The notes under the pieces were generated by a model. The model searched no databases, was not told the DNA's origin, and was given only the letters and a program-made list of their open reading frames with translations. Shown here piece after piece: positions 1-37,951 of a DNA stretch of 37,951 nt. The first letter of the stretch is position 1, and every line of letters starts with the position of its first letter. A program made the translations under genes and the position numbers. Source of the DNA: Planotetraspora phitsanulokensis (GTDB taxonomy: Bacteria > Actinomycetota > Actinomycetes > Streptosporangiales > Streptosporangiaceae); NCBI RefSeq assembly GCF_016863295.1, contig NZ_BOOP01000035.1, forward strand, positions 1 to 37,951. The letters are read 5' to 3'.

Positions 1-79
1 CTCGGCGCGGGGCGTTTTCGCTGTTCAGGGTGCCGAGTTCACGGCAGGCCCGAGTGGTTGACGCGGGTTCAACACTTTT

Positions 80-95
80 TCCGTATATATACGGA
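80..95. promoter_or_regulatory. AT-rich perfect palindrome upstream of the M4 protease gene
   Basis: TCCGTATATATACGGA is a perfect 16-bp palindrome in otherwise GC-rich DNA, about 310 bp upstream of the protease start. A TTGACG hexamer lies at 58-63, but its distance to TATATA (84-89) is 20 bp, long for a sigma-70 promoter. TACGGAT recurs at 102-108 and TTCAAC occurs at 68-73 and 110-115. It may be an operator or part of a promoter. The rest of 1-403 holds no gene I can support apart from a possible very short reading frame at 182-208. Confidence 0.35.
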
Positions 96-181
96 TCTCA
101 CTACGGATGTTCAACGTCTGGCGGTGGACCTAGCGTCGCGCGCATGACCGGCTCGGCCGGACTCCCAGCAGAAGGAGCGCC

Positions 182-208
182 GTGACCCTCCCCCGCCTCC
201 CCCCGTAG
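182..208 (+). other. possible 8-codon upstream reading frame ending in Pro-Pro-stop
   Basis: A strong Shine-Dalgarno sequence (AGAAGGAG) ends about five bases before a GTG that opens an eight-codon frame, VTLPRLPP, followed by TAG. It lies about 195 bases upstream of the protease start. Terminal Pro-Pro-stop contexts are known to slow ribosomes in bacteria, so a regulatory leader is conceivable. A chance occurrence is equally possible. Confidence 0.2.
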
Positions 209-403
209 CCCCCGTTCCCGCCATGGGAGACATGCCCGCCGGATGAGACGCCCCCGTGCCCGACGCCGGCGATAACCCCGTCCATTTCTCTCATCACCCC
301 CCGACTCCCACCTGTCCGCCGCCGGCTGCCGTCCGACGGCGTGAGCCGCCGTGCCCGCTCACCGGCGAACCGCGGTGTGGGAGGCAGAGAAAGGAAGACG
401 CCC

Positions 404-2617
404 ATGAGGCGCAGAGCCCTCCTCGCGGTGACCGCGGCCCTGGCGACGATCGCCGTGGCGGCGCCCACCACTCCCGCGGCGGCGACGCCGTCCGCGAGCA
501 CCACCCGCCTGTCAGATCCCCGGCAACTCGCGACGGCCGCCGCCGACCAGGCCGTGGCGAGCGGCTTCGACAAACTGCGCAAGCGGTCGGACGAGAGTTA
601 CCGCCGCACCGCCGTGACGCCGAGCGCCGGCGGCATGTACTACGTCACCTACGAGCGCTCCTACAAGGGACTGCCCGTCGTGGGCGGCGACGCGGTCGTC
701 GTCACCGACTCCAGCGGGCACGTACGCGACACCGCGGCGGCGGCCCCCACCACCAAGGCCGTGACGACCACGCCGACGATCACCGCCGACCGGGCCCTGG
801 AGGCGGCGAAGACCAGGCTGGACCGGGTCGACGACAGCGCCGCGCCGCGCCTGGTGGTCCTCGCCTGGGGCGCGGGGCCGCGGCTCGCGTGGGAGAGCCT
901 CGTGTCCGGCATCTCGGACGGCAAGCCCAGCAAGCAGCACGTGTTCGTCGACGCGACCACGGGCGAGATAGCGGACGGCTACGACGAGGTGCGCGCGGGC
1001 ACCGGCACCGGCTACTACTACGGCCAGGTCACCATCGACACGAGCGGCTCCGGCTCCTCGTACTCGATGACCGACCCCACGCGCAGCGGACTGCGCTGCG
1101 GCGGTCAGAACGGCTCCGCCTACACCGGCACGGACAACGCGTGGGGCAACGGCTCGGGCACCAACCTGGAGACCGCCTGCGTCGACGCGCTCTACGCCGT
1201 GCAGCGGGAGTGGGACATGCTGAGCTCCTGGCTCGGCCGCAACGGCATCAACGGCAACGGCGGCGGCTTCCCCGCACGCGTCGGCCTGAACGACGTCAAC
1301 GCCTACTGGAACGGCAGCTACACCAACTTCGGGCACTCGCAGGACAACACCCGTCAGGCCACGCCCATCGACGTCGTGGCGCACGAGTTCGGCCACGCCA
1401 TCTTCCAGACCACCCCGGGCGGCGCCGGGTCCGGCAACGAGAACGGCGGCCTGAACGAGGCGACGGGCGACGTCTTCGGCGCGCTCACCGAGGCCTACGC
1501 CAACAACCCGAACGACCCGCCGGACTACCAGGTGGGCGAGGAGGTCAACCTCGTCGGCGACGGGCCGATCCGCTACATGTACAACCCGTCGCTCGCCGGC
1601 GACCCCAACTGCTGGTCGTCGTCGATCCCCGGTACCGAGGTGCACTCGGCGGCCGGTCCGCTGAACCACTGGTTCTACCTGCTCGCCGAGGGCTCCTCCC
1701 CCGGCGGCGGCAAGCCGAGCAGCCCGATCTGCTCGGGCGGCCCCTCCTCCGTCACCGGCGTCTCCATCCAGAAGGCCGGCAGGATCTACCTGGGCGCCCT
1801 GCAGCGCAAGACCTCGACCTGGAAGTACGCCAACGTCAGGTCGGCGTCCCTCGCGGCGGCGGTCGAGCTGTACGGCGCGAACAGCCCGGAGTGCGCCGCG
1901 ACCAAGGCGGCGTGGAACGCGGTGAGCGTGCCCGTGCAGTCGGGTGAGCCGGCCTGCGGCACGTCGAGCAGCGACTTCTCGCTGTCGCTGAGCCCGACCT
2001 CCGCCTCGGTCGCGCCCGGCGGGCAGGCCACGGCCACGGTCGGCACGCAGACCACCTCGGGCGGCGCGCAGACGGTCAACTTCAGCGCCTCCGGCCTTCC
2101 CTCGGGCGCCACCGCGAGCTTCACGCCCACGTCGGTGACCTCCGGCGCCTCCTCCACCTTCCGGATCACCACCGGCACGTCGACGCCGGCGGGGACCTAC
2201 ACGGTCACCGTCACGGGCACCGGCTCGACCGGCAGCCACACCGCGACGTTCACGCTGACGGTCACGGGCACGGGCGGCGCCCGGACCTTCACCAACGGCA
2301 CCGACTACGCGATCAACGACCTCTCGACCATCACCAGCCCGATCACGTCCACGGCGACCGGCACGGCGGTCTCCCCGGTCCGGGTGAGCGTCACCATCTC
2401 GCACACCTGCGCCGAGGACCTGCGGATCCGCCTGCGCGGCCCGAGCGGGACGTACTACACGATCGACACGAGCGGCGGCTCCAGCTGCACGCAGTACGGC
2501 ACCAGGACCTACTCGGTGCCCGTCTCCCAGCAGGCGTCCGGACAGTGGGTCCTCGAGGTGGCCGACCAGTACCGCCTCGACACCGGCGTCCTCGACACCT
2601 GGAGCATCACCGTCTGA
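404..2617 (+). CDS. secreted M4-family (thermolysin-like) zinc metalloprotease with Ig-like and P domains
   Basis: A secreted preproprotein of 737 residues. The ATG at 404 follows AGAAAGGAAG and begins directly with a signal peptide (MRRR, hydrophobic stretch, cleavage near AAA-TP about residue 27); an in-frame start at 341 would add 21 residues before it. Residues about 35-200 resemble FTP/PepSY propeptide domains. The catalytic domain carries HEFGH at 327-331, third zinc ligand Glu354 in GLNEATGD, and the probable transition-state His415 in EVHSAAG. A Ser/Thr-rich Ig-like repeat (about 525-620) and a C-terminal proprotein-convertase P domain follow, an architecture common in actinomycete exoproteases. 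The family cleaves peptides on the amino side of hydrophobic residues. It is monocistronic, ended by a hairpin at 2682. Confidence 0.95.
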   Translation: MRRRALLAVTAALATIAVAAPTTPAAATPSASTTRLSDPRQLATAAADQAVASGFDKLRKRSDESYRRTAVTPSAGGMYYVTYERSYKGLPVVGGDAVVVTDSSGHVRDTAAAAPTTKAVTTTPTITADRALEAAKTRLDRVDDSAAPRLVVLAWGAGPRLAWESLVSGISDGKPSKQHVFVDATTGEIADGYDEVRAGTGTGYYYGQVTIDTSGSGSSYSMTDPTRSGLRCGGQNGSAYTGTDNAWGNGSGTNLETACVDALYAVQREWDMLSSWLGRNGINGNGGGFPARVGLNDVNAYWNGSYTNFGHSQDNTRQATPIDVVAHEFGHAIFQTTPGGAGSGNENGGLNEATGDVFGALTEAYANNPNDPPDYQVGEEVNLVGDGPIRYMYNPSLAGDPNCWSSSIPGTEVHSAAGPLNHWFYLLAEGSSPGGGKPSSPICSGGPSSVTGVSIQKAGRIYLGALQRKTSTWKYANVRSASLAAAVELYGANSPECAATKAAWNAVSVPVQSGEPACGTSSSDFSLSLSPTSASVAPGGQATATVGTQTTSGGAQTVNFSASGLPSGATASFTPTSVTSGASSTFRITTGTSTPAGTYTVTVTGTGSTGSHTATFTLTVTGTGGARTFTNGTDYAINDLSTITSPITSTATGTAVSPVRVSVTISHTCAEDLRIRLRGPSGTYYTIDTSGGSSCTQYGTRTYSVPVSQQASGQWVLEVADQYRLDTGVLDTWSITV

Positions 2618-2681
2618 CGGCTCCGCCAGAACGGCGCACATCGAACGGCACATGAAACGGCGCCCATGAAGCGGAGACAGG

Positions 2682-2706
2682 CCCCCGGGACCACGCGTCC
2701 CGGGGG
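2682..2706. terminator. intrinsic terminator between convergent genes
   Basis: CCCCCGGGA, a seven-base loop, then TCCCGGGGG form a perfect 9-bp stem followed by TTT on the plus strand. It lies 64 bp after the protease stop and 26 bp before the end of the convergent regulator gene, so it may act in both directions. Confidence 0.8.
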
Positions 2707-2732
2707 TTTCGGCATCACGGCCGGCTCACGGT

Positions 2733-5549
2733 TCAGCCGGGTGGGGCGACCTGCGTACGCGACCGCAGGCCGAGCTTGCGCAGCACGGTGGCCACGTGGC
2801 TCTCCACCGTGCGCGTCGACAGGAAGAGCACGTCGGCGATCTCCCTGTTGGTACGGCCGAGCGCGACGAGCCTGGCCACTTCCTTCTCCCGCTCGGACAG
2901 CGTGCTCGCGTTGCCCCTCTTCCCGCGTGGGAGCGGGACCTCGGCGCCGATGTCACGCAGCGCGCGCCTGCAGCGGGCGGCGTCATGCGTCGCGCCGAGC
3001 CGGGCGAACCGTTCCGCCAATTCGATGAAGGCCGCCGCTGCGCCGCCGTCCCCGAGCGCGAGCCTGGCGCGCGCCTCCCCCTCGCCCGCACGCGCCGCCG
3101 CGTACGGCTGGGGCAGCACGGCGTAGGCCTCCTGGGCGTCCGCGTAACAACCGACGGCGTCGCCGTAGCGGCGCTCCGCGGCTGCGAGCGCGCCACGGGC
3201 CATTTCGAGGGCGGCGTGCGCGGCGGGCGCGACCTTGCCCGCGATCCCGCCGGCGTAGTCGGCGACCAGGTCCGCCGCCGCCTTCGGCCGTCCGGCGCAG
3301 GCGAACGCGGTCACGGCGGACGGGACCAGATGGGCTCCCCAGACCCAGACGCCCTTGCGGCGCAGCCGGGCGACCGCCGCCTCGGCCTCCGTTGACGCGG
3401 CGTCGAACTCGCCGCGGGCGAGACGCAGGTCGACGAGCCCTCCGGAAGCGGCCGTCACGATCGGCAGGTAGCGGGCGTCGGGCGCGTCGAGTCCGGCGGT
3501 GTGGAAGTGCTCGGTCGCCTCATCCCATTCGCCCGTCGCCAGGGCGAGCAGGCCCAGGACGAGCCAGGCGTCCACCGCGATCAGCGGGGTCTCGGTCGCG
3601 AGCTCGGCCAGGGACGCGGCCCGGTCGCGCAGCCCGTCCCACCGCCCGGTCAGCCAGTCCCCGCGGATCGCCGACGCGTCGAGGAGGTAGGCCTGGTACT
3701 GCGCGCCCGTCTCCACCGCCAGACGCCGGCCCTCCTGCGCGTACCTCTCGGACTCGGCGTGCAGCCCCAGGGTGACCAGCTCGTCGTGGATGTTGCAGTA
3801 GGCGCGCGCCACCTGTCTGCGGACGGCGATGCGCGGGTCGGCGACGGGCAGCGTCCCGGCGACGGCGAACGCGCCGGGCGAGCCGAGCGCCATCTCGAAG
3901 GAGGCGCGGTTGGCCAGCACCGCGGCCGCGAGCTCTGGGCTGTCGGCCGAGGCGACGAGCGCCTCCGCGCGGGACATCCACTCCTCCTGCGTCGTGACCG
4001 GCTCGGTGCCCCACGCCGGCATGGCGAGCAGCGCCCAGCCGCGGGCGGCGAGCGTCGGCCGCTCGCTCAGCTCGTCGAGGGCGATCATGATCTCCGCACG
4101 TCCGGCGGCGGTGTCCCCCGCCTGGTTGGACAACACCACGCCGAGGTTGAGCCGCACCTCGCCCCTTGCGTCGTCCGACAGGAAACCGTCGCGCAGCACG
4201 TGCCGCAGCAGCCGTACGACCCGCTGGTGGGACAGGCCGGTGGCGGCGAAGCGGCTCAGCATCAGCGCGAGGGGCACCCGGTGGGACGCGGGCAGGTCGG
4301 GATCGCCGAGCATGCCCTCGATGACCTCCACGGCCAGCGCGGTGTCCCCGACGGCGGCGGCGTGCTGGGCCGCCGTGGTCCCGTGGCGCAGCCAGGCGTC
4401 GGTGTCCCCGGCCTGACGGGCGTGGAACGCGAGCTGCACCAGCGGCGGCGAGTCCACGGCGCCGAGGGCGGTCATCGCGCGCTCGTGCGCCGACCGGCGG
4501 TCGGGGCCGGGGATGGCGTCGTACACAGCCTGCTGCGCGAGCGCGTGGCGGAAGCCGTACCGGCCGCCGGGGTGCTCGTGCAGGACTCCCGCCAGCAACG
4601 CCTCGCCCAGCCCGGCGGAATGGCCGGCGACCGCGGAGATCAGCTGCTCCCCGGCGGGGAGGCGGAGGACCGCTGCGGCCTGCACCGCGCCCGCCGCGGC
4701 GGCGGACAGACCGGCCATCCGCTCGGCCATCGCCTCCCGCAGGAGGAGCGGGACCCCGGCACGGTCGAGCGCGTCGGGTTCCTCCGCGTCGGGCAGGGAC
4801 CCGACCACCTCCTCGACCACGAACGGGATGCCCGCCGTGCGTTCGTGCAGCCGCACGACGAAATCGTGCGGAAGATCGGAGCGGTCCAGCAGCGCGCAGG
4901 CGAGGTTGCCGACATCGGTCATGTCCAGCGGGGCGAGCGGCACCACCACGCTGGTCGTGTCCGGCTGGTGCCGGTAGGCGCGCCCCAGCGGCGAGCGGGC
5001 CGCGCCCCGGCTCTCCCGCCGGTGCGTCGCCACGACGGTCAACCCCTCGGGCGGCTGCCCGGTCAGGAAACGTAACAGGTCGCGGGTGCCGTCGTCGGCC
5101 CAGTGCAGGTCCTCGATGACCAGCACGGCCGGCCCGACGGCGCCGAGCAGCGCGCGGATCGCACGAAAGAGCCGGTGGCGTTCGGCCCGCGGATCGTCCA
5201 GGGGCTGCGGCGAGGGCGGCAGCACCGCGGCGAGCTCGGGAAGGTGCCCGCGAAGCACCCCGGTCACCGGGTTGAGCACACGGTCCGACGGCAACCGGCC
5301 CGCGACGTCGCGCAGCGCCTCGAAGACGGGCCCGTACGGAAAGGGTTCGCGGATCTGGTGGCAGTAGCCGAGGAGCACGGCCCTGTCACCGGCGGGGAGG
5401 CGGCCGAGCGCGGCGCGGACGAGCCGGGTCTTGCCGATCCCCGCCTCGCCTTCCACCAACACGACCGCCGGGGGACGGGTCATCGCACCGGCCAGGATCC
5501 GCAGCTCAGAGATGCGTCCGACCAGTGCGGGCGAGGGGGCGCTGCTCAT
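2733..5549 (-). CDS. LuxR-family transcriptional regulator with N-terminal AAA ATPase (LAL/MalT-like)
   Basis: A large ATP-dependent regulator of 938 residues. The N-terminal ATPase has a Walker A motif GEAGIGKT (about residues 34-41) and Walker [13 protein letters not shown]. The middle is a helical, Ala/Leu-rich TPR-like region. The C-terminus is a LuxR helix-turn-helix beginning [15 protein letters not shown] and containing [12 protein letters not shown]. Length and order match the LAL group, often pathway-specific activators in actinomycetes. I chose the ATG at 5549 because GGAG lies eight bases upstream; an in-frame TTG at 5561 would make that GGAG coding. It is convergent with the protease and divergent from the ABC exporter operon; which of these it regulates, if either, is unknown. 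Confidence 0.9.
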
Positions 5550-5845
5550 CGACCGCTCCAAGGTACGGGTGTGCTGGACCCCCCGGGACAGTTATCCACG
5601 CACCTTCGGCCGAGGTCAACCCCAGAGCGTTACAGACCAGTTGCGAATGCAGTCAAGTCACCCGGACGCCGACCGCCCACGCGCCCCCGCTTCCCCCGGC
5701 CCGCGAAAGCGTACGCACAGGCCACGGGGCACGACCAGACGACGACGCCAGGTGCGGTCGTAAACGGGGATCAACCGATCGGATGATGCCAACCCCAGCG
5801 CGACAGGCGATGTACACGAACGGCGCCCGCCAGGATCATCTGGGC

Positions 5846-6805
5846 ATGGCGATTATCGAAGTGAACGGCCTGCGTAAGGCGTACGGGGGCAGACCCGCCG
5901 TTGACGGGGTGTCCTTCGCCGTTGAGGAAGGCGAGATATTCGGAATCCTCGGCCCGAACGGCGCGGGCAAGACGACGACGGTCGAATGCGTCGAGGGACT
6001 GCGAGTCCCCGACTCCGGCACCGTCACGGTGGCCGGTCTCCACCCGGTATCCGATCACGCACAGCTGACGCGGATTCTCGGCGCCCAGTTACAGGAGAGC
6101 GATCTGCAGGCGAAGCTCACCGTGCGCGAGGCGCTCGAGCTCTACAGCGCCTTCTATCCGAAGCCGGCCGACTGGGGGTCACTCGCCGAAAGGCTCGGCC
6201 TCACCGACCGTCTCACCGCCCGCTTCGGCAAGCTCTCCGGCGGGCAGAAGCAGCGGCTCTTCATCGCGCTCGCCCTCATCGGCAACCCCAGGATCGTGGT
6301 GCTCGACGAGCTCACCACCGGCCTCGACCCGCGAGCCCGCCGCGACACCTGGAAGCTGATCGAGGACGTGCGGGCCTCCGGGGTGACCGTCCTGCTGGTC
6401 ACGCACTTCATGGAGGAGGCCCAACATCTGTGCGACCGCGTCGCCGTGATCAACGCGGGCAGGGTGGCCGCGCTGGACACCCCGGCGGGCCTCATCAGCC
6501 GGACCGCGTCGTCGACCGTCATCGCGTTCACACCCTCCCGGCCGCTCGACGACGCCGACCTGGCCGCGCTGCCCGCGGCGACGTCAGTCGAACTGAAGGA
6601 CGACCGGGTGGTCGTCAACGGGACCGACGCGACCGTCAACGCGGTGATCGCACTGCTCGCCCGGCGCCAGATCACGGCCGAGCGGCTGCGCGTCACCGAC
6701 GCAACGCTGGACGACGCGTTCCTCGACCTGACGACCGACAACGGAGCCACCCCGTCGGAGCCGGTGGCACACCGCGCGGCGGATCTCACCGAGCAGGAGG
6801 CCTGA
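5846..6805 (+). CDS. ABC transporter ATP-binding protein (DrrA-like)
   Basis: Cytoplasmic ATPase subunit of a two-component ABC-2 type exporter, 319 residues. Walker A GPNGAGKTT is at 36-44, signature LSGGQKQR at 130-137, Walker B VVLDE near 151-155 and the H-loop VTHF near 187-190. The usual LDEPTSGLD reads LDELTTGLD, as in many drug-exporter ATPases of this group. The C-terminal about 90 residues form the accessory domain typical of DrrA/CcmA proteins. The ATG at 5846 starts the conserved MAIIEVNGLRKAYGG. A longer in-frame opening exists upstream but has no family similarity. It begins an operon with the permease, histidine kinase and response regulator. Substrate cannot be read from sequence; antibiotics, peptides or lipids are typical. 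Confidence 0.93.
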   Translation: MAIIEVNGLRKAYGGRPAVDGVSFAVEEGEIFGILGPNGAGKTTTVECVEGLRVPDSGTVTVAGLHPVSDHAQLTRILGAQLQESDLQAKLTVREALELYSAFYPKPADWGSLAERLGLTDRLTARFGKLSGGQKQRLFIALALIGNPRIVVLDELTTGLDPRARRDTWKLIEDVRASGVTVLLVTHFMEEAQHLCDRVAVINAGRVAALDTPAGLISRTASSTVIAFTPSRPLDDADLAALPAATSVELKDDRVVVNGTDATVNAVIALLARRQITAERLRVTDATLDDAFLDLTTDNGATPSEPVAHRAADLTEQEA

Positions 6806-6806
6806 C

Positions 6807-7547
6807 ATGTCCGCATCCACCGCCGTGCTGAAGTCCGAGGCCCGGCTCTTCAGCCGCGAGCCGGGAAGCCTCTTCTGGATCATCGCCTTCCCCTCCGTGC
6901 TGCTGGCGATCCTCGGCCTGATCCCGACGTTCCGAACGGCCGACCCCTCTCTCGACGGCCTCCGGGTCATCGACCTGTACGTCCCCATCGTCGTGCTCCT
7001 GGCCATCGTCATGGCCGGGGTGCAGGCCATGCCGCCCGTCCTCACCGGCTACCGGGAACTGGGCATCCTGCGTCGCATGTCGACCACTCCGGTACGGCCC
7101 GTGTCCCTGCTGACGGCGCAGATCGTGCTGCACGGCGCGGCGGCCGTGTGCTCGGCGGTCATCGCGATGGCCGTGGGCCGTCTCGTCTACGGCGTGACAC
7201 TGCCCGGGCAGCTCTTCGGGTACGCACTGGCACTGGTCCTCGCCGCGCTGGCCGCCCTCGCGGCGGGCGCCACGATCGCCGCGCTCTCACGGACCACGAA
7301 GATCTCCACGGCCATCGGCTCGGCCGTCCTGTTCCCGTCGATGTTCACGCTGGGCGTCTGGCTTCCCGTCCAGGCCATGCCGGACGCCCTGCAGCGCGTC
7401 GTCCTGCTCACCCCGTTCGGGGCCGCCTCGCAGGCGCTGAACGAGGCGGCGGCCGGCGACTGGCCCAGTTGGTCGCACCTCGGCGTGACCGCGCTGTGGA
7501 TCGTCGTCCTCGTCGGCGCGGCTGCACGCTGGTTCCGGTGGGAGTAG
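6807..7547 (+). CDS. ABC-2 type transporter permease
   Basis: Membrane subunit of the exporter, 246 residues with about six hydrophobic segments, the first at residues about 22-42 and the last near the C-terminus. It starts two bases after the ATPase stop, behind an excellent ribosome site (GAGCAGGAGG, six-base spacing), so the two are translationally linked. The stretch VLTGYRELGILRRMSTTPV is the cytoplasmic coupling segment characteristic of ABC2_membrane permeases (GxxRELGxLRRLxxTPV). Length is normal for half-size permeases working as homodimers. The adjacent two-component pair suggests that export is induced by a membrane or drug stress. Confidence 0.93.
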   Translation: MSASTAVLKSEARLFSREPGSLFWIIAFPSVLLAILGLIPTFRTADPSLDGLRVIDLYVPIVVLLAIVMAGVQAMPPVLTGYRELGILRRMSTTPVRPVSLLTAQIVLHGAAAVCSAVIAMAVGRLVYGVTLPGQLFGYALALVLAALAALAAGATIAALSRTTKISTAIGSAVLFPSMFTLGVWLPVQAMPDALQRVVLLTPFGAASQALNEAAAGDWPSWSHLGVTALWIVVLVGAAARWFRWE

Positions 7548-7566
7548 GGAACGGGAGGAGAACGAG

Positions 7567-8820
7567 GTGACGGAAGCCGACACCGCGGACATGAGCTGGG
7601 GCAGGGAGTGGTCCTTCCGCTGGATCCCGTACGTCATGCTGGGCCTCGCCACGCTGATCTCGGCCGCTTCGAGCAGTCTGTTCATGACGCGTGGCGAGGA
7701 ATACGCGGCGGGGGCGCTCGTCGTGGCCGCGCTGGGGCTGCACCTCTGGTGGAGCAGGACCAGCCCGGGCCTGCCCGAGTTCGACGTGCGCGGCCGGGTC
7801 TACTATGTCGCGCGGTTCGCGCTCGGCTTCGCGCTCACCTGGCTCAACCCGTTCTTCGCGATCTACGCGGTGCTCGGCTACTTCGACTCCGGCGACCTGC
7901 TGCCACGGCGTCTGATGTACGCCGGGCTGCTGGCCACCGCCGCGACGATGGCGGGCTCGCAGTCCGGCGGTCTGCCGATCAAGGACGGCACGCAGTGGGT
8001 CGCCTTCGCGGCGCTGTACGTCGTGAACGCCTCGCTCACCCTCGTCTTCGGCAAGATCGGGGCGCGCGAGGCCGAGAACACCAAGGCCAAGGCCGCCACC
8101 ATCGCGGAACTCGAGCGCACCAACGCCCGCCTCGAGCAGGCGATGGAGCTGAACGCCGAGCTGAACGCCCGGCTTCTCGTCCAGGCCCGGGAGGCGGGGG
8201 TCAACGACGAACGCCGGCGCCTGGCCGCCGAGATCCACGACACCCTCGCGCAGGGCCTGGCGGGCATCATCACCCAGCTCCAGGCGGCCACCGACAGCGC
8301 GGACCCCGCGACCGCCCGCGACCACGTGGAGCGCGCGGCCGCCCTCGCCCGTCACAGCCTGGGCGAGGCCCGCCGCTCGGTGCAGAACCTCAGTCCCGGC
8401 GCGCTGGAGCACCACACGCTCCCGGAGGCGTTGAAGAACCTCGTCACGACATGGTCGGCCTCGACGGGCGTGCGGGCGGAGTTCACCGTCACCGGCACCG
8501 TCGAGCCGTTGCACGACGAGGTCGAGGCCACCGTGCTCCGCATCGCTCAGGAGACGCTCGCCAACGCCGGTCGGCACGCCCAGGCCACGCGGGTGGGCGT
8601 CACCCTGTCGTACATGGACGACGAGGTGAGCCTGGACGTCCGCGACGACGGTCGCGGCTTCGACCCGCTCACGGTGCCCCAACGCGAGACCGCGCGCGGC
8701 TTCGGCCTCGGCGGCATGCGCGCCCGCGCCGAACGCATCGCCGGGACGGTCGCCATCGAGTCCGAGCCGGGACGCGGCACGGCCATCTCTGCTCGCGTAC
8801 CGTTGGTGCCCCATGGCTGA
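7567..8820 (+). CDS. sensor histidine kinase, NarL/DesK type (HisKA_3)
   Basis: Membrane-bound histidine kinase of 417 residues. Residues 20-165 contain five to six hydrophobic segments with almost no extracellular domain, suggesting sensing within the membrane. A short helical linker (about 168-210) leads to the HisKA_3 dimerisation domain with phospho-acceptor His224 in EIHDTLAQG. The HATPase domain shows the N box (AQETLANAGRHA), a G1 box (DVRDDGRGFD) and a G2 box (GFGLGGMRARA). The GTG at 7567 follows GGGAGGAG. It is 19 bp after the permease and overlaps the response regulator by eight bases. It probably phosphorylates that regulator to control the exporter. Confidence 0.94.
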   Translation: MTEADTADMSWGREWSFRWIPYVMLGLATLISAASSSLFMTRGEEYAAGALVVAALGLHLWWSRTSPGLPEFDVRGRVYYVARFALGFALTWLNPFFAIYAVLGYFDSGDLLPRRLMYAGLLATAATMAGSQSGGLPIKDGTQWVAFAALYVVNASLTLVFGKIGAREAENTKAKAATIAELERTNARLEQAMELNAELNARLLVQAREAGVNDERRRLAAEIHDTLAQGLAGIITQLQAATDSADPATARDHVERAAALARHSLGEARRSVQNLSPGALEHHTLPEALKNLVTTWSASTGVRAEFTVTGTVEPLHDEVEATVLRIAQETLANAGRHAQATRVGVTLSYMDDEVSLDVRDDGRGFDPLTVPQRETARGFGLGGMRARAERIAGTVAIESEPGRGTAISARVPLVPHG

Positions 8821-9445
8821 GCGCACCATCACCCTCCTGATCGTCGACGACCATCCCGTCGTGCGTGACGGTCTTCGCGGCATGTTCGCCGCGCACCCCG
8901 AGTTCGAGGTCCTCGGCGAGGCCGCCGACGGACGGCAGGCGGTCGAGCTCGCCGCCCTCCTCGATCCCGATGTGGTCCTGATGGACCTGCGGATGCCGGG
9001 CGGGGGCGGAGTCGACGCCATCGCCGAGCTGACCCGCCGCGGCCTGCGCTGCAAGGTGCTCGTCCTCACCACCTACGACACGGACTCCGACACCCTGCCC
9101 GCGATCGAGGCGGGCGCCACCGGCTACCTGCTCAAGGACGCGCCCCGCGACGAACTCTTCACCGCCGTGCGGGCCGCCGCCGAAGGCAAGACGGTCCTGT
9201 CGCCCGCCATCGCCTCGCGCCTGGTCTCACGGGTGAGAGCGCCTGGCGGCGAACCACTGAGCGCGCGGGAGCGCGAGGTGCTCGGCCTCGTCGCAAAGGG
9301 CACGTCCAACCGTGAGATCGCCTCTGTGCTGTTCATCAGCGAGGCGACCGTCAAGACCCATCTCACCCACCTCTACGCGAAGCTGGGCGTCAAGGACCGG
9401 GCCGCGGCCGTCGCGGTCGCGTACGAGCGGGGCATCCTCGGCTGA
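8813..9445 (+). CDS. NarL/FixJ-family response regulator
   Basis: DNA-binding response regulator of 210 residues. The receiver domain has acidic residues Asp12-Asp13 (VDDHP), phospho-acceptor Asp58 (VVLMDLRMPG) and the conserved Lys in YLLKDA. The C-terminal LuxR helix-turn-helix starts at LSAREREVLGLVAKG and includes TSNREIASVLFISEATVKTHL. Its start lies inside the kinase gene (eight-base overlap), so the two are co-translated and form one signalling pair. The likely target is the operon's own promoter upstream of 5846; this is inferred from gene order only. Confidence 0.95.
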   Translation: MAERTITLLIVDDHPVVRDGLRGMFAAHPEFEVLGEAADGRQAVELAALLDPDVVLMDLRMPGGGGVDAIAELTRRGLRCKVLVLTTYDTDSDTLPAIEAGATGYLLKDAPRDELFTAVRAAAEGKTVLSPAIASRLVSRVRAPGGEPLSAREREVLGLVAKGTSNREIASVLFISEATVKTHLTHLYAKLGVKDRAAAVAVAYERGILG

Positions 9446-9547
9446 TCCGTCCGCGCGGATCACACCCCGCTCCCAGTGAGCGTGAACTCGAAACCTCCCT
9501 GCCGCAGAGACATGGGTGTCCGATGTCGCGACGACAGGAGGAAGTCA

Positions 9548-10039
9548 ATGAACCGGTTACATCAGTCCGCCGCACTGTGGTGACGATCACACGCCGAGGA
9601 CGTCGTCGCGGAGACCTTCCTCGCGGCGTTCCGGCAGCGCCGGAAGTACGACCTGACCAGGCCGGACGCCCGGCCGTGGTTGTTCGGCATCGTCACGAGG
9701 GAGATCGCGCGCCGGCGGCGGGCCGAGGAGGCCCGCTACCGGACGCTGGCCCGGGCCGGCTCCGGCGAGGTCGTGGACGGGCTCGCCGACCGGGTCGCCG
9801 CGGCGGTGACCGCCCAGGCGCTGCGCGGCCCGCTCGCCCAGGCCGTCGGGCGGCTCTCCCCCGCCGACCGCGACGTGCTCCTGCTCGTCGCCTGGAGCCA
9901 GTTCACCTACGAGGAGGTCGCCGAGACACTGCAGATCAAGATCGGCACGGTCCGTTCGCGACTGCACCGGGCGCGGCGGCGCATCCGGGAAGCGCTCGGC
10001 GGAAGCAACCCCACCACGGCTATCGAGGAGGATCGATGA
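9548..10039 (+). pseudogene. ECF sigma factor remnant: N-terminal half lost, in-frame stop
   Basis: An ATG at 9548 has a strong ribosome site (AGGAGGAAGTCA) but reads only eleven codons (MNRLHQSAALW) before TGA at 9581-9583. In the same frame a clear sigma factor continues: HAEDVVAETFLAAFRQR and RPWLFGIVTREIARRR (end of region 2), then LSPADRDVLLLVAWSQ and TYEEVAETLQ with IGTVRSRLHRARRRIR (region 4), to a stop at 10039. About 40 residues of region 2 expected before HAEDVV are missing. The first later in-frame start is a TTG at 9680 with no ribosome site, beyond most of region 2. The stop overlaps the start of the next gene (ATGA), as in intact sigma/partner pairs. Likely a deletion-inactivated gene; a sequencing error cannot explain the missing residues. 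Confidence 0.75.
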
Positions 10040-11061
10040 ACGAGCTGAAGACTCTGGACGACCTGGGCACGGCGCTGGACCCGGCCTCCGCGACCCCGCC
10101 CGACCGGCTCCGGCAGCGGGTGCTGGCCGAGACGGCCCGGGAGACGGCCCGGACCGGGTTCCGGCTGCCGCGGTTGACGATGCCCACGACCAGGCCGTCG
10201 ACAGGCTGGCGGATCGCCGCGGCCGGAGGGCTCGCCGCGGCGCTCACGGCCGGCGTGCTGACGACCCAGGTGGTGAACGTCGGCGGGAGCCCTCCGGCGT
10301 CGACCGCCTCGGCGGCGGTGCGCATCCTCCAGGGCGCCGCGTCGGAGGCGCGGAGCCGGCCGATGGTGGCGGTCCGGGGCGACCAGTTCGTCTACGCGGA
10401 GTCGATCACCACGGCCATCGGGATGCCGCAGGCACAGGGCGCCGACCCTGCCGACATGACCGTCGTCTCCCAGCGGCGCCAGGCGTGGTTCTCCGCCGAC
10501 GGCACACGCGACGGGGTGATCCGTGAGCGCGCGAGGTCCGGCGGCGATGTGAGGGTCATCGACCTGCCGGGGTGCCGTGACGGGGTCCGCGTCCAGAGCA
10601 AGGGCGGCAAGGCGGTCGGACAGCCGTGCGAGCCGGAACCCCGCTACAGGACGGATCTGCCGACGGACGCGGACGGCATGCTGGCCCATCTCTACCGGGC
10701 CGGCGGCGACACCAAGAATCCCCGGGACCAGGACGCGTTCACCGCGGCAGGCGACCTGATCCGCGAGACGTATCTCTCGCCCGCCTCGCTGGCCGCGGTC
10801 TTCGACGCGGTGGCGCGGATTCCGGGGGTGACGGTGGTCGGCGACGTGAAGGACGAGGCCGGTCGCACCGGCGTCGCCGTGGCGCTGACCCAGGTGCAGG
10901 GCTCCAGGGCCGAGCTGATCTTCGATGCGCGCACTCACGCCTTCCTCGGCGAACGCTCGACGCAGGTCCGGGACCAGGACGGGCTCACGGCCGGTCAGGT
11001 GCTCGACTCCACCGCGATACTCAAGATCGCGATCGTGGACCGGGCAGGTCAGACGTCCTGA
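10036..11061 (+). CDS. CU044_5270-like membrane protein, partner of ECF sigma factor
   Basis: 341-residue protein with a cytoplasmic N-terminus (1-55), one membrane segment (about 57-77) and a long extracytoplasmic domain. This matches the family widely encoded directly after ECF sigma genes in actinomycetes (CU044_5270 type), thought to act like anti-sigma or envelope-sensing partners; the exact role is not established. GAGGAGG precedes the ATG, which overlaps the stop of the sigma remnant. The reading frame is intact although its sigma partner looks broken, so it may be decaying, or may act on another sigma factor such as the one at 14651-15199. A strong terminator follows. Confidence 0.8.
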   Translation: MNELKTLDDLGTALDPASATPPDRLRQRVLAETARETARTGFRLPRLTMPTTRPSTGWRIAAAGGLAAALTAGVLTTQVVNVGGSPPASTASAAVRILQGAASEARSRPMVAVRGDQFVYAESITTAIGMPQAQGADPADMTVVSQRRQAWFSADGTRDGVIRERARSGGDVRVIDLPGCRDGVRVQSKGGKAVGQPCEPEPRYRTDLPTDADGMLAHLYRAGGDTKNPRDQDAFTAAGDLIRETYLSPASLAAVFDAVARIPGVTVVGDVKDEAGRTGVAVALTQVQGSRAELIFDARTHAFLGERSTQVRDQDGLTAGQVLDSTAILKIAIVDRAGQTS

Positions 11062-11091
11062 GAACAAGGCTGGAGAGATTTCACCTGGTGA

Positions 11092-11130
11092 GGACCGGCG
11101 AGGTGCGACGGTGGCGCACCTCGCCGGTCC
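11092..11130 (+). terminator. strong hairpin terminator
   Basis: A perfect 16-bp stem (GGACCGGCGAGGTGCG against its complement) with a seven-base loop begins 31 bp after the preceding stop. It has no long T tract, as is common in high-GC actinomycetes. A second small perfect hairpin (CGGTTGC-ACGA-GCAACCG) lies at 11172-11189. Confidence 0.8.
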
Positions 11131-11269
11131 GGCCTGCGTCATGCCGGCCACACGCGAGGAGGACCGACTGACGGTTGCACGAGCAACCGGCCGCGTGTCG
11201 GGGGCGTCGACAGGACCAGACACGAGTGTGAAAATCCTGCGGTGCATCACGACGCATTCAAGAACGTGA

Positions 11270-12640
11270 GTGAACCGACAGGACCTCATGGCCCGCGCTG
11301 AACACCGGGAGAGGCACCTGAGGGGTTTGGCTCGCAATACCGCCGCCCCATCGGAGATCCTGCTGCGGATCCTCGCCGCCCCGATGACATTCGAGATCGC
11401 CCTCGCCCTCACGCATCGTCCTGACCTGCCGGAACCGATCATCGACGCGATCGTCCGTCATCCGAATCGCGACGTCCGGCAGTTGCTGGCATTCAGCTCG
11501 AACGTGACCGCCGCTGCTCGCTCCCGGCTCGCCGCCGACCCCGGCGCCGGGGTGCGCAGGGCCCTGGCCGAGGAGGGGACACGGCAGTATTCGGTGTCCA
11601 CGCTCGAAGCCCGCCCCTGGCTGACGGACGAAGCCTTCGAACGTCTGGCGGCCGACGTGGACCCCCGCGTCCGAGGCTGGATCGCCGATCACTCGGAGAC
11701 GCCGGATCGGTTGCTGATCCGTCTCGCGGCGGACCCGGACCCGTGGGTCAGCGACGGGCTCTTCGAGCGGTGGCGATGGCGGACCCTCTCCGAGTCGGCC
11801 CGGGAAGCGTTGCTGAACCACGACGAGCCCGGCGTGCGGGAAAGGGCGGAGGAGGCGCGACGGATTCAGGCCGCGGTCTCCGCACCTCTTACGCGTGATC
11901 AGGCGGAGAAGGTCGCCAGGCATCAGGACCCCGAGCAGCGGATGCGGGTGGCCGCCGATCCCCACCTGCCCCGGGATCTGGTGGAGGAGCTCGCTCATGA
12001 TCCGGAACCGAAGGTCCGTCTGGCCGTCTCGGTGCGGCAGGACCTGACCGAACGGCAACGCGTGGGGATCGACTACGAGGTGGACCCGAACGAACGTTTC
12101 CGGCCGGTCCCGTGGACCGTCTCCTACTTCGACGACGTCGAGGTCATGCGTCGTTGCGCCGCCTCCTCACATCTGCAGTTGCGCCGCAGCGCGGCCTGCA
12201 GCCCGTACCTGCCACAGGAATCCGTCGAGGCACTGGCCCAGGAAGACGACTTCGTCGTCCGGCTCATGCTGGCCGAGCACCATCCCACTCCACCCGCCGG
12301 ACTGCTGCTGCGCATGGTCATCGAATTCGACGGCTACACGACAGGGAAGATGATCGACAACCCCAACTTCGTCCGGACGGGCCTCAGCCGATTCGCCGGC
12401 TCCTCCAACCCGCGCGAGCGTTGGGTGTCACTGCTCGATCCAGGCCTCTCCCCGGCGACCGTCGACCGGCTCAGCCGAGACGACGACGATCGAGTTCGCC
12501 ATGCCGCCACCGCACATCCGCGGCTGCCCCTCGACCGGCTCCGGATCCTCCTCGATGACCTCGACACCGCCATGGCCGGCGCCTCCAATCCGGCGTTGCC
12601 CGTCTCCCTCATGCACGAGATGCTGCGCGAACACACGTGA
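11270..12640 (+). CDS. HEAT/LRV-like repeat protein, function unknown
   Basis: 456 residues built almost entirely of degenerate helical repeats of about 22-25 residues, with recurrent patterns such as ADPDPWV, AADPHLPRDLVEELAHDPEPKVR and SRDDDDRVRHAATAHPRLP. This resembles leucine-rich-repeat-variant (LRV)/HEAT-type solenoids, which usually bind proteins. No catalytic motif, signal peptide or membrane segment is visible. The GTG at 11270 gives the longest frame; an ATG at 11288 is a credible alternative because neither has a strong ribosome site. It precedes the STAS and phosphatase genes but is separated by 121 bp, so co-transcription is uncertain. Confidence 0.75.
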   Translation: MNRQDLMARAEHRERHLRGLARNTAAPSEILLRILAAPMTFEIALALTHRPDLPEPIIDAIVRHPNRDVRQLLAFSSNVTAAARSRLAADPGAGVRRALAEEGTRQYSVSTLEARPWLTDEAFERLAADVDPRVRGWIADHSETPDRLLIRLAADPDPWVSDGLFERWRWRTLSESAREALLNHDEPGVRERAEEARRIQAAVSAPLTRDQAEKVARHQDPEQRMRVAADPHLPRDLVEELAHDPEPKVRLAVSVRQDLTERQRVGIDYEVDPNERFRPVPWTVSYFDDVEVMRRCAASSHLQLRRSAACSPYLPQESVEALAQEDDFVVRLMLAEHHPTPPAGLLLRMVIEFDGYTTGKMIDNPNFVRTGLSRFAGSSNPRERWVSLLDPGLSPATVDRLSRDDDDRVRHAATAHPRLPLDRLRILLDDLDTAMAGASNPALPVSLMHEMLREHT

Positions 12641-12647
12641 GAGGCCG

Positions 12648-12677
12648 ACGTGCGGCGATCCGGCCGGCCGTCACGTC
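12648..12677 (+). terminator. weak terminator-like hairpin
   Basis: GACGTG and CACGTC flank a loop containing CGGC and GCCG, giving a bulged stem eight bases after the repeat-protein stop. There is no T tract. Confidence 0.35.
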
Positions 12678-12761
12678 CGTGCGGTTTCGTCGCGTGGACG
12701 TACACCGAAATGATCGGGATACTTACCGTGTTGATCCCGGGCGCGACCATGGGGGGACGTT

Positions 12762-13172
12762 GTGGGTCGTGATCCCGGCACTCGGGCGGAAGTTCAGAGC
12801 TGGCAGCTCGGCTACACGCGTGTCCTTCGCCTGGTGGGTGAGCTGGACGCCGTCACCGTCCCGGACCTGCGCCTGACGCTGGACGAGGCGATCACCTCTG
12901 ACGATCCCTCGCTGGTCGTGGACCTGACCCAGGTGACCTTCATCGCCTCGGCGGGCGTCGGCGTGCTGGTGGAGTTGCGGGTGCGGGTCTCGGAGCACGA
13001 CGGACGCCTGATCGTGGTGCTCCCTCGTGTCGGCCGCGCACGCCGCATGTTCGAGGTCACCCGGATCGTGGATCACTTCGAGATCCGGGAGACCGTCGAA
13101 GACGCGGTGCGATCACTGCGGGACGCATCGGATCCGGCGCAGGCACCGGTGACGACCGAACTGGAGCGGTGA
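12762..13172 (+). CDS. STAS-domain anti-anti-sigma factor
   Basis: 136-residue SpoIIAA/RsbV-type protein. The core VLRLVGELDAVTVPDLRLTL and LVVDLTQVTFIASAGVGVLV is the STAS fold; Ser63 in IASAG lies where the regulatory phosphoserine sits in the usual DSSG motif. In partner switching the unphosphorylated form binds an anti-sigma kinase and frees its sigma factor. The GTG at 12762 follows GGGGGGA with good spacing. It is four bases from the downstream phosphatase gene, forming a two-gene unit. No RsbW-like kinase lies nearby, so its partner is elsewhere. Confidence 0.9.
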   Translation: MGRDPGTRAEVQSWQLGYTRVLRLVGELDAVTVPDLRLTLDEAITSDDPSLVVDLTQVTFIASAGVGVLVELRVRVSEHDGRLIVVLPRVGRARRMFEVTRIVDHFEIRETVEDAVRSLRDASDPAQAPVTTELER

Positions 13173-13176
13173 GCGC

Positions 13177-13656
13177 ATGGCATCGCTCCCGGGTTCGGTC
13201 CGGCTGCCCGACGGCGTCCGGATCCGCGGTCGTGGACTACGCGATCCCCTGCCCGAGGGCCCGGTGCCCGACTTCGGCCTCTACCTCGGCGCCGCGGTTC
13301 TCCGGCGCCGCCACGACGCGGCCTTGACCTGGCCGCATGAATGGGTCTCCTGGCCGGACTTCCTGCTCCCCCTGGACCGCGACGCGGCCGCGCGTTCCAT
13401 CGTCCGGCTGCACGACCGCGCACGATCCGGCCTCGGCGTCGAGGTCGCGTGCAACGGGGGCATCGGCAGGACCGGCACCGCCATCGCCTGTCTCGCCACC
13501 CGTACGGGCCTGTCGCCAGGCGACGCCGTCAACTGGACCCGGGCGAACTACCACCACAGGGCGGTCGAGACGCCCTGGCAACGTCGATGGGTGGCGTGGT
13601 TCGCCGGCTTCACCTCGTCGTGGCCCGAGGGGCCGCCACCGGCCCGTCACGACTGA
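13177..13656 (+). CDS. protein-tyrosine/dual-specificity phosphatase-like protein (CX5R)
   Basis: 159-residue cytoplasmic protein. The phosphatase signature CNGGIGRTG (Cys92, Arg98) is the CX5R P-loop of cysteine-dependent phosphatases, and WPDF at 59-62 matches the classical WPD loop, making Asp61 the probable general acid. The family hydrolyses phosphotyrosine or phosphoserine/threonine through a cysteinyl-phosphate intermediate. It lies four bases after the STAS gene and is almost certainly co-transcribed. That pairing is unusual, since partner-switching modules normally use PP2C phosphatases. Substrate is unknown; the phosphorylated STAS protein is an obvious candidate, by inference only. 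Confidence 0.85.
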   Translation: MASLPGSVRLPDGVRIRGRGLRDPLPEGPVPDFGLYLGAAVLRRRHDAALTWPHEWVSWPDFLLPLDRDAAARSIVRLHDRARSGLGVEVACNGGIGRTGTAIACLATRTGLSPGDAVNWTRANYHHRAVETPWQRRWVAWFAGFTSSWPEGPPPARHD

Positions 13657-13666
13657 CGAGCCGGAA

Positions 13667-13711
13667 CCTCGCCGTGTCCGGTGCCGGTCAGCACTACGGG
13701 ACACAGCGAGG
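13667..13711. terminator. bidirectional terminator between convergent genes
   Basis: CCTCGCCGTGTCC at 13667-13679 pairs with 13699-13711 over 13 bp with one mismatch; the loop itself can form a small GTGC/GCAC hairpin. It sits between the phosphatase gene (plus) and the sigma-partner gene (minus), which end on either side of it. Confidence 0.7.
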
Positions 13712-13727
13712 TGCGGGGCGGCCGGCG

Positions 13728-14654
13728 TCAGGATTCCGGTTGGACGTCCATGCCGTAGATCGGGTTGTAGTTCAGATGCTCACGGGTGACCAGCAATCGC
13801 ACCACCCCCGCTCTGACCGACTCGGCGTCCCATACGGTCCAGTCGTCTCCCACCTGGTCCGCCGTCAGGGGATCCAGCCCGTAGCCCTTGTCCGGCCCGA
13901 AAGGTTTCACAAGCTCGAACCCGGCCGTCAGACCCCGCTTACGCACCTCGGCCATGACCTGGCCGACCGGACGTCCGTGCACCTTGGCTCCGGCGAGGTC
14001 CTCGCCCGCGACTGTGGCCCGCCCCGGGTCGTCGTAGGTCTCACCGGCCCGAGCCTGGCGTCCCAGCTTGAACCAGGACTTCCCCGTCAGGTCGGCCGGA
14101 AGCCGGAGCAGCAGATAGCAGCCCTTCTCCCCCGCCTTGCACTCCCTCTCGTCCCGGTCCACCATCGCCGAGGTCCACGTCGTCACGTTTCCGGGTCCGC
14201 TCGCGCCCACGCTTCCCGACACCACCATGCCCACCCGGCTCGGAGAGACGGGGACGATGAGCAGGTCCACATCCAGGCCGACCGCCTTGAACGCCTTGCT
14301 GTACTTGTCGTGGTCGGCGTAGGGATCCTTGATACGGGCGACGTACTCGTCCCCCTCGCGCTGGATCTCGATCTCCGAGCTGGCGTAGGAACTCGCAGCC
14401 CCTCCGCCGTCCTGCAGCAGGCTCGGACCGACGACGATGCCCGTGGCGAGCAGCGCGGCGGCGGCCAGGCTCAGGGCCAGGCGTCGGAAGCCGTACCGGC
14501 GCTGCGGCTCCACGGCGGCCGCGCCGGGCTCCTCCTCCATGATCGAGGCCAGCAACGTCCGCGCCCCCGCGTCGGACGGACGGCCTCCCGGCCTCCCGGG
14601 CTGAACCCGGGGCAGGGTCCTCATCATGATCACGATCTCATCGACGTTCTTCAT
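13728..14654 (-). CDS. single-pass membrane partner of ECF sigma factor
   Basis: 308 residues: a cytoplasmic N-terminus of about 57 residues, one membrane segment (about 58-80) and an extracytoplasmic domain of about 225 residues. Its start overlaps the stop of the upstream sigma gene (ATGA), and GGAGAGG lies five bases before the ATG. The arrangement matches the module at 9548-11061, though the two membrane proteins share little obvious sequence beyond topology and the N-terminal pattern. Likely an envelope-located regulator or anti-sigma-like protein; no zinc-binding ZAS motif (HxxxCxxC) is visible. An in-frame upstream extension lies inside the sigma gene and is not used. Confidence 0.75.
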   Translation of the reverse strand: MKNVDEIVIMMRTLPRVQPGRPGGRPSDAGARTLLASIMEEEPGAAAVEPQRRYGFRRLALSLAAAALLATGIVVGPSLLQDGGGAASSYASSEIEIQREGDEYVARIKDPYADHDKYSKAFKAVGLDVDLLIVPVSPSRVGMVVSGSVGASGPGNVTTWTSAMVDRDERECKAGEKGCYLLLRLPADLTGKSWFKLGRQARAGETYDDPGRATVAGEDLAGAKVHGRPVGQVMAEVRKRGLTAGFELVKPFGPDKGYGLDPLTADQVGDDWTVWDAESVRAGVVRLLVTREHLNYNPIYGMDVQPES

Positions 14655-15199
14655 AGTGGCCTCTCCGCCGGGGTCAGCCGGCTCTCGGAGGTGACACACA
14701 CGCCCGCCTCGGCGAGCGCACGTGAGAAGCGCCCGCGGGCGCGATGGAGCCTGATGCGTACGGCGTTGCGTGACAGTCCGAGCGCCGTGGCGATCTCCTG
14801 ACGGTCCAGGCCCTCCCACGCGACCAGCGACAGCAGCTCACGGTCGTCGTCGGGCAGGGTGCGGAACACCTGGGCGATCGCCTCCAGCTCCACCCCGCTG
14901 TCCGGGGAGTCCCCGTAGAGGTCGGCCATCTCGGCGTCGAGCTCGACGCTGCGCGCCTGCCGGCGCACCTCGCCTCGCCGATGGTTGGCCAGCACGTTTC
15001 GGGCGACGCCGTACAACCAGAGCGTGGCCTCTTCTCCCGACGGCAGCTCGTCCACACGCCGCCAGGCGATGGCGAAGGTCTCCGCCACCACGTCCGCCGC
15101 GTCCTGCGGCGAATCGCAGCGGCGCGCGGCGTAAGCCGTGATCTGGCCGTACGCCCGCTTGTAGACGACTTCGAATCTGGCCGGCCGCTCGTCATCCAT
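14651..15199 (-). CDS. ECF RNA polymerase sigma factor
   Basis: Complete sigma-70 family factor of 182 residues. Region 2 (about 8-75) includes FEVVYKRAYGQITAYAARR, DAADVVAETFAIAWRR and LWLYGVARNVLANHRR; region 4 (about 112-165) includes LPDDDRELLSLVAWEG and the helix-turn-helix EIATALGLSRNAVRIRLHRAR. It directs core polymerase to a small promoter set, usually including its own. It is the first gene of a two-gene operon with the membrane protein at 13728-14654, overlapping by four bases. The ATG at 15199 is preceded by GGGAA at a workable distance. Confidence 0.93.
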   Translation of the reverse strand: MDDERPARFEVVYKRAYGQITAYAARRCDSPQDAADVVAETFAIAWRRVDELPSGEEATLWLYGVARNVLANHRRGEVRRQARSVELDAEMADLYGDSPDSGVELEAIAQVFRTLPDDDRELLSLVAWEGLDRQEIATALGLSRNAVRIRLHRARGRFSRALAEAGVCVTSESRLTPAERPL

Positions 15200-15318
15200 A
15201 AGCGGTTCCCATGACTGATTTCCCTACGTAGGCGCGAAACGCGGACGCTCTCCTTATGTACGGAAGTGGCCCATCATTTCTCGCCGGCCCGCGGAATCTC
15301 AGCGCCCGGAAGCTGCTC

Positions 15319-15810
15319 TCAGTCGTCCAGCCGGAAGGCGAGCTCGGTCTCCCATTTGTCCATGTCGGGCTCGACCGCGGGATCGGTCTTGTACAGCTCG
15401 AGCCGGCACCCCCACCGGTCGCCCTCGGGGGTCGGGGACATGTCCCACCGCAGGTCACGCTCGGCTGCCCACCGCAACACCTCGGCGGTGAGGTCCATCA
15501 GGTCGTCGGGATGGCCGACGTGCGTGACGCTGACGTAACGCCCGGCGGGCAGCACGCCCGACAGGATCACTCCGTCGCCCTGTACGTCGTCCGTCACGGG
15601 CACGCCCGCCTCCATCTCCAGGCTGTGGTCCATGTCGATGACGTTGAACCTGAAGAAGGGCGCTCCCGCGGGCGCGATGCCGCGGGAGTCCAGCCAGCCG
15701 AAGATCTCCGGGAAGCGGTCGGCGATCTCACCGATGGTGTCCATGGAGACCCGGCCTCTGATCGCCACGTACGGCTGATCGGCACGGGCCACGACCGTGG
15801 GTTCCGGCAT
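15319..15810 (-). CDS. GyrI-like small-molecule-binding domain protein
   Basis: 163-residue stand-alone effector-binding (GyrI/AraC-E/SOUL-like) protein without a DNA-binding domain. Typical features are QPYVAIRGRVSMDTIGEIA at the start, PAGAPFFRF and DMDHSLEMEAGVPVTD in the middle, and LPAGRYVSVTHVGHPDDL toward the end, where these folds bind hydrophobic ligands. The start at 15810 has a strong ribosome site (GGGAGG, six-base spacing). It lies downstream of the permease gene on the same strand, but a terminator at 15842-15876 separates them, so it is likely an independent unit. Confidence 0.85.
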   Translation of the reverse strand: MPEPTVVARADQPYVAIRGRVSMDTIGEIADRFPEIFGWLDSRGIAPAGAPFFRFNVIDMDHSLEMEAGVPVTDDVQGDGVILSGVLPAGRYVSVTHVGHPDDLMDLTAEVLRWAAERDLRWDMSPTPEGDRWGCRLELYKTDPAVEPDMDKWETELAFRLDD

Positions 15811-15841
15811 CGCGACCTCCCGGCTCACGCCCGCAGGATCT

Positions 15842-15876
15842 CCGGGGCTCCGGTCAGAATGCCACCGAAGCCCCGG
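15842..15876 (-). terminator. terminator after the permease gene
   Basis: CCGGGGCT-C-CGGT pairs with ACCG-A-AGCCCCGG: 12 of 13 positions pair, with a nine-base loop. On the minus strand it begins 26 bases after the permease stop. Confidence 0.75.
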
Positions 15877-15902
15877 GTTCGGCCGGGAAAGTCCCGATGC
15901 GG

Positions 15903-17267
15903 TCAGCGGGTGCCGGCGGACGCCTGGTCCGGCTCGTCCTCGCCGAACCGCATCTCCGGCGTCGGACGGCGGAAGCCTCCGGTCAGGACCGCCAGGTAGA
16001 CCAGGCCGATCGCGAGCCAGACGAGGCCGAGCGTGATGGCCTTGGCGTCCAGGTTGGTCAGCAGCCACACGCAGACCGCGGCCCCGATCACCGGGACGAC
16101 CACGTGCCCCGCGACGCCGAGCGCGCGCCCCGCCCTCCGCTCCCGCAGCCAGAGGGCGATCACGCTGAGGTTGACGCAGGTGAAGGCCACGAAGGCGCCG
16201 AAGTTGATGAAGGAGGTCGACGTGGCCACGTCGAGCCTCAGCGCGATGAGCCCGACCGCGCCGGTGAGCAGGATGCCGAAGGCGGGGGTGCGGAAGCGAG
16301 GGTGGACGAAGGCGAACAGCTTGTGCGGGAGGACCGAGTCGCGTCCCATGGCGTGCAGCAGGCGGGCGGTGCCGGCCTGCGCGGCCAGTCCCGACGCGAA
16401 CTGGGCGACCACGAGCCCGGCCAGGAAGACCGAGCCGAACAGGCTGCCGCCGATGAGCTTGGCGAGGTCGAACGCGGCGGACGACGAGTCGGCGAACGCG
16501 CCGCCCGGGTGCAGAAGTTGTGCGACGTACGCGACGACCACGAAGATCCCGCCGCCGATGAGCGCGACGAGCAGGATGGCCCGCGGGATGGTCCTGCGCG
16601 GGTCCCTGGTCTCCTCGGTCAGGGTGGTCACCGCGTCGAAGCCCAGGAACGAGTAGGCCGCGATGGCGGCCCCACCCGTGACGCCTGAGAACGTGGCCGT
16701 GGTCCCGGAGAACGGGGTGAGGCTGAACAGGCTGCCGGCGCCGTCTCCGCCCACGACGTGGCTGACCGCGAGGACGACGAAGAAGACGATGACCAGGATC
16801 TGGAAGGTCATCAGCAGGCTGTTGGCCTTGTCCGCGACCTTGACGCCCACCAGGTTCAGCACGGTGGTCAGCACGATGAAGCCGAGGATCCAGACGGCGA
16901 AGGGGACACCGGGGAACTGCGCCGACAGGTAGGCGCCGCCGATCAGCCAGATGACCATCGGCAGGAAGAAGTAGTCGAGCAGGACCGCCCAGCCCACCAT
17001 GAACCCGGCGCGCGAGTCGATGGCGCCGCGCACATAGGTGTAGGCGGAGCCCGCGACCGGATAGGCCGCCGCCATCCGCCCGTAGCTGTGGGCGGTGAAG
17101 AGCATCGCGACCAGCGCGATCAGGTACGCCGAAGGGGTCGCGCCGCCGGTGGTCTCCGCGACGACGCCGAAGATCCCCAAGACGATCAGCGGCGTCATGT
17201 ACGCCAGGCCGAACAACACGACGGAGTTGAGGCCGAGCGACCTCGTGAGGGTGGGTGGCTGGGACAT
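15903..17267 (-). CDS. APC-superfamily amino-acid/polyamine permease
   Basis: 454-residue inner-membrane transporter with about 12 hydrophobic segments. The N-terminal LGLNSVVLFGLAYMTPL and TGGATPSAYLIALVAMLFTA, then SAYTYVRGAIDSRAGFMVGW, match the APC superfamily, closest in pattern to putrescine/amino-acid importers of the PuuP type. It is 12 bases downstream of the nitrilase-family gene, so the two form one operon. Together they suggest uptake of a nitrogen compound followed by amide hydrolysis. The precise substrate cannot be read from sequence. The divergent FCD regulator probably controls both. Confidence 0.9.
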   Translation of the reverse strand: MSQPPTLTRSLGLNSVVLFGLAYMTPLIVLGIFGVVAETTGGATPSAYLIALVAMLFTAHSYGRMAAAYPVAGSAYTYVRGAIDSRAGFMVGWAVLLDYFFLPMVIWLIGGAYLSAQFPGVPFAVWILGFIVLTTVLNLVGVKVADKANSLLMTFQILVIVFFVVLAVSHVVGGDGAGSLFSLTPFSGTTATFSGVTGGAAIAAYSFLGFDAVTTLTEETRDPRRTIPRAILLVALIGGGIFVVVAYVAQLLHPGGAFADSSSAAFDLAKLIGGSLFGSVFLAGLVVAQFASGLAAQAGTARLLHAMGRDSVLPHKLFAFVHPRFRTPAFGILLTGAVGLIALRLDVATSTSFINFGAFVAFTCVNLSVIALWLRERRAGRALGVAGHVVVPVIGAAVCVWLLTNLDAKAITLGLVWLAIGLVYLAVLTGGFRRPTPEMRFGEDEPDQASAGTR

Positions 17268-17279
17268 GTGCCGGTCTCT

Positions 17280-18146
17280 CTATCGGGGGGTCCGCGGCCG
17301 CCAGCGGTCCGGGTGCAGGCGGCCTTCGTAGAGCGGGAGGTCGATGGGGGCGTCGCCGGGGAGGAACTGCGACCACATCCGGTTGAGGCCGGCCGTGCCG
17401 TACCGCCGGACGCGGGTGACGTCGTCGAGGTCGATCGCGTCGGTGAGCACGGCGGCGCCCGCGTGGCCGACGGCCGCCCGGATCCTGCCCTCCGGGTCGA
17501 CGATCAGGCTCTCCCCCACGCCCTCCGGGCCGGCGGTGTTGACGCTGAGGACGAAGACCTGGTTGACGATGGCGTTGGCGCGGGCGAGCACGAGTTCCTG
17601 CGCACGGTCGCAGGTGGTGGTCTTGACCGGGTTGACGATCACTTCCGCGCCCAGCCACGCGAGGTGCCGCGCGGCCTCGGGGAACCAGGCGTCGTAGCAG
17701 ATGGCGAAACCGAGCCGGCCGACCTCGGGGATGTCGAAGACCACGAAGCGGTCGCCGGGCTGGTACGGCTCATAGGGCCGCCACGGGAACATCTTCCGGT
17801 AGGAGGCGACGAGCCGTCCCTCCGGTGAGTACGCGAGAGCGGTGTTGTGGATCGCTCCCCCCTCTCCCCGTTCGACCACCGTCCCGGGCAGCAGCCAGAC
17901 CCCGAGGTCTCCCGCGAGCTCGGCGAGCCGGCGTCCGCGCGGCCCGTCGAGCGGCTCGGCCATGGCCTCGATCTGTGCGTCCCGCTCCTCCAGCGTGCCG
18001 TCCGTGCCGCAAAGGTGCAGCTCCGGATAGGCGATCAGGCGCGTCTGCGGAAGGCTCGCGACCTTCGTGTGAACGGCCTCGGCGAAGTCGTCGAGGTCTG
18101 CGGCAGGCGGGTCCTGCACGAGCGCCAGGGGGAGCACACGGGACAT
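17280..18146 (-). CDS. nitrilase-superfamily carbon-nitrogen hydrolase
   Basis: 288-residue cytoplasmic amidohydrolase with the Glu-Lys-Cys triad visible: Glu42 in AYPELHLCG, Lys118 in YRKMFPW and Cys150 in FAICYDAWFPE. Length is standard for the superfamily, which cleaves nitriles, amides or N-carbamoyl compounds through a thioimidate/thioester intermediate. It is the first gene of an operon with the APC permease. No Shine-Dalgarno sequence precedes the ATG; instead TATTTT ends seven bases upstream, with TTGCGA 18 bp further, which fits a leaderless transcript. That promoter lies inside a long inverted repeat. Confidence 0.92.
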   Translation of the reverse strand: MSRVLPLALVQDPPAADLDDFAEAVHTKVASLPQTRLIAYPELHLCGTDGTLEERDAQIEAMAEPLDGPRGRRLAELAGDLGVWLLPGTVVERGEGGAIHNTALAYSPEGRLVASYRKMFPWRPYEPYQPGDRFVVFDIPEVGRLGFAICYDAWFPEAARHLAWLGAEVIVNPVKTTTCDRAQELVLARANAIVNQVFVLSVNTAGPEGVGESLIVDPEGRIRAAVGHAGAAVLTDAIDLDDVTRVRRYGTAGLNRMWSQFLPGDAPIDLPLYEGRLHPDRWRPRTPR

Positions 18147-18152
18147 GACGGC

Positions 18153-18207
18153 GAAAATAAGTCATGTTGAGCAGTTTTCGCAATAGTGCTCAAGATGATT
18201 CATTTTC
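18153..18207. promoter_or_regulatory. long inverted repeat (operator candidate) in the nitrilase/FCD-regulator divergent promoter
   Basis: Two 21-bp arms, 18153-18173 and 18187-18207, match as inverted copies at 18 of 21 positions, with a 13-bp spacer. The inner seven bases are perfect (TTGAGCA and TGCTCAA). The element begins seven bases upstream of the nitrilase ATG and covers its probable promoter. It is AT-rich compared with its surroundings. FCD/GntR-type regulators bind inverted repeats near their own genes, so the regulator at 18239-19021 is the likely ligand; this is inference. Confidence 0.8.
18154..18183 (-). promoter_or_regulatory. probable leaderless promoter of the nitrilase-permease operon
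   Basis: On the minus strand TTGCGA (18183-18178) is followed after 18 bp by TATTTT (18159-18154), and the ATG begins eight positions further at 18146, the expected transcription start. The spacing fits a sigma-70 type promoter of a leaderless mRNA. Confidence 0.5.
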
Positions 18208-18238
18208 TCAATTCTGGCCGGTGAGCTACCGTGATCGC

Positions 18239-19021
18239 ATGTCCCCCGCGTCCAGCGAGCGCGCCGGTTCCCCCATGCCCGGTGAGCGTGCGGTCTTTCC
18301 CACGCCCGGTGAGCATGTCGACCTCGCCGCACCGGCGCTCGCGGGGATCCGCCGGTTGTCGGCTCTGGACACGGTTCGCGCGCGCATCGGTCTCGCCGTC
18401 GACCTCGGCCTGCTCAAGCCGGGCGAACGGCTTCCGCCGACCGCCGACATCGCCGCCGCCCTGGACGTCGGCGAGATCACGGTCCGCCGCGCCCTGGTCT
18501 CGTTGTGCGCCGACGGAGTCCTGCGCCGGGTCCGCGGCAGGACCGGAGGCACGCTCGTGGAGTCGGCGCCCGCGACGGGCGTCGTGTCGGAGATCGCCGC
18601 CTACCAGGAGTCGGCCGCGGAGGTCCACCGTCTGATCGACCATCGCGCGCTCCTGGAGTGCGGAGTCGCGCACCTCGCCACCCTGCGCACCGACGCCGGC
18701 CACATCGCCGCACTGACGGACGTCGTCGGCCAGATGGACGCCGCCAAGGACTGGGCGGACTTCCACGCGCTCGACGAGCGGTTCCACGTCCTGGTCGCCG
18801 AGGCCACCGGGCTGGCGGGAGCCGTACCGGAGTATCGGAAGGTCCTACAGGACCTGTACCAGTTCTACCTGCCCTATCCCGTCGAGTACCTGCGCGAGTC
18901 CAACGGCGAGCACCGGGAGCTCGTCGAGTCCCTCGCCGCTCGGGACCCCCGCGCCGCCGTCGACGTCGCCAGGCGGCATGTCGAGATCCTGCACACCACG
19001 ATGTTCGTCGGCCTCGTCTGA
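18239..19021 (+). CDS. FCD-domain GntR-type transcriptional regulator
   Basis: 260-residue regulator. A winged helix-turn-helix (about 40-108) reads LDTVRARIGLAVDLGLLKPGERLPP, then IAAALDVGEITVRRALVSL; the FadR-like FCD ligand-binding domain (about 115-250) has the expected metal-binding positions in DERFHVLVAEATG, EHRELVESLAARDP and RRHVEILH. The ATG at 18239 begins MSPASSER; a longer frame to 18164 would run through the operator. The first 35 residues form a Pro/Gly-rich tail containing a near-duplicate PMPGERAVF/PTPGEHVDL. It is divergent from the nitrilase-permease operon and most likely represses it until a ligand such as the pathway substrate binds. Confidence 0.88.
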   Translation: MSPASSERAGSPMPGERAVFPTPGEHVDLAAPALAGIRRLSALDTVRARIGLAVDLGLLKPGERLPPTADIAAALDVGEITVRRALVSLCADGVLRRVRGRTGGTLVESAPATGVVSEIAAYQESAAEVHRLIDHRALLECGVAHLATLRTDAGHIAALTDVVGQMDAAKDWADFHALDERFHVLVAEATGLAGAVPEYRKVLQDLYQFYLPYPVEYLRESNGEHRELVESLAARDPRAAVDVARRHVEILHTTMFVGLV

Positions 19022-19135
19022 GTCTCCCCGCGTCCGTGCGCGGCCCCTTCACGACGGCGGGCCACCGGTTACGATCCGAGGCAGTTGATCGTTCGATCTG
19101 ACAACATCCGCCCCCGATCGAGGGATGTAGTCGCC

Positions 19136-20461
19136 GTGACCGACGTCGATGACCCGTCAAGGCGCCGCGTGCTCGTCGTGACGGATTCCGTAGCCCCCCG
19201 CGTCGACGGGATAGCCTCCTCGACCGGCTCGATGATCCGCGGCCTCGTCGAGCAGAAATGCGCCGTCGCGGTCATCGCGCCGGGCCGGCGCCGCCGTACG
19301 AGCGGGACGGACGCGCTCGGCGTCGTCCGATGGGATGTCCGCTCGGTCCAGACGCCGGTGGACGGCTACCCGCTGTCCCTGGCGTCAGCGGGATGGATCG
19401 CCCGGCGGATCCGGGAGTTCAGACCCGACGTGGTCTCGATTCAGACCATCGGGCCGCTCGGAGTAGCGGCGCTCCGCGCCGCGGAACGGACCCGGACCCC
19501 CGTCGCCCTTTCCTGGCACACCGACTTCGAGGCGTACGTCGAGAAGTACCCCCTGGGGTGGTTGTTCGCGCTTCCCGCCGCCCTCAGTGTGGACGACGGC
19601 CACGGCCGTCCCTCACGGCGGGAGATCCTCTCCGCGGTCGCCAGGCGGGAGCCGCACGCGTTCCGGAAGATCCTCACCCGAGGCGCCGCTGCGGCCGACC
19701 TCCTGATCGTCCCGTCGGCGAAGACGGCGCAGTACACCGACCTGCTGAACGTCGAGTCCCCCGTGTTCATCCTGCCAACAGGCGTCGAGGCGTCCGAGGT
19801 CGGCGGGGAGACGCTGCCGGACGACGTGCGCGCGTCCGTCGACGGTCTCCCGCGGGGGTCGCGCATCGTCTACGTCGGGCGCATGAGCAGGGAGAAGGGG
19901 ATCGACTTCCTGATGGACGCGTTCGGTCACGTGCTGACCCGGCGCGGCGACGCGACGCTGATCCTCGTCGGGCCCTGCAAGGATCGCGCCACGGGACTCC
20001 GGCTGGACGCGGCGCGGGCGCGCTTCGGCTCCAGACTGGTCGTCACGGGGGGTGTGAACCGGAGGGCCCTGCTGGATCTCTACCGCCGGGTGGACGTGTT
20101 CGCGACCGCCTCGCTGACGGAGACCCAGGGGATCGCGGCGTGGGAGGCGTCCCTCGCGGGACTTCCCGTCGTCGCGAGAGACGGCGCCCTGCGCGACGAG
20201 TCCCCCGAGGTCTTCGAGGAGATGGAGGCGGGGTTCCAGGAGCCGCGGGGGTTCGGCGACGGGATACTGCGAGCGCTCGGACGCGAGGAACCCCGCCCCG
20301 CCGGGCCACGTGACCATGTCGGGCTCCCCGCCGCGGAGCGGGCGCGCCTGTTCCTCGAGGCGGTCGATCTGCGGTCGGCCGCGGACGCCACCGCGCCGTG
20401 GATCTGTCCCGAGGGGGTGTGGCGACCGGCGGACCGCCCGGTTGACCCTGACACGGTGTGA
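19136..20461 (+). CDS. GT4-family glycosyltransferase
   Basis: 441-residue GT-B fold glycosyltransferase. The N-terminal domain begins RRVLVVTDSVAPRVDGIASST (acceptor-side pattern of MgtA/PimB-like enzymes) and contains LSWHTDFEAYVEKY. The C-terminal donor-binding domain has RIVYVGRMSREKGIDFLMDAF and the EX7E motif ETQGIAAWE, the nucleotide-sugar site. The family transfers mannosyl or glucosyl groups, often to lipids of the envelope. The GTG at 19136 is chosen because GAGGGA precedes it; a TTG at 19085 is possible. A MerR regulator gene begins 20 bases downstream on the same strand. The product is not determinable here. Confidence 0.85.
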   Translation: MTDVDDPSRRRVLVVTDSVAPRVDGIASSTGSMIRGLVEQKCAVAVIAPGRRRRTSGTDALGVVRWDVRSVQTPVDGYPLSLASAGWIARRIREFRPDVVSIQTIGPLGVAALRAAERTRTPVALSWHTDFEAYVEKYPLGWLFALPAALSVDDGHGRPSRREILSAVARREPHAFRKILTRGAAAADLLIVPSAKTAQYTDLLNVESPVFILPTGVEASEVGGETLPDDVRASVDGLPRGSRIVYVGRMSREKGIDFLMDAFGHVLTRRGDATLILVGPCKDRATGLRLDAARARFGSRLVVTGGVNRRALLDLYRRVDVFATASLTETQGIAAWEASLAGLPVVARDGALRDESPEVFEEMEAGFQEPRGFGDGILRALGREEPRPAGPRDHVGLPAAERARLFLEAVDLRSAADATAPWICPEGVWRPADRPVDPDTV

Positions 20462-20481
20462 GGCCGTAGACCGGAGGCACC

Positions 20482-21300
20482 ATGTTCACCATCGGAGACT
20501 TCGCCCGCCTCGGCCGCGTGTCCGTGCGCATGCTGCGGCACTACGACGCACTCGGACTGCTCCGGCCCGCCCGGGTCGACCAGGCCAGCGGCTACCGCTA
20601 CTACGAGGCGGGGCAGCTGTCCCGGCTCAACCGGGTGATCGCGCTCAAGGACCTCGGCCTCAGCCTCCACCAGGTGGGCCAGATCCTCGAGGAGAAGGTC
20701 GGCCCCGCCGAACTGCGCGGCATGTTACGGCTCCGCCACGCGGAGCTGGAGGCGCAAGTTGCGGATGACACGGCACGGCTGGCCAGGGTCGAGGCGAGGC
20801 TCCGAATGATCGAAACGGAGGGCGCCATGCCCGCGGACATCGTGATCAAGAGTGTTTCGGGGGTTCGCCTCGCCGAGCTGAGCGCCACGGCGGAAAGCTA
20901 CGAGTCCGACAAGATCGGCCCGGTGATCCAGCCCCTGTACGCGGACCTGTCCGAACGGCTGGACAAGGCCGGGCGCACCATCACCGGCCCGGCGGTCGCC
21001 TACTACGAGCCGGTCCCCGAGGGCGTGCGGGTGCACGCCGGCGCCCCCGCGAACCTCGTGCCGGGGAGGACCTACGACTTCGACGTCGTCGACCTGCCGT
21101 CCATCGAGCAGGCGGCCACGATCATCCATCACGGGCCGATGGACGACGTGAGCGGCACGTACGAACAACTCGCCCGATGGATCGAAGACAACGGCTATCA
21201 AAGCTCGGGAATCGCTCGCGAGGTATATCTCCACTATGGCGATGGCGACCCGGCGTCCTGGGTGACCGAGTTGCAGGAGGCGGTCACCCGCCCCGCGTGA
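20482..21300 (+). CDS. MerR-family regulator with GyrI-like ligand-binding domain
   Basis: 272 residues. The MerR helix-turn-helix opens FTIGDFARLGRVSVRMLRHY and contains GLLRPARVDQASGYRYY; a coiled-coil dimerisation helix (about 80-115) leads to a GyrI-like effector domain (about 120-270) with EPVPEGVRVHAGAP and TIIHHGPMDDVSGTYEQLARW. This is the BmrR/TipA-like architecture that senses bulky hydrophobic or cationic compounds. GGAGG lies five bases before the ATG. It follows the glycosyltransferase by 20 bases, so the two may be co-transcribed. The ligand domain is the same family as the stand-alone protein at 15319-15810. Confidence 0.92.
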   Translation: MFTIGDFARLGRVSVRMLRHYDALGLLRPARVDQASGYRYYEAGQLSRLNRVIALKDLGLSLHQVGQILEEKVGPAELRGMLRLRHAELEAQVADDTARLARVEARLRMIETEGAMPADIVIKSVSGVRLAELSATAESYESDKIGPVIQPLYADLSERLDKAGRTITGPAVAYYEPVPEGVRVHAGAPANLVPGRTYDFDVVDLPSIEQAATIIHHGPMDDVSGTYEQLARWIEDNGYQSSGIAREVYLHYGDGDPASWVTELQEAVTRPA

Positions 21301-21388
21301 CGGAATCCCCTCTGATGATTGGGGGGCTGCAGCCCGGCGACTCGATAACCCGAAAAAAGTTCGCGGCGGCGAACCCGTCTGACCACAA

Positions 21389-21409
21389 CTGATAGACGGC
21401 GCCTATCAG
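21389..21409. promoter_or_regulatory. inverted repeat upstream of the formate dehydrogenase operon
   Basis: CTGATAG, seven bases, CTATCAG: a perfect 7-bp inverted repeat centred near GGCGCC. A third GATAG half-site lies at 21412-21416. It is about 95 bp upstream of fdsG and is a plausible activator or repressor site. Confidence 0.5.
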
Positions 21410-21446
21410 GCGATAGTGGATTTCGATTGGACCTGAGGCCGAAATA

Positions 21447-21475
21447 GCAGGACCGTGCCCTTATAAGAGTCCTGC
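21447..21475. promoter_or_regulatory. inverted repeat flanking the probable -10 of the formate dehydrogenase operon
   Basis: GCAGGAC (21447-21453) and GTCCTGC (21469-21475) form a perfect 7-bp inverted repeat with a 15-bp spacer that contains TATAAG (21462-21467), a good -10 element. Transcription would start near 21474, leaving about 20 bases before the fdsG ATG. The geometry suggests a repressor site over the promoter. Confidence 0.5.
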
Positions 21476-21493
21476 GATTTGGAAGGGCTGTCC

Positions 21494-21967
21494 ATGACGT
21501 CGTCGCCCCCGCAGTCACTGGAAGATCGGGTGCGCTCCATCGTCGCGGAACATCGCGACGATCGGGGCGCTCTGCTTCCGATTCTCCACGCCGTCATGGA
21601 AGACATGGGGCACGTCGATCCGGCGGCCATCCCGATCCTCGCCGACGAGTTGAACCTGTCGCGGGCCGATGTGTACGGCGTCATCACCTTTTATCACGAC
21701 TTCCGGCAGACTCCGCCCGGCCGCAAGACCGTGCGGATCTGCCGGGCCGAGGCATGTCAGGCGGTGGGCGCGGCGCAACTCGCGGACAACGCCAAGGAAC
21801 GGCTCGGCGTCGGCTTCGGCGAGACGACCCCCGACGGCTCCGTCACCCTGGAGCAGGTCTTCTGCCTCGGCAACTGCGCGACGGGCCCGTCGGTCCAGGT
21901 CGACGGGCGGCTGTACGGCCGGGTCAGCCCCGCGCAGCTGGACGGCATGCTGGAGGTGGGCGCATGA
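21494..21967 (+). CDS. fdsG: NAD-dependent formate dehydrogenase gamma subunit (NuoE-like, 2Fe-2S)
   Basis: 157-residue thioredoxin-fold subunit that carries one 2Fe-2S cluster in electron transfer from formate to NAD+. The ligands are visible as Cys83-x4-Cys88 (ICRAEACQ) and Cys124-x3-Cys128 (FCLGNCATGP). The N-terminal helical part contains ADVYGVITFYHDF, typical of NuoE/HoxE/FdsG. The ATG at 21494 follows GGAAGGG with seven-base spacing; a TTG at 21479 would precede that site. It is the first gene of the operon and overlaps fdsB by four bases. The same fold occurs in complex I, but the adjacent FdhF-type alpha subunit decides the assignment. Confidence 0.93.
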   Translation: MTSSPPQSLEDRVRSIVAEHRDDRGALLPILHAVMEDMGHVDPAAIPILADELNLSRADVYGVITFYHDFRQTPPGRKTVRICRAEACQAVGAAQLADNAKERLGVGFGETTPDGSVTLEQVFCLGNCATGPSVQVDGRLYGRVSPAQLDGMLEVGA

Positions 21968-23520
21968 CCGCCTCCGGACAGGTCGCGACCGTCTACGTGC
22001 CCCGCGACTCCGCGGCCCGCTCCGTGGGCGCCGACGAGGTGGCCGACGCCGTCGCGGCCGCCGGACGGCCGGTACGCGTCGTCCGGAACGGCTCTCGCGG
22101 CATGTTGTGGCTGGAGCCGCTCGTCGAGGTCGAGACCCCCGCCGGCCGGATCGCGTACGGCCCGGTCGCGCCGGAAGACGTCGAGGGTCTGGTCGCGGCC
22201 GGCATGCTCGACGGCGCCGCCGACCACCCGCTCTGCCTGGGCCCGACCGAGGACATCGACTGGTTGCGCGACCAGACGCGCGTCACGTTCACGCGTGTCG
22301 GCGTCGTCGATCCGCTCTCGGCCGGGGACTACGTCGCGCACGGGGGGCTGTCCGGGCTGCGCCGCGCCCTGTCGCTCAGCCCCGAACAGGTCGTCGCCGA
22401 GGTCACCGAGTCCGGGCTGCGCGGCCGCGGCGGCGCCGGCTTCCCCGCGGGCATCAAGTGGAAGACCGTCCTCGAGGCGGGAGCCGAGCTGAAGTTCGTC
22501 TGCTGCAACGCCGACGAGGGCGACAGCGGCACGTTCGCCGACCGCATGCTGATGGAAGGCGACCCGTTCACCCTCATCGAGGGCATGACGATCGCCGCCT
22601 GGGCGGTCGGGGCGAGCGAAGGCTACATCTACGTCCGCTCGGAGTACCCGGACGCGATCGCCACCCTCAGGGCCGCGATCGGCACCGCCTACGACCAGGG
22701 CTGGCTCGGCAAGCGCGTCCTCGACTCCGAGCTCTCCTTCGACCTGTTCGTCCGCGTCGGCGGGGGCGCGTACATCTGCGGCGAGGAGACCTCCATGCTC
22801 GAGAGCCTGGAGGGCAAACGCGGCATGGTCCGCGCCAAGCCGCCGATCCCCGCGCTCGAGGGCCTGTTCGGCAAGCCGACCGTGGTCAACAACGTGCTGA
22901 CGCTCGGCTCGGTCCCGATGATCCTGGCCGACGGCCCCGCGGCGTACGCCGACCTCGGTGTGGGCCGCTCCCGGGGCACCCAGGTCTTCCAGCTCGGCGG
23001 CAACATCGCCAGGGGCGGCATCGTGGAGACCGCCTTCGGCATCACCCTCGGCGACCTGGTCGAGCGCTACGGCGGCGGCACCCGGTCGGGACGGCCGGTG
23101 CGCGCCGTCCAGGTGGGCGGACCGCTCGGCGCCTACCTGCCCACGTCGCGGTTCGACCTGCCCATGGACTACGAGGCCTTCGCCGCGGCGGACGCGATGG
23201 TCGGCCACGGCGGCGTGGTGGTCTTCGACGACACCGTCGACATGGCGGGCCAGGCGCGGTTCGCCATGGAGTTCTGCGCCGCCGAGTCGTGCGGCAAGTG
23301 CACCCCCTGCCGGGTCGGCGCCGTACGAGGCGTGGAGGTCATCGACCGGATCGTCGCGGGCGTGGACCGGAAGAAGAACCTGAAGGTCCTCGGCGACCTG
23401 TGCGACCTGATGACCGAGGGCTCGTTGTGCGCCATGGGCGGTCTGACCCCGATGCCGGTGAAGAGCGCCCTCGCGCACTTCCCGGATGACTTCGGAACGA
23501 CGACGGAGGAGGGCCGATGA
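21964..23520 (+). CDS. fdsB: formate dehydrogenase beta subunit (NuoF-like, FMN/NADH-binding)
   Basis: 518-residue diaphorase subunit where electrons reach FMN and reduce NAD+. The Gly-rich nucleotide/FMN site GRGGAGFPAGIKW is at 154-166, CNADEGDSGTF at 181-191 and GGGAYICGEETSML near 266-279. The C-terminal 4Fe-4S cluster is held by Cys443, Cys446 and Cys449 (ESCGKCTPCR) and Cys489. The first 100 residues form a thioredoxin-like region without cluster cysteines, usual for FdsB/HoxF-type proteins. Start and stop codons overlap neighbouring genes by four bases on both sides, indicating coupled translation of the complex. Confidence 0.95.
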   Translation: MTASGQVATVYVPRDSAARSVGADEVADAVAAAGRPVRVVRNGSRGMLWLEPLVEVETPAGRIAYGPVAPEDVEGLVAAGMLDGAADHPLCLGPTEDIDWLRDQTRVTFTRVGVVDPLSAGDYVAHGGLSGLRRALSLSPEQVVAEVTESGLRGRGGAGFPAGIKWKTVLEAGAELKFVCCNADEGDSGTFADRMLMEGDPFTLIEGMTIAAWAVGASEGYIYVRSEYPDAIATLRAAIGTAYDQGWLGKRVLDSELSFDLFVRVGGGAYICGEETSMLESLEGKRGMVRAKPPIPALEGLFGKPTVVNNVLTLGSVPMILADGPAAYADLGVGRSRGTQVFQLGGNIARGGIVETAFGITLGDLVERYGGGTRSGRPVRAVQVGGPLGAYLPTSRFDLPMDYEAFAAADAMVGHGGVVVFDDTVDMAGQARFAMEFCAAESCGKCTPCRVGAVRGVEVIDRIVAGVDRKKNLKVLGDLCDLMTEGSLCAMGGLTPMPVKSALAHFPDDFGTTTEEGR

Positions 23521-26312
23521 GCCTGATCAAGGAGCAGGACTACGGCACGCCGGCCCGCCCGGGTGAGGCGACCGTGTCCGTGGAGATCGACGGCAAGACC
23601 GTGCTGGTCCCGGAGGGGACCTCGGTGATGCGCGCCGCCTCCGAGGCCGGCATCGACATCCCCAAACTCTGCGCCACCGACAGCCTCGAACCCTTCGGGT
23701 CCTGCCGGCTGTGCCTGGTGGACATCGACGGCCGCAAGGGCTCCCCCGCGTCGTGCACCACGCCGGTGACGCCCGGGATGAAGGTGCGCACCCAGACGCC
23801 CAAGCTGGCCGAGCTGCGCCGCGGGGTGATGGAGCTCTACATCTCCGACCACCCCCTGGACTGCCTGACCTGCCCGACGAACGGCGACTGCGAGCTGCAG
23901 GACATGGCCGGGGTCGTCGGCCTGCGCGAGGTCCGCTACGGCTTCGATGGCGAGAACCACCTCGACCTGCCGACCGACAGCTCCAACCCGTACTTCGACT
24001 ACGACGCCAGCAAGTGCATCGCCTGCTCGCGGTGCGTACGCGCCTGTGACGAGGTGCAGGGCACGTTCGCCCTGACGCTCGAGGGCCGCGGCTTCGCCAC
24101 CAAGATCGCCGCGGGTGCGGGCGGTAGCTTCATGGAGTCTGACTGCGTGTCCTGCGGCGCCTGCGTGCAGGCCTGCCCGACGGCGACGCTGCAGGAGCGT
24201 TCCGTGGTCGAGCTGGGCATGCCTACTCGCAGCGTGCTCACCACCTGCGCCTACTGCGGCGTGGGCTGCTCGTTCAAGGCGGAGCTTCGCGGCGACGAGG
24301 TCGTCCGCATGGTTCCGTACAAGGACGGCAAGGCCAACGAGGGGCACTCCTGCGTCAAGGGCCGCTTCGCCTTCGGCTACGCCTCCCACCCCGACCGTCA
24401 GCTCAAGCCCATGGTGCGTGAGCGGATCACCGACCCGTGGCGTGAGGTGGAGTGGGCGGAGGCCATCGAGCACGTCGGCAGGCGCATGCTCGAGATCCAG
24501 GCCCACCACGGCGCCGGCGCGATCGGCGGCATCACCTCCTCCCGCTGCACCAACGAGGAGGTCTACGCCGTACAGAAGATGGTGCGCGCGGCCTTCGGCA
24601 ACAACAACGTGGACACCTGCGCCCGGGTCTGCCACTCGCCGACCGGATACGGCCTCAAGCAGACGTACGGCACGTCGGCCGGCACCCAGGACTTCAAGTC
24701 CGTCGAGAAGGCCGACGTCATCCTCGTGATCGGCGCCAACCCGACCGACGCCCACCCGGTGTTCGCCTCGCGGATCAAGCGCAGGCTGCGCCAGGGCGCC
24801 AAACTCATCGTCGCCGACCCGCGCAGGATCGACCTGGTGCGGTCCCCGCACATCGAGGCCCAGCACCACCTGCGCCTGATGCCCGGCACCAACGTGGCGC
24901 TGATCAACGCCATGGCGCACGTCGTGGTGACCGAAGGGCTCGTGGACCGCGAGTTCGTCGCGGAGCGCTGCGAGGACTTCGAAGAGTGGGAGCGGTTCAT
25001 CTCCGGCCCCGAGCACAGCCCGGAGGCCGTCGAGGAGATCACCGGCGTCCCTGCCGCCGAGGTGCGCGCGGCGACCCGCCTCTACGCGAGCGCGTCCAAC
25101 GCGACGATCATGTACGGCCTCGGCGTCACCGAGCACAGCCAGGGCTCGACCATGGTGATGGGCATGGCCAACCTCGCGATGGCGACCGGCAACATCGGCC
25201 GCGAGGGCGTCGGCGTGAACCCGCTGCGCGGCCAGAACAACGTCCAGGGCTCGTGCGACATGGGCTCCTTCCCGCACGAGCTGCCGGGCTACCGCCACGT
25301 GTCCGACGACGCGGTGCGGGGCGTCTTCGAGACGTTGTGGGGCCGCACGCTCCAGTCGGAGCCGGGCCTGCGCATCCCCAACATGTTCGACGCGGCGATC
25401 GACGGCTCCTTCCGCGCGCTGTTCGTGCAGGGAGAGGACATCGTCCAGTCGGACCCGAACACCAAGCACGTCACCGCCGCGCTGTCGGCTCTGGATCTCG
25501 TGGTGGTGCAGGACCTCTTCCTCAACGAGACCTCGAAGTACGCCCACGTCTTCCTGCCGGGCACCTCGTTCCTGGAGAAGGACGGCACGTTCACCAACGC
25601 GGAACGCCGGATCAACCGGGTCCGGCCGGTGATGGCGCCGAAGACGGGCAAGCACGAGTGGCAGATCGTGTGCGAGATCGCCCAGGCCATGGGCTACCCG
25701 ATGAAGTACGACAACGCGGCCCAGATCATGGACGAGATCGCGATCACCACGCCCACCTTCGCGGGGGTCTCGTTCGCCAAGCTCGACCAGGTCGGCAGCG
25801 TGCAGTGGCCCTGCAACGACAAGGCGCCCGAGGGCACGCCGATCATGCACATCGACGGGTTCGTCCGGGGCAGGGGCCGGTTCGTCGACACGGTCTACGT
25901 GCCGACGCAGGAGCGCAGCACCAGGAAGTTCCCGCTGATCCTCACCACCGGCCGCATCCTGTCCCAGTACAACGTCGGCGCCCAGACCCGGCGCACCGGC
26001 AACACGGCCTGGCATCCGGAGGACCTGCTGGAGATGCACCCCCACGACGCCGAGGTACGCGGCGTCCGCGACGGCGACACCGTCTCGCTGACCAGTCGGG
26101 TCGGTGAGACCAGTCTTCGGGTGAAGATCGACGACCGGATGCCGGTCGGAGTCGTCTACACGACCTTCCACCACCCGGTGACGGGGGCCAACGTGGTGAC
26201 GACCGAGCACTCGGACTGGGCGACCAACTGTCCCGAGTACAAGGTCACCGCGGTCGAGGTCGCGCTACGGAATCCCGCTCCGGCACCGGCCGCTCCGGCG
26301 ATGGCGGAGTGA
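23517..26312 (+). CDS. fdsA: formate dehydrogenase catalytic alpha subunit (Mo/W-bis-MGD, Cys-type)
   Basis: 931-residue catalytic subunit oxidising formate to CO2. The N-terminal NuoG-like part binds a 2Fe-2S cluster (Cys52, 63, 66, 80), a His-Cys3 4Fe-4S cluster (His112, Cys116, 119, 125) and two ferredoxin clusters (Cys167-177 and 210-220 regions). The molybdopterin part starts with a further 4Fe-4S motif (TCAYCGVGC with C279). The active-site metal ligand is Cys372, followed by His373 (CARVCHSPTGYG), as in selenium-free enzymes. The C-terminal MopB domain includes TTGRILSQYNVGAQTRRTGN. The enzyme is cytoplasmic, with no Tat signal. It needs an FdhD-type sulfurtransferase, which is not in this window. 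Confidence 0.96.
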   Translation: MSLIKEQDYGTPARPGEATVSVEIDGKTVLVPEGTSVMRAASEAGIDIPKLCATDSLEPFGSCRLCLVDIDGRKGSPASCTTPVTPGMKVRTQTPKLAELRRGVMELYISDHPLDCLTCPTNGDCELQDMAGVVGLREVRYGFDGENHLDLPTDSSNPYFDYDASKCIACSRCVRACDEVQGTFALTLEGRGFATKIAAGAGGSFMESDCVSCGACVQACPTATLQERSVVELGMPTRSVLTTCAYCGVGCSFKAELRGDEVVRMVPYKDGKANEGHSCVKGRFAFGYASHPDRQLKPMVRERITDPWREVEWAEAIEHVGRRMLEIQAHHGAGAIGGITSSRCTNEEVYAVQKMVRAAFGNNNVDTCARVCHSPTGYGLKQTYGTSAGTQDFKSVEKADVILVIGANPTDAHPVFASRIKRRLRQGAKLIVADPRRIDLVRSPHIEAQHHLRLMPGTNVALINAMAHVVVTEGLVDREFVAERCEDFEEWERFISGPEHSPEAVEEITGVPAAEVRAATRLYASASNATIMYGLGVTEHSQGSTMVMGMANLAMATGNIGREGVGVNPLRGQNNVQGSCDMGSFPHELPGYRHVSDDAVRGVFETLWGRTLQSEPGLRIPNMFDAAIDGSFRALFVQGEDIVQSDPNTKHVTAALSALDLVVVQDLFLNETSKYAHVFLPGTSFLEKDGTFTNAERRINRVRPVMAPKTGKHEWQIVCEIAQAMGYPMKYDNAAQIMDEIAITTPTFAGVSFAKLDQVGSVQWPCNDKAPEGTPIMHIDGFVRGRGRFVDTVYVPTQERSTRKFPLILTTGRILSQYNVGAQTRRTGNTAWHPEDLLEMHPHDAEVRGVRDGDTVSLTSRVGETSLRVKIDDRMPVGVVYTTFHHPVTGANVVTTEHSDWATNCPEYKVTAVEVALRNPAPAPAAPAMAE

Positions 26313-26316
26313 GACC

Positions 26317-26547
26317 GTGACGACGACGCACACGCCCCCGCACATCCGCCTGGCCAACGAGATCTCGGCGCAGTTCCAGCAGCGGGATCCGGCCGCCGCG
26401 GCGCAGGAGATCGCCCAGCACATCCGGGCCTTCTGGGACCCCCGGATGCGGGCCAAACTGATCGCCGACGCGGGCGCCCCCGGCAGCGGCCTGGACCCCC
26501 TGGCCGTCGCCGCCGCCGCCCTGTTGCCGCCGGCGACCGGCGGCTGA
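26317..26547 (+). CDS. fdsD: formate dehydrogenase delta subunit
   Basis: Small 76-residue subunit found with NAD-dependent FDH complexes. IRLANEISAQFQQRD followed by EIAQHIRAFWDPRMRAKLI is the family's hallmark. It is thought to help cofactor insertion or complex stability. The GTG start is four bases after the fdsA stop. In the common fdsGBACD order an fdsC (FdhD-like) gene precedes fdsD; here it is absent. Confidence 0.9.
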   Translation: MTTTHTPPHIRLANEISAQFQQRDPAAAAQEIAQHIRAFWDPRMRAKLIADAGAPGSGLDPLAVAAAALLPPATGG

Positions 26548-26560
26548 AGGCGGGATTCGA

Positions 26561-26592
26561 CGCCGGCCCGTTGGACGATCAGCGGGCCGGCG
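26561..26592 (+). terminator. terminator of the formate dehydrogenase operon
   Basis: CGCCGGCCCG and CGGGCCGGCG form a perfect 10-bp stem with a 12-base loop, starting 13 bases after the fdsD stop. No T tract follows. Confidence 0.7.
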
Positions 26593-26679
26593 ACCGGGAT
26601 GCCTGCGGTCGGCGGTCGGCGGGGCGAGAGTAACGTCGCACTTGAGATGTGATTTGGCCACGACCAAGGGGGAGTCGCC

Positions 26680-27069
26680 ATGAACATCTACACCGTCGAA
26701 CTCAAGAACCAGCCCGGGGAGTTGGCCCACGTCTGCGAGGTGCTCGGCCGCGACGGCGTCAACATCGAACTGGCCGGAGTGACCGCGGGCGATCACGGAG
26801 TCGTCTGCTTCACCGCATCTGACGAGTCGGCCGCCAGCGCCTCGCTGGAGGGCGCCGGCATCGACTACTCGGCTCACCCCGCGCTTCAGATCACCTGCGT
26901 CGACGAACCCGGCGAGGGGGGCAGGTTCGCCCGCAAACTGGCGAACGCCAACGTCAACGTGGAGTGGCTGGTGCCGATGTCGATCTGCCAGGGCAAGGCC
27001 GTCATGGCGCTGTCGGTCGACAGGATGGACGAGGCGCGCACCGCGCTGGGCAGCCTGATCTCCGGATAG
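26680..27069 (+). CDS. protein of two tandem ACT domains
   Basis: 129 residues made of two ACT folds (about 1-65 and 68-129). The first begins MNIYTVELKNQPGELAHVCE, the classic ACT opening where amino acids bind between subunits. No catalytic domain is attached. Stand-alone ACT proteins act as small-molecule sensors or regulatory partners of amino-acid enzymes. GGGGGAG lies before the ATG. It sits between two hairpins, so it is probably monocistronic. Its partner is unknown. Confidence 0.85.
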   Translation: MNIYTVELKNQPGELAHVCEVLGRDGVNIELAGVTAGDHGVVCFTASDESAASASLEGAGIDYSAHPALQITCVDEPGEGGRFARKLANANVNVEWLVPMSICQGKAVMALSVDRMDEARTALGSLISG

Positions 27070-27079
27070 GCGAACACAT

Positions 27080-27116
27080 CTGAGCGGACGAGGCCACACC
27101 CGGCCCGTTCGCTCAG
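27080..27116. terminator. terminator between convergent ACT and NYN genes
   Basis: CTGAGCGGACG pairs with CGTTCGCTCAG over 11 bp, one of them a G-U pair, with a 15-base loop. It lies 10 bases after the ACT stop and 20 bases from the convergent NYN gene end. Confidence 0.7.
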
Positions 27117-27136
27117 GCATGTCCCGCCCTCGACGA

Positions 27137-27595
27137 TCAGGCGGCCTGGCCCGCGGCGGGGTCGAGGTAGGCGAAGTCGCCGGCCGCCGCGTACAGACGC
27201 CAGCTGAGACTCCGGGGACGGGCGACGACGAAGACCTGGACGCCGTGATCGGCGAGCCACCGCGCCAGGTCGGCGAAGTAGCCGTCACCCGACCCGATGA
27301 CGACGCGCTCGAACCGCAGATCCACCCGATCGGCGAGTGCCGCCTCGGACAGCGCGCTGTCCGCGCCGTCGGGGCCGGAGCGCATGAGCAACTGCACACC
27401 ATGGAAGGCCAGACCCACTCCGACGAGCGCGTTGTGGTTGACCCCGACCATGAACTGGTCCATCGGGCCGATCAGCACCAGCCGGCGATAGGCGTCCATG
27501 ACGTGTTCGACCTCTGCCGTGCTGGGCCGGGCGCAGCCCGCCAGGTTCTCGATGTCCAGCAGATGGATCGCACGTCCCTGTCGCAGAGATCGCAT
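27137..27595 (-). CDS. NYN/PIN-like domain protein (putative RNase)
   Basis: 152-residue protein with the acidic pattern of NYN/PIN-like nucleases: Asp14 in IHLLDIENLAG (with Asn17), Asp76/Asp79 in GPDGADSAL, and Asp104 in VVIGSGDGYFADLARWL, the signature GSGDxxF motif. VQVFVVARPRSLSWRLYAAA matches the last strands of the fold. Such proteins (LabA-like/NYN) are metal-dependent ribonucleases or RNA-binding proteins. The ATG follows GGGAGTGA. It is divergent from the A-E locus with 109 bp between starts, and its promoter overlaps the phased repeats there, so joint regulation is possible. It may be part of that system or an unrelated neighbour. Confidence 0.8.
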   Translation of the reverse strand: MRSLRQGRAIHLLDIENLAGCARPSTAEVEHVMDAYRRLVLIGPMDQFMVGVNHNALVGVGLAFHGVQLLMRSGPDGADSALSEAALADRVDLRFERVVIGSGDGYFADLARWLADHGVQVFVVARPRSLSWRLYAAAGDFAYLDPAAGQAA

Positions 27596-27628
27596 CGCTC
27601 ACTCCCATCACCAGCGTTGTGCCATGAA

Positions 27629-27657
27629 ACGGTAATACTGGAAATTAATGGAAGCAA
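27629..27657 (-). promoter_or_regulatory. probable promoter of the NYN gene
   Basis: On the minus strand TTGCTT (27657-27652), a 17-bp spacer and TACCGT (27634-27629) fit a sigma-70 promoter, with transcription starting near 27622 and a leader of about 26 bases containing the ribosome site. Confidence 0.5.
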
Positions 27658-27663
27658 GTGGAA
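27639..27663. repeat. three TGGAA direct repeats at exact 10-bp spacing
   Basis: TGGAA occurs at 27639-27643, 27649-27653 and 27659-27663, one helical turn apart and so on one face of the DNA. An imperfect inverted repeat CCATGGG-TTT-CCCGTGG follows at 27665-27681. The array lies in the divergent promoter region between the NYN gene and gene A, overlapping the NYN -35 element. It resembles a regulator-binding array. The region is AT-richer than its surroundings. Confidence 0.6.
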
Positions 27664-27690
27664 TCCATGGGTTTCCCGTGGGACCTCTGA

Positions 27691-27696
27691 TACGCT
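27691..27696 (+). promoter_or_regulatory. probable -10 element of the A-D operon
   Basis: TACGCT ends eight bases before the GTG of gene A, so the transcript may be leaderless or start just upstream. The same hexamer followed by G stands before gene E (32344-32349). No convincing -35 is visible, as expected if an activator binds the phased repeats upstream. Confidence 0.4.
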
Positions 27697-27704
27697 GCGG
27701 GACC

Positions 27705-28472
27705 GTGGAACTAGACGCTCTGGAAAAACGCATCGCCGAGCTTCGTTCGGAGATACGGGCCGCCAAAGCCGCCGGGGAGCACGCGACCGTCCGGTCGTTG
27801 CGTGCCGAGCTCCGCAAGACCGAGCGCGCCTGGGACGTCGCACTGGAGCCCGAGCCCGAACCGGCCAAGGCTCCGCTGCTCCCCGTGCGTGAGCAGGTCC
27901 ATCAGGCGCTGACCCTGCTCGGCGTGCCGACGGCCACCAAAATGATCGTGACGGTCAACGAGGCCTTCTTCGCCGGCCACATCGCCACCAGTCAGCTGAC
28001 CAGCCTGCGCCGGGATGAGGAGAAGTCCTTCCGCAGCTCCCCGTTCGCCCGGCCGTACTACCTGTGCGCCGCGCTGACCTCCGAACTGCTGTCGCCGGCA
28101 CGCGGGCTGTTGGCCGTCAGCACCTGGCCGATGCCGACCCGCATCATCGGACCGCTCAGCCCCCGTGCGGACTTCCTGACCTCGGCCACCCGCATCGCGG
28201 AGCACATCATGCGGCTCACCGGCGCGGGCGAGGACGCCTCGCCGTCCGCCTACCGCCTGCTGACCCGGATGGCGCAGAACATCCCGGGAGCCGTGGACGG
28301 ATTCGACCAGGCCGATCCCACTCAGGTGATCGCCGCCGCCGGCGCCGAACTGGCCGTTCACGAGGAGAGCGACGCCAGTCACCGCGACGAGGCCGCCCGA
28401 CGCGCGGAGCGACAACTGAACGAGGTCAGGCAACTTTTCGGCGCCGGCCTGAAGACGGCGAGGACCGCGTGA
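27705..28472 (+). CDS. system gene A: coiled-coil protein of unknown function
   Basis: 255 residues that I do not recognise. Residues 1-48 are a charged heptad-rich coiled coil (LEKRIAELRSEIRAAKAAG, then SLRAELRKTERAW). A Pro-rich hinge (49-61) leads to an alpha/beta region (62-170) that could be a winged helix: REQVHQALTLLGVPTATKMI, ATSQLTSLRRDEEKSF and RPYYLCAALT. The C-terminus (205-250) is again helical and charged. No enzyme motif is seen. The GTG at 27705 is preferred because a promoter-like TACGCT ends just before it; an upstream in-frame ATG at 27648 would run through the promoter. It overlaps gene B by four bases (GTGA). A DNA-binding, assembly or specificity role is inferred. Confidence 0.75.
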   Translation: MELDALEKRIAELRSEIRAAKAAGEHATVRSLRAELRKTERAWDVALEPEPEPAKAPLLPVREQVHQALTLLGVPTATKMIVTVNEAFFAGHIATSQLTSLRRDEEKSFRSSPFARPYYLCAALTSELLSPARGLLAVSTWPMPTRIIGPLSPRADFLTSATRIAEHIMRLTGAGEDASPSAYRLLTRMAQNIPGAVDGFDQADPTQVIAAAGAELAVHEESDASHRDEAARRAERQLNEVRQLFGAGLKTARTA

Positions 28473-29560
28473 CCCGTCTCGACACGCTCCGCGGCCCCGC
28501 CGAGCCCCTCGACCACAACGCCCGCACCATCGCCGCCCTCGCCGTCAACCCCGGCTGCGACCGGCGCGCCCTCCTGGACGCCGCCGGGGTCGACAAGCAG
28601 AGAACGGCCACCCATCTCGGCTTTCCCGCGCCGTTCGGGCAGTCTCCGTTCGCCATCACCAGGGCCAAGTCCTTCGACGCCCTCGTCAAGGCGAACGGCT
28701 GCGCCCACCTGCTGCGTCTGCTGCGCAGCACGCTCGACCTGTCGATCTCCGAGGCGTCCTACTCCGACATCTCCGACGTCGGCGGCAACGACGACCACCA
28801 GGTGCGGCACACCCGCACGCGGGCGCTGCTCAAGCGAGCCGCCACCGACGGCGACGGAGCCGGCACCCTCTTCGACCACCCGCTGCTCAAGCTCACCGTC
28901 GCGGGCCACGAGGTCTACCTCGAGCCGGCCGTCATCGCCTTCCAGATCGAAGGCCGCTTCCACATCGTGGAGATCAAGTCCTTCGCCGTCATCGACGACC
29001 AGGCCGACGCCGGACAAGTCGCGGCGGCCGCCCGCCAGTCCGCGGTCTACGTGCACGCGCTGCGTGCGCTGTTCACCGCCGAGGGGCTCGACCCCGGGCG
29101 GATCTCGCACAATGTCGTGCTCGTCTGCCCCAAGGACTTCGCCAACCACCCCACCGCGACGCTGCTCGACGTCCGCCAGCAGCTGGCCGCGCTCGAGCGG
29201 CAGCTGTCCCGGCTGACCCGCATCGACCGCATCCTCGACGAGCTGCCGATCGGGATCACCTTCGACCTCGAGACGCAGTCGCCGGACGAGGTCGGCAAGG
29301 CCGTCGCCACCGTCGGCGCGCGGTTCGCACCCGAATGCCTGGCGAGCTGTGAGATGTCCCTCTTCTGCCGTGCCGAGGCACGTGACCGCGAATCGACGGA
29401 CGTGCTCGGGCGTGCCGCCAGAGACGAGTTGGGCGGCATCGAGTCCATCCCCGCCGTCCTCGGACTGGCCGACGACAGCCGGCCGCCGTCCCCCGAACAG
29501 CTCGAAATCGCCGAACAGCTGCGCTACGTCCGGCGGATCTACACCGAGGCCGTCGCATGA
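28469..29560 (+). CDS. system gene B: Cas4/Dna2-like PD-(D/E)XK nuclease with Fe-S cysteines
   Basis: 363 residues. The nuclease core shows Glu152 (VYLEPAVIAF) at the acidic motif II position, Glu168-x-Lys170 (HIVEIKSF) and the RecB-family motif Gln190-x3-Tyr194 (RQSAVYVHAL). Four cysteines are placed as in Cas4/Dna2/AddB iron-sulfur nucleases: an N-terminal Cys30 followed by Arg-Arg (NPGCDRRALLDAAG) and a C-terminal Cys290-x3-Cys294-x5-Cys300 (PECLASCEMSLFC). Such enzymes cut single-stranded DNA ends with a 4Fe-4S cluster holding the fold. The GTG overlaps the stop of A, and its own stop overlaps the start of C. No cas1, cas2 or array is near. Activity is inferred from motifs. Confidence 0.8.
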   Translation: MTRLDTLRGPAEPLDHNARTIAALAVNPGCDRRALLDAAGVDKQRTATHLGFPAPFGQSPFAITRAKSFDALVKANGCAHLLRLLRSTLDLSISEASYSDISDVGGNDDHQVRHTRTRALLKRAATDGDGAGTLFDHPLLKLTVAGHEVYLEPAVIAFQIEGRFHIVEIKSFAVIDDQADAGQVAAAARQSAVYVHALRALFTAEGLDPGRISHNVVLVCPKDFANHPTATLLDVRQQLAALERQLSRLTRIDRILDELPIGITFDLETQSPDEVGKAVATVGARFAPECLASCEMSLFCRAEARDRESTDVLGRAARDELGGIESIPAVLGLADDSRPPSPEQLEIAEQLRYVRRIYTEAVA

Positions 29561-31017
29561 GCATCATGAGCTCCTACGCGCGGGCGTTGGCCGTACAGAA
29601 CGGGCGGGCGCAGCCCGTCGCGACCGTCCGGCACCTGCATCTGTCGGCCACACCGATGGTCTTCATCCCCCTGAAGCTCGCCGGCGAGGCCGCGGCGCCG
29701 CTGGCCGCGCTGGTCGGCACCGACCCGGCGAACCCGCGGCTCCTGGTCGTCCCCCAACCTCGCAACCGCGACCTGCGCTTCGCCTTCATGGCCGAACTCG
29801 CCGAAGTCCTGCTGCCTTACATCGAGGGCCTGGCCGGGGTCACCGAGACCGTCGAGGCGAAGACCCCGTACGAACGATGCGCGGACGCACCGCAACTCCT
29901 GGTGCCCAACCGCGGCGGCATCGCCTTCACCAAGCTGCTCGGCCGCTCCACCAGATTCCGGCGCACCGACGGCCCCTACCCGGTGCACCCTTCCGTGCCG
30001 GTCCTCGGCCAGTGGCTGACCTTCCTCTCCGAGCGAGCCGAATACGCGGGATCGTCAGCGTTGGTCTCCATGACCGACGCGCTCGCCCTCCACTGGGCCA
30101 CCGGGCAGAGCTCGATGGAGGACGCCAACCTCGCCACGCAGCTCGCCTGGATCGCTCCGCCCGAAGGACTGGACGGCCCGGAGGCGGCCCTGGTCGCCGA
30201 GGACCCGCTCACCTCACCACCGGCCGGGCCTGAGACGCATCCCGACTTCGACGGCCAGGTACTGGAGTACGCGATTCAGGCATTCGAGACGTCGGGGTCG
30301 GCCGCTCAGGTCCGCGAGGCGCTGCGGAGCCAACTGGAGCCGACCTGGACGCTCATGTGGCAGGGCGTTCGATTACTGCGCGAGCTTCCCGAAGCCGCGA
30401 CGGTCGAGGCCCGTTGGGCGAGGGACCGTGATCAGTTCACCCGTGAGACCGCCCGCCTCGCCGAGGGAGGCTTCCCACGGGGCCGCGTCGACGGCGCCGT
30501 AAGCGCGGCCATCCGCCTGGCCGACCTGGAATCCGCCCTGCAGGCCTATGAAGCACAACGTGCCTTCGACGACCCCCTCGTCATGATCGAACACCGGGTC
30601 GCCGGCAAGGCCTTCTCCGGGGAGGTCGTCGCGGTGGACGCGACCCGGCGGATCGTGCCCGCCGGCAAGACCCGTGCGGCCCCGCGACCCCTCGTCACGA
30701 TCCGCACCAGCGACCCCGTACGGCTCTCGCCCGGCAGGAGGCTCGTCTCCAGCCGCAATCGCAAGCAGAGGACCGAGATCGTCGACATCACCGGCGACCT
30801 CGTCGTCATTCAGGTCAACGACCAGATGGGCCGCGGCGCCACCCCGGCTCCCGGCAGCGTTCCCGAGGTCGGCGACGTCGTCTGCTACGCCGAACTCGAC
30901 CCCAGCGGAGGGCAACGTCCGCGTCTGCCCGCCGGCGAGGACACCCCGTGGACGCACGGCGGACCACCCGAGCCCTATGTCCCGACCGACGAGGACGCCC
31001 AGGAGGCCTGGTCATGA
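29557..31017 (+). CDS. system gene C: unrecognised protein with a barrel-like C-terminus
   Basis: 486 residues matching no family I know. The N-terminal 100 residues alternate strands and helices (ATVRHLHLSATPMVFIPLKL, RLLVVPQPRNRDLRFAFMAE). The middle (about 230-340) is helical with an RWARDRDQFTRETARLAEGG segment like a helicase stalk. Residues about 340-450 are strand-rich (FSGEVVAVDATRRIV, PLVTIRTSDPVRLSPGRRLV, RTEIVDITGDLVVIQVNDQMG), resembling the beta-barrel 1B inserted before the motor of UPF1/Dna2 helicases. The acidic tail ends in TDEDAQEAWS. It overlaps B and D by four bases each. By position it may link nuclease B to helicase D. This is an inference from pattern, not a family match. 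Confidence 0.7.
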   Translation: MSIMSSYARALAVQNGRAQPVATVRHLHLSATPMVFIPLKLAGEAAAPLAALVGTDPANPRLLVVPQPRNRDLRFAFMAELAEVLLPYIEGLAGVTETVEAKTPYERCADAPQLLVPNRGGIAFTKLLGRSTRFRRTDGPYPVHPSVPVLGQWLTFLSERAEYAGSSALVSMTDALALHWATGQSSMEDANLATQLAWIAPPEGLDGPEAALVAEDPLTSPPAGPETHPDFDGQVLEYAIQAFETSGSAAQVREALRSQLEPTWTLMWQGVRLLRELPEAATVEARWARDRDQFTRETARLAEGGFPRGRVDGAVSAAIRLADLESALQAYEAQRAFDDPLVMIEHRVAGKAFSGEVVAVDATRRIVPAGKTRAAPRPLVTIRTSDPVRLSPGRRLVSSRNRKQRTEIVDITGDLVVIQVNDQMGRGATPAPGSVPEVGDVVCYAELDPSGGQRPRLPAGEDTPWTHGGPPEPYVPTDEDAQEAWS

Positions 31018-32315
31018 TCACGCTGACTCCCGGGCAGGCGGCGGCGGAGGCGACCGAAGCCATCCTGGCCGACTTCATGGGCGGCCCACACCGGGGCGTC
31101 ATCGTGGACTCCCCGCCCGGAGCCGGCAAGACGACCCTGGTCGTCACCGCGGCCACGACCCTCGCCGACTCCGGCGAACGGCTCATGATCGTGGCGCAGA
31201 CCAACGAGCAGGTCGACGACCTCACGGACAAGCTGGCGACCAAGGCCCCCACGCTGTCCATCGGCCGCCTGCACAGCGACGGATTCTCCGTACCGTCCCG
31301 AGTGACGCGGCATCCGGGCGTCACCGCTTCCAACAAGATCGACCAGGTCGAGTCGTGCGCGGTGGTGATAGCCACGGCCGACAAGTGGGCCTACGTGTCC
31401 GGCCACTCCTGGAGCTGGGCGATCGTCGACGAGGCGTACCAGATGCGCTCCGACAAGCTGCTGGCCATCGCCGCCCTGTTCGACCGCGCCCTGTTCGTCG
31501 GCGACCCCGGCCAGCTCGACCCCTTCTCCGTCGTTGACACCGAACGCTGGGCAGGCCTCGCCTGGGACCCGATGCAGAGCGCCGTCGCCGTCATCGGACG
31601 CCTCAACGACCTGCCCGTACACCGGCTGCCCGTCTCGTGGCGGCTGCCGGCGAGTGCCGCTCCCCTCGTGTCCGAGGCGTTCTATCCGTTCGCGTCGTTC
31701 CGGTCCGGTACGGCTGCCGCCGACCGCGAGCTTCAGCTCACCACCGCCGGTTTCCCCGTGCCCTGGGACCGCACACTCAACGAGGCCGCCGCCACGGGGT
31801 GGGCGCTCCACGAACTGCCGAGCCGGCACACGATCCGCACCGACGCCGAGGCCGTACAGGCCTGCGCGGGCCTGGCCACCCGCCTGCTGCAACGAGGAGC
31901 CGTCGCCCACGACGAGAACGGCTCCCATGACGTGGGCCCCGACCGCATCGCCATCGGCTGCGCGCACACCGATCAGGTCGCCGCGATCCGGGCGGCCGGC
32001 ACGCCGGCCGGGGTCACCGTCGACACCGCCAACCGGCTTCAGGGCCGCGAATACGACGTCACCATCGTCTTGCACCCGTTGTCGGGGCGACGCGACGCCA
32101 CCGCGTTCCACCTCGAATCGGGCCGCCTCTGCGTGCTCACCTCACGCCACCGCCACGCCTGCATCGTCGTCGCCCGAGCGGGAATCGCCGAACTGCTCGA
32201 CAACCATCCGTCCACGGGACGCGTCCAGCTCAACGTTCCCGTCAAGTTCCCCGACGGCTGGGAGGCCAACCACGCCGTCCTCGCCCATCTGTCCAACCAC
32301 CGTGTCGGAGCCTGA
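31014..32315 (+). CDS. system gene D: SF1 (UPF1/Dna2-like) helicase
   Basis: 433-residue P-loop helicase. Motif I is SPPGAGKTT (33-41), motif Ia lies in LMIVAQTNEQVDDL, motif II is IVDEAYQ (137-143), motif III GDPGQLDP (163-170), motif IV PVSWRLP (206-212), motif V DTANRLQGREYDVTIV (337-352) and motif VI LTSRHRHACIVV (375-386). This set fits the SF1B UPF1/Dna2 group, although the protein is short because no barrel or stalk is inserted. An in-frame opening upstream to 30948 overlaps C and is not needed: the ATG at 31014 overlaps the stop of C. It likely supplies ATP-driven 5'-3' unwinding for nuclease B. Confidence 0.88.
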   Translation: MITLTPGQAAAEATEAILADFMGGPHRGVIVDSPPGAGKTTLVVTAATTLADSGERLMIVAQTNEQVDDLTDKLATKAPTLSIGRLHSDGFSVPSRVTRHPGVTASNKIDQVESCAVVIATADKWAYVSGHSWSWAIVDEAYQMRSDKLLAIAALFDRALFVGDPGQLDPFSVVDTERWAGLAWDPMQSAVAVIGRLNDLPVHRLPVSWRLPASAAPLVSEAFYPFASFRSGTAAADRELQLTTAGFPVPWDRTLNEAAATGWALHELPSRHTIRTDAEAVQACAGLATRLLQRGAVAHDENGSHDVGPDRIAIGCAHTDQVAAIRAAGTPAGVTVDTANRLQGREYDVTIVLHPLSGRRDATAFHLESGRLCVLTSRHRHACIVVARAGIAELLDNHPSTGRVQLNVPVKFPDGWEANHAVLAHLSNHRVGA

Positions 32316-32343
32316 GCGCGGCATTACCTCGCCATGATCACCG

Positions 32344-32349
32344 TACGCT
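32344..32349 (+). promoter_or_regulatory. possible -10 element of gene E
   Basis: TACGCTG here repeats the heptamer in front of gene A. It lies in the 62-83 bp gap between D and E and would start transcription near 32356. Gene E could have its own start as well as read-through from A-D. Confidence 0.3.
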
Positions 32350-32398
32350 GTCGGTCAAGATCACCCCCCGAAATGTCTTGAAGAGAAGGCGCCTTGTC

Positions 32399-35300
32399 GT
32401 GGAAGACGCACCAGTTCTGGGCCTGTACGACTCGCTGCTCACTCGCCGTCTCGCTCAGCGCGTAGCCAGTTGGCGCGACTTAGGCCATGCCGTCGAGACC
32501 TCCCGGGTGGATGGGGAGGAGGTCGCCCATCTTCTCGGCCGGTTCATCGGAGAGACCGCGGCGCGAGCCCTGGCCACGATCAAAGACACCGACGAGCAGC
32601 TCAAACTCGCCAACACACTCCTGGGGCACTTGGCCGACCCCGAAACTGTCGAAGACGGCCCGAACAGGCTGCTGTCCGTCATTAGGAACGGACCCGACGC
32701 CGCGTCGCCCCAGCGGCCGCTGACGTCGCTGTCGGAAGCCGCGCTGCTCACCAACGCGCGGGAAGATCCGAACCTGGCCCACGAGCTTGCGGCCGAGTTG
32801 GCCAGCGCCGATCGAGTCGATCTGCTCTGTGCGTTCGTCAAATGGTCCGGCCTGCGCATTCTGGAAAAGCCGCTCACAGAACTTCAGCGGCGCGGTGTGC
32901 CGCTGCGTGTCATCACCACCACCTACATGGGCGCGACCGAACGACGTGCGCTGGACCGGCTCGTGAGGGACTTCGGGGCCGAGGTCCGGATCAGTTACGA
33001 GCAGAACGCCACCCGTCTGCATGCCAAAGCCTGGCTGCTACGTCGTCGTACCGGCTTCGACACCGCCTACGTCGGCAGCTCCAACCTGTCTCGCGCAGCT
33101 CTGCTGGACGGCCTGGAATGGAACGTCCGCCTCTCATCAGTGGCCACCCCACGACTGCTTGACAAGTTCGAGGGCACCTTCGACTCGTACTGGAATCGGC
33201 CGCAGTTCGAAACCTACGACCCCGAGACCGACGGCGACCGAGTCGACGAGGCGTTGTCCCGCGCCCAGGCGGGCAAGCGTATTTTCGACATTCCCGCGCT
33301 GGTCCCGCACCCTTTCCAACACCAGCGACAGATGCTGGAAGACCTCGACGTGCAGCGCACCCTGCACGACAGGCACCGCAACCTGCTCGTGGCCGCCACC
33401 GGGACCGGTAAGACCGTGGTGGCCGCCTTCGACTACCGCAACCTGCAACAACGCCTCGGACGGCAACCGTCGCTCCTGTTCGTCGCGCACCGCAGGGAAA
33501 TCCTGGCGCAGGCGCTGCGCACCTATCGGCAGGTGCTGGCCGTACCGGATTTCGGCGAACTGCACGTCGGCGAAGACCGGTCCCGGCAGTGGCGGCACGT
33601 GTTCGCTTCCATCCAGTCGCTCACCTCGCGTGGCATCGACAGCTTCGATCCCCGCCACTTCGACGTCGTGGTGATCGACGAGTTTCACCACGCTGCCGCC
33701 CGCACGTACCGACAGGTCATCGACCACCTCAAGCCCAAGGAATTGCTCGGGCTCACCGCCACCCCGGAAAGGGCCGACGGCACCTGGGTCCACGACGAGT
33801 TCTTCGACGGGCGTATCGCCTCCGAACTGCGGCTCTGGGACGCCCTGGACGCCGATCTGCTCTGCCCGTTCCACTACTTCGGAATCAACGACGAGACCGA
33901 CTTCCGTAGCGTGGCGTGGTCACGTGGCGCCTACCTCAGCAGCGAGCTCGACAACATCCTCACCGGTGACACGGCTCGCGCCCGACTGGTGTTCAACGCG
34001 CTGCTGGACAAGGCCAGCGACCTTGACGCGGTCCGCGGCCTGGGCTTCTGCATATCGGTCCGGCATGCGCACTTCATGGCTGATTTCTTCACCCAGAACG
34101 GCTTGCCGTCGTTGGCCGTCGACGGATCGACCGACGACGCCGATCGCCGGGCGGCGCTGAGCGCTCTGCGTGACGGCAAGGTGACATTCCTTTTCGCGGT
34201 GGACCTCTTCAACGAGGGTCTAGATGTTCCGGACGTCAACACACTGCTCCTGCTCCGGCCCACCGAGAGTGCGACAGTGTTCCTCCAGCAGCTTGGCCGC
34301 GGTCTTCGCCGTACGCCCGACAAGGATGTGCTGACCGTGCTGGATTTCGTGGGCCAGCACCGCAAGGAGTATCGATTCGCGACCCGTTTCCAGGCGTTGA
34401 CGGGGCACGCCCGAGGGCGCCTGGAGGGCCAGGTGAAAGACGACTTTCCCCTGCTACCGACGGGCTCCCAGATCGTCTTGGACCGGGTCACCAAGGACCG
34501 TCTGCTTGCCGAGCTCAAAATCCATCTCAACGCCACGGTCACGACGCTGTCGCAGGAGATTCGTTCCTGTGCGGAGACATCCCTCATCGGCTATCTCGAG
34601 GCCAGTGGTCGCGACATCGGCGACGTCTATCGCAACCAGCGTTACTGGACCTCGCTGCTGCGCCGCGCCGGGCTCGTCAAGGAAACCGCCTCCCCCATGG
34701 AGGAGGCACTCGGGCGGCGCGTGCGAGCACTTCTCCACGTGGACGATCAGCGCCGGGCCGACGCGTACATCAGACTGCTACGCCCCGACGGTCCCGAATA
34801 CGACCGGTGCTCACCCGCCGACCAGGCGTTCATCCGCATGTTGTTCTTCTCGTTCTGGCGTGATGGAGGCGGCTTCGCCTCCTACGGCGAAGGTCTCGCC
34901 CGGCTTCGAGCGGAATCCGCGCTGTGCGCGGAGATCCAGCAGGTCATCGCTTATGGCGTGGAGCGTCCACGCCACGTCGCCAAACCCCTGCCCGACCCGC
35001 TGGAGCAGGTACCGCTCGCGATCAACGCTCACTACTCCTCTGACGAGATCCTCGCGGGCCTCGGCTGGGCGGCGTTGGGCGGACCTGTACCGTCCACCAT
35101 GCGCGAAGGCGTCGCGTGGATTCCGGCCACTCAGTGCGATGCACTCCTCGTGACCCTTCGCAAGAACGAGAAGGAGTTTTCTCCTCAGACCATGTACCGG
35201 GACTTCGCTCTCACCCCATCGCTCTTTCACTGGGAATCCCAGTACCGGACCAGCGCCCATTCATCTACGGGCCTCCGGTACCAGAACCACGAGCGAAACG

Positions 35301-35485
35301 GCAGCCATGTGCTGCTATTCACCAGGGAAGGCAAGGAGAACGAGAGCCGACACCCGGAACCTTTCGTTTTCCATGGCACCGCACGCTACGTGGAGCACCG
35401 TGGCGAACGGCCCATGGCCGTGACCTGGAAACTTGATGAGGAGATGCCCACCGATCTATTCCGCCGCGCTGCCATCGCAGGGTGA
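32399..35485 (+). CDS. system gene E: PLD-like nuclease / SF2 helicase / DUF3427-like fusion
   Basis: 1028 residues from the GTG at 32399, chosen because GAGAAGG lies about nine bases upstream; an in-frame TTG at 32378 is possible. The N-terminal phospholipase-D-like domain (about 110-265) has LHAKAWLL (His208, Lys210) and YVGSSNLS. The SF2 motor has Walker A AATGTGKT (332-339), motif II IDEFHH (426-431), motif III LTATPER (452-458), motif V DLFNEGLDVPDVN (602-614) and motif VI QQLGRGLRR (630-638). The last about 380 residues, with TMYRDFALTPSLFHWESQY, match DUF3427-type C-termini. The HKD Asp is not at its usual spacing. Such fusions occur in defence islands. It follows D on the same strand. 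Confidence 0.88.
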   Translation: MEDAPVLGLYDSLLTRRLAQRVASWRDLGHAVETSRVDGEEVAHLLGRFIGETAARALATIKDTDEQLKLANTLLGHLADPETVEDGPNRLLSVIRNGPDAASPQRPLTSLSEAALLTNAREDPNLAHELAAELASADRVDLLCAFVKWSGLRILEKPLTELQRRGVPLRVITTTYMGATERRALDRLVRDFGAEVRISYEQNATRLHAKAWLLRRRTGFDTAYVGSSNLSRAALLDGLEWNVRLSSVATPRLLDKFEGTFDSYWNRPQFETYDPETDGDRVDEALSRAQAGKRIFDIPALVPHPFQHQRQMLEDLDVQRTLHDRHRNLLVAATGTGKTVVAAFDYRNLQQRLGRQPSLLFVAHRREILAQALRTYRQVLAVPDFGELHVGEDRSRQWRHVFASIQSLTSRGIDSFDPRHFDVVVIDEFHHAAARTYRQVIDHLKPKELLGLTATPERADGTWVHDEFFDGRIASELRLWDALDADLLCPFHYFGINDETDFRSVAWSRGAYLSSELDNILTGDTARARLVFNALLDKASDLDAVRGLGFCISVRHAHFMADFFTQNGLPSLAVDGSTDDADRRAALSALRDGKVTFLFAVDLFNEGLDVPDVNTLLLLRPTESATVFLQQLGRGLRRTPDKDVLTVLDFVGQHRKEYRFATRFQALTGHARGRLEGQVKDDFPLLPTGSQIVLDRVTKDRLLAELKIHLNATVTTLSQEIRSCAETSLIGYLEASGRDIGDVYRNQRYWTSLLRRAGLVKETASPMEEALGRRVRALLHVDDQRRADAYIRLLRPDGPEYDRCSPADQAFIRMLFFSFWRDGGGFASYGEGLARLRAESALCAEIQQVIAYGVERPRHVAKPLPDPLEQVPLAINAHYSSDEILAGLGWAALGGPVPSTMREGVAWIPATQCDALLVTLRKNEKEFSPQTMYRDFALTPSLFHWESQYRTSAHSSTGLRYQNHERNGSHVLLFTREGKENESRHPEPFVFHGTARYVEHRGERPMAVTWKLDEEMPTDLFRRAAIAG

Positions 35486-35654
35486 AGCAGATCGCCGGCC
35501 CAGGTGTCTCCGTGCCGTATATGCCGTACCTCCTTCGGGACTGCGGCCTGAATCCCGCTCGCTCTGATGGAGCGACATGCCCGCGTCGATAGTCGCCGCG
35601 TCTCGCACAATGCAGTTTGAGGTCGCGGGTTACTGGAAATGCGGGGGATGATTT

Positions 35655-35674
35655 CGATCGTGATGGAGCGATCG
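35655..35674. promoter_or_regulatory. inverted repeat upstream of the ROK gene
   Basis: CGATCG, eight bases, CGATCG, located about 50 bp before the ROK start. The half-site is itself palindromic, so significance is modest. The rest of 35486-35722 shows only short hairpins such as CGCTC-TGATG-GAGCG near 35560; no gene and no convincing terminator for gene E is seen. Confidence 0.3.
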
Positions 35675-35722
35675 CGCGGACGAGTATGAAGGACGTCGAT
35701 CTGGGGGGGCGGCAGGACGCGT

Positions 35723-36907
35723 ATGACAGCTCGGCCCGAGAACGTCCACCAGGCGCGGATCCTTCGCCTGTTACGGCAAGAGGGGCCCCGTTCACGGGCC
35801 GAGTTGGGCGACGTGGTCCGGCTCTCCCGATCCAAGCTGGCTCTGGAATTCGATCGACTCTCGGCGCTCGGCCTCGTGGAGCAGGCCGGCCTCGCGGCGT
35901 CTCGTGGCGGGCGGCGGTCCGGCGTCGTCCGAATCGCCTCGCATCTGCGGTTCGTCGGCATCGACGTCGGCGCAACGTCGATCGACGTAGCGATCACCAA
36001 CGGTGAGCTCCAGGTGCTCGACCATCTGTCCGAACCGGCGGACGTCCGCGCCGGTCCGACCGCCGTCCTGAACCAGGCGCTGAAACTGCTCGGCGACCTC
36101 CGCTCCAGGGAGACGGCCGCCGAGATCCACGGCGTCGGCATCGGCCTCCCCGGACCCGTCAGCTTCCGCGAGGGCGTGCCCGTCTCACCGCCGATCATGC
36201 CGGGCTGGGACCGTTTCCCGGTCCGGGAGGTGATGAGCGAGGAGCTGGGCTGCCCTGTGCTCGTGGACAACGACGTCAACACCATGGCGCTGGGCGAACT
36301 CCACGCCGGGCTGGCCAGGTCCGTCGGCGACTTCCTCCTGGTCAAGATCGGGACTGGCATCGGGTGCGGGATCGTCGTCGACGGCGAGATCTACCGCGGC
36401 GTGTCCGGCAGCGCCGGCGACATCGGTCACATCCGCGCCGGCGAACACGGCCCCACCTGCGCCTGCGGCAACACCGGCTGCCTGGAGGCCTACTTCGGCG
36501 GCGCGGCCCTGGCTCGGGATGCCACGATCGCGGCGCGCTCGCGCCGCTCGATCTTCCTCAGCGAACGGCTGGCGGAGAAGGAATCGCTCACCGCCGAGGA
36601 CGTCGGGGCGGCAGCGGCCTCTGGCGACGCCGACGCCGTACGGATGATCCGTGACGGAGGCAGGCGCGTCGGCGAGGTGCTCGCGGGTCTCGTGAGCTTC
36701 TTCAACCCCGGCCTCGTGATCATCGGAGGCGGCCTGGCCGGGCTCGGTCACGCTCTGCTCGCGGAGATCCGCGGTGTCGTCTACCAGCGGTCACTGCCGC
36801 TGGCGACGGGAAACCTGCCCATCGTCGTCTCCGAGCTGGGGGGCACCGCGGGGGTCATCGGAGCCGCGGGCTTGATCAGCGACCATCTGCTCTCCGCATC
36901 CCCCTGA
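35723..36907 (+). CDS. ROK-family transcriptional regulator
   Basis: 394 residues. An N-terminal helix-turn-helix (about 8-70: RILRLLRQEGPRSRAELGDV, LSRSKLALEFDRL) precedes a ROK sugar-kinase-like domain with DVGATSID (81-88), LPGPVS and DNDVNTMALGEL. The ROK zinc site is complete: His236 and Cys246, Cys248, Cys253 in CACGNTGCLEA. The phosphate-binding DxGxT and catalytic Asp184 are retained, so residual kinase activity is not excluded, though NagC/XylR-type proteins act as sugar-responsive repressors. The ATG at 35723 follows a G-rich ribosome site. It lies upstream of a sugar isomerase-like gene in the same direction, which it likely controls. Confidence 0.92.
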   Translation: MTARPENVHQARILRLLRQEGPRSRAELGDVVRLSRSKLALEFDRLSALGLVEQAGLAASRGGRRSGVVRIASHLRFVGIDVGATSIDVAITNGELQVLDHLSEPADVRAGPTAVLNQALKLLGDLRSRETAAEIHGVGIGLPGPVSFREGVPVSPPIMPGWDRFPVREVMSEELGCPVLVDNDVNTMALGELHAGLARSVGDFLLVKIGTGIGCGIVVDGEIYRGVSGSAGDIGHIRAGEHGPTCACGNTGCLEAYFGGAALARDATIAARSRRSIFLSERLAEKESLTAEDVGAAAASGDADAVRMIRDGGRRVGEVLAGLVSFFNPGLVIIGGGLAGLGHALLAEIRGVVYQRSLPLATGNLPIVVSELGGTAGVIGAAGLISDHLLSASP

Positions 36908-36965
36908 CGACAGCCGGAAAGATCGCTGACCAGGATGCCCAGGTGGGCGAGTGCGCCCGCCTGAC

Positions 36966-36990
36966 ACTTTGTCCTCAATCAAGACAAAGT
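36966..36990. promoter_or_regulatory. perfect inverted repeat, likely ROK operator
   Basis: ACTTTGTC, nine bases, GACAAAGT: a perfect 8-bp inverted repeat in an AT-rich patch, 59 bp after the ROK stop and about 230 bp before the isomerase start. Size and composition fit operators of ROK regulators. The remainder of 36908-37222 has no gene I can support; a possible 27-codon frame at 37081 is discussed under rejected items. Confidence 0.65.
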
Positions 36991-37222
36991 AAGAGCAATC
37001 TGAACGAAACCCATTCCAATCCCGAAAAAAGCGTCGTAACTTCCATGTCAAGATCTCCGCAAAGGACCGATGGGAGCTACGTGAGCCCGACGACGACGGC
37101 TGTGGTGACCGTCCGGGCGGTGACCGCTCCGCGAGCCCGGTCCGACGCAGGAAGGGAGTCATAGCGGCTCAGGCATCGGGGGAACAAGCACGCGATTCCG
37201 ACCTTTTGGAGTCAGGAAAGAC

Positions 37223-37951
37223 ATGACTGCACACGAAGAAGAGATCCAGTCCGCCGGAGCACTGCGCCGCGGCTTAGGCCTCAACCGACGTCAGTTCCTC
37301 GCAGCCACAACGGGACTCACCGCGGCGGCGACCGTCGCGGGCATGGGCCCGCTGTCGTCCGTCGCGCACGCGGCCGCCAAGGGCGGCACGCTGGTGCCAC
37401 CGGGCAAGCGCGGCATCATCCTCTACACCGTCCGCGACGCGATCTCCCGCGACCCCCGGTCGACCACCCTGCCCTCCGGCTTCCGCCCGGTCTTCGAGGA
37501 GCTGTCCCGGATCGGCTTCAGTCAGGTGGAGTTCGCCGGGTACGGCCAGCACGCGAACAGCGAGGGCGGCGCCAACCTGGAGACCGTCGAGGGCGCCCGG
37601 CTCCTTCGCGGGTGGCTCGACGACAACGGTCTCGAGGCCGAGGGCAACCACGGCTTCATCCCCGGTTCGTGGCCTCTCAGCACGGCCGACCTCGACCGGT
37701 TCAAGCTGCACCTGGAGATCGCCAACATCCTGGGCTTCGGGCACGTGGGCACCGGCAACGACCCGACCGGCAGCGCCTACAAGGCCGACTGGGACGTGGC
37801 CGCCGACAAGTGGAACGCCCTCGGCGAGATCGCCACGAATGCCGGGCTCAAGCTGTACACGCACAACCACGACGTCGCCTACAACTTCCTCCTCGACAGC
37901 GGGCCTCTGGACGCCCAGGGCCGGCCCACCCGCTCCTCCGGCATCCGCCGG
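37223..37951 (+). CDS. Tat-exported sugar-phosphate isomerase/epimerase-like protein (3' end beyond window)
   Basis: The frame is open from ATG 37223 to the last base (243 codons, no stop), so the gene is partial. AGGAAAG precedes the start. Residues about 20-55 form a twin-arginine signal (NRRQFLAAT, hydrophobic AAATVAGMGPLSSVAHA). The mature part reads RGIILYTVRDAI, then FEELSRIGFSQVEFAGY, and LKLYTHNHDVAYNF, a TIM-barrel xylose-isomerase-like (AP endonuclease family 2) pattern in which the Glu and His residues bind metal. Secreted members of this family occur in sugar-degradation loci. It is downstream of the ROK regulator and its probable operator. Confidence 0.88.
   Translation, partial: MTAHEEEIQSAGALRRGLGLNRRQFLAATTGLTAAATVAGMGPLSSVAHAAAKGGTLVPPGKRGIILYTVRDAISRDPRSTTLPSGFRPVFEELSRIGFSQVEFAGYGQHANSEGGANLETVEGARLLRGWLDDNGLEAEGNHGFIPGSWPLSTADLDRFKLHLEIANILGFGHVGTGNDPTGSAYKADWDVAADKWNALGEIATNAGLKLYTHNHDVAYNFLLDSGPLDAQGRPTRSSGIRR

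Follow-up and report, generated by a model that had tools for sequence, protein, structure and literature searches.

Gene content and layout of the locus

The window, by which we mean the whole stretch of 37,951 nucleotides analysed here, contains five genes (A-E) on one strand, preceded by a divergent gene for an NYN-like protein (Table 1). All five open reading frames, as well as the three four-base overlaps that join A to B, B to C and C to D, are present where a sequence-only reading of this DNA had placed them. Since the same gene order recurs and an in-frame start allowing a 4-bp overlap is available at many junctions (60 of 107 for A/B, 77 of 134 for B/C and 108 of 132 for C/D), these overlaps are not a matter of chance. 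D and E do not overlap and are separated by 62 bp. E also differs from its neighbours in composition: its GC content is 0.646 and its GC3 is 0.80, compared with 0.70-0.71 and 0.86-0.92 for A-D. The NYN-like gene lies 110-122 bp from A in 11 distinct loci, and is a possible companion of A-D; the copy in the window has no Pfam match at 1e-5.

Table 1. Position of the genes and gene overlaps within the window
Feature	Position	Strand	Details
NYN-like gene	27137..27595	-	152 aa; divergent, 110 bp upstream of A
Gene A	27705..28472	+	GTG start, 255 aa
A/B overlap	28469..28472	+	stop/start overlap GTGA, 4 bp; sequence read directly
Gene B	28469..29560	+	GTG start, 363 aa
B/C overlap	29557..29560	+	ATGA, 4 bp; sequence read directly
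Gene C	29557..31017	+	ATG start, 486 aa
C/D overlap	31014..31017	+	ATGA, 4 bp; sequence read directly
Gene D	31014..32315	+	ATG start, 433 aa
Gene E	32378..35485	+	TTG start, 1035 aa; alternative GTG at 32399

Predicted products of genes A-D

Judging by its sequence, D is an intact Upf1/Dna2-type SF1 helicase. Domain searches detect AAA_30, AAA_11 and AAA_12, the PDB profile matches are to SMUBP-2, DNA2 and UPF1, and D aligns with the helicase part of the fused Dna2-like TM0106 proteins (hhalign, 99.6%, E 8e-24). Across 133 sequences, 14 of the 16 motif positions are invariant, one is either S or T, and one is R in 131 sequences and K in 2. In PADLOC, D matches models of other systems only in part, through their helicase domains. 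Walker A starts just 32 residues from the start of the protein, leaving no room for a 1B domain ahead of it. Such a domain might be provided by C. The structural model of C (pLDDT 90) consists of an N-terminal alpha/beta region, helices (residues 229-348) and a beta-barrel (352-445). Its best PDB fold match is Dna2 (5ean), at an E-value of 0.007 that is above the 1e-3 line, and F1-ATPase barrels obtain similar scores in the fold search. From this arrangement we infer that C would provide, in trans, what the stalk and 1B barrel are in a helicase of the Dna2/Upf1 type. Sequence searches give no significant match for C, which has no family in PADLOC, Pfam, NCBIfam or PHROGs; hhalign finds no match between C and the fused TM0106 proteins, and its fold has no match below 1e-3 among viral proteins.

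By its motifs, B looks like a RecB/Cas4/Dna2-like PD-(D/E)XK protein. Its four cysteines (C30 and C290-x3-C294-x5-C300) are invariant in all 127 sequences. The catalytic pattern of the window's B reads E152, A154, E168-x-K170 and Q190...Y194, and position 154 is Asp in 118 of the 127 sequences. The match to the Cas4 profile is weak (45%, E 2e-4), with D154, E168-x-K170 and Q190 falling on Cas4 motifs; profile matches of B are in general weak (33-45%), with both the four-cysteine motif and the nuclease motif pattern present. The full E/D/E/K quartet is kept in 103 of the 127 proteins, so nuclease activity is probably ancestral, and the other 24 lack one or more of these four residues. The window's B is among the latter: as the motif-II Asp (154) is replaced by Ala, it may be inactive as a nuclease. 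No family in PADLOC, Pfam, NCBIfam or PHROGs matches B. Its matches to 4rv1 and 4hxt were dismissed as designed-protein repeats aligned over about 30 residues.

The predicted fold of A combines a helical hairpin (residues 3-47) with a mixed, mostly helical domain. It corresponds to no known fold in the fold search (best match E 0.68), the N-terminal hairpin alone resembling a short coiled coil, and in PADLOC, Pfam, NCBIfam and PHROGs A gives sub-threshold noise at most. Thus, the earlier description of A and C as proteins without a recognisable family holds, no library match being above the cut-off. A adjoins B-C-D in many lineages and is missing beside them in others; it is perhaps an accessory subunit, possibly involved in loading or end recognition.

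As a set, these genes are most readily compared with Dna2 and the TM0106-family (TIGR03491) fusions of a RecB nuclease and an SF1 helicase. D shares their SF1 helicase core, and B would share the RecB/Cas4 motifs followed by a C-terminal C-x3-C-x5-C. The domain order of Dna2 is nuclease, barrel, motor, and the genes B, C and D would follow the same order. However, Dna2 and TM0106 proteins are single chains, whereas here the corresponding parts would be spread over three polypeptides, with A in addition; B and C have diverged too far for significant sequence matches, and some B active sites are lost. With AdnAB, AddAB and RecBCD, A-D share the presumed task of a helicase-nuclease acting at DNA ends. 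AddB carries an Fe-S nuclease, a feature that B would share. In contrast to the large helicase-nuclease subunits of these enzymes, D is a small Upf1/Dna2-type motor of 433 aa, and A-D have no NCBIfam match to the AddAB/AdnAB/RecBCD group.

Genes A-D as a unit and the position of E

Among 150 genomes of the family, B and C are each found in 82, D in 80 and A in 73. B, C and D travel together, A being absent at times, and C is still present in all 8 genomes whose D locus had no intact adjoining ABC. No B-C or C-D fusion occurs in the examined loci, where the largest C has 591 aa and the largest D 479 aa. These data support the view that A-D form one conserved multi-gene DNA-processing unit, separate from E.

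E has a PLD nuclease domain (PLDc_2), an SF2 helicase (ResIII/Helicase_C) and DUF3427. Therefore, domain matches bear out the two helicase motors of the sequence-only reading, SF1 in D and SF2 in E. Its claim of two nuclease domains stands for the PLD domain of E and, by motifs and a weak profile match, for the Cas4/Dna2-like B, with the reservation that position 154 of B is Ala. E matches the PADLOC model mREase_IV with 1201 bits over residues 108-1032, and so belongs to a known class rather than to an undescribed system. It also matches chain 7clg_A, which we take to be SauUSI, with 286.7 bits, an alignment that identifies the PLD HxK motif as H215-x-K217. SauUSI-type Type IV enzymes have in common with E the PLD HxK motif and an SF2 helicase-like ATPase in the middle. 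The SauUSI motif is given as H(x)K(x)4E in a passage of PMC7913695, whereas E has H(x)K(x)4R. The C-terminal recognition region is hardly alignable: DUF3427 of E (845-1030) scores only 2 bits against the C-terminus of 7clg_A. On these matches, E is a Type IV restriction enzyme of the SauUSI-like kind, an independent and probably methyl-dependent one that adjoins A-D and is no part of their unit.

The earlier proposal of a single five-subunit system A-E could draw on the common strand and the 62 bp between D and E, and on E-family genes in 7 of 99 deduplicated loci within about 10 kb on each side of D, a raw count with no chance baseline. We consider it highly improbable. E is present in 47 of the same 150 genomes, 16 of them without C; the two genes occur together in 31 genomes, and in 28 of these they lie on different contigs or more than 1 Mb apart. 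Such a mostly separate occurrence is what the earlier reading had itself named as grounds for refuting it. Copies of E that are 80-84% identical to the window's sit elsewhere in other genomes, and two neighbours within the genus carry a 44% identical, reversed type. Given this linkage and the differing composition, the five-gene unit was rejected. What survives of the proposed multi-subunit system is A-D, and setting E apart strikes a spurious five-gene system off the list of candidates.

Neighbourhood and possible role of A-D

Genus g52, which is probably Streptomyces, has B in 141 of 150 genomes, and on this basis a core function may be argued for A-D. Ordinary genes make up a chromosomal neighbourhood that recurs among the g52 loci; in 8 of 13 of them two genes come after D, a small one and one from a cluster whose single tested member has a Prim-Pol domain. 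A-D are widespread in soil actinomycetes and nameless in the databases searched, and their stability within genera is unlike that of typical defence systems. The earlier suggestion of a system acting on foreign or damaged DNA stands as far as a DNA-processing unit is concerned, and its defence part is not borne out. It was also correct that A-D cannot be matched to a named system, as judged from PADLOC, Pfam and NCBIfam. No model of PADLOC-DB 2.0.0 matched A, B or C at E up to 1, and A-D as an already known defence system was rejected, B and C having no family and A only noise. Phage origin was likewise rejected: B has no match in 50,697 phage records and no relative of D was found in viral contigs. 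Among the open-licence papers listed by literature searches, no title or abstract start describes an A-D operon, which does not show its absence from print, and the terms searched for do not occur in PMC12839542.

Of 140 loci, 19 have SbcCD (Mre11-Rad50) adjoining ABCD, and these fall into three separate parts of the tree; the 140 loci are a non-random sample with at least 5 duplicates and differing flank lengths. SbcCD is found in 3 of the first 101 D-bearing loci to be gathered, a set that includes the window, and in 16 of 39 picked later from match tables, many of which are second copies. SbcCD is beside A-D neither in the window nor in 121 of the 140 loci, and the linkage could be ancestral and often lost. 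The linkage points to DNA ends, and together with the Wadjet association it provides the best independent support for an end-resection reading. Wadjet JetABCD, as detected by JetA1 and JetA2 queries, neighbours 9 of the 19 SbcCD-linked loci and none of the 121 others (Fisher 2e-9, ancestry ignored), two Wadjet types being represented among the 9. In the window, tblastn found no JetA1/B/C/D or JetA2/B2 match above threshold. The motor and nuclease families of archaeal HerA-NurA are unrelated to those of A-D. Nonetheless, HerA-NurA works with Mre11-Rad50 according to a passage of PMC4641729, and the association of motor and nuclease genes with Mre11-Rad50 is similar.

Known defence genes lie downstream of D in all five genomes of the window's genus, beginning within 0.2 kb of D in four of them (gene calls in the neighbourhood come from a home-made heuristic). 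In the window this gene is the SauUSI-like E. G003 and G004 have the 44% identical E homologue after D on the opposite strand, and G002 has MzaC with MzaD. The first such gene in G001 starts 1.3 kb from D and encodes a protein with a kinase domain (PD-T4-6 model); a NERD-UvrD-like gene comes next, and DISARM DrmB and DrmA lie at a distance of about 6 kb from D. Elsewhere, L107 has GmrSD-like and type I RM genes within or after A-D, and L108 has Beta_protein after it. These neighbours, together with Wadjet and the fact that some copies sit at the ends of chromosomes or close to that of a linear plasmid, could mean that A-D itself is an anti-phage or anti-plasmid system detecting and degrading invading DNA ends, with E, Mza, DISARM and Wadjet as clustered allies. 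We regard this as possible but not probable. Defence genes are often near A-D in some lineages, as tallied without a random-position baseline, yet DUF4246, FA_hydroxylase and a transposase also adjoin D. The near-constant presence in g52 amid ordinary genes, the lack of matches in viral contigs (D) and phage records (B) and the lack of PADLOC models for A-C likewise argue against it. Either role, repair or defence, is unproven.

A doubtful alternative is that A-D act as a helicase remodeller without nuclease activity, for instance at replication forks or R-loops, with B as a structural DNA-binding Fe-S subunit. The hardly varying motifs of D, the universal cysteines of B alongside catalytic losses in several lineages, the window's A154 among them, and the Prim-Pol-cluster gene (one member tested) in g52 would all fit. 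However, most B proteins keep the full quartet, and the SbcCD linkage points to ends.

The explanation we prefer, with about even confidence, is that of two neighbours: an independent E and a DNA-end-processing complex A-D, in which a Dna2-like nuclease-helicase is split into subunits. In Dna2 domain order, B would correspond to the Fe-S RecB/Cas4-type nuclease, C to the stalk with the 1B barrel, and D to the RecA-like SF1 motor, A being an accessory subunit of the complex. While D translocated along one strand, C would act as a wedge that opens the duplex; B would hold on to the displaced strand and, where its active site is intact, cut it. Where SbcC-SbcD adjoins, it may open blocked or fresh ends and then pass them to the A-D complex. 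The task of core copies would probably be to repair chromosomes or maintain their ends, and that of SbcCD-linked copies, some near replicon ends, probably to compete with plasmids by degrading Wadjet-cut molecules. E would have joined a defence hotspot downstream of D. Within this picture, the content, order, linkage and distribution of the genes, their motifs and the predicted folds of A and C are results, whereas the assembly of the subunits, C as 1B, the polarity, the substrates and the role are our reading of them.

It is tempting to go further, if only tentatively and with rather low confidence, and to see here an actinomycete Mre11-Rad50/Dna2 team. The split Dna2, with its nuclease, wedge and motor subunits, would be a bacterial counterpart of the eukaryotic resection team, core in g52. 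On several occasions it would have been recruited, alongside SbcCD and Wadjet, to a module that clears plasmids, in many cases near linear replicon ends, and in some lineages, that of the window included, would have become a nuclease-dead remodeller. A-D, an operon near-universal in the genus that is probably the main producer of antibiotics, would add to AdnAB a second machine for processing ends, in hosts that have linear chromosomes with unstable ends. The pairing with Mre11-Rad50 and Wadjet would also offer a testable answer to the question of what clears plasmid DNA after Wadjet cutting. In the window's own genome, two adjoining large PDDEXK_1 ORFs fit AdnAB, so A-D is probably not its sole resection machine.

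Genes A to D as one unit, with E apart

The sequence-only reading had assigned five adjoining genes, A to E, to one candidate undescribed defence or repair system. All five ORFs, with their starts and overlaps, were found as described there. GC content is 0.70-0.71 throughout A-D compared with 0.646 in E, which follows D after 62 bp. A search of positions 27000-35800 for sigma-70-like promoters gave no matches against 0.5 expected by chance, a result scarcely informative for such an organism.

Features of the locus
Feature	Coordinates	Strand	Remark
NYN-like gene	27137-27595	-	divergent from A
A	27705-28472	+	
B	28469-29560	+	
C	29557-31017	+	
D	31014-32315	+	
E	32378-35485	+	

In 150 genomes of the family (E-value limits: B and C, 1e-10; D, 1e-40; A, 1e-8; E, 1e-100), C and B were each found in 82, D in 80, A in 73 and E in 47. 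E-bearing genomes either have C (31/47) or lack it (16/47), and C is present in 51 of the 103 genomes without E. Genes C and E adjoin in only three genomes having both, namely the window's own (G000), G003 and G004; in the other 28 they are apart, lying over 1 Mb from each other on one contig in four and on separate contigs in 24, where closeness is possible in principle. A-D form one unit, and E falls outside it. At the thresholds used, the 103 fetched loci (99 after merging duplicates, window included) carry ABCD (76), BCD (12), ABCDE (5), only D (5), CDE (2), DE (2) or only C (1). D without an intact adjoining ABC is found in Micromonospora and relatives, and C was present in 8/8 searched genomes of this kind. 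The C-to-D spacer is about 8.9, 2.4 and 1.0 kb in Micromonospora loci L102, L107 and L113; L107 has a GmrSD_N protein between C and D and a type I RM set after D.

E itself matches the PADLOC model mREase_IV (1201 bits across 108-1032) and 7clg_A (286.7 bits). Known defence genes lie 3' of D in all five genomes of g1, the window's genus, and within 0.2 kb in four. E directly follows D in the window, and in G003 and G004 a 44% identical homologue, with an internal stop codon in G003, does so in the opposite orientation. In G002 D is followed by MzaC (1.5e-84) and MzaD (1e-15), three further genes of this run matching no PADLOC model, and in G001 by a kinase-domain protein (PD-T4-6 model), a NERD-UvrD-like gene and, about 6 kb from D, DrmB (7e-67) and DrmA (1e-238). 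In g1 the region 3' of A-D resembles a hotspot for insertions, which would explain the position of E. Outside g1, DUF4246, FA_hydroxylase and a transposase are among the tested neighbours of D. In L043 (1-19000; G004:C8), from a close relative of the window, a second copy of C and D survives as broken remnants near an E-like helicase and a gene 33% identical to an MzaC-like protein.

Proposed Dna2-like character of the A-D unit

The reading that suits A-D best is a split Dna2-like helicase-nuclease acting on DNA ends. B, C and D, which are separate genes, would then stand in the order of the Dna2 domains. D is an SF1 helicase whose closest solved structures are SMUBP-2, DNA2 and UPF1. In the Upf1/Dna2-type family a 1B domain precedes Walker A; since Walker A of D begins after 32 residues, there is no space for it. 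The predicted model of C (pLDDT 90, pTM 0.87) has a barrel (352-445) after helices (229-348). Its top PDB match is Dna2, at E 0.007, and many unrelated barrels rank between Dna2 and the lower-placed senataxin, so that the Dna2-like fold assignment is suggestive only.

B matched no family. Its profile weakly matches actinobacterial Cas4 (45%, E 2e-4) and fused TM0106 proteins (33%, E 5e-4), the Cas4 Asp aligning with D154, E-x-K with E168-x-K170 and the Q motif with Q190. Among 127 distinct relatives, Cys 30, 290, 294 and 300 are kept in all, E152 in 125, D154 in 118, E168 in 110, K170 in 122, Q190 in 116 and Y194 in 127. The full E/D/E/K quartet (152/154/168/170) is absent from 24 of the 127: window B and four relatives read E/A/E/K, seven E/D/A/K and five E/D/L/R, and seven more differ singly. 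The nuclease may therefore be inactive in the window. Five loci (L237-L241) have both E168 and K170 replaced, by L and R, and judging from these residues the nuclease of this group is probably inactive.

For A, no Pfam or NCBIfam family reached the cut-off, and PADLOC models gave nothing at E up to 1. Its predicted model (pLDDT 92, pTM 0.75), an N-terminal helical hairpin followed by a mixed, mostly helical domain, gave no match in a fold search; residues invariant in 45 sequences include L101, R102, R103 and E105. Diverged A-like genes occur in G148:C168, G149:C137 and G087:C282, on contigs other than those with the B-C-D operon.

According to PMC5869714, the principal helicase-nuclease of Streptomyces is AdnAB. 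The genome of the window carries, separate from A-D, two adjoining large PDDEXK_1 ORFs fitting AdnAB. A-D would therefore be an additional machine, which may serve repair, defence or both.

Linkage to SbcCD and Wadjet

By tblastn, SbcD or SbcC lies beside ABCD in 19 of 140 D-bearing loci, comprising 3/101 collected first and 16/39 later chosen from hit tables, many of them second copies. SbcCD is divergent from A in 18 (fragmentary in L023) and follows D on the same strand in Amycolatopsis L112. On the B+C+D tree, where several deep nodes have low support, 17 SbcCD-linked loci fall within one 18-tip clade (support 0.989); the others are L227, near the base, and L112. Wadjet adjoins the cassette in nine of the 19, of JetA1 type in L021, L023, L223, L232 and L245 and of JetA2 type in L221, L227, L230 and L233. 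Neither query matched the other 121 loci (Fisher 2e-9, ignoring ancestry and duplicates). In the stretch analysed around the remaining 10 SbcCD-linked loci neither JetA1 nor JetA2 is present; 3' of D these loci have genes such as an HA-domain SF2 helicase, a UvrD-like or an HTH gene, or unknown genes. An SF2 helicase follows D in SbcCD-linked L223, L224 and L242, with HA domains in the L223 copy. Copies lie at replicon ends in G796 and G870 (both ends) and G836 (first kilobases), and one at 288 of 300 kb on a linear Streptomyces plasmid; Streptomyces chromosome ends are reported as enriched in Wadjet (PMC10482375).

The NYN-like gene occupies the place that sbcD has in this other locus type. 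It lies 110-122 bp upstream of A, divergently, in 11 distinct loci of the window's and related genera, and may be a lineage-specific partner. In L056 the homologue scores above the Pfam NYN cut-off, in the window below it.

Distribution and core character

A scan of the genome collection gave at least 595 candidate stretches, at least 528 of them encoding a D relative; the best 80 are all from actinomycetes. B is present in 71/394 genomes and 17/138 genera of the class, and in 141/150 genomes of genus g52 (probably Streptomyces). In the window's family, a partial comparison by genus (48 C-less genomes lie outside the listed rows) found C mostly all-or-none (5/5 in g1; exceptions, g31 and g73) and E patchy (3/5 in g1). 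This stable presence within genera argues for a core function. On the best reading, A-D belong to the core of some genera, and others re-use them together with SbcCD and Wadjet.

A adjoined B in none of 13 g52 loci examined. Recurrent neighbours there, none present in all 13, are a TPR protein, a histidine phosphatase, PAP2, a small gene, a Prim-Pol gene and GGDEF-EAL, with domains taken from one tested member per gene cluster. Eight of these loci (L208-L212, L214, L215 and L041) have, after D and on its strand, a small unknown gene and a gene of the Prim-Pol cluster, so assigned from one tested member; this arrangement suggests a connection with DNA synthesis.
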